Assembly: GCF_032818155.1 (NCBI RefSeq)
Contig: NZ_CP102589.1
Span: 2,590,001-2,654,000, forward strand
Direction: 5' to 3'
Origin: Niallia taxi
GTDB taxonomy: Bacteria > Bacillota > Bacilli > Bacillales > Cytobacillaceae
DNA length: 64,000 bases
Both the position numbers and the translations under genes were made by a program. Below are positions 1-64,000 of this stretch, piece by piece. The notes beneath the pieces are model-generated. The model was given only the letters and a program-made list of their open reading frames with translations. It made no database searches and was not told where the DNA came from. Position 1 is the stretch's first letter. Each line of letters starts with the position of its first letter.

Positions 1-534
1 GGTCCAGACAGAGTTATTTATTTAAGTACCTTTTCAAAAGTGATTGCTCCAGGAATCAGGCTTGGATGGGCAATTGGCTTAAGTGAAATTATTAATAAAA
101 TGCGTATTCTTAAGACAGATGGACTAACAAGCGTCTATGTGCAGGAAGTAGCCTATAATGTGTTAGAGCAATTGGATATCGAGTCACATATTAACAATTT
201 GAGCACGATGTACAAAACAAGAAAAGAAGCAATGGTGGCAGCAATTAAGGAGCATTTCGGTGACGAAGTTAGCTTTGTTTCACCAGAAGGCGGCTTCTTC
301 CTATGGGTAACATTTCCACAAGGGGTTAATACTAGCACTTTTGTCGATGCTGCGATGACTGCAGGCGTCTCTTATTTAGATGGCCGTCATTTCTTCCTCG
401 AGGAAGAAGGCTATAATACAATGAGACTATGCTTCACCTACTGTAATGAGGAAAAAATTAAAGAAGCAATTAAGCGTCTTGCTGAAATTTATTACCAACA
501 CCTTCGCAGTTTACCAATGGAGGAAGCTAACTAA
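1..534 (+). CDS. PLP-dependent aminotransferase (2-aminoadipate / aromatic type), 5' truncated by window edge
   Basis: This is the C-terminal part of a fold-type I aminotransferase, which moves an amino group from an amino acid to a 2-oxoacid using pyridoxal phosphate in the cytoplasm. The frame is open from base 1. STFSKVIAPGIRLGW carries the Schiff-base lysine (SK) followed by the arginine that contacts the cofactor phosphate. GGFFLWVTFP and the final MRLCFTYC block, with its carboxylate-binding arginine, match the LysN/AroH-like family. The stop TAA overlaps the ATG of the next gene by one base, so the two are translationally coupled. The neighbour is a 2-hydroxyacid dehydrogenase, so an amino acid to 2-oxoacid to 2-hydroxyacid route is a reasonable inference. 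The substrate cannot be read from the sequence. Confidence 0.85.
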   Translation, partial: GPDRVIYLSTFSKVIAPGIRLGWAIGLSEIINKMRILKTDGLTSVYVQEVAYNVLEQLDIESHINNLSTMYKTRKEAMVAAIKEHFGDEVSFVSPEGGFFLWVTFPQGVNTSTFVDAAMTAGVSYLDGRHFFLEEEGYNTMRLCFTYCNEEKIKEAIKRLAEIYYQHLRSLPMEEAN

Positions 535-1511
535 TGGCTGGTAAAAAGCCGGTTATTTATGTTAGGTACAATATTCCGGAAAAGTATCTTAACAAAATAA
601 AAGCACTAGGAGCAACCGTTCTGTTTGAACCATGGACATTTGGCAAAGAGGAACCTCAATTAACACATGATTTAAGCGAATGCAATATCGTCTTAACATT
701 GGGACTAATTGATCCATTAACAATACAGCCATATGCACCAAATCTTCAATGGGTACAATCAATGAGTGTCGGACTTGATGCACTTCTTCATAAAGAGACA
801 ATCAATAGTGATATAATAATAACAAATACAAAAGGCTGTACTTCTATCCCTATTGCCGAACATACGGTTGCGATGATTTCTGCTTTTTCGCGAGGACTTC
901 CGACAATGCTTCGAAATCAGCACAAAAAGATTTGGAGCAATACGGAGATTAAAGATTTAGAAGGTTCTAATGTAGGAATTGTCGGCTACGGGGAAATTGG
1001 CAAGGAAATTGCGAAAAGATGCAAAGCACTTGGCATGAATGTAGTCGGCTGCCGCAAACGACCTGCTAACACCCTTGACAATGACCCTGCAGATCAAGTT
1101 GTCGGGCTTGAGAGAATAGACGAGGTAATAAAAAATGCTGATTTTCTTATTTTAGCATTGCCATCTACTAAGGAAACATATCGTTTTATCGATAAACATA
1201 AGCTTCGCTTGCTGAAGGAATCTGCCTTTTTAATTAATATCGGAAGAGGCAATACAATTGTAGAAGAGGATTTACTGCAGGCATTATATAGTCAGCAAAT
1301 AAAAGGCGCTGCCCTTGATGTATTTGATATAGAGCCATTACCTGGCGATCATCCTTTTTGGGAGCTTGATAATGTCATTATTTCTCCGCATAATGCCTAT
1401 TATTCTCCTAGGAGCATGGAGCGTTATATGGATATATTTATAGAAAACCTTACAAGATTTATAGAAGGCAAGGAGCTTCTCAATGTCGTAAATAAAGAAC
1501 TAGGCTATTAA
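534..1511 (+). CDS. D-isomer specific 2-hydroxyacid dehydrogenase family protein
   Basis: A 325-residue NAD(P)-dependent oxidoreductase predicted to interconvert a 2-oxoacid and a 2-hydroxyacid in the cytoplasm. The Rossmann dinucleotide motif VGIVGYGEIGKEIA lies near residue 148. The family's catalytic arginine is in NIGRGNTIVEEDLL, the glutamate in DVFDIEPLPGDHPFW and the histidine in ISPHNA, so the active site looks complete. The length is typical of the family. Its ATG overlaps the stop of the aminotransferase gene and the unit ends at the hairpin 14 bases downstream. Phosphoglycerate dehydrogenase and glyoxylate/hydroxypyruvate reductase are relatives. Nothing here fixes the substrate, and the aminotransferase partner suggests it acts on that enzyme's keto product. 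Confidence 0.85.
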   Translation: MAGKKPVIYVRYNIPEKYLNKIKALGATVLFEPWTFGKEEPQLTHDLSECNIVLTLGLIDPLTIQPYAPNLQWVQSMSVGLDALLHKETINSDIIITNTKGCTSIPIAEHTVAMISAFSRGLPTMLRNQHKKIWSNTEIKDLEGSNVGIVGYGEIGKEIAKRCKALGMNVVGCRKRPANTLDNDPADQVVGLERIDEVIKNADFLILALPSTKETYRFIDKHKLRLLKESAFLINIGRGNTIVEEDLLQALYSQQIKGAALDVFDIEPLPGDHPFWELDNVIISPHNAYYSPRSMERYMDIFIENLTRFIEGKELLNVVNKELGY

Positions 1512-1525
1512 TAGGAACGCAAAAA

Positions 1526-1557
1526 AATAGGAAGGCGTAAATTCACGCCTTCCTATT
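1526..1557. terminator. Bidirectional terminator between dehydrogenase and rhodanese genes
   Basis: A 13-bp perfect stem (AATAGGAAGGCGT / ACGCCTTCCTATT) with a 6-base loop. The A run at 1521-1527 supplies the U tract for the minus-strand rhodanese transcript. On the plus strand the U tract is short. Confidence 0.75.
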
Positions 1558-1568
1558 TGCTTGCCTAA

Positions 1569-1958
1569 TTAAACTGTTTCAAAGCCCTCTTGTTTCCAAG
1601 CAGTTGTTCCGCCTTCAATGAACGCAACATCAGTGAAGCCCATTTGTTTAAGTAAATAAGCGCCTAATGCAGCTTGTCCACCAAGACCACATGTTACTAA
1701 TACAGGTCTATTACGGTCAGCTAATTCTGCGTTGCGAAGCTCTTCTGGAAGCTCCAAATCAGCGCGTATTGGCAGCATGCCAAGTGAAATATTAACACTG
1801 CTAGGAATTAAACCACAAGCACCTGCATCTGTAGCGTCTTGTACATCAATTACATATGTATTAGGTTTTTCTTCTATTTGTTTTTTTGCTTCAATTGATG
1901 AGATACCTTTAACGTTACTGCGTGCTTCTTCTAATAGCTTTCCGAATGTCAATGCCAT
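1569..1958 (-). CDS. Rhodanese-like domain protein (single-domain sulfurtransferase)
   Basis: A 129-residue cytoplasmic protein consisting essentially of one rhodanese fold. The active-site loop is VTCGLGGQAA, with the persulfide-forming cysteine followed by a six-residue loop as in thiosulfate or polysulfide sulfurtransferases. IDVQDATD near residue 36 and FIEGGTTAWKQEG at the end are the conserved entry and exit motifs. An AGGAG ribosome binding site precedes the ATG. It is monocistronic between two hairpins. The sulfur donor and acceptor are not evident. Confidence 0.8.
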   Translation of the reverse strand: MALTFGKLLEEARSNVKGISSIEAKKQIEEKPNTYVIDVQDATDAGACGLIPSSVNISLGMLPIRADLELPEELRNAELADRNRPVLVTCGLGGQAALGAYLLKQMGFTDVAFIEGGTTAWKQEGFETV

Positions 1959-2050
1959 TTAAATCACTCCTATAGTTTAATTTCCTACATTTCTATAGTA
2001 GCAAACTTTTCCTAATTTACCTAATAGAATGATCTTTTTTCACAACAAAA

Positions 2051-2082
2051 AAGAGGCTTCCTAATGCGATAGGAAGCCTCTT
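2051..2082 (-). terminator. Terminator downstream of aconitase gene
   Basis: A 12-bp perfect stem (AAGAGGCTTCCT / AGGAAGCCTCTT) with an 8-base loop. On the minus strand it is followed by TTTTGTTGTG. It lies 10 bases after the citB stop. Confidence 0.8.
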
Positions 2083-2091
2083 CTGTCTAAA

Positions 2092-4797
2092 TTAATTCTT
2101 TAATTTATCTCTAAGCACCATTGGCAGGATACCACCATGACGGTAGTAGTCAATTTCAACTTCAGAATCAAAGCGAACAAGGACTTCAAAAGTCTTTTTG
2201 TTGCCATCCTCATCTGTTGCAGTAACTTCAATGAAATCACGTGGCTTAACTGTTTCATCAACATACACATTGAACGTCTCTTTACCAGTCAAACCAAGTG
2301 ATTCAGCAGTATCTCCAGCCTTGAACTGCAATGGAAGAACTCCCATTAATACAAGGTTAGAACGATGGATACGCTCAAAGCTCTCTGCAAGAACTGTTTT
2401 AATTCCAAGCAGGTTCGTACCTTTTGCAGCCCAGTCACGGGAAGATCCCATCCCATAGTCTTTGCCAGCAAGAACCATTAAACCTGTGCCATCTTCTTTA
2501 TATTGCATACAAGCATCATAAATAGATGTCACTTCACCTGATGGCCAATACGTTGTGAATCCACCCTCTGTTCCAGGAGCAATCTGGTTACGGATACGGA
2601 TATTTGCAAATGTACCTCTCATCATTACTTCATGGTTACCACGGCGAGAACCATAAGAGTTGAAATCACGAGGCTCTACTCCATTTGCTTTTAAGTATTT
2701 CCCTGCAGGAGTGTTAACACCAATAGCTCCAGCTGGAGAAATATGGTCTGTTGTAACAGAATCCCCAAACTTACCAACAATTTTCAACCCTTTAATTGGA
2801 AGTACTTTTTCCGGATCCGGTTTAAGTCCTTCAAAGAAAGGCGGGTTTTGAATATATGTGCTTGTTTCATCAAATGTATACAAGGAATCGCTGCTAGTTT
2901 GAATTTCATTCCAGCGCTCATTGTCATCAAATACTCGCTCATACTCTTTCTTGAACAATTCAGGAGTTACTGTCTTGTTTACAAGTTCATTAACCTCTTC
3001 TGTTGATGGCCAAATATCCTTGAAGAAAACATCGTTTCCATCTTTATCCTTACCGATTGCTTCCTTCTGCAAGTCAATGTCAACTGTTCCAGCAAGTGCA
3101 TATGCCACAACTAATGGCGGTGATGCCAAGTAGTTTGCTTTTACAAGCGGATGAATACGGCCTTCAAAGTTACGGTTACCAGAAAGTACGCTAGTAACAA
3201 GTAAATCAGCATCAGCAACAGCCATTTCGATTTCATCTCTCAACGGACCGGAGTTACCGATACAAGTCGTACAGCCATACCCAACAAGATTAAAGCCAAT
3301 TTGCTCTAAATACGGCAATAAGCCTGAATCTCTCAAATAACCAGTAACTACCTTTGATCCTGGAGCCAAAGAAGTTTTTACAAACTTCGGTACTTCCATA
3401 CCAAGCTCAACTGCTTTTTTAGCAACAAGACCTGCTCCAACAAGCACATATGGGTTAGACGTATTTGTACAGCTAGTGATTGCAGCGATAGCAACAGAGC
3501 CTGTTTTCATCGTTGTGGAATCACCGTTAGCAAACTTAATATCTACTGATTTATCAAACTCATCTTTTTTCAAGCCAAAGCCTTGATTTCCTTCTGGTGC
3601 AGTGACAGACTCAACAAATGCTTTTTGAAGCTGTGATAATGGAATCAAGTCTTGAGGACGTTTTGGTCCAGACAGGTTTGCTTCAATATCTGAAAGGTTA
3701 ATTTCAATTACTTTTGTATAAACTGGTTCAAAGCTAGGATCAAAGAACAGCCCATTTCGTTTAGAGTATTCTTCTACCACTTTGATTTGCTCTTCTGGTC
3801 TGCCAGTCAATCTCATGTAGGACAATGATTCTTCATCAACTGGGAAGAATCCGCAAGTTGCACCGTACTCTGGCGCCATGTTTGCAATTGTCGCACGGTC
3901 AGCAAGCGGTAATTGGGAAATACCAGGTCCGAAGAATTCAACGAATTTTCCAACAACCCCTTCGCCTCTTAGCACTTGCGTTACTTTTAAAGCAAGGTCA
4001 GTTGCAGTTGAACCGTTTGGCATATCACCAATAAGCTTAACTCCCACTACTTCAGGTACTGGGAAGTAAGATGGTTGTCCAAGCATACCTGCCTCTGCCT
4101 CGATACCGCCGACACCCCAACCAAGCACGCCGATTCCGTTAATCATCGTCGTATGAGAGTCAGTTCCGACAAGCGTATCTGGGAATGCTTCTAATTCGCC
4201 CTCTTTATTTTCAACTACTTGCACTACATTTGCTAAATATTCTAAATTTACTTGGTGTACGATACCTGTTGCAGGTGGTACTGCACGATAATTGTCAAAA
4301 GCTTTTTGAGCCCAGCTCAAAAATTGGTAGCGCTCCGCGTTGCGTTCAAATTCAAGATCCATATTTGCTGTCAACGCATCTGGCGTACCATATTTGTCGA
4401 CCTGCACGCTATGGTCAATGACAAGGTCAACAGGTTTTTCCGGGTTAATTTTGCTTGGATCTCCACCGAGATCAGCCATTGCTTTTCTTAAAGATGCCAA
4501 GTCAACAACAGCAGGAACACCAGTGAAATCCTGAAGGATAACCCTTGAAGGCTTAAATGGCACATCAATCTCTTTCAGTTCATCTGTTCCCCATTTTGCT
4601 AGGTTTTCCACATGCTCGTCTTTAATGACGAAACCATCCATTTGTCTTAATACAGATTCCAATAGAACTTTAATAGAGTACGGCAATTTTGTAACATTAC
4701 CGATTCCCGCTTTTTCCAATGCTTCCAATTGATAGTAATGATAACGCTTCCCATCAACCTCGAATGATTTACGTGCATTGTAAGTATCTTTTGCCAT
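2092..4797 (-). CDS. citB: Aconitate hydratase (aconitase A)
   Basis: A 901-residue [4Fe-4S] aconitase that isomerises citrate to isocitrate in the TCA cycle. In B. subtilis the same protein also binds iron-responsive RNA elements when the cluster is lost. The cluster ligands are in TSCTNTSNP (about residue 442) and [11 protein letters not shown] (about residue 509). The swivel domain carries [12 protein letters not shown] and FERIHRSNL, which contact substrate. The open frame extends 27 codons further upstream. The chosen ATG at 4797 begins [12 protein letters not shown], the usual N-terminus, and has GGAGGGGG upstream, giving a length close to that of B. subtilis CitB. A CcpC-type operator lies upstream. 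Its place beside sspP and cotM matches B. subtilis. Confidence 0.97.
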
Positions 4798-4885
4798 ATG
4801 TATTACCCCCTCCATGTAATCATATACCAAAAATAGAAAAATAGTCGAATATTTCGTACTTTCTATCTTTTTTGTCATTTACATC

Positions 4886-4959
4886 CTCATTTATTTTAAT
4901 ACACTAATATTGATAAGTAAATAATAAGAAAGTTATCATTTGTAATAAGTACTACTTAT
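4886..4959 (-). promoter_or_regulatory. Predicted citB promoter with CcpC-type operator
   Basis: Read on the minus strand, TTACTT (4915-4920) and TAAAAT (4893-4898) are separated by 16 bp, placing the start point near 4886. The dyad ATAA-N7-TTAT occurs exactly at 4945-4959, centred about 66 bases upstream of that point. A further ATAA half-site is at 4913-4916 (about -27 to -30). This is the arrangement known for citrate-responsive CcpC at B. subtilis citB. The -35 is weak and the assignment is by pattern only. Confidence 0.55.
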
Positions 4960-5087
4960 GACCCATTAAATGAAATAAGGAAAATGGCATTTGATATAAA
5001 GCTAGAAAGCTAGCATTGAAGGCAAACCACTAATGCACAGCTAGTGTCATTCATTTCCAGAAAAATGAATAGAAAAAAAAACCAAAA

Positions 5088-5440
5088 GAGGCTGGGACAA
5101 AACAAAAGAATAACCTTTCTAAACATAAATAATAAAATTACATCTAAATTTGAAAAATGAAACACGTGACTAAATAGAATATGGGTTTAAAATTAGTTTG
5201 TTTCATTGTACGCTCGTCCTCGCGCTTTCCGCGGGGAGGAAGCTGATCCTCCTCGTCTTCGCCTGCGGGGTCTAAAGCGTCCTCTATTTCCCTTAGTAGT
5301 CGTGTGACCTCCGCTCCATTCCACTAAGTTTTCTAATCAATGTATTAAAACTAAAAAACACAAAAACCCGAACTATTCAATCGTTGGTCGATAAAATAGT
5401 TCGGGTTTCATGCAGATTCACTTACTTATGTCCCAGCCTC
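5088..5440. repeat. Interspersed element, copy 1, bounded by 12-bp inverted repeats (MITE-like)
   Basis: A 353-bp segment that begins GAGGCTGGGACA and ends TGTCCCAGCCTC, a perfect 12-bp terminal inverted repeat. A second copy lies at 39600-39902 in the same orientation. Shared internal blocks include ACAAAACAAAAG, AATAATAAAATTACATCTAA, CTTTCCGCGGGGAGGA and TCCTCTATTTCCCTTAG, and each copy has an A/T-flanked hairpin near its right end (here AACCCGAACTATT / AATAGTTCGGGTT, 5364-5409). No open frame of note is inside. No clear target duplication is visible. It fills most of the gap between citB and the next gene. Confidence 0.8.
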
Positions 5441-5456
5441 CATTTTTTCTTACCGC

Positions 5457-5717
5457 TTATGAAAGCTCATTAACTTCATTAACAATATTTTTCAAATCAT
5501 TTTGAAAAGTTTCAAGTTGTTGACGCTGATGCTCTGAAGCAACCTCTAATGCATTCTCGATTTGTTGATATGTCTCATTAATCTCTTGCTTCAAATGCTT
5601 TAGCTGATGGCCATAGCTTGCTGAGTCCTTCACGATACTTTCATATAAAGACTGAGTTTCAGTCATATTATTTTGCGCAGCTTGAAAAGCTTCTTGTTTA
5701 TTACTTTGATAAAACAC
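5457..5717 (-). CDS. Small helical (coiled-coil-like) protein, hypothetical
   Basis: An 86-residue soluble protein of unknown function, rich in Gln, Glu and Asn with few hydrophobic stretches, predicted to be almost wholly alpha-helical (heptad-like spacing in the QLKHLKQEINETYQQIENA region). The start is GTG, chosen because AGGAGG lies seven bases upstream. It sits between the repeat element and the sspP promoter, roughly where B. subtilis carries sspO, but it does not resemble SspO. No family is recognised. A spore or coat role can only be guessed from position. Confidence 0.6.
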   Translation of the reverse strand: MFYQSNKQEAFQAAQNNMTETQSLYESIVKDSASYGHQLKHLKQEINETYQQIENALEVASEHQRQQLETFQNDLKNIVNEVNELS

Positions 5718-5814
5718 TGTATTTCCTCCTATCCATTTTCACATCATTATTCGTTGTTGTCAGCAGGAAAGAAACCCTACAATTAAATTGCTCAAGCCGT
5801 AAGAAAAATATTCG

Positions 5815-5844
5815 GTATAAACAACTGATATTTCTCTCATTCTA
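5815..5844 (+). promoter_or_regulatory. Candidate sigma-G promoter for sspP
   Basis: GTATA at 5815-5819 and CATTCTA at 5838-5844, separated by 18 bp, fit the forespore sigma-G consensus (GHATR and CATWHTA). They lie about 47 bases before the sspP start codon. Confidence 0.5.
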
Positions 5845-5890
5845 ATCAAGAAGGGCAAATTGCTTTTCAAATGCAAAGGAGATGAGAATA

Positions 5891-6034
5891 ATGAATAAAA
5901 ACGACAGCAAAGACATGCGCAAAAATTCACCTAAAGGCCATCATGGCGGTCAGCCAGAGCCTCTTAGCGGCAGCAAAAAAGTAAAAAACCGCAACCATAC
6001 AAGACAAAAGCATAACAGTGGTCATGACTTTTAA
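5891..6034 (+). CDS. sspP: Small acid-soluble spore protein P
   Basis: A 47-codon gene. The product reads [18 protein letters not shown], then [19 protein letters not shown], then [10 protein letters not shown], and aligns along its whole length with B. subtilis SspP, including the [21 protein letters not shown] block. SspP is a minor acid-soluble protein of the spore core made in the forespore. AAGGAGATGAG precedes the ATG with good spacing, and a sigma-G-like promoter lies upstream. In B. subtilis it is co-transcribed with sspO. No sspO could be found here. A hairpin follows 26 bases after the stop. Confidence 0.9.
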
Positions 6035-6060
6035 TTCCAAAGATTTACTATAGAATCCTT

Positions 6061-6096
6061 CCCCTGCTGATGAAATCAGTTGTTCATCAGCAGGGG
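6061..6096 (+). terminator. Hairpin terminator after sspP
   Basis: A 14-bp perfect stem (CCCCTGCTGATGAA / TTCATCAGCAGGGG) with an 8-base loop, followed by the moderately U-rich CGTTATTTGT. Confidence 0.65.
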
Positions 6097-6159
6097 CGTT
6101 ATTTGTGCACATGTTTAAGCATTTAAGAATACATTGGTTCAAAAAAGGCGTGAAATGCT

Positions 6160-6465
6160 ATGAACAATGATTATTCTGAGTGGTTATATGAATTTGGCTT
6201 ACTTGTTAATTATTTAGACGCAGCGGAGTTTCAAGTTGATGCATATGAAGCAGATACCTATTACTTGGTTGAATGCTTGCTGCCATTTGCAACAAAGGAA
6301 ACCTTTTCACCACTTGTTAAGGAAAATTATTTAACCATTACAACGACAGACTTAGAAAATAATATTAAAACAAGAACTGTATATTTCCCAACCATAATCG
6401 AAGGTAAAAAAATTAACTCTACCTTTTCAAACGGCCTGCTTGAAGTAAAAATTACCAAGGACTAA
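6160..6465 (+). CDS. cotM: Hsp20/alpha-crystallin-like protein, likely spore coat protein CotM
   Basis: A 101-residue protein with the beta-sandwich pattern of small heat shock proteins: YLVECLLPFA in the first half, and the closing block STFSNGLLEVKITKD, where NGLLEVKI is the family's G-x-L signature strand. B. subtilis CotM, an outer coat protein made under sigma-K, is a divergent alpha-crystallin-type protein encoded next to sspP and citB, so family and position agree. The N-terminus is shorter than in B. subtilis CotM. Identity over the whole chain cannot be measured here, so an ordinary small Hsp20 is the alternative. Confidence 0.65.
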   Translation: MNNDYSEWLYEFGLLVNYLDAAEFQVDAYEADTYYLVECLLPFATKETFSPLVKENYLTITTTDLENNIKTRTVYFPTIIEGKKINSTFSNGLLEVKITKD

Positions 6466-6476
6466 CTTTTTTAGCT

Positions 6477-7022
6477 TTAATGATCTATTACTTTTTCCAG
6501 CGTATAATAAATGATACCATTTGCATCATTTAATCCTTTATTCCAATGATAAAGCTCCTGATGGTAATCACCCTTTTGTTTATCAGCAAGGGCATAAAGC
6601 ACTTCCTGCATCCACAAGCTATCAATAGAACATAGCTCTTCTTTAACTAGCGGTTCCTTTTTATGTCCTATTCTTAACACTTGCTTGAAAAATTTTTGTT
6701 TATTTTTACAAGTAATTTTTTTTATTTCCCCTTCTACTCCGTTTGTGCTATTAAAGTAAAAACAAAAGAGGATTGTCACCTCAGGATATAGCCTTCTATA
6801 CAGAGGGAGCTTAACAAGTCTACGATAATTGCTGATCACGGCTTTATCATTTTTGCTTGTTAAAGCTAAAATATAGCCGTAATAAGGATTATGCCTTCTT
6901 AACCGTAAATACACCTCAATCCATTTACTATTACGTGACTTTCTTTCTGTATAATAAGCAAGTAAATATAGACTTAGTATGAATGCAAGGCATAATATTG
7001 CAGTTAAATAAATTCCCTTCAT
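6477..7022 (-). CDS. Membrane-anchored protein of unknown function
   Basis: A 181-residue protein (from the ATG at 7022) with a single N-terminal membrane segment (GIYLTAILCLAFILSLYLLAYY) followed by a basic linker and a soluble, probably cytoplasmic, helical region. The open frame could begin 13 codons earlier at a TTG, but the only Shine-Dalgarno-like element (GGAAAGGAG) lies just upstream of the ATG, with rather long spacing. No family is recognised. It converges on cotM, 11 bases apart. Its orientation and size do not clearly match yneK, the gene expected here from B. subtilis. Confidence 0.55.
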   Translation of the reverse strand: MKGIYLTAILCLAFILSLYLLAYYTERKSRNSKWIEVYLRLRRHNPYYGYILALTSKNDKAVISNYRRLVKLPLYRRLYPEVTILFCFYFNSTNGVEGEIKKITCKNKQKFFKQVLRIGHKKEPLVKEELCSIDSLWMQEVLYALADKQKGDYHQELYHWNKGLNDANGIIYYTLEKVIDH

Positions 7023-7061
7023 AACACGAAACTGCTCCTTTCCATTAATCCCCCAAACCAA

Positions 7062-7581
7062 TATGTCTAAAGACTATTTATTCTTTCTTCGATTTCATAT
7101 ACTGACAATCCTCCAAAACCTAAAACAATTGGTATTTTATTCGCTGACTGTTGTATATATTAGCTTGCTTTTGAATTGTCACCAATTGCATTGTTCCAAA
7201 GCATTTTCAATCAATTGGGCATGACTCCCGTCGTATATATTTATAAATGTTTGACTGCTTCTATCAGACCAGCATATCCCTTTCCCCTTTTTACTACAAT
7301 ACCAGCAGCAGCTTTGCTGTAATTGTTGACAGGGCTATGACAAATCGCTTGCCTCCTTAGCCAGTAAAACAGCCTTTTACAAGCTGTCGGCTTCTACAAT
7401 AACAGCGAAAGGTTCACAGCAGGCAGGACGATTTCAATGGATTTACAATGAAAATAATAGAAATAAAGCAACTAGTCTAGTTTTCTGTTCATTATTTTAG
7501 TATCATGAAGAAATGGATACTGCCATTGATTGGCGATTTGTCTCATACATGTACTTTATAATGAAGTGAGGATATAAACTT
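7062..7581. other. Intergenic stretch, possible decayed coding remnant
   Basis: 520 bases without an intact gene. On the minus strand, between about 7160 and 7400, two short open stretches lie in neighbouring frames (one ending KRGKGYAGLIEAVKHL then stop, the next reading IYDGSHAQLIENALEQCNW then stop), which would fit a frameshifted remnant. No family is recognised. The right end must contain the promoter of the ABC-F gene, but no convincing -35/-10 pair was found. Confidence 0.25.
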
Positions 7582-9132
7582 ATGTTATTGAATGTGGAAA
7601 ATTTAAGTCATACATTTGGAGATAGAACTCTATTTAAAGATGTCTCCTTCCGTTTGCTTGCAGAGGATCATGTCGGTCTTGTTGGGGCTAACGGTGTTGG
7701 TAAATCAACATTAATGAATATTATTACAGGACAACTAATTCATGATGCCGGTAGAGTCGAGTGGATTCCTTCTGTCCATTACGGTTACTTGGATCAGCAT
7801 ACAGTACTTACACCAGGAAAAACAATTCGCGATGCATTAAAGGATGCTTTCCTTCCACTATTTAAAGAAGAAGAAAAGTTAAATGAAGTAACAGCCAAAA
7901 TGGGTGATGCTACACCGGAAGAGCTGGAAGAATTACTGGATGAAATGGGTGTTATCCAGGATAAGCTGGATGCAGGCGGCTTTTATACACTTGATATAAA
8001 AATTGAAGAAGCAGCACGCGGGTTAGGTCTTGATGCAATTGGACTAGAGCGTGATGTTGCAGCATTGAGCGGTGGTCAAAGAACAAAGGTTCTGCTTGCA
8101 AAGCTATTACTTGAACAGCCGCAAGTTCTATTGTTGGATGAGCCGACAAACTATCTCGATGTGGAGCATATTAAATGGCTTGCCTCTTATTTAAAGGAAT
8201 ATCCATATGCCTTTATTTTGATTTCTCATGATACAGAATTCATGAACCAAGTATCAAATGTTATTTTCCATCTTGAATTTTCGAAGCTTACGAGATACAC
8301 AGCAAGCTATGATAAGTTCCTTGAGCTTGCGGAAATCAACAAAAACCAGCATTTGAATGCGTATGAGAAACAAAAGGAATTTATTAAAAAACAAGAGGAT
8401 TTCATCTCCAAAAACAAAGCGAGATATTCTACAACTGGACGAGCAAAAAGCCGTCAAAAGCAATTAGACCGTCTTGAGCGCATTGACAGACCGGAAACTG
8501 CTTTAAAGCCGACATTTGAGTTTAAAGAATCCCGCGGAAGCAGCCGATATGTTTTTGAAGGAACAGACTTTGAAATTGGTTATGCAGACCCGCTGCTACC
8601 GAAGATGTCTGTTACCATTGAACGTGGTGAAAAGATTGCTGTGGTCGGCTGTAACGGTGTTGGTAAATCAACATTGCTTAAAACAATGCTTGGCAAAATT
8701 AAACCGCTTAGCGGAAAAATAGAGCGTGGAGATTTCTTGTATCCTTCCTATTTCGAACAGGAAGTAAAAGCAGGCAATTTAACTCCAATTGAAGATGTAT
8801 GGAATTCCTTCCCAAGCATGGATCAGCACCAAGTTCGCGCTGCACTTGCAAGATGCGGGTTAAAAAACGAGCATATTTCACGACCACTTAATCAATTAAG
8901 CGGTGGCGAGCAAGCGAAAGTCCGCTTATGCAAGCTGTTAATGGAAGAAAGCAACTGGCTGCTATTCGATGAACCGACAAACCACTTAGATATTTCGGCT
9001 AAGGAAGAATTGAAAAGAGCACTGAAAGCTTATAAAGGTACCGTTGTGCTCGTTTGTCATGAACCTGACTTTTATGAAGATTGGGTAACAAAGGTTTGGA
9101 ATGTAGAAGATTGGTCTAACCAAAATAACTAA
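7582..9132 (+). CDS. yfmM: ABC-F family ATP-binding protein, YfmM-like
   Basis: A 516-residue cytoplasmic protein with two ABC ATPase domains and no membrane segment, as in ABC-F translation factors that act at the ribosomal E site. Domain 1 has Walker A GANGVGKST (residues 35-43), signature LSGGQRTKV and Walker B VLLLDEPTNYLD. Domain 2 has GCNGVGKST, LSGGEQAKV and WLLFDEPTNHLD. The charged linker between them (KQKEFIKKQEDFISKNKARY) is the P-site-tRNA interaction motif region. Length and N-terminus fit B. subtilis YfmM better than YkpA or EttA. GAAGTGAGG is the ribosome binding site. It is a single-gene unit ending in a long hairpin. Antibiotic protection is possible but there is no specific evidence. 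Confidence 0.88.
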   Translation: MLLNVENLSHTFGDRTLFKDVSFRLLAEDHVGLVGANGVGKSTLMNIITGQLIHDAGRVEWIPSVHYGYLDQHTVLTPGKTIRDALKDAFLPLFKEEEKLNEVTAKMGDATPEELEELLDEMGVIQDKLDAGGFYTLDIKIEEAARGLGLDAIGLERDVAALSGGQRTKVLLAKLLLEQPQVLLLDEPTNYLDVEHIKWLASYLKEYPYAFILISHDTEFMNQVSNVIFHLEFSKLTRYTASYDKFLELAEINKNQHLNAYEKQKEFIKKQEDFISKNKARYSTTGRAKSRQKQLDRLERIDRPETALKPTFEFKESRGSSRYVFEGTDFEIGYADPLLPKMSVTIERGEKIAVVGCNGVGKSTLLKTMLGKIKPLSGKIERGDFLYPSYFEQEVKAGNLTPIEDVWNSFPSMDQHQVRAALARCGLKNEHISRPLNQLSGGEQAKVRLCKLLMEESNWLLFDEPTNHLDISAKEELKRALKAYKGTVVLVCHEPDFYEDWVTKVWNVEDWSNQNN

Positions 9133-9144
9133 CTAATTAATAAT

Positions 9145-9224
9145 AAAAAACTATCAATGATGAATTGCTTTATGATGGATAAAATTCCATTCATACGAAT
9201 ATTCATTATTTGATAGTTTTTTTT
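9145..9224 (+). terminator. Long hairpin terminator after the ABC-F gene
   Basis: AAAAAACTATCAA pairs with TTGATAGTTTTTT across a long, partly self-complementary loop (ATGAAT with ATTCAT). The distal arm runs straight into eight Ts. Confidence 0.65.
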
Positions 9225-9251
9225 GATGAAAATATGGCTAGGAGGTGCAAT

Positions 9252-10274
9252 TTGTATTTCTTTGGGCGAATCTGGAAAGTCATTATTAACTTTAGCTTTT
9301 CAGCCATTTTACTGATCACCTTTGGAGTGATTTTAAGTGCTGCATGGCTGTTTCGCCTTTTGGAGCCAGCGACCTTTCCAAGCTATTTCGACAGCTTATG
9401 GTATACGATGGTCACTTCCACAACAGTTGGTTACGGAGACTATTACCCTACCTCCATCGCCGGTCGTATATTTGCGATGGTCTTTTTCCTGTATGGAATC
9501 ATGACCCTGACTGTGTTTATTGGAAAAATTCAGCAAATGCTTTCTGACTATAAAAGGCTGAAGGAGGAAGGAAAATTGGACTACAAAAGGGATGGTCATG
9601 TAATTTTTATTGGATATGGCAAGAAAACAGCCATAGCCATTAAGGAGGTAAAGAGCTCGAATGCGAAAATGCCGATAGTGCTGATAGACAGCAAGCTTGA
9701 TAAGAACCCTTACAATGAAGATTATGTGTTTTTTATTAATGGAAATCCAGCAGAAGACGAAACATTGTTAAAAGCAAACTTACCTGTTGCAGACCGTGTT
9801 TTCATTTTTTCAGATGAAGCAATTGAGAATGATTTAGCGGCAGACGGAACAACAGCCTTGATTGCATTAGGTGTTGAGGACCTGTCCAATGAGTATTCGG
9901 TTAATATGCATACAACAGTTGAAATTCGCAAGGCTTCCCATAAGCCACGCTTTAAGCATGCAAATGTCGAAAGATTCGTTTATTCCTATGAATCGGTTGG
10001 ACTCTTAATTGCAAGGGAATGCTTGCATTCTGGGAGTGCCACTTTATTAAATGATTTGCTCTCAAATGACAGAGGTTCAGACTGGCATCAAATTAAAGCG
10101 AAAAAAGAATGGAAAACATATAAAGATGCTGCAGAGGGTGTATTCTCGTCAGGTGCAACACTTATTGCCGTTAATGATGATTTAGATGTTGCAACAAAAG
10201 CAAAAAAGACTCTCCCGATTGATGCGACATTGACAATTGTCTGCAGTGAAACAACGATAATAAATTTTAAATAA
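9252..10274 (+). CDS. yugO: Two-TM potassium channel with RCK (TrkA-N) domain, YugO-like
   Basis: A 340-residue K+ channel subunit. TM1 (about residues 10-33) is followed by the pore helix and selectivity filter TSTTVGYGDYYPT (about residue 55), then TM2 and a cytoplasmic RCK/TrkA-N domain starting HVIFIGYGKKTAIA, whose GYGKKT replaces the usual GxGxxG nucleotide site. B. subtilis YugO, the channel behind electrical signalling in biofilms, has this architecture and length. The start is TTG at 9252 because AGGAGGTG ends four bases before it. An in-frame TTG further upstream lies inside the preceding terminator. It probably forms a tetramer gated by a ligand on the RCK ring. Confidence 0.85.
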   Translation: MYFFGRIWKVIINFSFSAILLITFGVILSAAWLFRLLEPATFPSYFDSLWYTMVTSTTVGYGDYYPTSIAGRIFAMVFFLYGIMTLTVFIGKIQQMLSDYKRLKEEGKLDYKRDGHVIFIGYGKKTAIAIKEVKSSNAKMPIVLIDSKLDKNPYNEDYVFFINGNPAEDETLLKANLPVADRVFIFSDEAIENDLAADGTTALIALGVEDLSNEYSVNMHTTVEIRKASHKPRFKHANVERFVYSYESVGLLIARECLHSGSATLLNDLLSNDRGSDWHQIKAKKEWKTYKDAAEGVFSSGATLIAVNDDLDVATKAKKTLPIDATLTIVCSETTIINFK

Positions 10275-10283
10275 GCCATTTAT

Positions 10284-10326
10284 AGAGGGCTACAATATAC
10301 TACATATACTTTGCCCTCTGCGTTTT
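10284..10326 (+). terminator. Probable terminator after the K+ channel gene
   Basis: AGAGGGC / GCCCTCT stem with a large AT-rich loop, followed by TGCGTTTTAATTTG. It lies between two converging genes. Confidence 0.5.
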
Positions 10327-10660
10327 AATTTGTTTCTGTGTGCTGTTTCCCTTTTTTGACTGCTTTTAACTCATACTTATCGACTTTTACAGAGATAATA
10401 TGATCTGGCTTTGGCTTGCCAATATTTTTTCGGTGTCCCTCAATATGGGCAGGACTCTTCTCCCAATTCTTCCAAGCCTCTTCTGATTCCCATCTAAAAA
10501 TAAGTAAAACCTCTTCATCACCACGGCGTACTTTTTTCACATAAACACTGACATCAACAAAGCCCTCCTGCTCCTCCACGATGCCACCTTGACTGAACTT
10601 ATTAACAACAAGGTCAGATGTTCCTTCTTTCACAACCATATTTCGAGTGATTACAAACAT
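10325..10660 (-). CDS. hmoA: Heme-degrading monooxygenase HmoA (IsdG/ABM fold)
   Basis: A 111-residue cytoplasmic protein of the antibiotic-biosynthesis-monooxygenase fold. B. subtilis HmoA (YetG) of similar length opens the heme ring to release iron. The family core is visible: FSQGGIVEEQEGFVDVSV, VRRGDEEVLLIFRWESEEAWKNW, and the heme-contacting histidine segment SPAHIEGH followed by GKPKPDHI. A ribosome binding site GGAGAGAG precedes the ATG, and a near-consensus Fur box sits 45 bases upstream, fitting induction by iron limitation. It is monocistronic. Confidence 0.88.
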   Translation of the reverse strand: MFVITRNMVVKEGTSDLVVNKFSQGGIVEEQEGFVDVSVYVKKVRRGDEEVLLIFRWESEEAWKNWEKSPAHIEGHRKNIGKPKPDHIISVKVDKYELKAVKKGKQHTETN

Positions 10661-10704
10661 ACATCTCTCTCCAATCCATCATAAAGTATATTTTTTATTC
10701 TATT

Positions 10705-10723
10705 GATAAAGATTATCATTGTC
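10705..10723 (-). promoter_or_regulatory. Fur box in the hmoA promoter region
   Basis: GATAAAGATTATCATTGTC matches the 19-bp Fur consensus GATAATGATAATCATTATC at 16 of 19 positions. It lies between hmoA (minus) and the sortase-substrate gene (plus), and is closer to hmoA. Confidence 0.75.
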
Positions 10724-10852
10724 AATTAATAACCATCTGTTTGCTGAACTTACCGTTATTTTTCCTTACGTTCGCTTTTTTTTGGAAATACTGTATGTTT
10801 TTTTAACGACAGCAAATAATACCAATAATTAGATTTATTGGAGGTCTTTGCT

Positions 10853-11815
10853 ATGATAAGAGGTATCACTCTTTCCACACTTGCCTGCTTGTTATTACTC
10901 TTGAATCCGGTTGGAGCATTCGCTGCGCCAACAAACGAGGAGGTCAGCCAACTTGCCAATTCGCTCGGATGGACAACTGATGATTTGGAAAACTATTTAA
11001 GCGATAAAGAGCTTTCTTTAGAACATTTTGATTCAATCGAAAGCTTAAAGGATTATCTGGGCACACCAATCACACCTGATAATTTAAATAAATTGCTGAA
11101 AAACTATAATATGACACAGGAAGAATTGGAGATTTTGCTGACTGGTTTCAATGAAAGTGTTCAAGATTACTGGTTCATAGAGGATTTAGATGTCGCAATT
11201 GACTTTTATCAAAATCATGAAGAGCAAATGCAAAATTTAGAGGCATTTTTGCTGAATGTTGGGATGACAGAAGACGAAACGGCTAGTTTGTATCAGCATT
11301 TTAAAAAGCTCGACAAACAAGCTCTTGCAAATAATATTTCTGGCTGGAAGGAAGAACTACAGGCTTTTGCCGCGATGGATCAGGAAGAGCAGCTTTCTTC
11401 TTCTAATAAAGAAACCTTATTGTCGATATGGAAAAATGTCAGCAAACAGCTCGAATTAACTCCTGTTTTTTATTCTGTTGACGATAACGGCAATAGAAAT
11501 GAAATTGTACTCGATGAATTTCTGCAAGCACCACAATATGACACGGTAGCTTTAGAGATTTACGACAGCAACGATGCTTTGCTTGTAGATACCGTTATCT
11601 CTCCGGAAAAACTAACGAGCGGATTTGCTGTAGCTGCGGCTGACAAAGTGGTGAATTTGGCTGAATTAAGCGGAAACTTAACAACACTTTATGATTCACA
11701 GCTTCCAAACACTGCATCTTTTATCCCATTATTTTTATTTGCAGGATATTTGTGCGTATTAACTGGCTGCATCATTCTGTTACGGAATAAGAGCAAAAAG
11801 CTTTATGAAAAGTAA
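10853..11815 (+). CDS. Processed acidic surface protein with LPNTA sorting signal
   Basis: A 320-residue exported protein. A cleavable signal peptide (GITLSTLACLLLLLNPVGAFAA) is followed by an acidic helical region with repeats of the form (L/M)T.E(D/E)LE.LL (residues about 25-130), a globular part, and a C-terminal sorting signal: LPNTAS, a hydrophobic segment and a KSKKLYEK tail. LPNTA is the signal used by class D sortases. The start is the ATG at 10853, eight bases after GGAGG. An in-frame TTG upstream overlaps that site and is unlikely. The next gene encodes the sortase and overlaps by 11 bases, so the pair is one unit. Its function on the wall is unknown. Confidence 0.82.
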   Translation: MIRGITLSTLACLLLLLNPVGAFAAPTNEEVSQLANSLGWTTDDLENYLSDKELSLEHFDSIESLKDYLGTPITPDNLNKLLKNYNMTQEELEILLTGFNESVQDYWFIEDLDVAIDFYQNHEEQMQNLEAFLLNVGMTEDETASLYQHFKKLDKQALANNISGWKEELQAFAAMDQEEQLSSSNKETLLSIWKNVSKQLELTPVFYSVDDNGNRNEIVLDEFLQAPQYDTVALEIYDSNDALLVDTVISPEKLTSGFAVAAADKVVNLAELSGNLTTLYDSQLPNTASFIPLFLFAGYLCVLTGCIILLRNKSKKLYEK

Positions 11816-12395
11816 ATCTATCACCCTGTCTGTATGTGCATATACATTAATCGTGGTTGGTATGGCCTTTGTTATTTCCAATTCGGTCCATTTGATGAAT
11901 GCAAACAAACCGCTGTCCTCAGTTTCTGCCAAAGTTACAAAAGAACTTAGTTCCAGAGCTGTCAAAAGCACCTCACCACAAGAAGGTGATTGGTTCGGCA
12001 TACTGATTGCACCAAAGCAAAACAAAGAAGTAACAATATTCGAAGGGACAAACCCCTCTACTTTAGCTAAGGGAGCTGGCCACTTTTCAGGCAGTGCAAA
12101 CCCTGGCGAAAGTAATAATACGGTAATATCAGGGCATCGGGACACGTATTTTCGTTTTCTAAAGGATGTAGCAAAAAATGATCGAATTATCCTTCAAACG
12201 AGTAGTGGAACCTTCACCTATAAAATCCGTAAAACAGAGGTGGTATCTGCCTCCGCTGAAAATATAGTAACACCAAAAAGCCGACCTGTTTTAACATTAA
12301 CAACATGCTATCCATTCTACTTTATTGGTGATGCACCAGAACGCTTTATCGTGACGGCAGATCTCATAAATAAAGACATGTCTGCAGCCAAATAG
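11805..12395 (+). CDS. srtD: Class D sortase
   Basis: A 196-residue membrane-anchored cysteine transpeptidase that cleaves LPNTA-type signals and links substrates to cell-wall cross-bridges. An N-terminal membrane segment (ITLSVCAYTLIVVGMAFVIS) is followed by the beta-barrel. The catalytic histidine is in VISGHRDTYFR, the cysteine in LTLTTCYPF and the arginine in APERFIV, so the triad is complete. It overlaps the gene of its probable substrate and shares its promoter, then ends in a strong terminator. In B. subtilis the equivalent enzyme YhcS anchors YhcR. Confidence 0.9.
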   Translation: MKSKSITLSVCAYTLIVVGMAFVISNSVHLMNANKPLSSVSAKVTKELSSRAVKSTSPQEGDWFGILIAPKQNKEVTIFEGTNPSTLAKGAGHFSGSANPGESNNTVISGHRDTYFRFLKDVAKNDRIILQTSSGTFTYKIRKTEVVSASAENIVTPKSRPVLTLTTCYPFYFIGDAPERFIVTADLINKDMSAAK

Positions 12396-12401
12396 CCTAC
12401 G

Positions 12402-12436
12402 ATAACCTGCTATTTTTTTGCAGGTTATTGTTTTTT
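12402..12436 (+). terminator. Terminator after the sortase gene
   Basis: ATAACCTGC / GCAGGTTAT stem with a T-rich loop, followed by TGTTTTTTTGC. Confidence 0.8.
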
Positions 12437-13132
12437 TGCTTTAATAAGGAGAAAATGTGGGTTATTCATCAAATACTGATAACTCTCCGCTTTTAACTCT
12501 TTTAGTTTCGCTGTTGGTTGGAGCTCTTTTATTGCTGTTAGCGTGAATGCCTTTGTTGTTTCATTGATTATATCTTGTAAGGGTCTGCGGTACATCGGGA
12601 CCTCGAATTCTTTGCCTTGTTTATTCCAGATATCTGTTAGTGCTTCTGTTTCAAAATAGCATTTGTTCTCAGAAATATTGATATCCATGAATGGATGATG
12701 GACAGAAAATAAATACTCCTCGCCGCTTTTTAAAACTCTGTTAAATTCTGCAAACACCTTTGTCCAATCTTGTAAATAATGAAGTGTCAATGAGCTGATA
12801 ATCAAATCAAAGGAAGAATCGGGAAAAGGCAGCGGTTCCTCTAAATCCAAGCACAACGCCTTTCCTCTATCACCAATTCTTCGTTTTGTGGCTGCTATCA
12901 TTTGTGGACTAACGTCTACAGCAGTTACATCAGCCCCTCTTAAAAGCAGTTCATTTGCATACCACCCTGCTGCACACCCTGCATCAAGGATTTTCTTGCC
13001 ATGTAATTCTTGCTCTAATTCTGCCAACATTCCTGGCCGTTCGTATTGTGTATTATAAAAGCTAGAGTCATCAACTTGGTTTTCGTAAACAGTAGATAAA
13101 GAATCAAATACCTTTTGTATTTTCGCTTTCAT
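12425..13132 (-). CDS. Class I SAM-dependent methyltransferase
   Basis: A 235-residue cytoplasmic methyltransferase of the Methyltransf_11 type. Motif I is LDAGCAAGWYANEL and the acidic residue binding the ribose is in VTAVDVSPQMI. Motif II/III are FDLIISSLTLHYLQDW and FNRVLKSGEEYLFSVHHP. The frame opens eight codons further upstream, but AGGAGGG lies directly before the ATG at 13132, which is taken as the start. The acceptor is not predictable. Similar proteins act on small molecules or remain uncharacterised. Its end overlaps the sortase terminator from the other side. Confidence 0.8.
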   Translation of the reverse strand: MKAKIQKVFDSLSTVYENQVDDSSFYNTQYERPGMLAELEQELHGKKILDAGCAAGWYANELLLRGADVTAVDVSPQMIAATKRRIGDRGKALCLDLEEPLPFPDSSFDLIISSLTLHYLQDWTKVFAEFNRVLKSGEEYLFSVHHPFMDINISENKCYFETEALTDIWNKQGKEFEVPMYRRPLQDIINETTKAFTLTAIKELQPTAKLKELKAESYQYLMNNPHFLLIKAKKQ

Positions 13133-13204
13133 TGTTTCCCTCCTATTTAAATACACATATTTGTGTATATTCTTTGTAGATTGTTTACAATCCTTTTTCT
13201 ACTA

Positions 13205-13230
13205 CAAAAAAACCATGCAAAAGCATGGTT
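13205..13230 (-). terminator. Terminator of the large membrane protein gene
   Basis: AACCATGC-AAAA-GCATGGTT stem-loop with a run of A on its left side that gives the U tract on the minus strand. Confidence 0.7.
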
Positions 13231-13248
13231 CCTAATGTTTCGTTAATA

Positions 13249-16200
13249 TTAACTCCATTTTGCCAAGACAGCAGCTATTTTTGTTTTCCACTCCTTTATA
13301 AACAGAAGGACATTGTTGCCTCCCTTTTGCTTTTGCATTTCATAAAAGCTGGCTGCGCCGATTAAAACGCTGCCGGCAATGAGCAGATATGCCCACCATG
13401 GCATATTGCCCCAATATGGTCTAGTTTGCAAAAGGACATTTAAAAGAAGTACGCCTATACCAATAAAGAAATAGGATTTATAGCGGAAATAAAAACCTCC
13501 AATAACTGACAGTAATGATAAACTCCCAAGAATTATGGCATCCATAATGTCAGATGTTTTTAACCCATCAATTATTAAACATACCGCTGAAAATAGCAGA
13601 AAGATCCACTCTGCTTTTATTATAAACTGCAGATGATCAGGTTTTAATTTTTTACAAATCCATATCAAGATAAACCAAGGCAGTAACAGCAGTTCCATGG
13701 TGTAGTAAATAGAAATCGGCAGTTCATGAAGCAATGTATAATATGGCTGCAGAAGAACGAACATTGCGGCTATTTTTGCCACCCAACTGTTATTCTTGGC
13801 CACCCTTCTCTTTTGGATATATATAGATATAGCCAAGAGAACACCTGGTGCCGCCTTCATCCATAATAGATCTGTATTTGTAAACAGCAGGAAGACAAAT
13901 GCAAGGAAGCCACTAATACTATATAGATCTACTGCACTCAATATATCGTTTTTAAATGTGGCTAGTCTTTTGTATAAGCACATTCCTATAATGATAAGAA
14001 GCACTCCTAATATAGCATAAAAGAAAAACCGATCAGCTTGCAGAAAATCCTGTGCATACATAAGCCTTTCTGTACTGCAGAATAACAGCAGCATTGCTGG
14101 TGCAATCAAAAAGTGTTTTTTATCCATATGCATAAGGAGCAAGTAAATAATCAAATAAAGGAGACTGATGAAAAATTCATAATAAGAGAATTCTGCTAAT
14201 ATGAGCCAAGAAACAATTCCCAGCAAACTAAACGGGATAAAAAATAACAGTAATGATTTACCGCTATTCCGTTTCTGGTACAAGCGTTGACATAATATAA
14301 GAATGCTAGTATAAAGAAAACCTTGCGATACTTCTGTACCGCCAACAAAAGCAAGATGCTTTTCGAATGCGAAAAACATAAAAAACGAAAGATATGCTCC
14401 ATATTGCATGAGTATTTTTACATACTTCTGTTTTATCATAAATGCACTCGCTGAATAGGCAATAAAACTGAACACAAATTGAAGCATTGCGTTACTATAG
14501 TTAAATATAACATCAAAGCCTAATGCCATTAATAAATACGTATGACCAAATGCTGCTAAAGGTAGCTTAAAGTCTTTATTTTTCATAACTACTGCAGCTA
14601 ACAACACCAGAATCCAGCCATAAAGAGAACTTTTCTCATAAATCCAATCTGATGACGAAAACAGCAAATCAATTAAGGAAAAATAGCAGAAGCACGATAC
14701 TGCAGTAATCAGCCATGGGATTGCTTTTTCTCGTCGTAATTGATAAAACAAGTAAAAAACAAAAATCCCACCAGCATAGACAGCTGTTCTTGCAATATCA
14801 CTATTAGCTGGCGCTGTAACGGTCAATAGCACTGCCACCATATACATAAATTGACTAATATAAAACCCGTTTTTCCCCATTCCTTCATCTATTCTTTGAT
14901 ACCATTTGCTTAAAGCTAATATGCTGATACTAGCCAAAGCAACAGAAACGAAGGGCCCTAGATCTTGCAGACATTGTATAGCTGAAAACAATGCGACAAA
15001 CGCAACACTATAAACAATAGGAATAATTAAATTTAATAATGCAAAGCCTGTTATCTCAACGTTTTGCCTCTTTATATATAATAAGGTGAATCCAAGCAGG
15101 AAGAGCATAAAGCACACTTCCCAACCGCCAAAGAAAAACATGGCGCTTCCATACGTACATAAAAACATAGTACCAAGCGTAACATCGCTTGAGCTTCTTT
15201 TTATCACTTGCAGCATTGGAACATTATTAAATAGGCTTAACAAAAGTAATAAAAGAAAGGCACTGACAAAACTGACCACTAAGAAGCTGTTTAGATCGTT
15301 AACAAGATTCCATTTTAACGCAAGCTGCCAAAGGCTCGCCCCCCATAATACGGCAGGCAAATATGGAATAATACGTGTATGAAGGTGTTTCGTTAAGTAT
15401 ACAAATTGGGCTCCTAGCAGCAGTAATGTTATCGTGATAATATATGAACCGCTCCAAACAAGCTCTAGTCGAAAAACAGCACTGTAAATAAGACTTGCCA
15501 AACCAACCGCAATACTTGTATGCTCCCATGTTTTTTTCAAATTCATTTCTTTTTTCACCATGCTTAAGAAAAGGAAGACGCCAGCTAAACCAGCAAAGGC
15601 CATTGGCATCCAGTTAGACAGAAATTCGTGAGAAAAAAACTGATAAACTCCAGCACTTGCAGTCACTGTTACCAAAAAATGAACGTCTTTCTTGTTTGTT
15701 TCAAGGAGGAAAAGGAAGTAGACAGCACTCATCAATAAAAAATTCCAGCCTTGAAATATCGAAGATTCATAGATAAAGCTAATGAATAAAGTTGTCACAA
15801 TCATGTGTACAAGCATATAAACAGGCAGGAGACGAAGATAACCACTTAACCAGGCTTTTTTGTATTTTGCCATAAACAGAATAATCAAGAAATTAAAGAT
15901 AACCATTAAAAGTGTGAATACATCAATCGGTAAGGATAATGCTAATACCAAAAAGGCAACAGTTGACGAAACAGCCGTTAATGCTAAGACACGAAAAAAA
16001 GCTGATTCCATCCTTTTCGCTAGCTGGTGATAAACAATCACAAGTACTGTTCCTGCTATCGCCCCAAACAGATATCTTCCTTCCCCTTCATATGAAAGAT
16101 AAAAACCTGCTAAATGAAAGAAACTGACGGAAAGAAATCCAATAGGCAGAAATAATCCGCCGAGAACAGTAAAGGCAAAAGCTGTTTTTTCTATTTTCAC

Positions 16201-16602
16201 AATATTTTTTGCGATAAAGCCAAATCCAAAAAATAAAATAGAGACAAAGAAAATGCTTGCTGCCTTCATCCACCCAGCCATTGTGCTCCAATTGCTTGTT
16301 GCTACAAAAAGTCCACCTAGCAAAAGCAAGAAAACGCCAAGATACAAAAGATAAGAAATATTACGCTCACGCAGCTCTTCCTTACTGCGAACTTTTTTTA
16401 TTTTTTTCTTCTTTTCGCGAATTTGTTTTTGTTCAAGTATGTTGTCTTGTTGTATCAGTTCCTTCTTCGAAAAAGGAGCTGCTGCTTCTTTATCTTGGAC
16501 ATAGCTCTTATAACCGGAAAGAACGTCTTCGTATGTTTGCGAACGTATGTATTCGTGATCCTTAAGCTGTTTAAGCTTTATCAAAAATGAATTCTCAGTC
16601 AT
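13249..16602 (-). CDS. Giant polytopic membrane protein (DUF2157/SCO7322-like), unknown function
   Basis: A 1117-residue protein with a short cytoplasmic, highly charged N-terminal region (residues 1-75, including KKKKIKKVRSKEELRER) followed by roughly thirty closely spaced hydrophobic segments to the end. Charged loops between segments are very short. The N-terminal hydrophobic part, beginning NISYLLYLGVFLLLLGGLF and ending LGGLFLPIGF, resembles SCO7322-family/DUF2157 membrane proteins. No catalytic or nucleotide-binding motif is visible. AAGGGG precedes the ATG. It is a single gene with its own terminator. Transport, sensing or envelope roles are all open. Confidence 0.65.
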   Translation of the reverse strand: MTENSFLIKLKQLKDHEYIRSQTYEDVLSGYKSYVQDKEAAAPFSKKELIQQDNILEQKQIREKKKKIKKVRSKEELRERNISYLLYLGVFLLLLGGLFVATSNWSTMAGWMKAASIFFVSILFFGFGFIAKNIVKIEKTAFAFTVLGGLFLPIGFLSVSFFHLAGFYLSYEGEGRYLFGAIAGTVLVIVYHQLAKRMESAFFRVLALTAVSSTVAFLVLALSLPIDVFTLLMVIFNFLIILFMAKYKKAWLSGYLRLLPVYMLVHMIVTTLFISFIYESSIFQGWNFLLMSAVYFLFLLETNKKDVHFLVTVTASAGVYQFFSHEFLSNWMPMAFAGLAGVFLFLSMVKKEMNLKKTWEHTSIAVGLASLIYSAVFRLELVWSGSYIITITLLLLGAQFVYLTKHLHTRIIPYLPAVLWGASLWQLALKWNLVNDLNSFLVVSFVSAFLLLLLLSLFNNVPMLQVIKRSSSDVTLGTMFLCTYGSAMFFFGGWEVCFMLFLLGFTLLYIKRQNVEITGFALLNLIIPIVYSVAFVALFSAIQCLQDLGPFVSVALASISILALSKWYQRIDEGMGKNGFYISQFMYMVAVLLTVTAPANSDIARTAVYAGGIFVFYLFYQLRREKAIPWLITAVSCFCYFSLIDLLFSSSDWIYEKSSLYGWILVLLAAVVMKNKDFKLPLAAFGHTYLLMALGFDVIFNYSNAMLQFVFSFIAYSASAFMIKQKYVKILMQYGAYLSFFMFFAFEKHLAFVGGTEVSQGFLYTSILILCQRLYQKRNSGKSLLLFFIPFSLLGIVSWLILAEFSYYEFFISLLYLIIYLLLMHMDKKHFLIAPAMLLLFCSTERLMYAQDFLQADRFFFYAILGVLLIIIGMCLYKRLATFKNDILSAVDLYSISGFLAFVFLLFTNTDLLWMKAAPGVLLAISIYIQKRRVAKNNSWVAKIAAMFVLLQPYYTLLHELPISIYYTMELLLLPWFILIWICKKLKPDHLQFIIKAEWIFLLFSAVCLIIDGLKTSDIMDAIILGSLSLLSVIGGFYFRYKSYFFIGIGVLLLNVLLQTRPYWGNMPWWAYLLIAGSVLIGAASFYEMQKQKGGNNVLLFIKEWKTKIAAVLAKWS

Positions 16603-16689
16603 TCACCATAACCCCTTATGATAATTTTGTACATAATGTGTAATATTACAATATTTATTGAGAAATTTCAATAATATGTACAAAAGTAA

Positions 16690-16724
16690 TAAAAAAAAGC
16701 TGCCGGCAATTGTAGCCAAGCAGC
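16690..16724 (-). terminator. Terminator of helD
   Basis: Imperfect stem GCTGC.GGC / GCC..GCAGC (16699-16724) with eight As on the left that become the U tract on the minus strand. Confidence 0.65.
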
Positions 16725-16731
16725 AAAAACG

Positions 16732-19050
16732 CTAATTTGATATTTTTTTCAACCTAAATGCTTCTTTATCAATATTATCTAAGAACGGATTAGGTATATT
16801 TTCTTCCCTATAAACGTAAAGCTCATGCATTGCTCTTGTGCATGCCGTGTAGAAAAGCTCCTTCTCCATTTCATTCACATAAACCGAGCTATTATACAAA
16901 ATAACAGCATCAAACTCAATCCCCTTTGCTAAATAGGCGGGAACGACTGAAATTCCCTTTTCATAAGAGATTGTTCCCTTTTCTAATAAACGGACACCAC
17001 CAGATCCTTTTAAAGATTCATACACTTCCATGCTTTCCTTTTGTGTTTTGCATATAATGGCGATGGTTTTATTACCTTCTTCTTTTAAGTGCTGCAAATC
17101 TCCTTCAATTTGAGCCAAAATCGCTTTTTTATTAGGTACTTCAATAACCAATGGCTTATTTCCATGACGGTTAAACGGCTCTATTTCATCACCATTATGC
17201 GCCATGCTTCTAGTAAATTCAATAATTTCACTTGTGGAACGATAGCTTTTTGTTAAGGTTATTTTCTCCACATCTTCATCTGTTCCATCTCTTAAGAACT
17301 CATCATTTCCATGTGCAAAGATAGCTTGATTTAAATCACCTAAAAAAGTCATTTTGCTGTATGGGAAAAGCTGCTTTATATAGCTTATTTGGAATGCTGA
17401 ATAATCCTGTGCCTCATCTATGAATACTTGCCGAATACCTATATTTGCTTTTTTGCCCTCCAGCATATCCTTTAAATAAGCAAAAGCTGTCGCATCCTCA
17501 TTCCATAAAATCCCCTGCTCGAGATTTACTATAGTCGAATTCACCATGCTGGTCCACTCATCTTCTGACAGCTCATCTGATCTTTTGTTAAAGGCATTTT
17601 TGTATATTTGTCCATAATCAATAAATCGCAAATTCTTAATGCCCTTATAAATAGATTTGAATCGCTTATTCACAATAACCTTTCGAAGAACAACTTCTTC
17701 CTTATCAAAATAAGAAAATTCATCGTCATCACGGTTATTTTTCTGGGCTGCTTTATAGGCACTTAAATAATCTTCCTTATCAAGCAGCATCATTTCTTCA
17801 TCGACCCAGGACTGTTTTCTTTCTGATTTAGCATGCTTTCTCATCTCTGATTGCGCCCAATCCTTTAAACTTTGCATACGGTTTGGAATGGTGACATGAT
17901 CTTCCAACTCATAAAATTTCCTAGCTAATTCCTCTTTCGAAATCAGCACCTTCTTACGGAAGGTGATATTTTTAAAAACAATACCATCTTTAGATAAACC
18001 CTGCATGTATTCATCCAGATGCTTCTTGAAAGGAAGGCTGCTTTTATATTGAATACCTGCAAGTCGAAGCTTTCTGCTTTGTTCATTCTCATCTGAAAGC
18101 AGTGCTTCTAACTGAGCAAAAGGATCTTCTACATCAAATGATTTTCCGACCCTATTAAGAATGTATTCATGCCATGTTGTCTGCTGCATATTCTCTTCCC
18201 CAAGCTCAGGCAACACTGTTGAAACATAGCTGTTGAATAATGGATTTGGGGAGAAGAGCATAATGTTATCAGACTTAAGTGTGTCACGATGTCTGTATAG
18301 CAAAAATGCGACCCTTTGCAGTGCAGCAGAGGTTTTTCCACTGCCTGCCACGCCTTGAACAATTAAATATTTACTTGTTTCATTTCGAATGATTCGATTC
18401 TGCTCTTTTTGAATTGTTGCTACAATGCTTTTCATCATGGAACTAGCATTTGTGCCAAGCACCTCAAGCAGCAATTCATCACCGATCGTAACACCTGTAT
18501 CAAAAAGGTTAAGGATTTTCCCATCTCTAATTAAAAATTGCCTTTTTAGCAGAAGTTCACCATCAATTTTCCCTTCAGGCGTCTTATATGAGGCGGCACC
18601 TGGTGAATAGTCATAATAAACACTTGAGATAGGTGCTCTCCAATCATAAATAAAGAAATTTTCATCATTTTGATCCAAAAAGGAGGTAATCCCAATATAA
18701 ATTGCTTCTGCATCCTCCTGATCCTCCTCAAAATCAATTCTTCCAAAATACGGTGAATACTTTAATTTCTCTAACGTTTTTAACTGTTTATGTATTTGAC
18801 CGATGTTCCGCTCACGTTCGCCTAATAGCTCTGCCTGCTGTCTGAGACTTATATGTGTTTCGAGCACATCATCTGGTTCATCAAAGTTAACTGTTACGTC
18901 TTCCCAGAAGGTTTCACGAAGATGTCCTGCATCACCGCCAACATCTTTTTTATTCATTTCTAATTTATCTATTTTTTTGCTGATTTCATGTATTACCATA
19001 TCTGCTCTTTGCTGTTCTTTTGAAATTTCTTCTATGTCCTTTTTGCTCAT
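16732..19050 (-). CDS. helD: RNA polymerase recycling motor ATPase HelD
   Basis: A 772-residue UvrD-like superfamily 1 protein, the same size as B. subtilis HelD (YvgS). It uses ATP to strip stalled core RNA polymerase from DNA. The N-terminal coiled coil (residues about 1-100) that enters the secondary channel is followed by FFIYDWRAPISSVYYDY, typical of this family. Walker A GVAGSGKTSAALQ is near residue 233 and motif II IDEAQDYSAFQ near residue 547. TLTKSYRSTSEIIEF and VVPAYLAKGIEFDAV are motifs IV and V. AAGGAGTGG precedes the ATG. It is monocistronic. Confidence 0.93.
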   Translation of the reverse strand: MSKKDIEEISKEQQRADMVIHEISKKIDKLEMNKKDVGGDAGHLRETFWEDVTVNFDEPDDVLETHISLRQQAELLGERERNIGQIHKQLKTLEKLKYSPYFGRIDFEEDQEDAEAIYIGITSFLDQNDENFFIYDWRAPISSVYYDYSPGAASYKTPEGKIDGELLLKRQFLIRDGKILNLFDTGVTIGDELLLEVLGTNASSMMKSIVATIQKEQNRIIRNETSKYLIVQGVAGSGKTSAALQRVAFLLYRHRDTLKSDNIMLFSPNPLFNSYVSTVLPELGEENMQQTTWHEYILNRVGKSFDVEDPFAQLEALLSDENEQSRKLRLAGIQYKSSLPFKKHLDEYMQGLSKDGIVFKNITFRKKVLISKEELARKFYELEDHVTIPNRMQSLKDWAQSEMRKHAKSERKQSWVDEEMMLLDKEDYLSAYKAAQKNNRDDDEFSYFDKEEVVLRKVIVNKRFKSIYKGIKNLRFIDYGQIYKNAFNKRSDELSEDEWTSMVNSTIVNLEQGILWNEDATAFAYLKDMLEGKKANIGIRQVFIDEAQDYSAFQISYIKQLFPYSKMTFLGDLNQAIFAHGNDEFLRDGTDEDVEKITLTKSYRSTSEIIEFTRSMAHNGDEIEPFNRHGNKPLVIEVPNKKAILAQIEGDLQHLKEEGNKTIAIICKTQKESMEVYESLKGSGGVRLLEKGTISYEKGISVVPAYLAKGIEFDAVILYNSSVYVNEMEKELFYTACTRAMHELYVYREENIPNPFLDNIDKEAFRLKKISN

Positions 19051-19197
19051 GTTTTTTTACCACTCCTTGTACGTTACTATTTGACAAGCAGGAATTTTTA
19101 TGATAGTATAATATTAGGTTATTATAAATAATTTACGATTATTATTATTTATAACTTTTCAAGTATACCATAAAAACTATTACATATCTATAAAATC

Positions 19198-19228
19198 ATC
19201 CCATGCCTTATTAGCATGGGATTTTTTA
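19198..19228. terminator. Terminator between helD and MFS gene
   Basis: ATCCCATGC / GCATGGGAT stem with a 7-base loop. The plus side has TTTTTTATG, and the minus side has the weaker GATTTTATAG. It must serve the MFS gene on the minus strand. The plus strand has no gene here. Confidence 0.55.
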
Positions 19229-19252
19229 TGTTTTCTTTAAATCGGCAATACG

Positions 19253-20506
19253 TTATCCGATTTTGGCCACTTTTCTTTTCAACAAAAGTGTATCCTTCCT
19301 TTTTAAGTATACGTAGTAAGCAAAGAAAAATACACCACTTAATGCTCGCATAACAGATGAAATATTCATGGCACTGTATATATTCGTCATTTCCAGCAAA
19401 ACAACACCAAACTGTGGTGCCGCAAAAGCGACGAGTGCCAACAGGATATTGTAATTAGAGATGCTTTGGCTCCTGGATTCCTCTTTTGTACTGTCTAGCA
19501 GCTGATTAAACAATAACAAAACAGTTCCTGATACGAACAAGCCTGCCAACAAATTGACAGCGACAATATACGGCAGGTTAGTCGAAAGCACCGTCATAAA
19601 TGGAGTAGTTGCCATTCCTATCGAAACAAGAACAAGCATTTTAGAATGGCTATGCTTTTCTGCCATCCTTCCCCACCATTTAAAGCTGACAATTTGTCCA
19701 ATTGAATTGGCGACCGCAAAAAGGCTTACCCATAATCCTGTGGCACCAGCGTACTTGATTTGATAAATACTGAACAGTGACCAGCACATTTGCCAAGCAA
19801 AATTAAAAAACAGGCTGCATAAAAGAAAATATAAAAAAGGTTTATGCTTAAAAACAGACAAGCCGAACAATGAATTATTAGCAGCTGCCACTCTTGCCTT
19901 TTTCGGTTCAACATGTTTTTTCAAGTAGGTTATTTCTAATAAACCACACACAAAAGCAGCTATAAATAACAGCTGGTATGGCAATGGATTGCCTGCGTCA
20001 AATAGCTGCAGGAATAAACCGACAATAAAGGTTGAAATCATTGCTACAACGGTCATTACTTTATTACGTGTACTAAAAAACACATTTCTTCTCTGCTCCG
20101 AAACGATATCTGCAATCAATGCTTGCCAGCTTAGATTGGCAAAGGAAAATGGTAAATTCATCAGTGCCACAAGCAATATGAAAGTCCAGCTTTGCATAGA
20201 ATCAGGCAGAAAAACAACAAGCGCCATGGCAAGTAAAAATATTCTTGCCATCAGAAAAGAATACACCGTAAACATCTTTTTACTTTGAAGCTTATTCATA
20301 ATGATGGAACCGATAATCATTGCAAACATTCCAACAAATTGAGGCAATGATCCAATCAAGCCGAGCTCATAATTCGAAACACCAAGAACACTTATAGCGA
20401 AAAGAGGAAAATAATTATTAGATATATTAAGAATTAATGTTGTGTATACACCATTCTTAATGCTCCATTTTTCATTAGCGCTATTTACCTGTTCATGCTC
20501 ATCCAT
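19253..20506 (-). CDS. Major facilitator superfamily transporter
   Basis: A 417-residue integral membrane protein with about twelve transmembrane segments in two six-helix halves joined by a basic cytoplasmic loop (LKKHVEPKKARVAAANN). Loop 2-3 carries NKLQSKKM, a degenerate form of the MFS A-motif, and the loop after TM8 carries WWGRMAEKHSHSKML. It looks like a drug- or metabolite-efflux permease, but no substrate signature is visible. It is single, with nothing nearby that names its cargo. Confidence 0.8.
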   Translation of the reverse strand: MDEHEQVNSANEKWSIKNGVYTTLILNISNNYFPLFAISVLGVSNYELGLIGSLPQFVGMFAMIIGSIIMNKLQSKKMFTVYSFLMARIFLLAMALVVFLPDSMQSWTFILLVALMNLPFSFANLSWQALIADIVSEQRRNVFFSTRNKVMTVVAMISTFIVGLFLQLFDAGNPLPYQLLFIAAFVCGLLEITYLKKHVEPKKARVAAANNSLFGLSVFKHKPFLYFLLCSLFFNFAWQMCWSLFSIYQIKYAGATGLWVSLFAVANSIGQIVSFKWWGRMAEKHSHSKMLVLVSIGMATTPFMTVLSTNLPYIVAVNLLAGLFVSGTVLLLFNQLLDSTKEESRSQSISNYNILLALVAFAAPQFGVVLLEMTNIYSAMNISSVMRALSGVFFFAYYVYLKRKDTLLLKRKVAKIG

Positions 20507-20861
20507 TTGTTAATCATCCATCCTTTTATTCTTTTTTTCTTTATTAATTGAATAATACGAAAATTATTTCGAATTCTGAACTTTTTTCCAATAGTAATCT
20601 TACTCCCTTCTAGTAACGGTTACAAGCTTTTTTTTGAAAATTTACAGTACTTTTTTTCCGCAAATAAATCGGTCAAAAATTTAATAAAAAAGCTTTTTTA
20701 GTTTTAGATAAAGCAGCCTTAAATGTAAATAAACGAAATGGATTTATCGTGATAGGAACGCTTTAACTAAAAGTGCTAGTGCTTTTCTTTACGCTAGCTC
20801 AATAGCCTAATCTTAATGAAATTTCAATACGAAGGCTCGCCAATTTGCAGGCAAAAGAAAA
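20507..20861. other. Intergenic stretch between MFS and ltaS genes
   Basis: About 355 bases. The right part ends in the ltaS terminator and the left part must contain the MFS promoter (minus strand). No open frame, repeat or conserved RNA structure was recognised. Confidence 0.4.
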
Positions 20862-20892
20862 GCTGCTTACCGAGTTGGTAAGCAGCTTCTTT
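20862..20892. terminator. Terminator of ltaS
   Basis: GCTGCTTACC / GGTAAGCAGC perfect stem with a 5-base loop, flanked by AAAAGAAAA and TTCTTTTTATT, so it works in both directions. It abuts the ltaS stop codon. Confidence 0.8.
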
Positions 20893-22890
20893 TTATTCGC
20901 CAGATTCTGTTTCTGATTTTGTTTCTGTTTCTGTTTCTGTTGCAGGATCTGTTGTGGAGTCATCACCGTTTTTTACATAGCTGTAATCGTCTCGATTAAT
21001 CGGTGTGAATCCTTTTGGTGTATAGAATCGAAGTAAATCTTTACTTACGATTGCATCAGATGTTTGCAGCTCTGCAGCAGCATTTTCAGCCTGCTTTGTA
21101 CATTGAGCAGCATCTAACAGGTCACCATTGTTCGTATCATAGCAATTATCTCCGATTTTTGTTACTGTCGGAGATACATAATCTCCGTTACGGAAAGGAA
21201 TTGTTTCACGATGATCTTTTGACAGCAAATCAGATCCGATTTGCAGATAATCCTTCGTATCAACACCTAACAAATGAAGAACTGTCGGCATCACATCGAC
21301 GTCACCGCCGTACTCGCTGACAACCTTGCCTTCCATGCCAGGAACATGGATAAACAATGGAACACGTTGCAATTGAGAATTCATTAACGGTGTTATTTCA
21401 TCAACACCCATTACCTTCGCCATTGCAGTATTGTGGTTTTCAGAAATTCCATAGTGGTCTCCATACATTACAACCATTGTGTTGTCATATAGGCCTGATT
21501 CCTTCAAGTAGCTGAAGAATTCCTTAATGGACTCATCCAGATAATGCGCTGATTGGAAATAGTCGTTTACAACAGAATCTCCAAAGTCACCAGCAGGGAA
21601 ATCTGTATCCCCTTCATCCATTTCGAACGGATGGTGATTAGACAATGTTATGAACTTCGCATAAAACGGCTGTTGAAGTGATTCCAATAACGGCATACTT
21701 TCCTTGAAGAAAGGAATATCCTTCATACCGTAGTTCTTTGTGTTTTCTTCAGACATGTCATAGTATTCTGCATCAAAGAAATAATCATATCCAATTGATT
21801 TATACATTTCGTTTCTGTTCCAGAATGTTTTGTAGTTACCATGTAAAGCCGCAGACACATAGCCCTTAGTCTTCAGGATAGCTGGAGCAGATTGCAATGT
21901 GTTTTGTGCTTTATTCACAAAAACAGACCCTTGTGACATTCCGTACAAGGAATTATCCATCATAAATTCAGCGTCAGATGTTTTACCCTGACCCGTTTGG
22001 TGGAAGAAGTTCTCGAAGTAAAGTGTGTCTTGCTTACCTACAAGAGAATTCAAAAACGGTGTTACCTCTTCACCATTCAACTTGTAATTAATGATAAAGC
22101 TTTGCAGTGATTCAAGTGAAATATAAACGACATTTTTTCCTTCTGCCTCTCCGTAATAAACGGAATTCGGCTCTGCAAAATTGGCATTAATATAGTTTTG
22201 AACCTCTGTAATATCACTGCTGTCAGCAAGAGCTCGTTGGCTCTCAGAGCGAGCATTTTGCACGACATCATATACTGTGAAGTTGTATGCGCCCAAATAT
22301 TTAACCAAATAGTTGCGGTCAAAAGATCTGCTTAATAGCTGTGGACGATCTGCTTCTGCAAGGCCAAGGTTAATGATAAACACAAGGATTGCTAATGCGA
22401 ATACAGATTTAGCAGCTCTGCGATTTTTTTGCACTTTAGGTTTATAAACCTTCGTTGCCAGCAATACTATTAGTACGATGACATCAAGGAAATATAAAAT
22501 ATCGGTAAAACGCATTAGCGAGTTTATACTGTCGCTAAGCTGTCCGCCATTCACCTTAACCTGCATAACAACAGGAACAGTGATAAAGTCTGTAAAGAAG
22601 CGGTAATATACGATATTGGCATAAAGCAATGCGGACATGATTCCGCTTATGACAACAATCATGACCGATTGAGCCTTACCTTTAATAAACAAAGCAAGTC
22701 CAATAAAGAACAAGGCAGAGCTTAATGGGTTTAAGAACAGAAGGAATTGCTGAAGTGCACCTTCCACTCCAAGACTAAACTCAACCTTATAAGCAATATA
22801 CGTTTTCATCCAAAATAAAATAATGGCGATTAAAAAGAAAGAAGAATGTTTAGAGAAAAATTTCTTCATTAATTCTGCTGTACCTTTCAA
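20893..22890 (-). CDS. ltaS: Lipoteichoic acid synthase (polyglycerolphosphate polymerase)
   Basis: A 665-residue enzyme that polymerises glycerol phosphate from phosphatidylglycerol onto a glycolipid anchor outside the membrane. Five N-terminal membrane segments (to about residue 185) precede the extracellular sulfatase-fold domain. The nucleophile threonine is in TGQGKTSDAEF (about residue 303). ISLESLQ, HGNYKTFWNR and MYGDHYG bring metal and substrate ligands. RALAD near residue 218 fits the signal-peptidase site that releases the catalytic domain in this family. The C-terminus ends in the low-complexity tail TETETETKSETESG. GAGGTGA precedes the first ATG. It has its own terminator. Confidence 0.93.
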   Translation of the reverse strand: MKGTAELMKKFFSKHSSFFLIAIILFWMKTYIAYKVEFSLGVEGALQQFLLFLNPLSSALFFIGLALFIKGKAQSVMIVVISGIMSALLYANIVYYRFFTDFITVPVVMQVKVNGGQLSDSINSLMRFTDILYFLDVIVLIVLLATKVYKPKVQKNRRAAKSVFALAILVFIINLGLAEADRPQLLSRSFDRNYLVKYLGAYNFTVYDVVQNARSESQRALADSSDITEVQNYINANFAEPNSVYYGEAEGKNVVYISLESLQSFIINYKLNGEEVTPFLNSLVGKQDTLYFENFFHQTGQGKTSDAEFMMDNSLYGMSQGSVFVNKAQNTLQSAPAILKTKGYVSAALHGNYKTFWNRNEMYKSIGYDYFFDAEYYDMSEENTKNYGMKDIPFFKESMPLLESLQQPFYAKFITLSNHHPFEMDEGDTDFPAGDFGDSVVNDYFQSAHYLDESIKEFFSYLKESGLYDNTMVVMYGDHYGISENHNTAMAKVMGVDEITPLMNSQLQRVPLFIHVPGMEGKVVSEYGGDVDVMPTVLHLLGVDTKDYLQIGSDLLSKDHRETIPFRNGDYVSPTVTKIGDNCYDTNNGDLLDAAQCTKQAENAAAELQTSDAIVSKDLLRFYTPKGFTPINRDDYSYVKNGDDSTTDPATETETETKSETESGE

Positions 22891-22941
22891 TCAAATTCAC
22901 CTCAATTCAAGTTTTAGCAAAAAATCCACCGATTTTTCATT

Positions 22942-22960
22942 TGGCTATCACAAATAGCCA
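22942..22960 (-). other. Small hairpin in the ltaS leader
   Basis: TGGCTAT-CACAA-ATAGCCA stem-loop in the untranslated leader of ltaS, about 50 bases before its start. On the plus strand it would be followed by TCTTTTT, but no plus-strand gene ends here. Confidence 0.35.
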
Positions 22961-23066
22961 TCTTTTTAGTTTTATAGTTTTTGTGTTTTAATTCCTGTTT
23001 TAGTAAAAGCCAAGATTCGCCATAATCGAGATGTGTTTTGCCTTTACTTTCAAAATAACGTTTTAA

Positions 23067-23075
23067 ATTATATCA
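23067..23075 (-). promoter_or_regulatory. Extended -10 promoter element for ltaS
   Basis: On the minus strand TGATATAAT (TG-N-TATAAT) lies about 177 bases before the ltaS start. The -35 region 17 bp upstream (TTTCTC) is poor, as usual for extended -10 promoters. This would give a leader of roughly 170 bases. Confidence 0.5.
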
Positions 23076-23289
23076 CAGGATGATTCAAAGAGAAATAAAT
23101 AAATATGCCTCCATTTCCACATATAACCTCCACATAGTGTTTACAAAAAGCATATAAATTCTTCAAATTAAACCCATCTTACAATAATTACAAAAAAAAT
23201 GCTAGTCAAAAACTATAAGTAAAAAGAATCAAAATCTTTATATAAATTAACTCTATTTCTTTTATTTAAAGAGACCAATTTCTCAAACT

Positions 23290-23318
23290 TTGTTTGCCCT
23301 TTTCTTTTCAAGTATAAT
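23290..23318 (+). promoter_or_regulatory. Sigma-A promoter of the M42 aminopeptidase gene
   Basis: TTGTTT (23290-23295), a 17-bp spacer and a perfect TATAAT (23313-23318), followed by the ribosome binding site AGGAGG and the ATG at 23349. Confidence 0.75.
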
Positions 23319-23348
23319 AAAGGTGAAACCAAACAGGAGGAATTAAGC

Positions 23349-24398
23349 ATGCTTAAATTGAATCAAACTGAGTTTTTGCAGTCCTTGGAGAGCTTACTGA
23401 ACATCAGCAGCCCTTCAGGTAACACAGTTAATATTATTAACTACATAGAAGACCAATTAACTGGAGAAGGAATTGAAACAAGAAGGAATAATAAAGGCGG
23501 GCTTATTGCAACAATTCCAGGCAAAACCGCTGACAAGCAAAGAATGCTGACAGCCCATGTTGATACATTAGGAGCTATGGTAAAGGAAATTAAAGCTAAC
23601 GGCAGACTTCGCCTCGATCTAATAGGCGGTTTTACCTATAACAGTATTGAAGGAGAAAATTGTCTGATTGAAACAACGAACGGAGACGTTTATACTGGCA
23701 CAATCCTGCTTCATCAAGCTTCTGTTCATGTATACAAAGAGGCAAGCAAGGCTGAGAGAAATCAGGCAAATATGGAGGTCCGCATTGATGAGCGTGTCGC
23801 TTCTGCAGAGGATGTCAAGAAGCTTGGCATTGCAGTTGGTGACTTTGTTTCCTTCTATCCAAGAGTGGAACTAACTAAATCCGGCTTTATTAAATCACGG
23901 CATTTAGACGATAAAGCAAGCGTTGCAATTCTGCTTGAAGTGATGAAGGCCTTAAAGACTTCTAGTGAACAGCTTCCATATACTACACATTTCCTTATTT
24001 CCAATAATGAAGAAATTGGCTATGGCGGAAATTCTAATATCCCAAAAGAAACGGTTGAATATTTAGCAGTCGATATGGGGGCTATGGGAGATGGACAATC
24101 CACAGATGAATATACTGTTTCTATTTGTGTGAAGGATGCGAGCGGTCCCTATCATCTTGGCTTACGCAAAAAGCTCGTTAAGCTTGCTGCTGATAACAAC
24201 ATCCCTTATCAGCTTGATATCTATCCATATTACGGTTCAGACGCTTCTGCTGCCATAAGATCTGGTCATGATATTATCCATGGACTGATTGGCCCTGGAA
24301 TTGATTCTTCTCATGCTTATGAAAGAACTCATTTCACATCTATTGAAGCAACTGCAAACTTGATTTATGCCTATGTATGGAGTGACATGCTAAAATAA
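23349..24398 (+). CDS. yhfE: M42 family metallopeptidase (glutamyl aminopeptidase type), YhfE-like
   Basis: A 349-residue cytoplasmic co-catalytic metallopeptidase. M42 enzymes form large tetrahedral complexes that trim peptides from the N-terminus. The metal ligands are visible in order: H in LTAHVDTLG, D in RHLDDKASVA, E in NNEEIGYGG (with catalytic Glu), D in AVDMGAMGDG and H in SSHAYERTH. YYGSDASAAIRSGHD is also conserved. Length and motif spelling fit B. subtilis YhfE, one of three paralogues there. It has a clean promoter, AGGAGG and a terminator, so it is a one-gene unit. Confidence 0.9.
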   Translation: MLKLNQTEFLQSLESLLNISSPSGNTVNIINYIEDQLTGEGIETRRNNKGGLIATIPGKTADKQRMLTAHVDTLGAMVKEIKANGRLRLDLIGGFTYNSIEGENCLIETTNGDVYTGTILLHQASVHVYKEASKAERNQANMEVRIDERVASAEDVKKLGIAVGDFVSFYPRVELTKSGFIKSRHLDDKASVAILLEVMKALKTSSEQLPYTTHFLISNNEEIGYGGNSNIPKETVEYLAVDMGAMGDGQSTDEYTVSICVKDASGPYHLGLRKKLVKLAADNNIPYQLDIYPYYGSDASAAIRSGHDIIHGLIGPGIDSSHAYERTHFTSIEATANLIYAYVWSDMLK

Positions 24399-24414
24399 TT
24401 TCTATCAACAAAAA

Positions 24415-24447
24415 AACAGCGGCAATTTACGATTGCTGCTGTTTTTT
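24415..24447. terminator. Terminator between yhfE and cwlK
   Basis: AACAGCGGCAA / TTGCTGCTGTT stem (one G-U pair) with a 7-base loop, seven As on the left and six Ts on the right. It serves both converging genes. Confidence 0.8.
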
Positions 24448-25000
24448 ATGGGCGTTCACCATTTTGGAGTTCCTTAATACTTAACCCGAAATCCATTTGG
24501 AAATGGGGGTAATCCTTAAAGCTTCTCCAATCTCCACCCCACTCAAATCCTAATGACTTAGCAATTTCGACAACTTCCGACCAATCACTTTTTGCATTGC
24601 CGTTGCCGTCATAATCCATGTCCCAAATAACTTCCCCGTTAAGATTCATAAGCGCAAAATCAATGGCGAGACCATAGTTGTGATAGGATTCTCCGCCCTT
24701 AGCATTTGTGACAACATCACCAGATGCTGTCCTACCTTGCGCATATAGCTTATCCTGTTCCTCTGAGCTTCTGAAATCTGCTGTTATAACTATATTAATA
24801 CCTTTATCCGCAGCTAAGCTTATCAGCTCATCTCGTTTATTGGCAACCGTCTCATGAAGCTCTGTAGGCATAGGAGTATCTTGTTGTTGGTCAATTTTTT
24901 GTTCTTCTTTCCAATATGCAATAACAAAAATAGATAATATTAAACAAACTAAAAGGAAGCTAGCAACATTCCTTCGCTTTCGTTTTGGTGTCTTCTTCAA
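24446..25000 (-). CDS. cwlK: Membrane-anchored peptidoglycan L-alanyl-D-glutamate endopeptidase CwlK
   Basis: A 184-residue M15-family zinc peptidase that cuts the L-Ala-D-Glu bond in the peptidoglycan stem. An N-terminal membrane anchor (VASFLLVCLILSIFVIAYW) after a strongly basic head is followed by the catalytic domain. It has the zinc motif SYHNYGLAIDFAL (His and Asp ligands), FRSSEEQDKLYAQGR upstream, and FEWGGDWRSFKDYPHFQ with the catalytic acid and third zinc histidine. The whole domain follows B. subtilis CwlK. The start is TTG at 25000, with GGGAGAGA upstream. A second M15 enzyme, the phage endolysin, occurs at 48.5 kb. Confidence 0.88.
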   Translation of the reverse strand: MKKTPKRKRRNVASFLLVCLILSIFVIAYWKEEQKIDQQQDTPMPTELHETVANKRDELISLAADKGINIVITADFRSSEEQDKLYAQGRTASGDVVTNAKGGESYHNYGLAIDFALMNLNGEVIWDMDYDGNGNAKSDWSEVVEIAKSLGFEWGGDWRSFKDYPHFQMDFGLSIKELQNGERP

Positions 25001-25062
25001 TGAATCTCTCCCTATTTCTTCTATAATATACTTGCAAAAGCCCGATCGATAACTTTAACTTT

Positions 25063-26007
25063 CTATTTATACATGTCTGAGGAAGCAAGTTTTTTCGCCT
25101 CAAAGTATAAAACCTGAATAAACTTTTTCGTATGGATTTTGACTTGTTTTGGTGAAATGAATTCTTCATTACGCAGTTCCGTCATTTTACATCTTATCGT
25201 CGAAAAGTCAAAAAACTTTGTTGCGTAATTTTCAAATTTACCATTTGTTGACTCGCTCAAGCCAATGTTTGCCCAATGTGTTATTGATTGGTTGATTGCT
25301 CTTCTCACACGCTGTTCACTTGCTTTTGTTTCTCGATTCACTTCTAAAGAGGAAGCTGTATCTCCCAATCTCATGATGGAGAGCTTTTCAAAAAGCTCTT
25401 TTAATGAGGGAAAATGGAGGTCAAACCCATCATTTATTTCATGCTCATACAAGTATTGCACCATTTCGAGCAGATCTTTACTGCCATTTTCTCCTATTAT
25501 ACCAAGTTCTGACAACAAAAACTCAGCAGATTCGACAATTTTCACCCCAACTTGAGTAACACCATTGCTTTGTATGTCCTGCTTATGTGTGCCCATTAAC
25601 CCATTTAGGGAGCGTCTGATATTATTTACGGTTTTTTCAAGTTGTATCGTTTGTATCACCTTATGAATTACCGCAACCAATTCTTTTTTATTAATCGGTT
25701 TTGTTACATAATAGTCGATACCTTCCGTATATGCAGCACCAATTAGTTCTTTTGCTTCAACCTGGGAAAGCATGATTACCTTTCCTTTAAACTCACCATT
25801 CCAAGATTTTATTGTTTCAATACCATCACTGTCCGGCATCAGCAAATCCATGATGACGATATCAATATCATAAAAACTTAGAACATTGCTTGTTACCTGA
25901 CACCCTGACTCAGCTTCACTAACTACCGTTCCCAGCTTTTCACCTTCAATGATATGCTTTAATACAGAACGAACCGCCCCATCATCATCCACTAAAAAAA
26001 ATCTCAT
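25063..26007 (-). CDS. glnL: Response regulator with YcbB effector domain, GlnL-like
   Basis: A 314-residue two-component regulator, identical in length to B. subtilis GlnL (YcbB), which activates glutaminase/glutamine transport genes. The receiver domain has DDD at its start, the phosphoacceptor aspartate in IVIMDLLMPDSDG, and the switch lysine in YYVTKPINKKEL. The C-terminal YcbB domain shows FLLSELGIIGENGSKDL and KASEQRVRRAINQSITHWA, a helix-turn-helix-like DNA-binding segment, ending KIHTKKFIQVLYFEAKKL. Its usual kinase partner (GlnK) is not adjacent. cwlK follows 62 bases downstream in the same direction. Confidence 0.85.
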   Translation of the reverse strand: MRFFLVDDDGAVRSVLKHIIEGEKLGTVVSEAESGCQVTSNVLSFYDIDIVIMDLLMPDSDGIETIKSWNGEFKGKVIMLSQVEAKELIGAAYTEGIDYYVTKPINKKELVAVIHKVIQTIQLEKTVNNIRRSLNGLMGTHKQDIQSNGVTQVGVKIVESAEFLLSELGIIGENGSKDLLEMVQYLYEHEINDGFDLHFPSLKELFEKLSIMRLGDTASSLEVNRETKASEQRVRRAINQSITHWANIGLSESTNGKFENYATKFFDFSTIRCKMTELRNEEFISPKQVKIHTKKFIQVLYFEAKKLASSDMYK

Positions 26008-26406
26008 TATTATGCCCCTTTTTCCATTTTACTAAAAAATGATTAGAAATTTCAGCTGTCAGCACTTCTAACCAATAGCCCATATAAACGCTTAAATTGC
26101 ATATTCCTTATTCCACTAGCACAAACTTATTACAAAGCAAGGAATCATATAAGTCGCTTTTTATCAAAATAGTACTACAAATTTTCATTTTTTGGGTATT
26201 TTTTTATTTTTCACATAATTCAGATGGTAGCTATTTTTGCTTCCTGTTCATTATAACAGGGTATAAATAATGGGCATGTGCTAAATATCACACTCGTGAT
26301 ATAAGCCCCATGCCCATCTTACTCTTGAAAGCTTCTTTCTTTATTAGCAAAAGGTCAATAACGTGTGCAAGGAAGCATGCTGATATAGAAAGGAGTTCTC
26401 ATTAAA
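26008..26406. other. Intergenic stretch with a long near-perfect hairpin
   Basis: About 400 bases. At 26270-26317, ATGGGCATG...AATATCAC pairs with GTGATAT...CATGCCCAT around a 4-base loop, giving an approximately 22-bp arm with few mismatches. It lies downstream of the LysM-NlpC/P60 gene and upstream of glnL on the minus strand. There is only a weak U stretch (TATTTATA) on the minus side, so it may be a terminator, a leader structure of glnL or a repeat remnant. No gene is visible. Confidence 0.5.
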
Positions 26407-27348
26407 TTAGAAGAACGATTTTGCGCCTAAATAACGGCTTTTCCAATAGGAATTACTCATATCAGTAATTGTAACACCTGTCGATGATCCTGCATGAATA
26501 AACTTATTATTCCCCATGTAAATACCTGCATGGGAAGGACCTGATGTTGTTTCATAAAATACAATATCTCCTACTTCTGGTGTAGAGACTGCCGTCCCAG
26601 AGCTCCACATTGTTGCAACAGTTCTGGAAATGGATAAGCCTACTTTGCTGAAGGAATAATTAATAAATCCACTGCAGTCAAATCCAGATGGTGTACTTCC
26701 GCCCCATACATATGGAACACCAATATACTTTTGTGCTTCTGCAATCAAAGCAGATGCTTTAGAAGATTTATTTTGCGTTGGTGCAGCAGTCGTACCACCT
26801 GAAACAGGTGCTTTTACATTCAGAACTTGTCCAACGAAGATTGTATTAGTGGTCATATTATTCCATGTCTTTAACTGGTCTACTGTAATGTTAAACTTTG
26901 ATGAAATGAACCATAAAGAATCGCCGCTTACTACTTTGTAGGTTGCTGAAGTTGAAGCCGTAGCCTTGCTTTGCGAACTAGTAGATGTAACAATCATCAA
27001 CGATTGACCAACTTTAATTGTATCACTCGTTAAACTGTTCCATTCTTTAATTTTCGCAGTAGTTGTATTATATGCTACTGCAATTTTCGACAAAGCATCT
27101 CCACTCTTGACTGTATAATGGATATGCGCAGGAAGCAATGTTAATTCTTGTCCAACCTTAATAACTGTATTACTCAATTTATTGTACGCCGTAAGATTGG
27201 CAACTGAAATATTATTGGCAGCAGAAATCTTCGTTAATGTATCACCTGATTTTACAACGTACTTCTTTTCGTGAGCACTTGCAGTTGTCTGAAATCCGGC
27301 AAAAATAATCGTTGCTGTTGCACAAACAGTAAGCAGCTGTTTTTTCAT
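26407..27348 (-). CDS. lytE: Secreted LysM-NlpC/P60 peptidoglycan D,L-endopeptidase, LytE-like
   Basis: A 313-residue exported autolysin. A signal peptide (residues 1-26) is followed by three LysM domains (about 27-72, 77-120 and 136-179), a Ser/Thr-rich linker, and an NlpC/P60 domain (about 200-313). The catalytic cysteine is C225 in DCSGF and the histidines are in PSHAGIY (H273) and KFIHAG (H285). Three LysM modules and this length are the layout of B. subtilis LytE, which cleaves D-gamma-glutamyl-meso-DAP bonds during elongation and separation. CwlS and LytF have more LysM copies. AAGGAG lies upstream of the ATG. It is monocistronic. Confidence 0.88.
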   Translation of the reverse strand: MKKQLLTVCATATIIFAGFQTTASAHEKKYVVKSGDTLTKISAANNISVANLTAYNKLSNTVIKVGQELTLLPAHIHYTVKSGDALSKIAVAYNTTTAKIKEWNSLTSDTIKVGQSLMIVTSTSSQSKATASTSATYKVVSGDSLWFISSKFNITVDQLKTWNNMTTNTIFVGQVLNVKAPVSGGTTAAPTQNKSSKASALIAEAQKYIGVPYVWGGSTPSGFDCSGFINYSFSKVGLSISRTVATMWSSGTAVSTPEVGDIVFYETTSGPSHAGIYMGNNKFIHAGSSTGVTITDMSNSYWKSRYLGAKSFF

Positions 27349-27572
27349 GTAGTGGCATTCTCCTTTGTGTGTGTTGTACTGTCTCTGACTCTTATTCTAA
27401 TAACTAGCTTGCTAGATTCCTATGCATAAAAGCTGGATGAATTGGTCTATTTTTCCTTATTAAAACCAAAAGACTTCATTCGCGCATAATTACCTATTAA
27501 ATACAGTAGAATAAGCCTAGTTTTTTTCCATAACAATCATCTGTTTCCATATATAAGAATGGAAGCGGCAAA

Positions 27573-27616
27573 CAAAAAAAGTAATCCTTTTAAACACAAT
27601 GGTCCAAAAGGATTAC
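27573..27616 (-). terminator. Terminator of the sbcDC operon
   Basis: GTAATCCTTTT / AAAAGGATTAC perfect 11-bp stem. A run of eight As at 27573-27580 gives the U tract on the minus strand. Confidence 0.8.
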
Positions 27617-27622
27617 AATCTA

Positions 27623-30600
27623 TTAAAATAAATGATGAAATTGAGTCGTGCTTCCGTTTTGGCCTGATATTACTTCTAATTGCACATCAATTCTTTCCTT
27701 TAATTCAGGAACATGTGATATAATTCCGACCAATCTGCCTGTACTTTGTATTTCCATTAATGTTTCAATTGCTTGATCCAATGATTCAGGGTCCAATGTA
27801 CCAAAGCCTTCATCAATGAACATCGTTTCTAATGAAACTCCGCCGGCATATGATTGAACCACATCTGCTAAGCCTAATGCCAATGACAAGGCAGCCTTAA
27901 AGCTTTCTCCACCAGATAATGTTTTCACATGTCTTTCTTGGCCAGTATATTGGTCAAAGACAAGCAGCTCCAATCCGCTTTGCACATTTCCCTTAGAGCG
28001 GTCTTTTTTTCTGATGAGCTTGTATCTGCCACTAGTCATCTTCACAAGCCTGCTGTTAGCTTCCTGTAAAATATCATCTAAAAATGCTGCTAAAACATAT
28101 CTTTCAAACGTCATTCTATAAGTGTTTTGACCTCTAGTAATGTCGTATAAATGGCCAATAAGCTTATAGCTTTCCTCGAGCTCTTTCATATCGCTGTTAA
28201 TTTTCTTTACCTTAGCCATTATTTCTTTATTGTCCTTTTCCTTAATCAGCAGGTTAGTATGCTCCTGCTGCATAACAGCAATTTCTTCATCAAATACTTT
28301 TCGTTGAGCTAATAATGATTCCATATCTGGCGTCTTCACATCTCGAAGTATCTCCTCTAAGTCGCTGTATCGATCAGAAATAGAACGATATTGTTCTTTA
28401 TATTGCTGGATGCTGTTTTGCAGTGCTTCAATTTCGCCAGCAGGCAGCTTTGCTTGATGAAATTGTCCGTAAGTGGCAAAGCCCTCACTTGTCATTTTTT
28501 CCAAGAAAATTTTCCGTTCGGTTTGCAGGTTTGCAGCAATATCCGTATGCTGTTTTTCCAGGCTTTCCATTACACCAAGTTCCTTCTGCTGTTTTGTCTT
28601 TAGTTCTTGGAGTGCTGCCTGTGATTTGCTGTACAATTCCTCCAACGTTGCAAATTTTGACTTGGATGCAGCGAACTCCTGTTTAAAGCTTTCGGTATTT
28701 CGAAGATTTTCTGGAACAGCATTCTTCTTCGTGTTAAGCGCTGATTCCAATTCTGTCTTTTTGAGAATCAAATGATGGCTTTCTTCTATTGCTTTTTCAA
28801 GTTGGCCATTGTTTAATTCGATTGCTTGTTGCAATTCAACTGTTGCTTTATCTAACCTTTCAAGCCTGCTCGCAGCCTCCCCAAGGCTTCGCTGTACCTG
28901 CTCAAGCTCCTCTACCTCACGAGCAACTACTTGCTTCAACTCAACAGCAGACCAATTAGCAGCATCCGCTCTTATGGATTGCAGCTCTTTACTGCCTGTT
29001 TCCAGTTGTTCTGCTAAAAAGCTTATTTGAGAATTTATTTGAACTAATTCTGTTTCTGCAGCAGTCTTTTGCTTCTCGATGGTAGCTGCATCACCCTTGG
29101 CGCTTTTAATATCTTCCTGTGACGGGATATGAACATTCTTACTGCTTGCAGGAGCTGGGTGATGGTTACTGCCGCAAACAGGACATGGTGCATCTTGTTC
29201 CAGGCTTAAGGATAAATGGTAGGACTGTCCAGTAAACCAATCGTTTTCAAGCTTTTCCACTAAAGATTTTGCATCCTCAAATCGGGCAAGAATATTAGCT
29301 GAAAGCTCCTTTTTCTTACCAGCTATTTTTGTTTGTTCTGCTAGTCTTGTTTCGATTGAAATCTGTTTATCCAGCTTTTCCAGGACATGCTTTTTATCTG
29401 CCAAAAGCCCCTTATTTTCTAGTAAGGAGATTTTGCTGCTTTCAAGCTCCTGTCTGATTTCCTTATATCGCAGCAAATCCTTTTCGTGCTGTTCCTTGTT
29501 TTTCAAAATTGATTGCTTGTTTGCTTCTTGCTCCATTATTTGCGCAGATGTTTTAGCAACAGCTTCCTCAAGCATGGCAAACTGTTCAACATCTTTTTGA
29601 ATAGTTTTCAAAAAGGAAATATAGTCGGACAGCTCTTTTCTTTCAAGCTCCTTATCTGCTTCACGTTGAAAAGCTTTTTCTGCTTCTACCATGTTTTCTG
29701 CGATTTTTTCCAACATTACAGCTAATTGCGTTTTTTCCTGCTCACATTTGTCCAGCTGCTTCTTCAAGTGATGGCATATTTCCTCCTGCTGTGTGAGCAT
29801 TGCAGCTTTTTGGGCGAGAAGTGCTGCTTTTTCATTTGCATTCACCATTTCACGCTGTTCCTCAAGCCTATCCTTTTGCAGCTTCAGATCGTTCTTCAGC
29901 TTCATTTGCTTTAATACAGCCTCTGCCTCAAACACTTTATTATTAAGATCATCTCGGTCCTTATTCTTTTTTTCAAGTTCTGCCTTTAACTCTTTTGTTT
30001 TTTGTGCCATCATCTCGATTTCTTTTTCAAGCAAAGGCAAAAGAACAACATCGTTATCATTTCCTTCTTTTATCAGGTTGTAAAGCTCCTCGACAAATAT
30101 ACTGGAGATATTGGCTAAAGCAGATTTTCTCATTAACAGCTGCTGTTCCACATTTCTCTTCAGCTCTGATGATTGGTCTTTAAGCTTATCTTCCATGTAT
30201 TTATATATTTCTGTGTGGAAGAGCTTCTGGAGAATTGCTTCCTTTTCCTTACTGTCAGAAGTCAAAAGCTTTCTAAATTCACCTTGAGGTATCATGAGAA
30301 TTTGCCTAAATTGATTACTGTCTATTTGCATAATCTCTTTAATTTTTTCTTCCACATCTCTTATCGAGGAAGCGATGTTTTTTAATTCTCCGTTTCCATC
30401 ATAAACATACAGCTCTGCTTTGGCACCGATTGTAGTGAAACCATCGCCTCTTTCTTTCTTCTTGTCTTGCTGCGGCGATCTTGTAATTAGATAGCGCTTG
30501 TCTCTTAACTTGAAATCAAGACTAACCTCTGTTAATAAGGAATCTGCCGCAAACTGACTTCTCAGCTCAGGTCCGTTTCTGTCTTCTCCACTTGCTTTTC

Positions 30601-30760
30601 CATATATCGCATAACTGATTCCATCAAAAATCGTCGTTTTTCCTGCTCCTGTTTTACCAGAAATCACAAACATTGTCCGAGTTCCGAGCTTTGTAAAATC
30701 AATTGTTTCTGTTTTAGCATATGGGCCAAATGCTTGCATCGTTAATTTCAGCGGTCTCAT
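27623..30760 (-). CDS. sbcC: Exonuclease subunit SbcC (Rad50-like ATPase)
   Basis: A 1045-residue SMC-type ATPase that, with SbcD, opens hairpins and trims blocked DNA ends. The N-terminal Walker A is SGKTGAGKTTIFDGI. Two long coiled-coil arms flank the zinc hook CPVCG (about residue 525), where dimers join. The C-terminal part carries the ABC signature TLSGGESFKAALSLAL and Walker B/D-loop MFIDEGFGTLDPESL. The Q-loop region IMIPQGEFRKLL is present. Its ATG overlaps the sbcD stop (ATGA), so the two are translationally coupled. Confidence 0.95.
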   Translation of the reverse strand: MRPLKLTMQAFGPYAKTETIDFTKLGTRTMFVISGKTGAGKTTIFDGISYAIYGKASGEDRNGPELRSQFAADSLLTEVSLDFKLRDKRYLITRSPQQDKKKERGDGFTTIGAKAELYVYDGNGELKNIASSIRDVEEKIKEIMQIDSNQFRQILMIPQGEFRKLLTSDSKEKEAILQKLFHTEIYKYMEDKLKDQSSELKRNVEQQLLMRKSALANISSIFVEELYNLIKEGNDNDVVLLPLLEKEIEMMAQKTKELKAELEKKNKDRDDLNNKVFEAEAVLKQMKLKNDLKLQKDRLEEQREMVNANEKAALLAQKAAMLTQQEEICHHLKKQLDKCEQEKTQLAVMLEKIAENMVEAEKAFQREADKELERKELSDYISFLKTIQKDVEQFAMLEEAVAKTSAQIMEQEANKQSILKNKEQHEKDLLRYKEIRQELESSKISLLENKGLLADKKHVLEKLDKQISIETRLAEQTKIAGKKKELSANILARFEDAKSLVEKLENDWFTGQSYHLSLSLEQDAPCPVCGSNHHPAPASSKNVHIPSQEDIKSAKGDAATIEKQKTAAETELVQINSQISFLAEQLETGSKELQSIRADAANWSAVELKQVVAREVEELEQVQRSLGEAASRLERLDKATVELQQAIELNNGQLEKAIEESHHLILKKTELESALNTKKNAVPENLRNTESFKQEFAASKSKFATLEELYSKSQAALQELKTKQQKELGVMESLEKQHTDIAANLQTERKIFLEKMTSEGFATYGQFHQAKLPAGEIEALQNSIQQYKEQYRSISDRYSDLEEILRDVKTPDMESLLAQRKVFDEEIAVMQQEHTNLLIKEKDNKEIMAKVKKINSDMKELEESYKLIGHLYDITRGQNTYRMTFERYVLAAFLDDILQEANSRLVKMTSGRYKLIRKKDRSKGNVQSGLELLVFDQYTGQERHVKTLSGGESFKAALSLALGLADVVQSYAGGVSLETMFIDEGFGTLDPESLDQAIETLMEIQSTGRLVGIISHVPELKERIDVQLEVISGQNGSTTQFHHLF

Positions 30761-31902
30761 TTTAATGCCTCCTCCCTTCTGACTTTGTCGATAACATTAC
30801 TAATTATTGTTCGTTTTTCCTCTGTGAAATCAGCAGTTGTCATTTCTTCATAAAAGGACATAAATAAATCCAGTTCTGTTTTGCGCTTATGATCTTTTTC
30901 TTCTAAAGATGTTTTTTTCTTCTTGTCGATATTTTCCAGTTTCCTTTCCAGATGCAGCACATTCGGATAAACCTGTCTCAGCTTCTGTATAGGATCAAGA
31001 ATCGCACCCTCATCTAATATAGTAACTTTTAAATAGTCGTCTATTTTTTGCTTGTTATAAAATGCTGGATCCAGTAACTCGTCCATATATCCTTCAAGCT
31101 CTCTCATATCCTTTTTTGGTGTAAAGGAATGGTATCGCTCCGTGAAAGAACCTTTTTCATCTACTTCAATAATCGAAACTGATTTTCGTTGCTTTGCTTC
31201 TGAGAAGGAATATTTCATTAATGAGCCAGAATACTTTACGGTAGGATGATTTATGGCATCAGGACTATGAAGATGACCTAAAGCAGTATAAGAAAAAGGT
31301 GCAAATAACTCTGCTCCTACACATCCTGAACCTCCAACAGACAGGACTCTTTCTGAGTCAGATGTTTTGCCTCCAAGAACAAAACTATGTCCAATTAAAA
31401 TATTGGGCTCATTCACACTAAGTTGATCTTCTATTTTGCCAACAATTGCTTTCATCGCATCATGATGACTAACGATGGATGAATCGCCAAGAAATTCTCT
31501 CACTGTTACTGGCTCACAATAAGGAACTAAATAAAAGTTAACGCCATTCATATTAATTGACGTAAGACTGTTTTCTATTTTTCCATTTAAGTAAAATTTA
31601 TTTTGTTTATACCATGAGCTTCCGAATGACAGTCTTTCTGCACTGTCGTGATTCCCTGATACAGCAAGGATTGGAATATTCAGTTCTACGTTGATGGTAT
31701 AAAGTATTTCATCAAGCAAGTTCACTGCATCTGTTGGTGGAATGGAGCGGTCATATAAATCTCCGGCAATTATAACAGCGTCTGGCTGTTCTGTTTTTAC
31801 AAGTTCTACGAATTGATTAAGCATATGTCTTTGGTCCTCTGTCATATAAAGACCATGTACTAGCTTTCCAAGATGCCAATCTGCAGTATGAATAAATTTC
31901 AA
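30757..31902 (-). CDS. sbcD: Exonuclease subunit SbcD (Mre11-like nuclease)
   Basis: A 381-residue calcineurin-like metallophosphoesterase, the nuclease partner of SbcC. Metal-binding motifs appear in order: FIHTADWHLGK at the N-terminus, IIAGDLYDRS, VSGNHDSAERL, and IGHSFVLGG/TALGHLHSPD. The open frame runs 26 codons further upstream, through low-complexity sequence. TTG at 31902 is chosen because it gives the standard N-terminus (KFIHTADWHLG) and is preceded by GAGGTGAT at correct spacing. A short (TA)n tract lies just upstream, at about 31924-31938. Confidence 0.93.
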   Translation of the reverse strand: MKFIHTADWHLGKLVHGLYMTEDQRHMLNQFVELVKTEQPDAVIIAGDLYDRSIPPTDAVNLLDEILYTINVELNIPILAVSGNHDSAERLSFGSSWYKQNKFYLNGKIENSLTSINMNGVNFYLVPYCEPVTVREFLGDSSIVSHHDAMKAIVGKIEDQLSVNEPNILIGHSFVLGGKTSDSERVLSVGGSGCVGAELFAPFSYTALGHLHSPDAINHPTVKYSGSLMKYSFSEAKQRKSVSIIEVDEKGSFTERYHSFTPKKDMRELEGYMDELLDPAFYNKQKIDDYLKVTILDEGAILDPIQKLRQVYPNVLHLERKLENIDKKKKTSLEEKDHKRKTELDLFMSFYEEMTTADFTEEKRTIISNVIDKVRREEALK

Positions 31903-32037
31903 AACTATCACCTCAAAAAATAAAATATATATATATATAAAGTCAATTATTTCAACAAAAGCATTGAGACTATTTATCATTATAGCAAACTATTATGTAT
32001 AGAATGGAGTTTAGTTTTGATGATTCCAAAAAACGCC

Positions 32038-32074
32038 AAAAGGGATACCTATTTAATAGGTATCCCTTTTATTT
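32038..32074. terminator. Terminator of the cold-shock gene
   Basis: AAAGGGATACCTATT / AATAGGTATCCCTTT, a 15-bp near-continuous palindrome with U tracts on both sides. Confidence 0.75.
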
Positions 32075-32085
32075 ATGTTGGTCGA

Positions 32086-32286
32086 TTATTTTTTAACGAC
32101 ATTAGAAGCTTGTGGGCCACGAGCGCCTTCAACTACTTCGAATTCAACTTCTTGTCCTTCTTCTAAAGACTTGAAGCCTTCTGTTTGAATTGCAGAATAA
32201 TGTACAAATACATCATTTCCGCCTTCTTGCTCGATAAATCCAAATCCTTTTTCTGCGTTAAACCATTTTACTTTACCGTTGTTCAT
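32086..32286 (-). CDS. cspD: Cold shock protein (CspD-like)
   Basis: A 66-residue single OB-fold RNA/DNA chaperone. RNP1 is KGFGFIEQ and RNP2 is DVFVHYSAI, with aromatic residues at all the usual stacking positions. The ends [10 protein letters not shown] and [10 protein letters not shown] resemble B. subtilis CspD slightly more than CspB or CspC. TAGGAGGA precedes the ATG. An untranslated leader of over 100 AT-rich bases lies upstream, as is usual for thermoregulated csp mRNAs. The paralogue assignment is tentative, but the family is certain. Confidence 0.92.
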
Positions 32287-32494
32287 GAAAATATCCTCCT
32301 ATAAGCTAAAAAAAGCTTTACTTAAAATTACCATTTTATACCGCATTCTTATTACGATTGCCAATCTTTAAAACTATGAAAATAGGCAGTAACACTTAAA
32401 TACGTTACCTAACGGTTAATGTAAATTTAACATTTTTAGTTATTATTGTCAATAGAAAACCCTTTCATTTTTCAGATAATTAGTTTTGTATATG

Positions 32495-32632
32495 TTATCC
32501 CTTCATTCTATCCGGCAAACTATCAATTGATAGAATCATTAGATCTAGGCGGGTTTCAATCCGATATAACAGATACAAGCATACGACGATTGGAAACCCT
32601 GCTTCGCTGATAAATGATAACCATTCAGCCAT
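32495..32632 (-). CDS. YvrJ family small membrane protein
   Basis: A 45-codon gene. The product begins MAEWLSFISEAGFPIVVCLY, continues LLYRIETRLDLM and ends SIDSLPDRMKG. It is one hydrophobic segment followed by an amphipathic tail, with the GFPIVV..YLL.RIE signature of YvrJ proteins. AAAGGAG lies before the ATG at 32632. It follows the DUF1659 and DUF2922 genes on the same strand, a cluster common in Bacillaceae. A hairpin separates it from DUF2922. Function unknown. Size, topology and the nearby holin-like gene suggest membrane activity, but this is inference. Confidence 0.8.
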   Translation of the reverse strand: MAEWLSFISEAGFPIVVCLYLLYRIETRLDLMILSIDSLPDRMKG

Positions 32633-32673
32633 ATTATTACTCCTTTTTTTGTTTTTTCAGTTATTTACTTAAT

Positions 32674-32700
32674 AAAAGGGACAGCAGAAAAAACTGTCCC
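32674..32700 (-). terminator. Hairpin between DUF2922 and YvrJ genes
   Basis: GGGACAG / CTGTCCC stem with an A-rich loop. On the minus strand it is followed by TTTTATTAAG. It may terminate the two-gene DUF unit or attenuate read-through into yvrJ. Confidence 0.55.
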
Positions 32701-32708
32701 CCCTCTGC

Positions 32709-32924
32709 TTATAGTTCATATTCTGTTACATTTCGTTCAATTACACGCACACCCTTAGCAGCAATTAAATCACCATTAGCAGTTGTCAAAACATCTGCAG
32801 CAATGATTGTGTCCATAGCTGTTTTCATCGTTTCCATGTCAACTGGCTCTAAAGGCTCCCCCAACGTTAGTTTTGATTGTTTTCCGTTTGCAGCAATAAA
32901 GGTTAATTCCAGTGTTTTCGTCAT
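32709..32924 (-). CDS. DUF2922 domain protein
   Basis: A 71-residue protein covering one DUF2922 domain: KTLELTFIAANGKQSKLTL at the start, then DMETMKTAMDTIIAADVL and a closing strand RVIERNVTEYEL. No signal, membrane segment or catalytic motif is seen. GGAGGTGG precedes the ATG. It lies 30 bases downstream of the DUF1659 gene and is probably co-transcribed with it. The DUF1659-DUF2922-YvrJ grouping recurs in Bacillaceae, but no function is established to my knowledge. Confidence 0.8.
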   Translation of the reverse strand: MTKTLELTFIAANGKQSKLTLGEPLEPVDMETMKTAMDTIIAADVLTTANGDLIAAKGVRVIERNVTEYEL

Positions 32925-32954
32925 TTAGTCCACCTCCTATTTTTTTAGCTTAGA

Positions 32955-33173
32955 TTATCTCGTAATATCATAGCTCTCATGCTTTGTCACAGAATGAACA
33001 GGATATTTCACGATTGATTCAATGGAATCTGCAGCCTGGATAATTTGGTCTGGAGCAGCTGTTGCCTTGACTAGATTAAAGGTTTTACTGATAAGTTGCG
33101 GGTCCCCGTTCTCCTTCACACCATTTTGAAAATATAGCTTAATACTAGTCTCTTTCAATAGTGATTGTGCCAT
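32955..33173 (-). CDS. DUF1659 domain protein
   Basis: A 72-residue small protein with the DUF1659 pattern: KLYFQNGVKENGDPQLISKTF, then ADSIESIVKYPVHSVTKHES. It is soluble, with alternating strand and helix, and is similar in overall plan to DUF2922, with which it may share ancestry or form a pair. GGAGGTGATG precedes the ATG, with an extended anti-Shine-Dalgarno match. It is the first gene of the small-protein cluster. Function unknown. Confidence 0.8.
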   Translation of the reverse strand: MAQSLLKETSIKLYFQNGVKENGDPQLISKTFNLVKATAAPDQIIQAADSIESIVKYPVHSVTKHESYDITR

Positions 33174-33347
33174 TTTCCATCACCTCCTTTCCCCTTCTAT
33201 ATAGAAAAGAAAAGAGATAATGGACAGGTAAAGACGAAAGGAAAAATGTATATTAAAATAAACTCTTACTTTAGGTATGCGAACATACGTATGAAAGCAC
33301 TCTTTCATAGAATATATTATCAAAGGATCTAACGGAGGGAAGCAAAC

Positions 33348-33608
33348 ATGGAATTGGAATTGTTGAAGGCATATATTAATGAGAATTATTATATTTTTAT
33401 ACCAGTTCTATGGGTGATAGGATATGCTCTAAAACAAACACCGCTGATACCAAATTGGCTTATTATTTGGATTTTGCTGGCATTTTCCATTATTCTCGGT
33501 ACTTGGACAAATGGTTTTCACCTATCAACTATTATTAACGGCATTTTAGTTACAGGAGTCGCGGTATTAGGACATCAAATGATGGCGCATATGCCATTTA
33601 AAAAATAA
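33348..33608 (+). CDS. Phage-holin-family small membrane protein
   Basis: An 86-residue protein with three hydrophobic segments (about 15-28, 35-53 and 60-75) and the pattern WVIGYALKQTPLIPNWLIIW then GILVTGVAVLGHQMM, seen in A118/SPP1-type holin families. The tail is basic (HMPFKK). GGAGGG lies upstream of the ATG. No endolysin is next to it and no other phage gene is nearby, so it is a chromosomal holin-like gene standing beside the DUF1659/DUF2922/YvrJ cluster. CGAACATACGTATG at 33279-33292 is a weak relative of a LexA box. Confidence 0.7.
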   Translation: MELELLKAYINENYYIFIPVLWVIGYALKQTPLIPNWLIIWILLAFSIILGTWTNGFHLSTIINGILVTGVAVLGHQMMAHMPFKK

Positions 33609-33627
33609 TAATTATTTTAAAGAAAAA

Positions 33628-33680
33628 GAAGCCTTGTGCTTATTAGGAAATCTTTAAGCAGCACAAGCCTTCTTTTTTAT
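33628..33680 (+). terminator. Terminator after the holin-like gene
   Basis: CTTGTGCT / AGCACAAG core stem extended by GAAG/CTTC, with a loop of about 18 bases, followed by TTCTTTTTTATATT. Confidence 0.7.
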
Positions 33681-33773
33681 ATTATTCATGGTTATAGAAC
33701 AATTGTTATAATAAACTTCCTTATCGATAAAACACTATCTTTGAAAGTTTTTTGTTTACCTTACATACCCATT

Positions 33774-35219
33774 TTATTTAATTGCTTTGCTAACCTTCAT
33801 CTTCTTCCCTTTAATCGTTGCATTTTCCATCGCTTGGAGGACTAATGATCCTTTTCCATTTAAAATATCAACATAAGACATATTATCGTGAATCGTAATT
33901 ATGCCAATGTCATCAACCGTAACACCAGGTATTTTCGCAATAGTTCCAACAAAATCTACTGGGCGAATTTTCTTCTTTTTCCCGCCATTAAAATGGAGTT
34001 TAATAATATCTTGATTAATTCTTGCAGTTTTATTATTCTTTACCACTCTACGGCCACTGATTTTCTCATCAAAAGCAGCTTGCCCGCTGGCAACTGCCTG
34101 TTTTGTTGGTGGTTCCATTTCAGTCAATTCAAAGCCAATATAATTTTGGATTGCTTTAAGGAATTTTCCTTCATATGGTGTTGTAAACGAAATGGCTTTC
34201 CCTTTTTTACCGGCACGACCAGTTCTGCCTGATCTATGGACATAGCTCTCTCTTTCCATAGGTATGTCATAATTAACAACTAGTGTTACATTATCAACAT
34301 CAATTCCTCTAGCCGCTACATCTGTTGCGACAAGATAGCGGAAGTTCCCCATTTTGAAGCCATCCATTACCGCAAACCGATCTTCTTGCTCTAAGCCGCC
34401 ATGAATTTTTTCACAGGAATAATTTGCTCTTTCCAATTCTGAGAACACAGTATCAACGTGCTCCTTTGTGTTGCAGAAAATAATGCAGCTATCAGGATTT
34501 TCAATAATAGTTACATCTTTAAGCAAGGAAAGTTTTTCTTCTTGCTTTACTTCTATTTTATAATGATCAATTGTGCTAGTTGTTACCTCATTTGAAGCGA
34601 TTTCGATGTTAACAGGGTCTTTCATATATTTATGACAGAGGCCTTCCACATCCTTAGGCAATGTCGCAGAAAATACCATTGTCACTCTATTTGTAGGGAG
34701 TTCCTCCATAATTGCTTCCACTTCGTCAATAAAGCCCATATTTAGCATTTCATCTGTTTCATCAATAACAAGATACTTTATCTCGTCTAATACTAATGTT
34801 CCTCTTTCGATATGATCCATAACACGTCCAGGTGTTCCGACAACTACATGTGTTTTTTGCTTCAATTCTTCTTTTTGTTTGGCGAATGGTTCTTTTCCGT
34901 AAACTGCCATTGCTTTTATCCGTTTAAATCTACCGATATTAGTAATATCCTCACGAACCTGAGCTGCTAGCTCCCTTGTTGGTGTTAGAATTAAAGCTTG
35001 TGGCTTTTTTTCTTCCCATTTAACCATTTCACAAATAGGGATACCAAAGGAAGCTGTTTTCCCACTGCCTGTTTGAGACTTCACTACTAAATCATGGTCT
35101 TCTAAAGCAAGTGGTATTACTTTGTTTTGAACTTCTGTAGGGTTCTCATATTTAAGTACAGAAAGTGCTCTTTTTATTTCATCACTTAATTGATAGTTCT
35201 CAAAGCTTATATTACCCAT
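33774..35219 (-). CDS. dbpA: ATP-dependent RNA helicase DbpA (YxiN type)
   Basis: A 481-residue DEAD-box helicase of ribosome assembly. Motif I is [11 protein letters not shown], Ia PTRELAAQV, Ib [27 protein letters not shown] and [12 protein letters not shown]. The C-terminal domain (about residue 405 on, [19 protein letters not shown] to [11 protein letters not shown]) is the RNA-recognition domain that in YxiN binds hairpin 92 of 23S rRNA. Motif II reads DETD instead of DEAD, an Ala-to-Thr change one base from the usual codon. Length equals YxiN. It has its own upstream region and no operon partner. Confidence 0.92.
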
Positions 35220-35442
35220 AAAAAAACCTCATTCTTTAAATTATTCGATATATATATAGGATTCTCTTTAACAAATAGGTTATGCAAATATACATATCCT
35301 TTTATTATACTTGAAAGATGGGTGAAAAAGCTGCTATTTCCATTTTAAAAATAATCCGATTTAGTTCCTTTTGTTTTTTACATATATGATCAAACACTGA
35401 AACAAAACAAAATAGGTTCTATTTAAACAGAAAACACCAAAT
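35220..35442. other. Leader/promoter region of dbpA
   Basis: About 220 AT-rich bases between the dbpA start and the terminator of the next gene. DEAD-box genes often have long leaders. Nothing specific was recognised. Confidence 0.3.
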
Positions 35443-35478
35443 AAAAAAACTGAACTATGCGATAAACTAGTTCAGTTT
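35443..35478 (-). terminator. Terminator of the isochorismatase unit
   Basis: AAACTGAACTA / TAGTTCAGTTT perfect stem with a 10-base loop. Seven As on the left supply the minus-strand U tract. The stem resembles the hairpin inside the two interspersed repeats. Confidence 0.75.
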
Positions 35479-35520
35479 CAACCTAAATTAACTTATTTTT
35501 GCTTCATCCTCTTATGTTGG

Positions 35521-36084
35521 TTATTTATTAAGCGTAGCTTTTTGTAATAATTGATCATACTCTTCCCAAAACTCTATATACATTTGTTTATCATAGTCAT
35601 CAAAGAACGCTTTTGCTGGTGAAGTCTCAAACAGTTGTTTTGCTTGTAACGCAAACTGGAGTATTTGTTGTTTATAATACTCTTTATTTAATTCAATCTG
35701 TAAATTTGGATAATGTGTTGCTTCGTCGGAGCTTGTTGTAGTAACCTTAACGAAATCTGATAGTAGTACTTGGTCATTAGTATGCTTCACAGACCAATTG
35801 ATAGAAATTGGACAGCCCATCATTAAGATTGCACCACATCCATGAAAAATTAGCCCTTCCTCATTATCCAGGTTATTTAAGTTGCAAATATAGTCTTTGT
35901 TAAGTGTTCTTAATAATGCTAGGGCAGATTCACTTACTCCCCATTCCTCATCTTCGCCAGATTGGGTGATTATGGTATCATTCACCTGTAAATATATTTC
36001 GCCATGAGAACATAAATCATAGTCGGACGAAGACTTATCTAGCCAATATTGATTCATAATTTTCAGCTGGAAATTGTTTTTCAT
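35521..36084 (-). CDS. Conserved hypothetical protein
   Basis: A 187-residue acidic cytoplasmic protein with no signal peptide or membrane segment. The N-terminal two-thirds appear beta-rich (YDLCSHGEIYLQVNDTII, GLIFHGCGAILMMGCPISINW) and the last third is helical (YYKQQILQFALQAKQLFE, YIEFWEEYDQLLQKA). Two cysteines flank the central glycine-rich turn. No family is recognised. It could be a small immunity or stress protein, but nothing supports a choice. GAGGTG precedes the ATG. It follows the isochorismatase gene by 26 bases and probably shares its transcript and terminator. Confidence 0.6.
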   Translation of the reverse strand: MKNNFQLKIMNQYWLDKSSSDYDLCSHGEIYLQVNDTIITQSGEDEEWGVSESALALLRTLNKDYICNLNNLDNEEGLIFHGCGAILMMGCPISINWSVKHTNDQVLLSDFVKVTTTSSDEATHYPNLQIELNKEYYKQQILQFALQAKQLFETSPAKAFFDDYDKQMYIEFWEEYDQLLQKATLNK

Positions 36085-36110
36085 ATGGCACCTCTTTTTT
36101 CAGCTATTTC

Positions 36111-36668
36111 CTACCTATAATTATTATGTGTCGGGTTAAACACATCCTCATGTGTATATCTCACTAATGAGAAGTTATCGACGTTGTAATGACCATGCAA
36201 TGTTTCGTTATGATGGAGAATTATTTGCTCAGCCGTCAGAATTGCTGAATCTGATGTAGAATGTCCGTCACCAACTAGCGTTACATCAAAGTGATTTACC
36301 GTTGCTGTTCTTACAGCCGTATCCACACAATGTTCTGTCTTACAGCCCATCATTATAATATGCTCCACCTTGTTTTCATTTAAAGAGTGCAGTAACGGAG
36401 TGTCATAAAAAGGGTTTGTTGCTTTTTTATCAAAAAGCAGGAAGTCGACAGGTAAATTAATATCTGTATGTATTTGAAAACCTGGTCCTTGTCCACCTGC
36501 AGTATCCATGTCTCTAATAAAAATAATTAATGCATTCGCATCAATAGCCTTGTTTATCACCGTATTAATATTATTGATAAGTAAATCTTTTTCCGGTACA
36601 CCTTTCTCTACAAAAGATCCGTCTATTAATTCTTGTTGGGCATCAATAATAAGTAATGCTTGGTTCAA
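36111..36668 (-). CDS. Isochorismatase-family cysteine hydrolase
   Basis: A 185-residue alpha/beta hydrolase of the nicotinamidase/isochorismatase family. The catalytic triad is visible: Asp in LLIIDAQQEL, Lys in FDKKATNPFYDTPLL and Cys in MMGCKTEHCVDTAVRTA. The cis-peptide region around GCKTEHCV is typical. The metal-binding histidines of nicotinamidase are not obvious, so a nicotinamide substrate is doubtful and the true amide or ester substrate is unknown. It is first gene of a two-gene unit with the hypothetical at 35.5-36.1 kb. Confidence 0.82.
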   Translation of the reverse strand: MNQALLIIDAQQELIDGSFVEKGVPEKDLLINNINTVINKAIDANALIIFIRDMDTAGGQGPGFQIHTDINLPVDFLLFDKKATNPFYDTPLLHSLNENKVEHIIMMGCKTEHCVDTAVRTATVNHFDVTLVGDGHSTSDSAILTAEQIILHHNETLHGHYNVDNFSLVRYTHEDVFNPTHNNYR

Positions 36669-36775
36669 TGTAATTCTCCCCCTTTAAAGGAATATATACT
36701 ATTATTTTACAATACTTTTCTTCAACCTTACAAATTCTGTTAAAATATAATAAAAGTTTTTTAGGAGAAACAAAT

Positions 36776-37172
36776 ATGGTAAAAAGGAAACTATGCACAT
36801 GCCTTATAACTTTATTAGCAGCTGTATTTTATTATTACTGCTTTTCAACCGCTTGATATATTGTTTTATGAGGAAGCTATTAAGCAAGACGATATTATTG
36901 GGGATCTCTTAACCTGTTTATTGTTTATTGGCTGTGGTTTATTATTTTATTGGTTACCTATTTCGATTCTAATAGAAAAAATTACTAATAAAATTCAAGA
37001 AGGAAGGATTGCTTTTTCCTTTGTATTGTATGCTTATTTTTGCTTTCTTCCATTTTTTATCTTATGGTTTTTCACATTGTTCTCCTTTACCATTTCCATT
37101 CTATTTTTCATTATTGGTGAGTTATTAAAATATTACGACAGAAAAAGACAGAAGGAGGTAAGTATGTTTTAA
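36776..37172 (+). pseudogene. Frameshifted small membrane protein gene
   Basis: A good start (TTAGGAGAAA then ATG at 36776, with TATAAT at 36746) opens a frame reading MVKRKLCTCLITLLAAVFYYY, which stops at 36854. The neighbouring frame continues without a break as AFQPLDILFYEEAIKQ, then a glycine-containing hydrophobic segment LLFIGCGLLFYWLPISILIE, and ends at 37172 with no ribosome binding site of its own. A one-base change near 36825-36840 (in the TATTTTATTATT stretch) would join them into a protein of about 131 residues with four hydrophobic segments, resembling UPF0715-type membrane proteins. It is either a real frameshift mutation or a sequencing error. Confidence 0.5.
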
Positions 37173-37179
37173 ACACCAA

Positions 37180-37209
37180 AAAACCTTATCCATCTTTGGA
37201 TAAGGTTTT
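37180..37209. terminator. Bidirectional terminator at the ccdC end
   Basis: AAAACCTTATCC / GGATAAGGTTTT perfect 12-bp stem with a 6-base loop. It overlaps the ccdC stop. Confidence 0.75.
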
Positions 37210-37678
37210 AGCTTGTTTTTAATTGTGCAGCTAGTTTTTTATAATTAAGCAGCATTGCTATTCTCCATGGTACGATCATGGAAAAGGCAAGTATCCAGAA
37301 CATACCGCTTAGTGCACCGACATCAATGGAGCTGCTTAATATTATTTTAGCAACGATGCGTACAGCAAGTAATCCAAATAAAATAAAAACAAACGCTTTT
37401 GATCGTTTTAAATAAATATCATTCTCTTTTATCTCAAAGCTTGATGTTTTAATCAGCAAGATGGAGAACAGCATTCCAATAATGCAGGATTCTAATATTT
37501 CCGTTTTCGTAACTGCAAATACTGGGAATATAAACATGAGTGCCCCAGTGCTCATCATGACTGGCGGCAAAATGATTTTTTTTGCTGATACTGGTTTTTT
37601 GGCTGACTTCATCCGGACAACCATTAGTAATGTCCCCATAAACACAGCTATAATTGATGAAATAATGACTGATGCCAT
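37208..37678 (-). CDS. ccdC: CcdC family membrane protein (cytochrome c biogenesis locus)
   Basis: A 156-residue membrane protein with about five hydrophobic segments and the family block VRMKSAKKPVSAKKIILPP near the N-terminus. The gene is the third of ccdA-ccdB-ccdC, as in B. subtilis, where CcdC (YneJ) has no proven role in cytochrome c maturation. AAGGAGAG precedes the ATG. It is 140 bases downstream of ccdB, so it may have its own promoter. In B. subtilis the next gene would be yneK then cotM. Here 30 kb of other genes intervene. Confidence 0.85.
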   Translation of the reverse strand: MASVIISSIIAVFMGTLLMVVRMKSAKKPVSAKKIILPPVMMSTGALMFIFPVFAVTKTEILESCIIGMLFSILLIKTSSFEIKENDIYLKRSKAFVFILFGLLAVRIVAKIILSSSIDVGALSGMFWILAFSMIVPWRIAMLLNYKKLAAQLKTS

Positions 37679-37818
37679 TGCTCATCTCTCCTTTTATCTG
37701 AAGCAGTCTTGAAACTGCTGATGATCATTTTATCCTATTCTATATTAACAAAGTTTATCTATTTTTAAAAGAAATAAAAAACGGATATGATTTACATCAT
37801 ACCCAAAACTCTAAAACA

Positions 37819-38178
37819 TTAGCTCAATACTCTATTAATAGCTTCTAATACCCTGTTTTCATCAAATGGTTTTACAATAAAATCTTTAGCGCCTGCTTCA
37901 ATTGCTTCGACTACCATTTTTTGCTGTCCCATCGCTGAACACATGACGACTTTGGCATTTGGAAATTCCTTTTTAATTTCCTTAACTGCTTCGAGTCCGC
38001 TCATTTCTGGCATAGTAATGTCCATTGTGACAAGATCCGGGTCTAATTCTCTATACAGACGAATTGCCTCTAGCCCGTTTTCTCCCTCTCCAACCACTTC
38101 ATGGTTTGCTTTGCTTAGTATGTTAAAGAGTGTTAATCTCATAAATTTTGCATCGTCTACAATTAATATTCTTGCCAT
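37819..38178 (-). CDS. ccdB: CheY-like stand-alone response regulator CcdB
   Basis: A 119-residue single receiver domain with no output domain. DD near the N-terminus (LIVDDAKFM), the phosphoacceptor aspartate in LVTMDITMPEMSG, the threonine/serine switch in VVMCSAMGQ and lysine in FIVKPFDENRV are all present. The position between ccdA and ccdC identifies it as CcdB (YneI). Its signalling partner is not known from the sequence. GAGGAGG precedes the ATG. Confidence 0.88.
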   Translation of the reverse strand: MARILIVDDAKFMRLTLFNILSKANHEVVGEGENGLEAIRLYRELDPDLVTMDITMPEMSGLEAVKEIKKEFPNAKVVMCSAMGQQKMVVEAIEAGAKDFIVKPFDENRVLEAINRVLS

Positions 38179-38335
38179 AGCTGTTCCTCCTCAACAAAAA
38201 ACGGACAAAATACTTTATCACCTATTTAAATGCACCTTAAACAATATAACGAAACTTCGTGATCTTTTCAATTACTATTTTGTTTAGTTCAGTGATGTAA
38301 TTACTTACCTATTATTATACAGGAAAGTAAAAAAT

Positions 38336-39043
38336 TTAAAAGCCTCGGAAGCCGCCAAAGATTGGCGAAAGCACTCGAATTATGACATTTAGCCCATTAA
38401 AATACAAAATAATTCCCATTATTATCATAAAAACTCCTCCAATTCTCATAAACGACCTGCTGTATCGTCTAATTAGTGGAGTGCTGCCAATGAAGAAGGA
38501 TAGCAGCAGAAATGGGATGGCAAATCCTAAAATATATGCCGACATATAGAGAATACTAGATGCAGGATTTGTGCTTGCTAAATATAAAACTGCTCCTATT
38601 ATTGGTCCGGAGCATGGTGTCCAGCCAGCAGCAAAACTAATCCCAATTAAAAAAGAACCGAAAAAACCTGCAGGTCTTTCCCTAAAGGAGAATCTCCGTT
38701 CCTTCATTAAAAATTTCGGACGAATAATCTCTAAAATTATAAGACCAAAAAGGATAATAATAATAGAGCCTGCTTTCCTTAAAAATTCCATATACTCTCC
38801 AAAAAGCGTCCCTATTAACGAGGTACTGAATGCCAATGCAAAAAATATCGTAGAAAATCCTAATAAGAAAAAGACTGTATGCAAAAGGCTATTTTTATGA
38901 CGCAAAACAGCATTATTTTTTATACTGTCAACAGACATTCCTGTTATATAGGAGAGAAATGCCGGATATAGCGGCAGACAGCATGGCGAAAGAAAGCTTA
39001 AAAACCCCGCCCCTAATGATATGAACAAATTTATATCACTCAT
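38336..39043 (-). CDS. ccdA: Thiol-disulfide transporter CcdA
   Basis: A 235-residue, six-segment membrane protein of the DsbD/CcdA family that carries reducing equivalents from cytoplasmic thioredoxin to extracytoplasmic thiol proteins for cytochrome c maturation and spore cortex synthesis. The redox cysteines are in FLSPCCLPLYPAFLSYI and AGWTPCSGPIIGAVLY, at the ends of TM1 and TM4. The frame opens nine codons earlier, but AGGAGGAGGGA immediately precedes the ATG at 39043, which also gives the same length as B. subtilis CcdA. It heads the ccd group. Confidence 0.93.
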   Translation of the reverse strand: MSDINLFISLGAGFLSFLSPCCLPLYPAFLSYITGMSVDSIKNNAVLRHKNSLLHTVFFLLGFSTIFFALAFSTSLIGTLFGEYMEFLRKAGSIIIILFGLIILEIIRPKFLMKERRFSFRERPAGFFGSFLIGISFAAGWTPCSGPIIGAVLYLASTNPASSILYMSAYILGFAIPFLLLSFFIGSTPLIRRYSRSFMRIGGVFMIIMGIILYFNGLNVIIRVLSPIFGGFRGF

Positions 39044-39285
39044 CTTATCCCTCCTCCTAACTCCATCCATATACTATATGACAAGCATTCTGTATTATGA
39101 TATCTTTGCTTTTTTTGCATTTAATTCCAAAAGTCGTTATAATTAATTTATAGACATGCATAGTAATCAATATTTTTTAATAAACCGTTAAAAAATAGAT
39201 GCTACTTTTGATGCCTAGATCCGCCGGCATATAAACAATCAACCTTTAAGTGCGACGAATCAGAAAGCTAGAAAGGACATATACC

Positions 39286-39459
39286 ATGTCAAATCAACAG
39301 TTGATTTTTTTAATAGAAAAAAAAAGAGAAACCTTATTAGAAGTCGCAAAATTACATGGTTTTGCTTCTCCAATTGTGATAAAGTGCAGTCAAGAACTTG
39401 ACGTACTAATAAATAAACTAATGGAGGATTCCCCTAAACAAAAGGAAACCGCCAATTAA
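39286..39459 (+). CDS. ynzD: Spo0E-family aspartyl-phosphate phosphatase (YnzD-like)
   Basis: A 57-residue helical-hairpin protein with the Spo0E signature CSQELDVLINKLM. Such proteins dephosphorylate Spo0A~P and delay sporulation. The N-terminal helix is QQLIFLIEKKRETLLEVAKL. The ATG at 39286 follows GAAAGGA. An in-frame start 12 codons earlier has none. B. subtilis ynzD is also 57 residues and lies next to ccdA, so position supports the identification. It is transcribed divergently from ccdA and ends in a strong terminator. Confidence 0.85.
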   Translation: MSNQQLIFLIEKKRETLLEVAKLHGFASPIVIKCSQELDVLINKLMEDSPKQKETAN

Positions 39460-39496
39460 TAAATCCCCTTTCTAATATAGAAAGGGGATTTATTAA
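39456..39496 (+). terminator. Terminator after ynzD
   Basis: TTAATAAATCCCCTTTCT / AGAAAGGGGATTTATTAA, an 18-bp perfect stem with a 5-base loop overlapping the stop codon. Confidence 0.8.
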
Positions 39497-39599
39497 TAAC
39501 GTAGGCAATAATTCAGTAAGATTATTCCCCCGGCAATCGCATAATACGACAAAATACTTTACTATTTTTGTGACAATATGTACTTAAGAAAAGAAAAAA

Positions 39600-39902
39600 G
39601 AGGATGGGACAAAACAAAAGATAAACTTTCTAAACAAGAATAATAAAATTACATCTAAATTTGAAGCTTGTGACTATATATGATATTAGATTGTTTCATT
39701 ACGCTACCGACACTCGCTTTCCGCGGGGAGGAACCTGAGCCTCCTCTATTTCCCTTAGTAGTCGAGTGTCCTCCGCTCCATTTCACTATGATTTTTAATT
39801 ATAGTATTAATACTAAAAACGTAAAAAAAAGAACTATTTAATCGACGGTTGATTAAATAGTTCTTTTTTTTTAACATATTCACATAATTATGTCCCATTC
39901 TC
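39600..39902. repeat. Interspersed element, copy 2 (MITE-like)
   Basis: A 303-bp segment with ends GAGGATGGGACA and TGTCCCATTCTC (11 of 12 complementary). It shares the internal blocks listed for the copy at 5088-5440, in the same orientation, but lacks about 50 bases, including CTTCGCCTGCGGGG. A hairpin AAGAACTATTTAATC / GATTAAATAGTTCTT with long A and T runs (39823-39873) lies near its right end. No coding capacity is seen. Confidence 0.8.
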
Positions 39903-39951
39903 TCAGCTCTTAAAGCGTTTCCAACAAATTCAAAAACACTACTTTTTCTGA

Positions 39952-40167
39952 TTACCAATCGCTTGTGATTCTCTCTCTTTCATTCGGTGCTTCTTCAACA
40001 GAAAAACTTAAAACTTTATCAAAATTAAAGTACTCACCTGAAACCGAGTCTTGAATCCATTGATTCTTCAAAATAAAACCAGTGGCATTACTTAAATGAT
40101 TATGTCTAATTATTAAGCTTCTTCTTTCATTATCCCCATAAGTAAAATAAACAATATATTCTTTCAT
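39952..40167 (-). CDS. Small hypothetical protein
   Basis: A 71-residue protein, soluble and beta-rich at the start (KEYIVYFTYGDNERRSLIIRHN) with an acidic, charged end. The open frame runs upstream for 38 more codons, but AGGAGGTG lies nine bases before the ATG at 40167, which is taken as the start. No family is recognised. It lies immediately beside the second repeat element, whose right end is 50 bases from its stop, and close to the yneF remnant. Confidence 0.5.
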   Translation of the reverse strand: MKEYIVYFTYGDNERRSLIIRHNHLSNATGFILKNQWIQDSVSGEYFNFDKVLSFSVEEAPNERERITSDW

Positions 40168-40395
40168 ATAGTTGAATACACCTCCTATACTATAACTATT
40201 CGGCAATATAACAAACAATTCCTTCTTAATAACGAACAAATCGATAAATTTGTTGGAGTTAGTGTACGGACGATTTATCAATTAATTGATCAAAAGGAAG
40301 TACTCGAATGACTATGGAGGGTGCTGCATGCAATAAAATATAGATGAAGAAAAAAGAATGGGTTAATACTCTCCTAGTATACCTTTTTAAGCAAA

Positions 40396-40444
40396 AAAAC
40401 CACTTCTTCCAATGGTTTAGCCCAATAGAAGAGGTGGTTTTTAA
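40396..40444. terminator. Orphan bidirectional terminator
   Basis: AAAACCACTTCTTC pairs with GAAGAGGTGGTTTT (one bulge) around an 18-base loop, with A and T runs on both sides. No intact gene ends here, which fits loss of a neighbouring gene. Confidence 0.55.
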
Positions 40445-40548
40445 ATTGTTTCAATGATAGTTAAACCAAATCAAAGCTTTCTTTGAAGTAAGTTACAATC
40501 TATCTTAATGAAAATGATGAATCTCAAACACAAATCAAATACAAGTGG

Positions 40549-40578
40549 TTAAAACCCTAATATATCATCGGGTTTTAA
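40549..40578 (-). terminator. Putative terminator of the yneF remnant
   Basis: TTAAAACCC / GGGTTTTAA stem with a 12-base loop, just downstream of the yneF stop on the minus strand. The U run is within the stem. Confidence 0.45.
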
Positions 40579-40584
40579 GCGCTT

Positions 40585-40701
40585 TTATTTGCCTTGTTGT
40601 TTGTTCATAGCAGCCATCATTTGATTGATTTTCTTTTGGGATGGTTTCATTCCCATTTGCATCATCATCATTTTAAGCATTGATGCATAAGGGTTTTTAA
40701 A
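40585..40701 (-). pseudogene. yneF: 5'-truncated remnant of yneF (UPF0154)
   Basis: The minus strand encodes [17 protein letters not shown], then [19 protein letters not shown] and GK before a TAA. This is the highly conserved C-terminal half of YneF/UPF0154 membrane proteins, which is normally preceded by one N-terminal membrane segment. Here a TAG stands directly before the phenylalanine codon and no start or membrane segment exists upstream. In B. subtilis yneF lies beside ynzD and ccdA, the same order as here. The break at about 40700 coincides with the change to prophage-type sequence. Confidence 0.8.
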
Positions 40702-41041
40702 CTAATTTAAAACTATTTACCTGTTGAGAAAAATATACCATTATTTTTAATGATTGTCTATTCAAATAAAGATAATTTGAAGTTTTTTGGTTAATCCTTT
40801 TTCCTTCTATATTAATAGAAGAAACTAGGTGTTGGTCTAATTATTCTACTTTCGGCTTACCTTTATCCTCCCTTTCATTTCCTTTGTCTTAAAGAGGAAA
40901 ATAAGTTGATGATCAAAGCGAGATAAAAGTACTTAATATATAGTAACATTTGAAATATCTTATGTAAAAAGTCCTATCTATATTAATACTTTTTTGTATA
41001 ATAAAGTAATGGAATAAGAGAATATAGAGATGGAGTAAATT
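40702..41041. other. AT-rich boundary region, presumed left prophage edge
   Basis: About 340 very AT-rich bases between the truncated yneF and the Mrr-type gene. No gene was recognised. If the prophage recombined into yneF, the attachment core should lie at or near 40695-40705. It cannot be defined without the other junction. Confidence 0.4.
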
Positions 41042-41785
41042 ATGAGTACTATAATTAGATGTATAAACTGTAACCGAAAAAACAGGATATATGATACTAA
41101 AAAAATCAAATCATTACAAAATATCAAATGTGGTTCTTGTAAGTACAGTATCTTCAATTTGAGAAAAAAGTTCACTAGATATTGCGAGTATTGTAAATCA
41201 AGGCATGAAGCCTTGGGAAACGGATATTATTCCAAATGTCTAAAATGTAAAATGCCACTTGTGGGCAATTACGCAAGTGAGGAAATAATTTGTGATACAT
41301 CGTGTTATTACTGTATGAAGAAAGTAGAGTATACATCATATAGTTCATATTTAACTACTTTAAAAAATGAAAAATGTAAAATTTGTAGTAAGTATATATT
41401 TTATATAGAAGGTGAAAAAGAGATTTCGAAAATAGATCAAATGAGCGGTATTGAATTTGAGATTTTTTTACAAACTTTATTTATGAATTTAGGTTACCAA
41501 GTTGTGAGGACTAATTCTAGTGGCGATCAAGGGGCTGACCTAATTATAAATAAAAATGGAAAAAGGATAGCCGTCCAAGCAAAGAGGTATAAAAATAAAA
41601 AAGTAGGGAATAAAGCTGTTCAGGAAGTACTTTCTGGTAAGTATTATTATAATTGTGATGAAGCGTGGGTAGTAACTAATTCGAACTTTACTGATAGCGC
41701 ATATAATTTATCTATAAAAACTAATGTAGAATTAATTAGTCGATTAAATTTAATGGAGTTAATGTTAAAAAGTGCAGATAAATAA
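41042..41785 (+). CDS. Mrr-like restriction endonuclease with N-terminal CxxC (zinc-ribbon) repeats
   Basis: A 247-residue protein. The N-terminal half has six cysteine pairs (C7/C10, C30/C33, C48/C51, C66/C69, C88/C91, C112/C115), suggesting two or three zinc ribbons. The C-terminal half (about 130-247) is an Mrr_cat PD-(D/E)xK nuclease: MSGIEFEIFLQTLF, then SSGDQGADLII with D166, and IAVQAKRY with Q179-x-K181. The (Q)xK form is typical of Mrr. Such enzymes cleave foreign or modified DNA. GGAG precedes the ATG. It is a single gene at the prophage edge, with very AT-rich codon use, so it is probably a cargo defence gene. Confidence 0.75.
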   Translation: MSTIIRCINCNRKNRIYDTKKIKSLQNIKCGSCKYSIFNLRKKFTRYCEYCKSRHEALGNGYYSKCLKCKMPLVGNYASEEIICDTSCYYCMKKVEYTSYSSYLTTLKNEKCKICSKYIFYIEGEKEISKIDQMSGIEFEIFLQTLFMNLGYQVVRTNSSGDQGADLIINKNGKRIAVQAKRYKNKKVGNKAVQEVLSGKYYYNCDEAWVVTNSNFTDSAYNLSIKTNVELISRLNLMELMLKSADK

Positions 41786-41860
41786 TCAGAAACTAATATC
41801 TTTTTATATCAACGAATGTAAACTATATTGGAACTTATTTCTATATGGTTTATAACATGA

Positions 41861-41896
41861 AAAGAGATACCATTTTAGAGGTATCTCTTTATTTTT
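41861..41896. terminator. Bidirectional terminator between mrr-like and Ig-like genes
   Basis: AAAGAGATACC / GGTATCTCTTT stem with a short loop, followed on the plus strand by ATTTTTT. Confidence 0.75.
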
Positions 41897-41899
41897 TAG

Positions 41900-43519
41900 C
41901 TATTTAACTGTTACTGAAACAGCTTTACCTTTGTTACCTGCTTTATCCTGTACATAGACAGATAACTTTGTGTTTTTCTTTTGTGCAGCTATTTTAACAG
42001 TATAAGCACCTTTGCTATTTACTGTAGCTTTGCCTAATTGTTTTGATCCTTTGTATACATAAACAGTTGTGTTCTTCTCAGCTTTACCTGTCACAGATTT
42101 AGACTTACTTGTAACTTTGTTTACTGAAGCTTTACCAGGAGCAGACTTATCTATATTTGAAACTTTGACAGTCTTGGATGTCACGTTACCAGCTTTATCT
42201 TTTACTTTGAATGTATATGATCCATTTTTAGATACCTTGTACTTTGTACTGGAGCTTTTAACAGTTTTCTTATTAGGTAATGTAATATTTTCTATATTGG
42301 AGGAATCACTACTAGTTATTTTGACTTCAACATCTTTATTGGTTGCTTTAGTAGTAGATACTGAACTTTCCACTTTAGGAGCAGTCTTATCAATATTAGT
42401 TACCTTAACTGTTTTTGATTTAATATTTCCTGCTTTATCAGTAACCTTAAAGGTATATGAACCATTTTTTGTTACTTTATAGCTTGCTTTGTCGCCTTTT
42501 ACCTGTTTACCATTTGGTAATAAAACATAATCAACACCTGTTTTAAAAGGGAAAGATGAAAACCCATTTTCTTCATCTTTACTTGTAACAGAAATAGTGA
42601 TATCTTTGTTTGTTGGTTTACTTGTAGAAAGGCTACTAGTTATTGATGGAGCTGTTTTATCAATGATAAAATAAGCATCAGTCGCATTTCCTGCTTCATC
42701 TTCAACTACTAAATGGTATTTACCCTCTGCTTTCAAATTATAATTTTGAGGTAATCTATATTCAGCCAATACATATTCACCGTATCTGTAAAATGAAAGC
42801 GAAGCTCTATCTTCGCTAAAACTAATAGTTACATCTTTGTTGTATACTCCATTATTGACTACACCACTAAAAGTTGGGGCAGTTCTATCAATAGAAAAGG
42901 TAACGTTTATCCTACTACCACTAGGTTCATAAATTTTAAGTATATATTGACCTTCTTCAGTTATTGTTTCTCCACTTTCAAATTCATAACCATTTAGTAA
43001 AGCATTACCATTAAAAATAGGAGTTACGCTGGTAGTATATCCTTTGTTGCTTTCAACGTTCTTATATCCATAATCAAACGATACGTTATTTGTTATTCCA
43101 AGCTCATCTTTCGTATAAATTTTTTGATTATCCACTCTATCCATAGCAGACAAACTAACGAAATACCATTTTCCTCTTGGATCATAAGTACTTAAAGAAT
43201 AACCGCCTTCGTAATATGCAATTTGTTCGTCTTTATCATACACAGCTTGCAATTTAATGTTGAAAGAACTTTCTAAGGGACCCTTGAAACGAGCATTTAT
43301 GGTATCTACTCCTGATATATCATCAGTGACATTTGCTCTCACATGTATCCAATCACCATTATCAAGAACTTCCTTATCAGGTAATTCAATTTCAACATCA
43401 CTAACTAGTGGTGCATTGACATCTGGAGCTGCATTTGAGCTATTTGGTTGTAAGAATATAAAAAAACATACTAAACCAAAAATAAAACTCATTAATTTAA
43501 ACCTTGGTGATTCTCCCAT
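41900..43519 (-). CDS. Secreted protein with bacterial Ig-like repeats
   Basis: A 539-residue exported protein. A signal peptide (to about residue 30, ending SNAA) is followed by beta-rich Ig-like modules. The C-terminal half has at least three Ig-like repeats marked by DKTAP and the strand NGSYTFKV(T/K)DKAGN, the last one ending with VQDKAGNKGKAVSVTVK. No LPxTG, membrane anchor or catalytic motif is visible, so it is probably released or wall-bound through charge. GAGG lies eight bases before the ATG. As a late-side prophage cargo gene it might change the host surface or adhere to something. This is inference. Confidence 0.72.
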   Translation of the reverse strand: MGESPRFKLMSFIFGLVCFFIFLQPNSSNAAPDVNAPLVSDVEIELPDKEVLDNGDWIHVRANVTDDISGVDTINARFKGPLESSFNIKLQAVYDKDEQIAYYEGGYSLSTYDPRGKWYFVSLSAMDRVDNQKIYTKDELGITNNVSFDYGYKNVESNKGYTTSVTPIFNGNALLNGYEFESGETITEEGQYILKIYEPSGSRINVTFSIDRTAPTFSGVVNNGVYNKDVTISFSEDRASLSFYRYGEYVLAEYRLPQNYNLKAEGKYHLVVEDEAGNATDAYFIIDKTAPSITSSLSTSKPTNKDITISVTSKDEENGFSSFPFKTGVDYVLLPNGKQVKGDKASYKVTKNGSYTFKVTDKAGNIKSKTVKVTNIDKTAPKVESSVSTTKATNKDVEVKITSSDSSNIENITLPNKKTVKSSSTKYKVSKNGSYTFKVKDKAGNVTSKTVKVSNIDKSAPGKASVNKVTSKSKSVTGKAEKNTTVYVYKGSKQLGKATVNSKGAYTVKIAAQKKNTKLSVYVQDKAGNKGKAVSVTVK

Positions 43520-43612
43520 AAATTGAACCTCATCTCTAATATTGTAAATGCATTAATATATTACCATTTTCACAGGAAATTGTAATTACTTTCCTTACAA
43601 TATTTTTCTATA

Positions 43613-44053
43613 TTATATTACATTACCAATTTCCTTCAATACATTCAATATCAATGGACTAACCTGAATCAACACATACCCTAATCCAGCCCTTGTAATC
43701 TGAGACCAAGCCTTATCAGCCTTATCAAACATGAAGTAAAAACAAGAACCTACTATTATTACTGAAGCAACTGGAAAGGACAATGCAACAAGTACATCTA
43801 AAATGGGATCTAAAATATGAGCTAATGCGGATATTGTTTGTTCGCCCATCCATTCACCTGCTCCTACGGGTATTGCTTCGGTTGAAGGTGACGCAGCGAA
43901 TGCAGGTTTAGCCATAAATAACGGTATTACTATTGATGTCCCTACACGTTTCATTATCTTTAAAACTTTTCTTTTTTCCGTTTTTGGAAATAAGTTTTCT
44001 TTCTTCTCCTTATAACTTCCACTCATGAACTCATTAAATGCGATAGCTTGCAT
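43613..44053 (-). CDS. Small signal-anchored membrane protein (TrbC/VirB2-pilin-like topology)
   Basis: A 146-residue protein. A basic cytoplasmic leader (residues 1-45) precedes a hydrophobic segment ending AKPAFAA, which looks like a signal-peptide cleavage region. The mature part has two membrane segments (LDVLVALSFPVASVIIVGSC and GLGYVLIQVSPLILNVL) separated by a short polar loop (DKADKAWSQIT). This long-leader, two-helix plan resembles TrbC/VirB2 pilins, but the similarity is in topology only. GGGAGAG precedes the ATG at 44053. It is third in line after the FtsK and Replic_Relax genes and probably works with them. Confidence 0.55.
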   Translation of the reverse strand: MQAIAFNEFMSGSYKEKKENLFPKTEKRKVLKIMKRVGTSIVIPLFMAKPAFAASPSTEAIPVGAGEWMGEQTISALAHILDPILDVLVALSFPVASVIIVGSCFYFMFDKADKAWSQITRAGLGYVLIQVSPLILNVLKEIGNVI

Positions 44054-44122
44054 ATTAATCTCTCCCTCATAGTTGTTATAAAACCTTGTTGAGCAAACAT
44101 TATCCTGTATGGTAATCAACGA

Positions 44123-44734
44123 TCAAATAAAATCAGCAACAGTAAACACCTGTATATTTAAACCTTTGTGAAGTTCAATCAATTCTTTCCTTCTATGTTC
44201 TGTAGTGGTAATCCATATGAAGTGTGGAGCCATCATTCCAAAAGAATTACGCTGTCTTAATATCCGATACTTTTCAATTTTCTTTTCATTCCGTTTCATT
44301 GTCTGAGTATTATCAACTTCTACAATACAATGAGCATCACCTTTCATGAAAACAGCATCTGCAACACATTTAATTTCTTCCTTACCAGATACACTTTTAC
44401 TAATTATTCTTCGTTCATTCAGCCATGTTTTAGGGCATCTGAAAGCAATATACAAATGATTCCTCATGATATAATGCTGAACGTTACCTGTACGCTTTCT
44501 CACCTTATTACAGTCAACTAATTCCCTGCCCTTTGCATTTAAGTAATAAATGTATTCTCCATCCTTGATAACATTTAAGTACTCTTCCATCTGCTTTAGT
44601 ACTCGTTGAGCATTCCTGTCACTCTTTAAATCATGTATTCTCTGAATCTGACTCCTAGTTAGAAAGTCCAGCATCTTCAAAGATCGTAATATACTTTCCT
44701 GTCGATTCATCTTCTCCAGTTGTTTTTGATTCAT
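44123..44734 (-). CDS. Replication-relaxation family protein (Replic_Relax)
   Basis: A 203-residue cytoplasmic protein. The N-terminus is a winged-helix-like region (ILRSLKMLDFLTRSQIQRI, with RNAQRVLKQMEEYL), followed by HYIMRNHLYIAF and a nuclease-like fold containing DAVFMKGDAHCIVEVDNTQ, the hallmark of Replic_Relax proteins found on phages and plasmids. The start at 44734 is supported by AAGGAG but lies 80 bases inside the end of the ftsK-like gene, so the two are tightly linked. The molecular activity of the family is not established. A role in DNA processing for replication or transfer is inferred. Confidence 0.75.
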   Translation of the reverse strand: MNQKQLEKMNRQESILRSLKMLDFLTRSQIQRIHDLKSDRNAQRVLKQMEEYLNVIKDGEYIYYLNAKGRELVDCNKVRKRTGNVQHYIMRNHLYIAFRCPKTWLNERRIISKSVSGKEEIKCVADAVFMKGDAHCIVEVDNTQTMKRNEKKIEKYRILRQRNSFGMMAPHFIWITTTEHRRKELIELHKGLNIQVFTVADFI

Positions 44735-45971
44735 CTATGATTTCACTCCTTGATTTGAAGTTAATCGTAATATGTGGCTTTATTATGGTGTCAATGAATG
44801 AATTGTCTATATATGGTGACTGTACAATCCTTTCTTGGTCAGATTGATAAATTCCCCTACCTGGTATACCAACAGGTAAATCTTCAGCACCATTCTTATC
44901 TAATACAACTCCACTTTGAGTTGCCGTTTTTAATTTAAAACATAATGCGGCACTGGTATTTGCCTTAACTTGACTAGGAAAGACCGATGCTAAAGGATAC
45001 TGTGTGCAAAATATTAAACGGAATCCAAGTCCTGCACCTATTCTTGCGATTTCTCCAACCAGATACTGTGCTCTGTCTCTTTGAACAGAATCAAATCCTG
45101 TTATTTCAGCTCCTTCATCAACTATTACCACATGGCGCTCTTTCCAGTTTGCTTCTTTAATGTCTTCCCAACCATTTCTTAAAAATAACTCCTGTCGTCT
45201 TATCAATTCCTTTTCCAATGCTTCAAGAGTTTCTAATGTTTCATTTGCATTTTTAGCTAAGGATTTGACTTGTTTGCAATTTCTATATCTCGCAAAGGAC
45301 AACCCGCCTTTTAAATCCACTAAACTTAGGCTTAAATTATCTGGTTCATTATGAATTAAAGTTGTTACTACATTCTTTAGAAATACTGTCTTTCCATAGC
45401 GTGTCATTCCGGCAACAAGTAATATTGGCATCTTTTCAAAATCGTGTTTAATGAATTCCTTATGTGTAAATCCTATAGGTACTTCCCAATTCTTCACCCT
45501 TTTTAATATGGATTTATCGTAATCAACTCTATCCGCTATTCCGTGGTCAAACACTCTCATGCGTAACATTCCGTCATATTCCATTTCCAATTCTTTTTTT
45601 AAATCCATTCTATAATCCAAAATGTCCTTTATTTGTTTGGACAAAGTCTTATCAAATTTAAGTCCCTTGAATCTTTGTAATTCAATTTGTCTTTTGCTTT
45701 TATTATTAAGTCCATCCTTAAACACACTATAAGCCTTTTGGAAATCCTCAAATCCTAAACCATATGGAACTTTGAAAACATACTCAGTGTAATTGAACTC
45801 TTTATTTCTAGTTCGTCTGTAAATCCTAAGTTTTTCATCATCTTTGTACAATCCTACTCGATCAGCAATCAATAAAATCTTTTTAGTTTCATTAATCGAA
45901 TTTGTTTTGTAATAATGACCTGCACCGGCTAAACACAGCATGATACTTGATGTTAATATCTCGAATAACAT
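44655..45971 (-). CDS. FtsK/SpoIIIE-type DNA translocase
   Basis: A 438-residue ATPase. An N-terminal hydrophobic stretch (LFEILTSSIMLCLAGAGHYY) may anchor it weakly. The motor domain has Walker A GMTRYGKTVFLK, Walker B RHVVIVDEGAEI, and downstream RIGAGLGFRLIFCTQYPLAS typical of FtsK/TraB-type pumps. It lacks the four TM helices and gamma domain of chromosomal FtsK. Comparable proteins occur on Bacillus phages and on elements that conjugate double-stranded DNA. It heads the leftward cassette with Replic_Relax and the pilin-like protein, divergently from the XRE gene. Confidence 0.82.
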   Translation of the reverse strand: MLFEILTSSIMLCLAGAGHYYKTNSINETKKILLIADRVGLYKDDEKLRIYRRTRNKEFNYTEYVFKVPYGLGFEDFQKAYSVFKDGLNNKSKRQIELQRFKGLKFDKTLSKQIKDILDYRMDLKKELEMEYDGMLRMRVFDHGIADRVDYDKSILKRVKNWEVPIGFTHKEFIKHDFEKMPILLVAGMTRYGKTVFLKNVVTTLIHNEPDNLSLSLVDLKGGLSFARYRNCKQVKSLAKNANETLETLEALEKELIRRQELFLRNGWEDIKEANWKERHVVIVDEGAEITGFDSVQRDRAQYLVGEIARIGAGLGFRLIFCTQYPLASVFPSQVKANTSAALCFKLKTATQSGVVLDKNGAEDLPVGIPGRGIYQSDQERIVQSPYIDNSFIDTIIKPHITINFKSRSEIIDESKTTGEDESTGKYITIFEDAGLSN

Positions 45972-45990
45972 TTCCCCACTCTCCCTCTGA

Positions 45991-46006
45991 TATCACCTAA
46001 GTGATA
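45991..46006. promoter_or_regulatory. Palindrome upstream of the ftsK-like gene
   Basis: TATCACCTAAGTGATA is an inverted repeat (TATCAC / GTGATA) 20 bases before the ftsK-like start. It is a candidate operator for the divergently encoded XRE protein. Confidence 0.4.
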
Positions 46007-46183
46007 GTTGTAGTTGAGACGAATTTTGAAACGAAATCTAATAGTTTGTTATAACAGCATTATTGCAAGTACTTCATTGTTCGTAGGTCTGTTTTGTAAA
46101 CGAAATGTGATGCGAATTGTAGAGTGTATTAGGGAACGACAGAAAACTTGCCTGTCTCTTAACATTTATTTTAACTTTTGTGA

Positions 46184-46207
46184 TAAAATAAGTTAAAAGG
46201 TATTAAC
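46184..46207 (+). promoter_or_regulatory. Promoter and candidate autorepression operator of the XRE gene
   Basis: An extended -10 (TGATAAAAT, with TAAAAT at 46184-46189) is followed directly by the inverted repeat GTTAAAAGGTATTAAC (46192-46207), which would cover the start point, 36 bases before the XRE ATG. Confidence 0.45.
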
Positions 46208-46242
46208 ATCAATGTGTAGAATGTAATATATGGGTGAATATA

Positions 46243-46455
46243 ATGTTTAAAAATAGAATAGGATATTGGGCTGATAAAAAAGGAGTTAAACATAAATTTT
46301 TGGCGAATGAGTGTTCAGTAACAATACAGACATTTTCACGGTGGGTTAATAATAAAAATCAACCTGATTTGAGACAATCCTTTATTATCGCTCGTATATT
46401 AAATATCTCATTAGATAAATTGGGGGAAATTGAAACTAATGAAGATGAAGAATAA
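46243..46455 (+). CDS. XRE/Cro-family helix-turn-helix regulator
   Basis: A 70-residue DNA-binding protein made of a single HTH_3 domain: FKNRIGYWADKKGVKHKFLA, recognition helix VTIQTFSRWVNNKNQPDL, and ARILNISLDKLGEIE. The ATG at 46243 follows GGGTGA. A GTG three codons earlier overlaps that site. It stands divergent from the ftsK-like gene, with inverted repeats in between, as expected for a local repressor. Its size is Cro/Xre-like, without a cleavage domain. It may control the cassette rather than the whole prophage, since the main lysogeny region is probably outside the window. Confidence 0.8.
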   Translation: MFKNRIGYWADKKGVKHKFLANECSVTIQTFSRWVNNKNQPDLRQSFIIARILNISLDKLGEIETNEDEE

Positions 46456-46490
46456 CAGATTAATACGCTGTATACGAGAGGATAACTAAC

Positions 46491-47075
46491 ATGAAACAAG
46501 AAATTATTACAACAATAAAGAATTTTTTACCTATTGCAGGTGTTTTATTGGGTTTTTTACTTGCAACAACTAAAGATTGGATTACAGATAAACCAAAAGT
46601 TAAGTTAAATTTAAAAGGAGGAAAAATTAACTACTTTAAAATGATTGAAGACGTTAAAATTTATGTGCATGAAGATGAAGCTGAATTCTTATTAATTGAT
46701 CTTAAAGTTGATATTTATAACTATGGTAAAGGAAATACCGCAATTAAAGATGTCGTTATTGACATTAAAAGGGGAGAAAGAGTATTAGCTCTCCAACCAG
46801 AGATGCACATAAATAACAATAATAATGAGGATTATTCCTTTACTCTAGACAGCTCAAGTATAGTCACTATGAACCTTAAGTTAGTTGTTGATAGGCAAGA
46901 AGAGAATCGTGAATACATTTTTGAAGACTCCCCTATAAAATGGGACGGAAAAGATAGGCTGCTCTTTAATGTCCTTGCTACTGATATAAAGAATAAAGAG
47001 CACAAATTGAAAGTAGAACCCGCTTACGTATTAGGTGCGATTGAAGGTAAAACAGAAATCGCTGTAGAAAACTAA
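46491..47075 (+). CDS. Single-pass membrane-anchored protein, unknown
   Basis: A 194-residue protein with an N-terminal membrane segment (FLPIAGVLLGFLLATT) and a beta-rich soluble domain: AEFLLIDLKVDIYNYGKGNTA, with NYGKGNT recalling Ig-like or sandwich folds, then VTMNLKLVVDRQEENREYIF. AGAGGAT precedes the ATG. It follows the XRE gene by 35 bases in the same direction. No family is recognised. This domain plan (TM plus sandwich) is common among phage-encoded exclusion and toxin-partner proteins, but that is only suggestive. Confidence 0.55.
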   Translation: MKQEIITTIKNFLPIAGVLLGFLLATTKDWITDKPKVKLNLKGGKINYFKMIEDVKIYVHEDEAEFLLIDLKVDIYNYGKGNTAIKDVVIDIKRGERVLALQPEMHINNNNNEDYSFTLDSSSIVTMNLKLVVDRQEENREYIFEDSPIKWDGKDRLLFNVLATDIKNKEHKLKVEPAYVLGAIEGKTEIAVEN

Positions 47076-47088
47076 AAATTAGCCCTAC

Positions 47089-47118
47089 TTGAAAAAAGAA
47101 CGTATGTTCCTGTATATT
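47089..47118 (+). promoter_or_regulatory. SOS-type promoter with LexA box
   Basis: TTGAAA (47089-47094) and TATATT (47113-47118) are 18 bp apart. The spacer contains AGAACGTATGTTCC (47097-47110), matching the Bacillus LexA/DinR consensus CGAACRNRYGTTYC at 13 of 14 positions. The next start codon is at 47149. Confidence 0.75.
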
Positions 47119-47148
47119 TTAGTTATAGAAATTAAAGAAGGATTTAAT

Positions 47149-47511
47149 ATGACTAAAATTAATTATAAAGATCGTCTACTCATGGAAAAAGCAATTTACT
47201 ATCCCCTCTTGCTCTCTGTGTTAGAGTACGATCGCAAAGTAACGGAAGTATCAAATTTTAAAATTAAAACTGTTTATTTAAACTTAATAGAAAATACTAT
47301 GAACCTTGTACAAAGAGAGCTTAAAAAAGTAAATGACCAACTTAGAAAAGGCAACATGAAGGTTCAAAGAGAATTGAATGATGGGTTGTTTACAGAGTAT
47401 AATTTCTATCACAAGGGTTACTTTGAGGTTCATCGATATTACAATGCGAATTTAAGAAATAATACAGAAAGGCTACTTGGTGAATTTTTACATAAAGGAA
47501 GGGAATCATGA
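47149..47511 (+). CDS. Hypothetical phage protein, SOS-controlled
   Basis: A 120-residue soluble, mainly helical protein: INYKDRLLMEKAIYYPLLLS, LIENTMNLVQRELKKVNDQL, then HKGYFEVHRYYNANLRNNTE. The ATG at 47149 follows GAAGGA. An in-frame upstream start lies inside the promoter. It is first in a two-gene unit behind the LexA box and overlaps the excisionase-like gene by four bases. No family is recognised. Co-expression with a HTH protein on DNA damage suggests a part in prophage induction. Confidence 0.6.
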   Translation: MTKINYKDRLLMEKAIYYPLLLSVLEYDRKVTEVSNFKIKTVYLNLIENTMNLVQRELKKVNDQLRKGNMKVQRELNDGLFTEYNFYHKGYFEVHRYYNANLRNNTERLLGEFLHKGRES

Positions 47512-47735
47512 AAGAGAATACACCCAGAAAAAAAGAGTTACTATCTGTAAAAGAAATTAAGGAAATTACAGGACTAGGAAGAGAAAAAGCATATGAACTA
47601 ATGTATTCAGGCGAATTCACAGTTTATAAATTTGGAAATAAGTTTATGGCTTTAGAAAAGGATTTTTATGCGTGGTTATTTAATGAGAAAAAGAAGACAA
47701 GTAGGTATTTATTTAAAACAAAGGGACTCAAGTAG
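47508..47735 (+). CDS. Excisionase-like HTH protein (HTH_17 family)
   Basis: A 75-residue protein with a winged/MerR-like HTH_17 domain: LLSVKEIKEITGLGREKAYE, LMYSGEFTVYKFGNKF, and ALEKDFYAWLFNEK. Such proteins act as recombination directionality factors or small regulators. Its ATG overlaps the previous stop (ATGA), so it shares the LexA-controlled promoter, which fits an excisionase induced by SOS. The stop codon lies in the loop of a small hairpin, GGGACTC / GAGTCCC (47724-47742). No integrase is visible nearby to confirm the role. Confidence 0.7.
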   Translation: MKENTPRKKELLSVKEIKEITGLGREKAYELMYSGEFTVYKFGNKFMALEKDFYAWLFNEKKKTSRYLFKTKGLK

Positions 47736-47902
47736 AGTCCCACAGAAGCAAAACGTGCAATCACCGCACTTGAGAATAATATAGCACACTTCATAGTACA
47801 AGGGAATAACCCCTGTTATTTTTGTCTTTTTTGTCGAATAACTCATGCATTCAAGAGATTAACTGTATGATAAAAGTAACATAGATTAATAGGAGTGATA
47901 CT

Positions 47903-48409
47903 ATGAAATTTTGTCCAGAATGTGGCACAAAAGCAGAAGGAATGAAGTTTTGCCCTGAGTGCGGTTATAAATTAGGGGAAGTTGCAGCAGCTATAGAAAC
48001 AACAACTGCGCCAGTTGAGCTAAATAAAGAAGAAACTTTATTATTAACATTTCAAACGCATATGTTCGGAATGGAAAATAAAAAAGGTATGTTAGGAAAG
48101 TTTGAAATATCTATTCCTCAGTATAATTATGAGCTTACTACAGAGCGTTTGTTGATAAATAAAGTAGGAGTAATCTCCACAAAAAAAGATGAAATTGAAC
48201 TGTACAAGATTAAAGATGTAACAGTGAAACAAGGTATGAAAGAGAAGCTTGGAGGTTTTGGAGATATTGAAATACAAAGTTCCGATACTTCACATCCTAC
48301 CTACACAATCAAGCGAATTAAAGATCCCAACAACGTGAAAGAAACAATTCGCTGTGCTGTTAGAGAAATTAAGAATAAGATGAACATTAGCTATAAAGAA
48401 GAAATTTAA
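47903..48409 (+). CDS. Zinc-ribbon plus PH-like domain protein
   Basis: A 168-residue protein. The N-terminus holds a compact zinc ribbon with two CPEC pairs (MKFCPECGTKAE and KFCPECGYKLGE). After a linker, residues about 45-165 form a bacterial PH-like domain: YELTTERLLINKVGVISTKK, IELYKIKDVTVKQG, and GDIEIQSSDTSHPTYTI. Such proteins often occur in prophages of this family and may bind membranes or partners. TAGGAGTGA precedes the ATG. It converges on the endolysin, with a shared terminator. Confidence 0.72.
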   Translation: MKFCPECGTKAEGMKFCPECGYKLGEVAAAIETTTAPVELNKEETLLLTFQTHMFGMENKKGMLGKFEISIPQYNYELTTERLLINKVGVISTKKDEIELYKIKDVTVKQGMKEKLGGFGDIEIQSSDTSHPTYTIKRIKDPNNVKETIRCAVREIKNKMNISYKEEI

Positions 48410-48435
48410 CTATCGTGAAATTCAAGACGGTTAAA

Positions 48436-48470
48436 AGCCCAACTCAAAATTGAATTGGGCTATTTTTTTT
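48436..48470. terminator. Bidirectional terminator between PH protein and endolysin genes
   Basis: AGCCCAA-TCAA / TTGA-TTGGGCT stem followed by ATTTTTTTTTATT. This ends the phage late transcript on the minus strand and the accessory gene on the plus strand. Confidence 0.75.
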
Positions 48471-48472
48471 TA

Positions 48473-49186
48473 TTACTTATTCAATTGTTTTAACATTGCA
48501 GCACGAGTATTCTTACCGTAAATCCCATCAACAGGGTTACAATGAACACTTTGGAATCGCCTCAAAGCATCCTCAGTCTTAGCACCCCAGATACCATCAG
48601 CAGTCCCACATTTGAAGTAGAGTTTGTTCAATGCTTCCTGGATTTGTTTAACTGCTGTTCCTTTGCTTCCTTTTTTGTATGTACCAGTTGGTAATGTATA
48701 CGTAGTCTTTTTTGTTTCTGTTTTTGTCTCAGTCTTTACTGTTGTAGCTTTCTTAGTAACTAGGGTAATTTTATTACCTTTAGTTTTGAAAGTATCAGTT
48801 CCATAACCTTTATAAGCATACTCCAGATGTGGTTTATCAACAAAACTAGACCAATCTCCACCCCATTCAAAACCAAGCTTCTTAGCGTATGAAATTGCCT
48901 TCTTAGCTTCTGCAGAACCATAACCATTCCATAATGTTGTTTTACCGTCCACAGGTACGAAATCTAAAGCTTGACCAACAATATGATAAGACTTCATTGT
49001 TTGAGAAGCACCTTTAGCAAAATTTGCTTTCTGAGTTGCTTCAGAACGAATAGTTTCATAGATCAATATGTCAATCTTATTTTCAATAAGGTATTGATAC
49101 CATTCAATGGCTTTATCCTTTGTGTTGTCTCCAAGTTGGGCAATGTTCTCCAAGTTTCTTTCATGATATGTAGGTGTGAAATCCAT
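48473..49186 (-). CDS. Phage endolysin: M15 L-alanyl-D-glutamate peptidase with peptidoglycan-binding domain
   Basis: A 237-residue lysis enzyme without a signal peptide, so it depends on the holin for release. The M15 peptidase domain (about 1-130) has SYHIVGQALDFV (zinc His and Asp) and LGFEWGGDWSSFVDKPHLEY (acid and third ligand). A Thr/Lys-rich linker follows, then a PG_binding_1 domain (about 165-235) with GSKGTAVKQIQEALN, DGIWGAKTEDALRRFQ and DGIYGKNTRAAML. GGAGATG lies upstream of the ATG. It resembles the Listeria Ply500 type and the host CwlK in its catalytic domain. Last gene of the late operon. Confidence 0.92.
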   Translation of the reverse strand: MDFTPTYHERNLENIAQLGDNTKDKAIEWYQYLIENKIDILIYETIRSEATQKANFAKGASQTMKSYHIVGQALDFVPVDGKTTLWNGYGSAEAKKAISYAKKLGFEWGGDWSSFVDKPHLEYAYKGYGTDTFKTKGNKITLVTKKATTVKTETKTETKKTTYTLPTGTYKKGSKGTAVKQIQEALNKLYFKCGTADGIWGAKTEDALRRFQSVHCNPVDGIYGKNTRAAMLKQLNK

Positions 49187-49207
49187 TATTAAACATCTCC
49201 TTTTAAA

Positions 49208-49522
49208 TTAGTTTGCTTTCTTACTGGCTTTTTCAAGGTTTCCTACACGCTCGTCAATGTTAATCATGTGATCCTGAATTGTCACAAGTGTTTTAGCTGT
49301 TTCCTCTTGAGCTTTATTTGAACGTTCTAGATGTCTCATCAACTTATCTTCACGTACTTTAGCCTCTGCCTTTGACTCATCATGCATCGAAAAGATTCTT
49401 TCTTCCCTAGATGTGTTTTGCTTGTACATTTCTCTAATGACATAGCCACCAAGTAAAATAAACAATATCGTCCACACGAACTGCGAACTTGCAATATCTG
49501 TGGTGATTTGAACAAAATCCAT
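49208..49522 (-). CDS. BhlA/UviB-family holin-like protein
   Basis: A 104-residue protein with one N-terminal membrane segment (FVWTILFILLGGYVIREMY) and a long charged helical tail (ERSNKAQEETAKTLVTIQDH and INIDERVGNLEKASKKAN), the architecture of BhlA holins and UviB. It would form membrane lesions that let the endolysin, encoded 21 bases downstream, reach the wall. A GGAGG site precedes the ATG. Confidence 0.85.
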   Translation of the reverse strand: MDFVQITTDIASSQFVWTILFILLGGYVIREMYKQNTSREERIFSMHDESKAEAKVREDKLMRHLERSNKAQEETAKTLVTIQDHMINIDERVGNLEKASKKAN

Positions 49523-49546
49523 TTTAATTCCACCTCCTTGTGCAAA

Positions 49547-49572
49547 TAAAAAAGAGCCCTATAAAGGACTCT
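49547..49572 (-). terminator. Terminator between tail-fibre and holin genes
   Basis: AGAGCCC / GGACTCT stem with one mismatch and a 6-base loop. The A run on the left supplies a minus-strand U tract. The lysis genes may therefore be partly uncoupled from the tail genes. Confidence 0.55.
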
Positions 49573-49583
49573 GAAATTAAATC

Positions 49584-52556
49584 TTATCCATAAGCAATCA
49601 TAGCATTTAGGTATTCTTCTCTGCTCTGTGCAAAAGGGTGGACTGGATCTGAAATATCATATTCATAGAAATTTGACTTCTCGATTTGTCCTACCTGTGT
49701 TGTATTGTAACTGTAATCTCTATTAAAATGAGCATATACAGGAACCAATTCAACATTCGATACAGTTGTTCTTATTGTCTCTACTTTGTTAATCAAATCT
49801 TCAACCAATACCATGTTTTCTAGATTTCTAGCATTACCGTATTCGTTGTTTGCGAAGGTCGGGGGAGGGATGACCCCTATTTTAATATTAGTATTCGCCA
49901 ACTTGATTTGACTAATAACAAATTCAATAGCATTAGAGAAATTAGCATATGTCCATGTTTTATCAAGAGCTAAATCATTTGTACCCAATGCGATTGAAAC
50001 AATATCAGGAGTTGTTAATGTATTTTTTGATAGGTAGTCCACGAAATCAAATATGTAAAAATCCCCGGTTTTATCCGTATCAGTTGTGTATGATTTTTCT
50101 GTCCCTGCGGTACTAGTACGTCTAAAGCACCAATTCGGATATTTAGTTTTATCAGCTTCGGTAGCCAACTTCATAAATGGTGATGCCCAATCTGTTCTCG
50201 CACCAATAAATTGTTTTAAGGCTCTTCCGCTATATCCTTCATGATATCCCGCGCCGAACTGATCAGGATTTGTTCCTAGAAGATTTGCTGTTACGTTGTA
50301 TCTAACTAATCTTCTTTTTAAGTATCTTGGAACTCCACCCTCTGTAATTGAGTCACCCATGCAAATAACATTAACTGTTTTTCCACTCTTTGTTGCAGGA
50401 TCTACAACAGTTAATCCGATATCAGATCTGTATATTTTAGATGTATTTCCTGCTGGTCTAACAGCAAGAGAAAGCTTACTATCTAAATTACTAAGTCCTT
50501 CTAATGTAGCTTGTCCGCTGAATGATTGGTATATCGGAATACCTACATATGAGTAAAGTGGCGTTTTCAATCCACCAGCATCATATGTAATCAACGTTAA
50601 ATCATATCCTCCGTTTTTAGTGGAATCAAACACAATTGAATTTTTGTATATAGGCAATTTTTCACCCTTAATAACATACATTCTTTTTGGAGAAACCAAG
50701 CGTTGATTAACTTTGTCATATGCTGGAGCAGTTTGTATCGGTAAGAATGTTTGCAAGAATGTAGAGTTTACAAAACAACTTGCATGAATTTCTGTATCAG
50801 CAAACGCATAATCAGCGATACTTGGAGCTTTTGCCCAACTGATAATTGCATATCCCCTTACTACACCATCCTGGTCAGTCAACTGACATACTTCTTTTTC
50901 TGGATATATGAAATTCCCACTCGAATCATAAGTAGCTGCTGCGCTAAATTGTAATCGTTCTTTGCTATCCTTATCACGAATAGTTATTTGTCTATGCGAA
51001 TCAGATGAATGTTTTCCAAAAATAGCATTTATGTAATATCGGTCATACTTTCCTACGAAAAAAAGTTGATGTATACAATCCCCAGCATAAATATTTTGTC
51101 CTCCTGTAGAAGCACGAAATGCATTTGCGTTACCAGCAAGCGGATAATTTCTTGCCATAGTCTGTAAGGCGAATTTGCGTGTTGTCATGCTATCATTAAC
51201 AACTTGATCTGCGGCAACAGAGTTATTCGCCATTTTATCAATAGTGACAATTTTATCCGCTAACTTACTTGTGGATTTAACAAATCCGTCTGGGAGAAAG
51301 CTTGCAATCTTGTTGATATTAACGAAACAACTTGCGTGTAATTCAGTATCTGCAAATGTATAATCCGCAACATTGTCAACACCTGTCCAGCTAATTACAG
51401 CAAAACCTCTGACTTCGCCATTTAAAGTAAGTTGGCAAAATTCCTTGTCAGGGTAAACGAAATTTCCATCTGTATCTAACATCGGATCAGCATGAAACTT
51501 AAATTCTTCATTTCCGTCTTTATCTCTTATCGAAATTTCACGACTGCTATCTGAACTATGTTTACTGAAGAAAGAGCGAATATAATACCTGTCGTATTTA
51601 CCTATGAAGAACAATTGGTGAATATTAGCTCCAGCATACATCTTTCCTCCACCATCGGATATCCGTAAACTGTTAGCATTACCTGCTAATGGGTAATTTC
51701 TTAACAGCTTACCTTGGCTAGAAAATGCATCCAGCCCTAATGTTCCATTGCCTAACTTTACACCTTGATAAATGCCGGCATCTGACCATGCGGTATCATT
51801 CCAATAATAGATATGCCCATCAGCTAAAACCAAGAATACCCCTTGTGTGCCTGTTGGAAATGCATTTCTTAAAGCAGTCAGAGTCGTATATACTCCCTTA
51901 GGAGCACCACTTACTACGTTTGCGAGCATAGTTTCCACAAAGGCTTGTTCTGCCTTAGTTGCTAATTCAGCATTGGTGTAATCTTTATCTACATTGTAAT
52001 CGACCTTTTTAACAGCTTGATTATCAGTAATTAATGAGATGGTTTCTTCAGCTAAATCCTTCGCTTCCTCTAGATTTCCCTCGACAGTTCGAATTACTTC
52101 ATAAGTTTCTTCTGCCATATCGATAATAGAAGCCTTTAATTCTTCAAAATCGTTGACGTAATACTCAGTTAGCACTGGTATGTCTTGATCTATTAATGCT
52201 TGTTCAATAGTAAAACTAAATCGATGGACAGAAATACTTTGTCCATTTTCATAGTTTAGATACAGTTCAGATACAACTACTCCATAATATTTTAATTGTT
52301 CTGTAGTTAATTTGTATTCCGCAATACCTTTAACTTTATCAACAATAGTAACTGTTACAACAAATTTACTTCCATCTGCCATTTTCATAACCATTTTGCC
52401 TGTAGCTGCATTTAACGGAAGTTCTACACCGTCTTTAAATAAAAAGAAGGTCAGCTTAGCTGAACCTTCATCTTGTGTGGAAAAACGTACATTAGTACCT
52501 GTATACTGTTGCGCTGTTACTGATATGTTAAATTTCAAATCTACATTTTTTTCCAT
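49584..52556 (-). CDS. Phage baseplate/receptor-binding protein: BppU N-terminus, duplicated module, SGNH esterase domain
   Basis: A 990-residue virion protein. Residues 1-125 resemble the BppU upper-baseplate domain. A helical region follows (130-200), then a GVYTTLTALRNAF segment used by phage fibres. Two related modules of about 137 residues lie at 286-422 and 469-605 (both open RNYPLAGNAN and contain KYDRYYI and KHSSDS). The C-terminal SGNH hydrolase (about 725-990) has MGDSITEGG (Ser nucleophile), IALGTNDLA and DISDPVHP (Asp/His). It probably deacylates or processes a host surface polymer during adsorption. SD GGAAGGTG precedes the ATG. Confidence 0.82.
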   Translation of the reverse strand: MEKNVDLKFNISVTAQQYTGTNVRFSTQDEGSAKLTFFLFKDGVELPLNAATGKMVMKMADGSKFVVTVTIVDKVKGIAEYKLTTEQLKYYGVVVSELYLNYENGQSISVHRFSFTIEQALIDQDIPVLTEYYVNDFEELKASIIDMAEETYEVIRTVEGNLEEAKDLAEETISLITDNQAVKKVDYNVDKDYTNAELATKAEQAFVETMLANVVSGAPKGVYTTLTALRNAFPTGTQGVFLVLADGHIYYWNDTAWSDAGIYQGVKLGNGTLGLDAFSSQGKLLRNYPLAGNANSLRISDGGGKMYAGANIHQLFFIGKYDRYYIRSFFSKHSSDSSREISIRDKDGNEEFKFHADPMLDTDGNFVYPDKEFCQLTLNGEVRGFAVISWTGVDNVADYTFADTELHASCFVNINKIASFLPDGFVKSTSKLADKIVTIDKMANNSVAADQVVNDSMTTRKFALQTMARNYPLAGNANAFRASTGGQNIYAGDCIHQLFFVGKYDRYYINAIFGKHSSDSHRQITIRDKDSKERLQFSAAATYDSSGNFIYPEKEVCQLTDQDGVVRGYAIISWAKAPSIADYAFADTEIHASCFVNSTFLQTFLPIQTAPAYDKVNQRLVSPKRMYVIKGEKLPIYKNSIVFDSTKNGGYDLTLITYDAGGLKTPLYSYVGIPIYQSFSGQATLEGLSNLDSKLSLAVRPAGNTSKIYRSDIGLTVVDPATKSGKTVNVICMGDSITEGGVPRYLKRRLVRYNVTANLLGTNPDQFGAGYHEGYSGRALKQFIGARTDWASPFMKLATEADKTKYPNWCFRRTSTAGTEKSYTTDTDKTGDFYIFDFVDYLSKNTLTTPDIVSIALGTNDLALDKTWTYANFSNAIEFVISQIKLANTNIKIGVIPPPTFANNEYGNARNLENMVLVEDLINKVETIRTTVSNVELVPVYAHFNRDYSYNTTQVGQIEKSNFYEYDISDPVHPFAQSREEYLNAMIAYG

Positions 52557-52568
52557 AAATTCACCTTC

Positions 52569-55124
52569 CTACATAGGATGAACAAAACAAATGGCTACAC
52601 CGTAACCCTTTTCTTCATCGTATGGTGTTGTAATTTCCATAACTTTATATCCTGTATCACTAAATGTTCCTATTCCTTCATTCGGCCCTATAAATCCATT
52701 TTCTTTAACAGTTTCGTCAATTCGAACCCTAATTTGACCTAACAATCCTACAACATGCCATTCATCACGATTTTCTCGTGAGATGTATTCTGCATTGCTG
52801 TCCCAAGCAGGGTTTTCCACTGGAAGCATGTGGTGCTCAAATATCACATCATCAGTTTCATCTTTCTTGATTTGAATAACCTTCTCTTCAAGAATCAATC
52901 CACCGAATTCATTTGTTAAATATCGGTTTTGCCAATAGAATGTTGCTTGACCTAAGATATTACCTGCAGTTTCAGAGATTACTCCTAAAGGCATTTCTCC
53001 ATCATTAGCCTTCCGAATCTTACCGTTATCTAATGTGACAATAAAACCACTATCGATCTTTTCACCATTGGTTGATTCAAAATACTCAGCATAATCACTA
53101 AATGAAGATGCTCCAGTTACAGCTCCAGTAAACTTACCTGTTCCTGATATAGAGTCCAATTCCCATTTTGTATTTCCTGTTGAGGGATTGGTTGAATCTC
53201 CATATCCACCTCTCACAGAATAGTTGTTATCATTAACTACTCCATTACTGGCTAGGATAAGCTTACCGTTCTCTGCACTTCCTGTTGTCTTGGAGTTGTT
53301 TGAACCGATAATGGCATCACGACCACCTTCAGTTTTTGAATCACCACTAGAAGCGATGATAACACTTCCTTCACCAATAGCTTCAGAGTTAGAAGATGCT
53401 ATTACTGCTGTTTTATCACCAGTTGCCTTGCTATCAGATGTGGAGGATATTACGCTTGATGTTTCTGTTTTTGCGTATCCACTTGTACTAGCAATCCTAG
53501 TACCACCTTTAACATTATTAGGTACGAAGTCAACATAATCGTTACCTGCAATAGATGCTGCTAATGTGTAGCCTTCAGCATGTACACCAACAATACTGTC
53601 CTGAGAATTTACACTCGATAAACCAACTTGTCCATTCTCACCGACCATTGTAATGTTTGTAAGGTTCACATGATAAATAGCTGACCCAATAGCGATACCT
53701 ATCTTAGCAGATTTATAAATTTGGATATTGCTAATATTTATGTTGTCAGTTTTCTGATCTCCACCAATTAAACGAATATCGGCACTAGCTTTCTTAAATC
53801 CACGAATATTAAAGTTATGTAATCCAATGTTTCTTGACTTATATTGAACTGCTATTACCGGATTGTCTCCATAATCATAATTAGGATCTCCAATTGCAGT
53901 AAATCCTGATATGTTTACATTCACATATGCAGAAATAGTTAATGCTCTCGGTGTTAAACCTGCATACAAATCATTAAATACTGGTTCAATCGCTGTACAG
54001 TTAGTCATTTCAACATCATAAGCAGTTGTTGAATCCGGATCTTCTACAGTGTGATGCCCGATATGTCTAAAATCATAAGCTCGTACATCTTGATATGATA
54101 TATGTCCGATGATATGAACATCTTGTGCTGCAGCCCATTCTGTATGAGCTTTAACTTCAACACCTCGGATGTTTCCACTTGTGAAGTTATTGATTACCCA
54201 TACATGCTTAGAACCGTCATCAATTTCAATACCATTACTATTGGAAACACCGTCTTCATGAGCATCTCCTGCTGGCGCACTAAATTGGCTATTTGAAATC
54301 CAAATGTATTCACTATAATGAGTGGTAATACCATCATCACCGTATCCAGAACCGATACAATTATCTATCCAGACAAAGCGACAACCATCTTTTGTGTAGT
54401 CTGTATCCGGTAAATGGTCATATGTAGGTGCAGTGATATCAAAGCTATGTAATCCAGAGTTGATTCCCTCAACTTCTTTAATCCATGCAAATCTAACTTT
54501 AGCAAGAGTTAAGCAACTTGAATGTTGTCCACCTGTCGCACTTACTCCACCCTGCCTTGTTTTGTTCCAATCTAAGGTCATACCTTTGACGGAAATATTT
54601 CTATTGCCATTTACGTAGTCTTGGTTCGTAATTACCCATTCACTTGCTGGAGTATCTTCATGCAATATGATTATTGTTCGTCCAATACCATCACCAACAA
54701 GTTCAACCCAAGATGGAATTTTAAGTCCTTTTACAACATAAGTTCCTGCCGGTACAACAACTCTTACTTTACCTGTACCAAATGCTTTGCTGAAAGCTTC
54801 TGTACTTTCTGTTTCTCCAGTAGGGTCTGCTCCAAAATCAGTAACGTAAACTGTTCTTTTAATTTTTGAAAGCAATTTATTGTATTCTTTATCTAGACGT
54901 TCCTTCAGCGAAAGATTAATAACACCTTCTACATCCTGTCTTGCATCCACAATTTCAGGAAAGCTCGAACTACTCAAGATTAGATTTGATATACGTGTAT
55001 TCGTGTTTTCAATGCTTTCAGATACAGATTTCATGTCGTCTTCAATATCACCAAAAACTTTATTAACTAAGTTCCTGAATACTCTAGTGGTCTCTGTTCC
55101 TATCTGTCCGTAATTAAATTTCAA
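52569..55124 (-). CDS. Phage tail spike: pectate-lyase-like beta-helix, head repeats and Peptidase_G2-type C-terminal domain
   Basis: An 851-residue virion protein. A helical N-terminal attachment region (1-90) leads into TDFGADPTGETESTEAFSKA, the start of a Pectate_lyase_3 right-handed beta-helix (about 95-520) that would bind or cut a surface polysaccharide. Residues about 540-640 are trimeric head-type repeats (AVIASSNSEAIGEGSVIIAS and similar). The C-terminal part, starting SSFSDYAEYFES (about 675), resembles the Peptidase_G2 self-cleaving chaperone that assists trimerisation. The start is TTG at 55124, overlapping the previous stop (TTGA), with GGAGGTGG upstream. Confidence 0.82.
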   Translation of the reverse strand: MKFNYGQIGTETTRVFRNLVNKVFGDIEDDMKSVSESIENTNTRISNLILSSSSFPEIVDARQDVEGVINLSLKERLDKEYNKLLSKIKRTVYVTDFGADPTGETESTEAFSKAFGTGKVRVVVPAGTYVVKGLKIPSWVELVGDGIGRTIIILHEDTPASEWVITNQDYVNGNRNISVKGMTLDWNKTRQGGVSATGGQHSSCLTLAKVRFAWIKEVEGINSGLHSFDITAPTYDHLPDTDYTKDGCRFVWIDNCIGSGYGDDGITTHYSEYIWISNSQFSAPAGDAHEDGVSNSNGIEIDDGSKHVWVINNFTSGNIRGVEVKAHTEWAAAQDVHIIGHISYQDVRAYDFRHIGHHTVEDPDSTTAYDVEMTNCTAIEPVFNDLYAGLTPRALTISAYVNVNISGFTAIGDPNYDYGDNPVIAVQYKSRNIGLHNFNIRGFKKASADIRLIGGDQKTDNINISNIQIYKSAKIGIAIGSAIYHVNLTNITMVGENGQVGLSSVNSQDSIVGVHAEGYTLAASIAGNDYVDFVPNNVKGGTRIASTSGYAKTETSSVISSTSDSKATGDKTAVIASSNSEAIGEGSVIIASSGDSKTEGGRDAIIGSNNSKTTGSAENGKLILASNGVVNDNNYSVRGGYGDSTNPSTGNTKWELDSISGTGKFTGAVTGASSFSDYAEYFESTNGEKIDSGFIVTLDNGKIRKANDGEMPLGVISETAGNILGQATFYWQNRYLTNEFGGLILEEKVIQIKKDETDDVIFEHHMLPVENPAWDSNAEYISRENRDEWHVVGLLGQIRVRIDETVKENGFIGPNEGIGTFSDTGYKVMEITTPYDEEKGYGVAICFVHPM

Positions 55125-56857
55125 GTTGTACCACCTCCATTTTCTAATGCTTCTAATCTTTCCATGAGGTTTTGCAGATCTACCACTTCCTCACCTACGA
55201 TAATTTTGCTTATTTTTACAAAGTCCTCGCTGGATAATAATCCGTCTGAGGTTTCATCAGCTAACCCAGTAACACCAGCTGCTATTTCTCTTGGATCATA
55301 TCCATCTTCAAAGATTGTTCCAGCTCCTATTCTTACTTTGTTTGCTGCTAATACCCCTATGGCATAAGCAAGATTAAATACCATCGTTCCACTTAAGGCA
55401 GACTCTTTAATCTGTCCTGTTTTTGAATCCACGACTTTACTAATGGTTTGTGAACTAGTGGATAGACTTGCTATAATATCCGTTCCCTTTTTCTTAATTG
55501 TTCCAAATGTAAACTTAGGTGAAATATTGGGATCGGAATAACTTTCTTTTTCTACAATACGTAACTGTAAATCCACGTTTAAAGGATCTAAAATACAGTA
55601 AGCATAATCTAATCTGTTGATATCTGATAAACCCATCTCAACCAATTCTTGCGCTGTGAGTGATAAAGAAATATCCCAAGAATCATAAAGTCCTTTTTTA
55701 AGTGTTTCGTATAAAACTGTTGCATTCGTAATAGTGTCTGAAAACAATGGCTCAGCTTCTACAATCCCATATTCCTCTGCTAAAGGAGATGTGTACTCTG
55801 TAACACAGGTATACTGTTCATCACCTTCCAACTGCCTAAATAGGGTAATGATGTTACCGTCTAATAAATAATTAAAAGGAATAGAGTTTTTAACTTTAGT
55901 GTTGGGATTGTCAGTGTCCTTTTTAAATGTTGCTTTGACGGAATACTCCTTACTTTCTAACCCTCTAACAACCTCAATTGTTTGTTCAGATGCTTCTTCT
56001 TTGGAATATGTTGTAATCGTTTTGTTCGTATCACCTATAGCGAATTCCCATTTACCACCCATTTTGTGGACGATTGTTCTAAAAGAAAAACCTGTACCAG
56101 TGAACTTGAAACTAAAAGTAGCTCCAATTTCCTTAGTAGCAGGTTTATTTTGAGTTGATTCTGTATAATAGGTTCCTGTTTTCGATTCATAAGGAATGGA
56201 TTTATTAGAGCTAACATCTTTCTCTTCTTTTGGTTTTCCATATCCTCTAATATACGTAGCAAAGTTACTTGAGTCTGTATCTTCATTGATATCATTAATA
56301 TTGAATTTATGTAGAAATTGCTTTTCTGTTACGATACCTAACTTCGATGCTATATGAACAACTCCAGATGTATAATCAAACTCGGCACCAAGATCACCAA
56401 TAATTTCTTGAAACAAAGCTAAATTGTTATTGCCACCAAAGTCTTCATAATCGAGTAATTCAGGTAGTGTTTCCGGATTGAGCACGTATGTATAGCCAGT
56501 ATCTTTAAATACCATATCAAGTAAGTAATAAGGACTAAATGAGCCTTTTATGGTTTCATAAATCCTTTTTCTTTTTAAATCATCGAAAAATCTATGTTCA
56601 TTTGAACAATCAATCTTAACTCGTTCACCTGTTACTCTTCTGCCTACTTTTTTTATTATGTATTCCTCATTCTTATAAACGAAGTAATTTCTCTGTTGAA
56701 TCATATCGAAACCAATTTCATTTTCCTCTGATTTAGTCCCAGAGACACTTAGTGTTTTTGCACCTTGTTCTCCTTCTTTCAAAGTACAAGTAAAGCCGTA
56801 TAAAGGCTCTGTATTTCCTTTTCTGTCTTTTATAATTAATAACTCACTGTCCTTCAT
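55121..56857 (-). CDS. Prophage tail-associated lysin/baseplate hub protein (Tal, Prophage_tail family)
   Basis: A 578-residue tail-tip protein. Residues 1-370 follow the gp27/Tal hub fold of the Prophage_tail family (LDMVFKDTGYTYVLNPETLP, FNINDINEDTDSSNFATYIR), with an inserted segment around 230-340 containing FSFKFTGTGFSFRTIVHKMG, which may bind carbohydrate. The C-terminal 100 residues are a linker to the fibres (VVDSKTGQIKESALSGT). No peptidase domain is visible at the C-terminus. GGTGAGG precedes the ATG. It sits between Dit and the spike in standard siphophage order. Confidence 0.82.
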   Translation of the reverse strand: MKDSELLIIKDRKGNTEPLYGFTCTLKEGEQGAKTLSVSGTKSEENEIGFDMIQQRNYFVYKNEEYIIKKVGRRVTGERVKIDCSNEHRFFDDLKRKRIYETIKGSFSPYYLLDMVFKDTGYTYVLNPETLPELLDYEDFGGNNNLALFQEIIGDLGAEFDYTSGVVHIASKLGIVTEKQFLHKFNINDINEDTDSSNFATYIRGYGKPKEEKDVSSNKSIPYESKTGTYYTESTQNKPATKEIGATFSFKFTGTGFSFRTIVHKMGGKWEFAIGDTNKTITTYSKEEASEQTIEVVRGLESKEYSVKATFKKDTDNPNTKVKNSIPFNYLLDGNIITLFRQLEGDEQYTCVTEYTSPLAEEYGIVEAEPLFSDTITNATVLYETLKKGLYDSWDISLSLTAQELVEMGLSDINRLDYAYCILDPLNVDLQLRIVEKESYSDPNISPKFTFGTIKKKGTDIIASLSTSSQTISKVVDSKTGQIKESALSGTMVFNLAYAIGVLAANKVRIGAGTIFEDGYDPREIAAGVTGLADETSDGLLSSEDFVKISKIIVGEEVVDLQNLMERLEALENGGGTT

Positions 56858-56865
56858 ACCCTCAC

Positions 56866-57684
56866 CTACTTGTACCAGAAATTAAAATCAAACGATATTT
56901 CAAACGCACCACTTGCTCCGACTAATTCAAATTCATTCCAACCGGGAGCTAATGTGATTCGTTTATGATTGGTATCAGCAAAAATACTTATTCCATTCTT
57001 CAAATGCCTTACTCGATTCAATTCAATCGTATCAGTTGCCTTTGTAGTTCCTTTATAACTAAACACATCACCAGTTGTCGTATTTTTGATTTGTAATTGA
57101 TTAGATGACCCCTTAAAGGTAATCACTAAAGGTAATTGCTTTGGGTCAACAGCTATACCGCCATTAAAAACTTTGAAAGTGGAAGACTTAAATGTATACA
57201 GAGCATCATTTTCAAAGTCTATTCCTCCTCCAATTCCTTGCCACTCATCATTATTGAAATCAATTGGATTAGACAAGGTACTACCAAGAGATTTGCAAAA
57301 AGGTGATGAAGAAATAAAATCAATGGAAACTCTTGAAGTCTTATGGTTTATTACCTCTGGAATAAATTCACCATCAACCTTTACATACCATACTTTACCT
57401 GGTTGTCTACTATCGATTAAGCCTAACTCTTCTTCTGTTGAAAATAAATCCATTAACTCATCTGTTAACAAAACTAAATCAAGATGATCTGCCGCTTTAA
57501 TGAGAAAGTCAGCTGTAAGCTTTCTCCCTCCCCAAACAGTTCCAGTTGAAATTAGTCCATGTCTACCTTCAACAGTTTCGTAATTATTAGTTGCACTTAA
57601 AGAAGATTTTCTGAAATCCAGCAATTCGACTCCGAAATCACGATGATCGATAGTGCGGTTTTCTTTCAAGATAGTTAAATACAT
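56866..57684 (-). CDS. Distal tail protein (Dit)
   Basis: A 272-residue siphovirus distal tail protein that forms the hexameric ring joining the tail tube to the baseplate. The N-terminal ring domain is visible (TVEGRHGLISTGTVWGGRKL, followed by LTADFLIKA), and the C-terminal galectin-like half ends APGWNEFELVGASGAFEISF. Its place between tape measure and Tal is diagnostic. AGGGGGTGAT precedes the ATG. Confidence 0.88.
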   Translation of the reverse strand: MYLTILKENRTIDHRDFGVELLDFRKSSLSATNNYETVEGRHGLISTGTVWGGRKLTADFLIKAADHLDLVLLTDELMDLFSTEEELGLIDSRQPGKVWYVKVDGEFIPEVINHKTSRVSIDFISSSPFCKSLGSTLSNPIDFNNDEWQGIGGGIDFENDALYTFKSSTFKVFNGGIAVDPKQLPLVITFKGSSNQLQIKNTTTGDVFSYKGTTKATDTIELNRVRHLKNGISIFADTNHKRITLAPGWNEFELVGASGAFEISFDFNFWYK

Positions 57685-57690
57685 TATCGA

Positions 57691-60204
57691 TCACCCCCTT
57701 CTTCCTAATTTTCTTTGAGTGTTATCTTGTATCATGTCATCAATGTGTTCAAATTGAACCTGTGCAAGTTCATAACCATCTATGTATACCGGTGCTGGGT
57801 TAATGATAATCTGACTATTACCTTGTGAACCTCTATCTACAACTAATTGATCTCTGGTATTCCTTCCTGCTTCTCTTGCATAACGCATTGAAACATCATG
57901 AGGAACTACCTGTGCGCCATTAGGTAAGTTTACAAGTTCACCTCGTCCACCTTCATTAATCCGAGCAAATCCACCTAGCCAATCGTCTGTACCTCTTGCC
58001 AACATTGGAATATGTCCAATTTCAACTCCTGGAATCTTATTGATTAAGGAGACTGCGCTATTAATACCACCAATTACATCGTTAACAAAGCCTTTTACCT
58101 GTCCAACCAATTGACTAACTGATCCAGAAATACCACTGAATACACCACTAACGAATGCAGTCAATCCATTCCAAGCACCTTTAATAGCGTCGAAAACACC
58201 AATAATCTTATTGGAAACACTATTCATAATACTTGAGACTGTTGAAAAGATTGTGCTGAACACACTAGAAACTGTTGAGCTTAAACCACTAATAATGGAG
58301 CCAATTTTGTTTATTGCAGCTCCTATAAAGGTCATAATATTTTGGAACACTCCAGACACAACAGTGAAAACTGTACTGAAAATTCCTGCTACAACTGCAA
58401 TAATCGGTGTTATTACCGCAATTATGCTAGTAATTATGCCGGCTATAAATACAACTATAGGAGAAATTACAGCTATGATTGCACTAATAATACCTGCAAT
58501 AATAGCAACTATAGGACTAAGAGCAGAGATAATCGCTGCTACAACTTGCACAACAACAGTAACAATAAGCATAATCACAGGTAGTAGAGCCTGAATTACT
58601 CCGATAATTACTTGTATTATTGCAATAAGAGCTGGTGCAACAGATTCTACAATATTCATAAATGCCATAATTAGACTTTGCACCACAGGTAACAAGGCAC
58701 TAATAATGACAGCTACTAATGGCATCAACTGCGCTACCAAATTAATCACGATCATTACGACTTGCATTATTATCGGAAATAACTGATTGAACAATCCGAT
58801 AAGAATAGGTAAAACAGCACTAACAATATTCATAAATGTCATACCTAGTTGAATAACAACAGGTATTAAAGAAGCCATGGCTTGCATAATCAATGGAATA
58901 ATTGCACTCGCAAGTTGTCCTATTGAAGTTCCTAACGTTGCCACTAATGGCAATACCAATGATGCTACTTGTTGGAACGCACTGGCAATTTCCGGACCGA
59001 AATTTTGAAACAGCATAATAACCATTTTTACAATTGGATTTAATCCTGCAAAAATAGAAATGAACTGAATAACAAATCCGCTACCGACTCCACCAGCTTG
59101 TTGGAATCCACTGAATAGGCTAGAAAAGAACGTTGAGACAATTTGCCAAACTGAAGTGAAAATTGGAATAAGACTGTCAATTGTACCTGTTATCGTGGAA
59201 AACACGGAACTAAATATTCCTGGTGCTGAAGCGACAACTTGTTTAATTACTTCTATGGCTGTAGAAACTGCATTTTGAATAAATGTAGCTATGTTACCTA
59301 CCTTTGTAGCTGTACCTTCAGATATCCCAAGCGTTTGCATAAAATCAACATTGTCCTTAACACTCATTGAACCGAACCATATATCCCAAAAAGAAGTAAT
59401 GATTCCACCCAATTGAGATGTAATTGTCATCAATCTACTTGCTATATCTGGACTAAAGCCCATGTTAACCAATAAATCAGGTTTTGCCAAACTAATAAAT
59501 GCAGATCTTAATGTTGTACCTGCTTGGCTACCATCTAGACCAGCATTGACCATTAAACCAGTTGAAGCAGATAATTCTTCTATGCTAATTCCTAATGAAG
59601 CAGCAGGTGCAGCAGCATATTTAAAGGAGTAGCTCATATCACTAATTCCCGCTGCTGTTTTATTTGCAGTCATCGCTAAAATATCCGCAACTTTACCTGA
59701 CTTATCAGCTTCCATCTGGAAGCCATTCAGAGCACTTGCAACAGTATTTGATACAAGAGCTAGGTCTTCACCACTTGCTTCAGCTGCAGCGATAACACCA
59801 GGCATAGCACTAATTACTTGATTAGCATCAAAACCTTTAGCAGCCATCTCAGTCATCGCTGTAGCAACTTCACTACTTGAAAGTGATGTACTAGCGCCTA
59901 AGTCTAATGCTGATTGAGTCATAGTATCTAATTCTTTTGAGCTTGCCCCAGCAATAGCCCCTGCTTTTCGCATGGCTGTATCGAAATCTGCGGTGGTTTT
60001 TATAGCTCCAATAAATGGTGTCGTAATTCCCGCAGTGATACCAGCTCCAGCTAAAGCCGTTTTCTGACCCATATCATTTATTTTTTGTCCTACACTTTTT
60101 ACTTGTTCAGAAAGGTTGTTAAGAGACTCGTTTGCACTCTGGAAAGCCCTGGTAAACCCACTAGCATCACCAGTAATCCTTGCGCTTAACGTATAATCCG
60201 CCAT
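57691..60204 (-). CDS. Phage tail tape measure protein
   Basis: An 837-residue protein whose length sets the tail length. The N-terminal region has the TP901 tape-measure core: AFQSANESLNNLSEQVKSVG, TTADFDTAMRKAGAIAG, GASTSLSSSEVATAMTEMAA and NAGLDGSQAGTTLRSAFISL. A large hydrophobic stretch (about 395-640) of repeated Ile/Val/Ala-rich segments would cross the host membrane during DNA injection. A moderate size suggests a tail of medium length. GAAGGGAGG precedes the ATG. Confidence 0.92.
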   Translation of the reverse strand: MADYTLSARITGDASGFTRAFQSANESLNNLSEQVKSVGQKINDMGQKTALAGAGITAGITTPFIGAIKTTADFDTAMRKAGAIAGASSKELDTMTQSALDLGASTSLSSSEVATAMTEMAAKGFDANQVISAMPGVIAAAEASGEDLALVSNTVASALNGFQMEADKSGKVADILAMTANKTAAGISDMSYSFKYAAAPAASLGISIEELSASTGLMVNAGLDGSQAGTTLRSAFISLAKPDLLVNMGFSPDIASRLMTITSQLGGIITSFWDIWFGSMSVKDNVDFMQTLGISEGTATKVGNIATFIQNAVSTAIEVIKQVVASAPGIFSSVFSTITGTIDSLIPIFTSVWQIVSTFFSSLFSGFQQAGGVGSGFVIQFISIFAGLNPIVKMVIMLFQNFGPEIASAFQQVASLVLPLVATLGTSIGQLASAIIPLIMQAMASLIPVVIQLGMTFMNIVSAVLPILIGLFNQLFPIIMQVVMIVINLVAQLMPLVAVIISALLPVVQSLIMAFMNIVESVAPALIAIIQVIIGVIQALLPVIMLIVTVVVQVVAAIISALSPIVAIIAGIISAIIAVISPIVVFIAGIITSIIAVITPIIAVVAGIFSTVFTVVSGVFQNIMTFIGAAINKIGSIISGLSSTVSSVFSTIFSTVSSIMNSVSNKIIGVFDAIKGAWNGLTAFVSGVFSGISGSVSQLVGQVKGFVNDVIGGINSAVSLINKIPGVEIGHIPMLARGTDDWLGGFARINEGGRGELVNLPNGAQVVPHDVSMRYAREAGRNTRDQLVVDRGSQGNSQIIINPAPVYIDGYELAQVQFEHIDDMIQDNTQRKLGRRG

Positions 60205-60650
60205 CTATTTACCTCCCTTCTTTATGTTATTTGCTTTGAAAATCTTATCCACCCAAGATTTCCCTTTCTTAGATTCAACATCAAGAATGGCATTGACAGC
60301 ATTTTCGTTATAATCCTTGTCCACTTTGTGTGCCTTTTTCCGGAATAATTCGAGAAACTTACTGCCTTTTTTCCGATTTGCATTCGCTTCGGCATTCAAC
60401 ATTGCGTTACGCATCCATGTAGTGTCATGAATGAATTTATTTTCATGCTCTTTCCTAATAAATAACTTTTCTGTTTCGGTTAATTGGTCAAACTCAGAGC
60501 GAGAAATGCCAATTCGAACAACAAAAAAAGCCAAGTCCATCTCATATAGATAGGGCTCAGCTAATTTTGCTTTTCTTATATCTGCTGGAGTTGGTTCATA
60601 ATCGTTAGGCAGATCACTTTCGGTCAGCTCTAACGGAACATAAACCCCAA
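60205..60650 (-). CDS. Tail assembly chaperone, T part of a G/GT frameshift pair
   Basis: The conventional frame from 60540 gives 111 residues (MDLAFFVVRIGISRSEFDQ, then a Lys/Asn-rich helical end), but that ATG has no proper ribosome binding site. The same frame stays open upstream, without a start, to about 60665, inside the end of the preceding gene, reading RRLGVYVPLELTESDLPNDY then EPTPADIRKAKL. This is the lambda G-T layout: a -1 ribosomal shift near TTGGGGTTT (60642-60650) or GAAAAATTA (60660-60668) would make a G-T fusion. Just upstream of the tape measure gene is the expected place. Confidence 0.75.
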
Positions 60651-60932
60651 GTCTTCTTGTAATTTTTCAATAATCGCTGTATTTACAGTGAGTAGTCCGT
60701 TTTCTTCTACTACCTTATCGAACATTTCAACTGCGATACTTTGCTTCACCACTTCATTAGTGGACTCTTCTACTAAGGCTGCAGAGAAAAGTGTTTCAAG
60801 TGTTTGATATGGAAGGATACCGTTATTCTTAGCTACCTCTCCAATAATGCTTGTTTTTGTTACCAGTTCGATTGTTTTTAATTTTTTCTTATTGTATTTC
60901 AATGTGTATACTGTTTCATCTACTGTAAACAT
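60630..60932 (-). CDS. Tail assembly chaperone, G part
   Basis: A 100-residue helical cytoplasmic protein (MFTVDETVYTLKYNKKKLK, then LPYQTLETLFSAALVEES, and NTAIIEKLQEDLGFMFR) of the Phage_TAC type. It coats the tape measure protein during tail assembly and is absent from the virion. Its last codons overlap the -1 frame of the T part. GGAGGAGA precedes the ATG. It follows the tail tube gene, as in related siphophages. Confidence 0.8.
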   Translation of the reverse strand: MFTVDETVYTLKYNKKKLKTIELVTKTSIIGEVAKNNGILPYQTLETLFSAALVEESTNEVVKQSIAVEMFDKVVEENGLLTVNTAIIEKLQEDLGFMFR

Positions 60933-60950
60933 TTATTTTCTCCTCCTAAA

Positions 60951-61424
60951 TTAAACTTCTGGTGTTTGTGGTGCATCTTCTAAGTCAACAAGTGCTCCAG
61001 TCCCTTGTAATGATGCTGTATATGTTACAGAATCATCATATGGAGCTTCGATTGGATAAGATGTTACTAATACAAGTCCGCCGAACATATCCGTTTTTGT
61101 TTTCTGATTTGAAACCTTTATTAAAATCGGTTCATCCTTTTCAAATGCTTCTTTTAAGAATTTATGAGAAGCATGATCTCTAACGTAAACCCCATCATTA
61201 TCAATAGACCATTCTTTAAACCCAACTGCAAACTGTTTCCAGCCGTTTGAATCTTTCGATGTTACTTCAATGGTATCTTTATCACGATTAATCGTAAGAC
61301 CTTGCTGTCCTGCAACTGCAAGTAATGTAGTTCCAGTAGAATTCCACATGGATAACAAGATATCCTTACCTGCAGTAGCTTTATTTAATTGACCTGTTAA
61401 TTCCGTTTTTAGAGCTTCACTCAT
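60951..61424 (-). CDS. Major tail protein (TP901-1-type tail tube)
   Basis: A 157-residue tail tube subunit: GQLNKATAGKDILLSMWNST, TINRDKDTIEVTSKDSNGWK, then FKEWSIDNDGVYVRDHASHK and GGLVLVTSYPIEAPYDDSVT match the TP901-1 major tail protein family, whose hexamers stack to form the tube. A GGAGGGG site precedes the ATG. The acidic end (EDAPQTPEV) is short, with no Ig-like extension. Confidence 0.88.
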   Translation of the reverse strand: MSEALKTELTGQLNKATAGKDILLSMWNSTGTTLLAVAGQQGLTINRDKDTIEVTSKDSNGWKQFAVGFKEWSIDNDGVYVRDHASHKFLKEAFEKDEPILIKVSNQKTKTDMFGGLVLVTSYPIEAPYDDSVTYTASLQGTGALVDLEDAPQTPEV

Positions 61425-61435
61425 GATAGCCCCTC

Positions 61436-61843
61436 CTATATCTTCATTTTGTATCCTGAAAAGACTACGAAGTCATATCCTACAATTGCATGTTTCGTAC
61501 CATCGGCTTCATTTAATATTTGAGAAACGCCATTTGGTACTTGTAGAGTTACTTTATAATCACCAGGTAAATTTATATCTTCTGTTAATGCTTCTTCTAG
61601 TTTCTGAATAGCTTCAAATACCTTTGTAGAACCATTTCCTTCTGTATGTACATGAATTACAACTTGATATCTGTCTTTCTGCATAGTTTTACTTTTCTCT
61701 GGAATAGAGCCGAGCATTTCAGCGTGGTAGTAAGGAACTGGGTTGTCTTTCGGTACTGCGTCATAACAGCGTAATCCTGTATTTTCTTCCACTTTCTGAA
61801 TGACTCCAGCTAGAACAGAGATAAAGGATAATTTTTGTAACAT
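61436..61843 (-). CDS. Tail terminator/completion protein (DUF5072-like)
   Basis: A protein of 135 residues in the genome position of the tail terminator that caps the tube. The sequence MLQKLSFISVLAGVIQKVEE, CYDAVPKDNPVPYYHAEML and YDFVVFSGYKMKI follows DUF5072-type phage proteins. An ATG two codons upstream overlaps the previous stop (TAATG) but would leave almost no gap to AAAGGAG, so the ATG at 61843 is preferred. The role is inferred mainly from order. Confidence 0.72.
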   Translation of the reverse strand: MLQKLSFISVLAGVIQKVEENTGLRCYDAVPKDNPVPYYHAEMLGSIPEKSKTMQKDRYQVVIHVHTEGNGSTKVFEAIQKLEEALTEDINLPGDYKVTLQVPNGVSQILNEADGTKHAIVGYDFVVFSGYKMKI

Positions 61844-61848
61844 TTTCA

Positions 61849-62184
61849 TTACTCCTTTAACTTAGCAATTAAATCCTGTTTATAAATAGGTCGCTGAGTA
61901 TCCACATTTCGCTTAAGAAAATACTGACCGGGAACATATCCCCCATTAGCTAAGCGATGTCCATATTCAACATGAGGAGCATAATGGACTCCATACCCTA
62001 CCTCGTCACCTCTATATTGCGCTGACAATCTTAACTGAGCAGTATCAACAGGAGTTCCACCGGATCCTTGTGATCTTGTATAAATATCCCGTGCACTCTT
62101 CTGAGCAACAGATTCAAAGTCTGTTCTGCTCTTTTGTATCAATTTCTCTTCCAGTCTTTCTAGTCCATCGAATGTAATTCTCAA
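61849..62184 (-). CDS. HK97 gp10-like phage protein
   Basis: A 111-residue protein of the HK97_gp10 family, involved in joining tail to head: RITFDGLERLEEKLIQKSRT, then GGTPVDTAQLRLSAQYR, and YAPHVEYGHRL, the conserved Y-x-x-x-(V/I)E-Y-G block. The start is TTG at 62184, overlapping the preceding stop (TTGA), with GGAAGTGAG upstream. It is one of several coupled head-tail genes. Confidence 0.85.
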   Translation of the reverse strand: MRITFDGLERLEEKLIQKSRTDFESVAQKSARDIYTRSQGSGGTPVDTAQLRLSAQYRGDEVGYGVHYAPHVEYGHRLANGGYVPGQYFLKRNVDTQRPIYKQDLIAKLKE

Positions 62185-62501
62185 TACTGCTCACTTCCAT
62201 ATCGATTAACAACTAATATTCGCCATCGACTGTAATCATCACCAATTATTTCCGTAATAGAATAGTAAAGCCCATCCATTTTCACTTTATCAACTTGTAA
62301 CAATGTTTCTTTTTTAGCTTGTGTAATGATTTTTCGGTTGTTCACTGTTACTTCTCGATTATCTAAAGCAACTTCTTTCGCTGACCATGATGAAAAGCGA
62401 CCAAGTGACTCACCTATCAGAACTTGTTCATATATAGGGTTATTCAACTGATCGCTTCCAATTTCTTGATTTCCATATAAAAAGAGTGGTAAGAATCTCA
62501 T
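62181..62501 (-). CDS. Phage head-tail adaptor / head closure protein
   Basis: A 106-residue beta-rich protein at the position of the SPP1 gp16-type stopper: MRFLPLFLYGNQEIGSDQLN, then FSSWSAKEVALDNREVTVNN and KMDGLYYSITEIIGDDYSRW, ending RILVVNRYG. It is coupled to both neighbours by ATGA or TTGA overlaps. The family assignment rests on order, length and the YYSITEI..D...W pattern. Confidence 0.75.
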   Translation of the reverse strand: MRFLPLFLYGNQEIGSDQLNNPIYEQVLIGESLGRFSSWSAKEVALDNREVTVNNRKIITQAKKETLLQVDKVKMDGLYYSITEIIGDDYSRWRILVVNRYGSEQY

Positions 62502-62830
62502 AAGAATCTCAACACTCCTCTGTTTGCGTTTTCCTGTTTCTTTTTCACTTCTAGGTATCTAGAAAAATCAGTCTTGTATTCTGATAAAATATCATCAAAA
62601 AATGTAACTTTGGATGTATCTACATTTTCTGACTTCATACCCTCATTACTATTCAACCATTTATTGTACATGGCACAGACAATATCAACAGCAACTGATT
62701 CCAATTCAACAGGTAAAATAGTTACCCCTAACCGTATATTAATACGATCAAGGGCAGTCATAACTAATTCATCAAGTAGAGCTTGATTGATTTCAGGTTT
62801 ACGGATTAAAACTCTATCTCTAACAGCCAT
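62498..62830 (-). CDS. Phage head-tail connector protein (gp6-like)
   Basis: A 110-residue, mostly helical protein of the gp6/gp15-like adaptor type that docks on the portal: DELVMTALDRINIRLGV, ESVAVDIVCAMYNKWLNS and YKTDFSRYLEVKKKQENANR. The ATG at 62830 is preferred over the GTG three codons upstream because AAGGTG overlaps that GTG and stands at correct spacing for the ATG. Its end overlaps the next start (ATGA). Confidence 0.75.
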   Translation of the reverse strand: MAVRDRVLIRKPEINQALLDELVMTALDRINIRLGVTILPVELESVAVDIVCAMYNKWLNSNEGMKSENVDTSKVTFFDDILSEYKTDFSRYLEVKKKQENANRGVLRFL

Positions 62831-62831
62831 T

Positions 62832-63107
62832 TCACTCACCTTTTAAGGCGTTTTCGGCTTCGATAGCTGCTTCCTTACCTTTTACCTTTTCACCATTAGA
62901 AAGTTCATAATAAGCTCCTCCTGAATGCTGAGGATACTCAACTTCAACCTTTTCAATAAATACTTTTTTAGCTGTATTTTTTTCAGTTGAAAGAGCATTT
63001 AAACGACTTTCCGATACTTCTACACCTTCTCGTGGAAAAATATCTCCCACCTCGTAAACTCTTTTGTTATCCTCTAAATCACTGAAAATGGAAATTACTT
63101 TATACAT
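62832..63107 (-). CDS. Small phage protein between capsid and connector genes
   Basis: A 91-residue protein of unknown function (YKVISIFSDLEDNKRVYEVG, DIFPREGVEVSESRLNAL, then GGAYYELSNGEKVKGKEAAI). The first 50 residues look like a small beta domain often encoded after the capsid gene of TP901-like phages. The end is charged and helical. AAGGGTGAT precedes the ATG. It may be a head protein or an assembly factor. Confidence 0.6.
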   Translation of the reverse strand: MYKVISIFSDLEDNKRVYEVGDIFPREGVEVSESRLNALSTEKNTAKKVFIEKVEVEYPQHSGGAYYELSNGEKVKGKEAAIEAENALKGE

Positions 63108-63121
63108 TTAATCACCCTTTC

Positions 63122-63988
63122 TTACACTGCAGGAGCAATAGTAACTTTCACAACTCCATCAAGGTGTTCAGCGAATAATTTAACTCCAGATAGCGCCACT
63201 GTTTCAACAGTAAGAGTATTGATTTCATTACCATGAGTAACACCGATCAAACCTAGTTCTTCTGTAGTAAAATCAAATGCTCTTCCAAGTTCTCCACCAC
63301 TGATTTGTACATAAGCTAGTACAATATTTTCTGGAGCAGTAGCGTAAATAGTTCCTTTTGGTACAGAAGCATTAATAAATACTGTATCAACACCAGCAAA
63401 GTTTTGAATGTATTGTAGACCGAATGTATTTTGCATTGATACTTCAGCTTTTGCTAAATGGTCTGCAATGTCTTCTGGATTAACAAAAACAACTGTCTGA
63501 GCTGCATCATCTTCAAACAGAGTTTGGATTCTTCCCCACGCACGAGCAAACGCACCTTGTAAATTAGTTGCAGTTGCAGTACCTGTTCCAGAAGCTAGGA
63601 AACCAAAGAATTCAGAACGAACACCTTTTTGAATCTCTCTCAATAATTTCTCATCTGTTTCAGCAACAGCTTGATTATAACCATGTCTTTGAATTGCTTC
63701 TGCGGATACTGCTTTGCGATACTTATTAAAAGTCAATTCAATAATTTTATCAGGCTCAGTATTCACTTTAGAAAGTGGAATGATTTCACCTTCTCCAATG
63801 TTTGCTTGTTCAGCCATAGTCACTGAAGATTTATAAGTTTTAATAGTCATACCGCTTGCTAGTGGCATAGTGCGTGTAACACCAAGAGCCTCTTTTAATT
63901 TGTTTAGGTTTTCACCAAATCTCTCTGCGAAGTCTACTGATTGTACCTTTGCCAAATCACCAGTTTTTTGTAAGTTTTGTTCTGCCAT
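63122..63988 (-). CDS. Phage major capsid protein
   Basis: A 288-residue HK97-fold capsid protein of the lactococcal/TP901-like group: MTIKTYKSSVTMAEQANIGE (the E-loop region), IIELTFNKYRKAVSAEAIQR, FLASGTGTATATNLQGAFAR, and VFVNPEDIADHL. The C-terminal P/A-domain ends VTIAPAV. No N-terminal scaffold or protease region is present, so a separate scaffold protein should lie just to the right of the window. GAGGAATT precedes the ATG. It is the first late gene visible. Confidence 0.88.
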   Translation of the reverse strand: MAEQNLQKTGDLAKVQSVDFAERFGENLNKLKEALGVTRTMPLASGMTIKTYKSSVTMAEQANIGEGEIIPLSKVNTEPDKIIELTFNKYRKAVSAEAIQRHGYNQAVAETDEKLLREIQKGVRSEFFGFLASGTGTATATNLQGAFARAWGRIQTLFEDDAAQTVVFVNPEDIADHLAKAEVSMQNTFGLQYIQNFAGVDTVFINASVPKGTIYATAPENIVLAYVQISGGELGRAFDFTTEELGLIGVTHGNEINTLTVETVALSGVKLFAEHLDGVVKVTIAPAV

Positions 63989-64000
63989 TGTTAATTCCTC

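Follow-up and report, generated by a model that had tools for sequence, protein, structure and literature searches.

What three closely packed genes for an FtsK-type ATPase (the motor), a Replic_Relax protein and a small membrane protein do together in a prophage of Niallia taxi is the question raised by the locus described here. They are encoded on the minus strand between positions 43613 and 45971 of the window, the 64,000-nucleotide stretch of contig NZ_CP102589.1 that was analysed (Table 1). A preliminary description of this DNA had presented them as a tight leftward cassette. ORF and Pfam analyses confirmed this arrangement, in which the Replic_Relax gene starts within the motor gene and the two overlap by 80 bases (44655-44734). 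An alternative, longer frame of the small-protein gene (168 aa) begins with TTG at 44119. The cassette had also been placed next to the lysis genes, but about 2.5 kb separate it from the endolysin gene (48473-49186), which is not adjacent. A lysis or tail function, already disfavoured in that description, is rejected because no lysis or tail PHROG was found among the matches of the three proteins at E 0.1. In the PHROG search the motor had, in addition, a weak match to a terminase family (E 0.001).

Table 1. Features of the cassette and of the prophage that carries it (positions in the window unless stated otherwise).
Feature	Position	Strand	Remarks
FtsK/SpoIIIE-type ATPase (motor)	44655..45971	-	438 aa; ORF list and Pfam
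Replic_Relax (PF13814) protein	44123..44734	-	203 aa; ORF list and Pfam
VirB2/TrbC-like membrane protein (pilin-like)	43613..44053	-	146 aa, ATG at 44053; phrog_5422
XRE/Cro-type regulator	46234..46455	+	divergent from motor; Pfam and PHROG
Divergent intergenic region	45972..46233	.	9-bp inverted repeat 46169-46198 beside XRE start
attL, 98-bp repeat copy	40584..40681	.	matches 3′ end of yneF-like gene
Second 98-bp repeat copy	L002 15656-15753	.	outside the window

The prophage of about 39.07 kb is bounded by a perfect 98-bp repeat whose copies are 39,072 bases apart; the gene whose 3′ end holds the repeat is presumably yneF. Portal, terminase, head, tail and endolysin genes are found between the repeats, together with a tyrosine integrase gene at the far end, and a serine resolvase gene lies between the terminase genes (L002 4861-5448). 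An Mrr-type restriction nuclease, likely a defence gene of the prophage, is encoded between attL and the cassette (41042-41785, plus strand; PF04471, 100 bits). The pilin-like gene is directly followed by a gene (41900-43519, minus strand) whose 539-aa product looks secreted and has bacterial Ig-like domains; it is absent from the ORF clusters found in at least six related loci. A protein with a zinc ribbon and a bacterial PH domain is encoded in an accessory stretch (47903-48409, plus strand).

The motor carries an FtsK_SpoIIIE domain (60.4 bits, Pfam cut-off 24) and probably a membrane helix at its N-terminus, as judged by eye, where TcpA has two. No match to the FtsK gamma domain (C-terminal, DNA-reading) was found in the motor in a Pfam scan at E ≤1, and residues 413-428 form a low-confidence tail in the structure model. 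TcpA and FtsK are tied as its closest relatives by fold while TcpA is ahead by sequence. The best match by fold and sequence is TcpA of the Clostridium perfringens plasmid pCW3 and the TcpA-type proteins of integrative mobilizable elements, with which the motor has the FtsK_SpoIIIE domain in common. As here, tcpA is found upstream of the relaxase gene in streptococcal elements, according to the relevant part of PMC5357655. The motor differs in its partner, a PF13814 protein: this pairing is not found in the streptococcal elements in that part of the source, although the set had only two elements with PF13814 relaxases.

The Replic_Relax protein (PF13814, 49.0 bits, cut-off 25.3) is the sole PF13814 match in the 5.29 Mb host genome. 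Its predicted structure (pLDDT 97.2) comprises a MarR-like winged helix (residues 1-76) and a PD-(D/E)XK-like domain, the latter being a remote match (TM-score about 0.4) given by Foldseek alone, while VIA-align listed only the winged-helix part. D126, E139, D141, N149, K152 and Y156 are invariant in the nuclease-like domain. In the model this is the layout of MOBC relaxases, with the nuclease part as a remote match, and TraX of pAD1 is reportedly built in the same way from a MarR-like wing and a PD-(D/E)XK domain. PF13814 is common to the cassette protein and MOBC relaxases such as TraX and MobC of CloDF13; the likeness is one of predicted fold layout. Passages in PMC6499999 and PMC12857230 relate MOBC relaxases to restriction endonucleases. 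Unlike these relaxases, the cassette came without a clear oriT: no conserved oriT-like site was found in the divergent region, only weak repeats. The best inverted repeat had at least 10 pairs in 23 of 100 loci against 7 of 100 plain letter shuffles, in varied places and with near-duplicate loci included. The Replic_Relax profile gave a best E of 0.09 against PDB sequences, NCBIfam had no match for this protein or the pilin-like one, and a search of a viral structure library returned mostly uncharacterised proteins.

Inspection of the small protein by eye shows a basic leader at the N-terminus, then a signal-like segment that ends in AFA|A, and two hydrophobic helices, features that the preliminary description had also recognised. 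A long basic leader is likewise found in VirB2/TrbC pilins. The likeness to these pilins extends from leader, cleavage site and helices to Pfam matches across the family: among 37 members, at E ≤0.01, TrbC was matched in 21, T4SS_pilin in 20 and the next family in two. The window protein itself lies just below both cut-offs (TrbC/VirB2, 27.4 bits for 27.9; T4SS_pilin, 24.6 for 26.6) and, unlike these pilins, is accompanied by no other pilus genes that we could find. A pilin profile matched only unrelated chains among PDB sequences (best E 0.59).

The check proposed in the preliminary description, that the three genes might rarely travel together, was carried out by searching each protein separately in 193 genomes from the host's family and comparing the places found. 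The 64 Replic_Relax matches represent 63 places (two matches of genome G093 are one broken gene). All three genes are present in the cassette order at 39 of them, a motor gene is found at most 400 bases upstream of the Replic_Relax gene or overlapping it at 61 (the other two are fragments), and 22 have the motor but no pilin. Twelve of 51 pilin matches have no Replic_Relax match nearby, several being fragments. Among phage records, counted by eye with RefSeq duplicates, a pilin relative is present in 37 of the 57 having a Replic_Relax relative, which 10 of 47 with a pilin relative lack (among them TP-84 types). Pattern scanning found 50 loci in named genomes and 75 in viral contigs, which overlap each other and other sets and are not independent. 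The 126 Replic_Relax ORFs comprise 101 with both partners, 22 with the motor only, two with neither (at least two loci missing partners lie at contig ends) and one fused to the motor with the pilin present. The set thus recurs across many genomes and is therefore more than chance.

The three proteins have also diverged together. In 87 loci with all three genes and distinct motors, pairwise distances correlate between motor and Replic_Relax (0.74), motor and pilin (0.70) and Replic_Relax and pilin (0.76). Shared descent inflates such values; with the neighbouring XRE gene as an internal control, the 71 of these loci with a divergent XRE gene gave 0.16 for motor and XRE against 0.73 for motor and Replic_Relax, a control weakened by the XRE proteins being short and possibly paralogues. 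In an IMG/VR contig (L151), motor and Replic_Relax are joined in a frame of 613 aa, in which both Pfam domains score above cut-off; this single case could reflect a sequencing frameshift. Motor, Replic_Relax protein and small membrane protein are a unit.

The small membrane protein is the variable part of this unit. Among 34 loci without the pilin, 22 have another small, mostly two-helix protein encoded upstream of the motor, as recognised by reading from a listing that includes chance hydrophobic frames, and 12 have no clear one. Eighteen of the 22 belong to one alignable family (16 were aligned). A model of this family matched none of 101 pilin loci and seven of 24 pilin-less loci, five of these seven having been used to build the model. 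When pilin and upstream protein were aligned by HH comparison, the shared part was limited to an N-terminal motif of 14 columns (probability 20.7, E 0.0011), and to 15 columns with a wider alignment (probability 5.4); a relation through this short motif is suggestive at most. Motors that align from residue 1-2 are accompanied by the pilin in 37 of 38 cases, the remaining one being split between contigs, against three of 25, all fragments, for motors aligning only from residue 61 or later. The first 120 residues of the motor thus appear to follow the partner type, a pattern partly expected as the queries came from one clade, whereas the switch of position is not. Thirteen loci, some near duplicates, hold a full-length ORF similar to one of locus L081 (5532-6149), where it abuts the pilin gene. 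It starts at most 182 bases from the pilin end in 10 loci and 903 bases from it in two, and is not beside the pilin in one. Six more loci hold short pieces, in some only about 70 aa long. The two such ORFs that were scanned are Peptidase_M23 proteins (84.7 and 93.0 bits, cut-off 28.7).

The XRE gene had been described as dividing the cassette from its neighbours. It is instead a usual part of the arrangement, a divergent XRE gene being found within 1.5 kb of the motor in 92 of the 120 related loci with room for it, and is probably the control gene of the cassette, with the divergent region as its probable control region. Comparison of loci indicates that this usual neighbour was swapped between them. 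Of the palindromes noted before, an inverted repeat was indeed found at 46169-46198, but it is modest, with 9-bp arms (TTTTAACTT/AAGTTAAAA). A promoter scan of 43450-46550 gave 11 candidates, fewer than the 15.1 of shuffled sequences.

The explanation that we put first, and regard as evenly poised, is that the cassette is a compact phage-borne accessory module for DNA translocation, built of conjugation-type parts and usually found beside a divergent XRE gene. Each of its proteins matches a conjugation component (TcpA, MOBC relaxase and VirB2/TrbC). The winged helix of the Replic_Relax protein would bind a site on the element's own DNA, and its PD-(D/E)XK centre would nick or cut the bound DNA as a relaxase does. 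This DNA would pass to the membrane-anchored TcpA/FtsK-like motor and be pumped, probably in double-stranded form, where the VirB2-like protein forms a site in the membrane; in sister modules that site would be formed by the different small two-helix protein, and some modules add an M23-type wall peptidase. Most likely, the module would serve to transfer DNA of the element into another cell or compartment in a mobilization-like manner. The order and co-divergence of the genes, a single fused frame, the folds predicted, the invariant residues resembling an active site and the plaques formed without a more distant set are shown, whereas complex formation, nicking, and the direction and destination of the DNA are inferred. 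Streptomyces TraB offers a parallel in that, as outlined in PMC12857230, it combines an FtsK-type motor, accessory membrane proteins and sequence-specific DNA recognition in a dsDNA transfer that needs no full type IV system; in the cassette, recognition would sit in the separate nuclease protein. By this analogy the cassette could work alone, or it could be mobilized by another system; it could also serve spores or exclusion. That TcpA-like pump, MOBC-like nuclease and interchangeable small membrane protein are a self-sufficient, VirB4-free exporter of viral or plasmid dsDNA, independent of the virion and directed to a neighbour cell or the forespore, is a bolder version that we consider unlikely, though worth stating.

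Several observations count against a transfer module. No VirB4-class ATPase was found among the prophage ORFs scanned with Pfam (some small ORFs were compared with PHROGs only, and about a dozen of at most 106 aa with neither library), therefore there is no complete type IV system among them; as oriT was not found either, the cassette is not a complete conjugation system of a known kind. The earlier proposal of a minimal DNA-transfer or replicon-maintenance module is thus upheld for the unit and its conjugation-type relatives and weakened on these two points. The sub-threshold scores of the window pilin and the absence of a TcpA-PF13814 pairing from the streptococcal elements, with only two PF13814 elements in that set (PMC5357655), weigh in the same direction. 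The set is also carried by phages inferred to be virulent in PMC9658697, and for such lytic phages a role in mobilizing the genome is difficult to account for. A related gene is present on 11 plasmids, in every case with an annotated FtsK gene where the match lies; PLSDB types seven of these plasmids as non-mobilizable and four as mobilizable. Plasmid p5 of Priestia filamentosa carries genes for a small two-helix protein, motor, Replic_Relax protein and divergent HTH protein (L206 4572-6591), and the annotation of the 12.6 kb examined lists no phage gene.

Presence in virulent phages, prophages and plasmids alike would suit spore carriage, in which the pump delivers the DNA of a phage or plasmid to the forespore and thereby lets the element persist in spores. 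The Replic_Relax profile matched 16 of 398 genomes of the class (the window's genome included, three by fragments only). SpoIVA was found in all 16 against 268 of the 398 overall (p 0.0015), a count confounded by shared host ancestry and by a SpoIVA model that also matched Thermotoga among the controls. The hosts named for the 50 genome loci belong to genera known for spore formation, but Staphylococcus aureus is the host in two phage records (in one, the motor is annotated in two pieces). A sporulation link was proposed for other phage FtsK genes in a section of the review PMC4113786. Against spore carriage, integrated prophages travel with the chromosome anyway and neither nuclease nor VirB2-like protein would be needed. 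We hold it to be rather improbable.

The same rather low rank is given to superinfection exclusion, or attack on rival DNA, in which membrane pump and nuclease would act on incoming DNA. The motor matches the PADLOC models SspH (65 bits) and mad8 (51 bits) across its ATPase part, HerA-type defence complexes are among its lower-ranked fold matches, and the pair of motor and nuclease resembles such complexes. The PADLOC library (2023) has, however, no match for the Replic_Relax or pilin protein, and transfer is the better fit for a VirB2-like partner and a motor close to TcpA. Also in line with exclusion, a distantly related set has been gained or lost as an accessory in phages 268TH007 and 268TH002. 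These differ by a 2,525-bp indel in the stretch compared, with nine shared bases at the joint and flanks 100% identical over 1,128 and 2,856 bp. Encoded in the 268TH007 insert are a protein of 95 aa, two stretches of which are hydrophobic, an FtsK_SpoIIIE protein (97.3 bits), an HTH protein and a Replic_Relax protein matched in its C-terminal part only (38.0 bits). It is absent from the 57 phage records with a Replic_Relax relative and is therefore a distant relative. The portion of PMC9476937 on these phages presents the FtsK/replication-relaxation/HTH set as their main difference and reports plaques for both, so the distant set is dispensable for plaques. An unchanged phage production had been named earlier as an outcome that would speak against a function; the pair touches on this for the distant set only.

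A third possibility is processing of the phage genome itself, by DNA entry, plasmid-like replication, dimer resolution or integration/excision. Excerpts of three papers propose DNA injection (PMC3853050), plasmid replication and segregation (PMC9658697) and, for an FtsK gene, integration (PMC3335513), and the PHROG matched by the Replic_Relax protein is named 'replication initiation protein'. As the distant set is dispensable for plaques and genome processing leaves the membrane proteins and the M23 partner unexplained, we find it slightly less probable still. An integrase helper acting near dif was set aside as the prophage sits at the 98-bp repeat in the yneF-like gene and phages inferred virulent carry the set (PMC9658697, as far as available).

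The genes themselves are already in print. The relevant part of PMC9658697 assigns the three, for two phages, to plasmid replication and segregation, that of PMC9476937 relates the 268TH007 set to prophage induction, and those of PMC3853050, PMC3335513 and PMC7685451 mention the motor, an FtsK gene and a Replic_Relax gene alone, respectively. Phages Novomoskovsk and Bolokhovo, the Andromeda group and the 268TH007 insert have the same or a more distantly related gene set, which the portions available of PMC9658697 and PMC9476937 do not treat as a transfer unit. The claim of an undescribed system is thus only partly upheld; neither a functional study nor a reading as a TcpA-MOBC-VirB2 unit is found in the available text of these five open papers. 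Should the set prove to move DNA, the virion would not be the only route of DNA transfer open to tailed phages of spore formers, and conjugation would exist in a working form far smaller than those known. Even if it serves exclusion or spore carriage, a widespread phage set often labelled 'replication' would need renaming. Phages 268TH007 and 268TH002 are a natural pair with and without the distant set that makes the question testable.

Small proteins of this kind are also found in other arrangements. Phage Silence has two different pilin-like genes in tandem after the Replic_Relax gene (L055 9004-9851). In phage TP-84 (L060 8028-10567) the pilin-like gene overlaps that of a 754-aa phrog_5156 protein, and a similar overlap with a large phrog_5156 protein occurs at L074 2532-5164 (754-778 aa across the two loci); this pair is perhaps another module using such a small protein.
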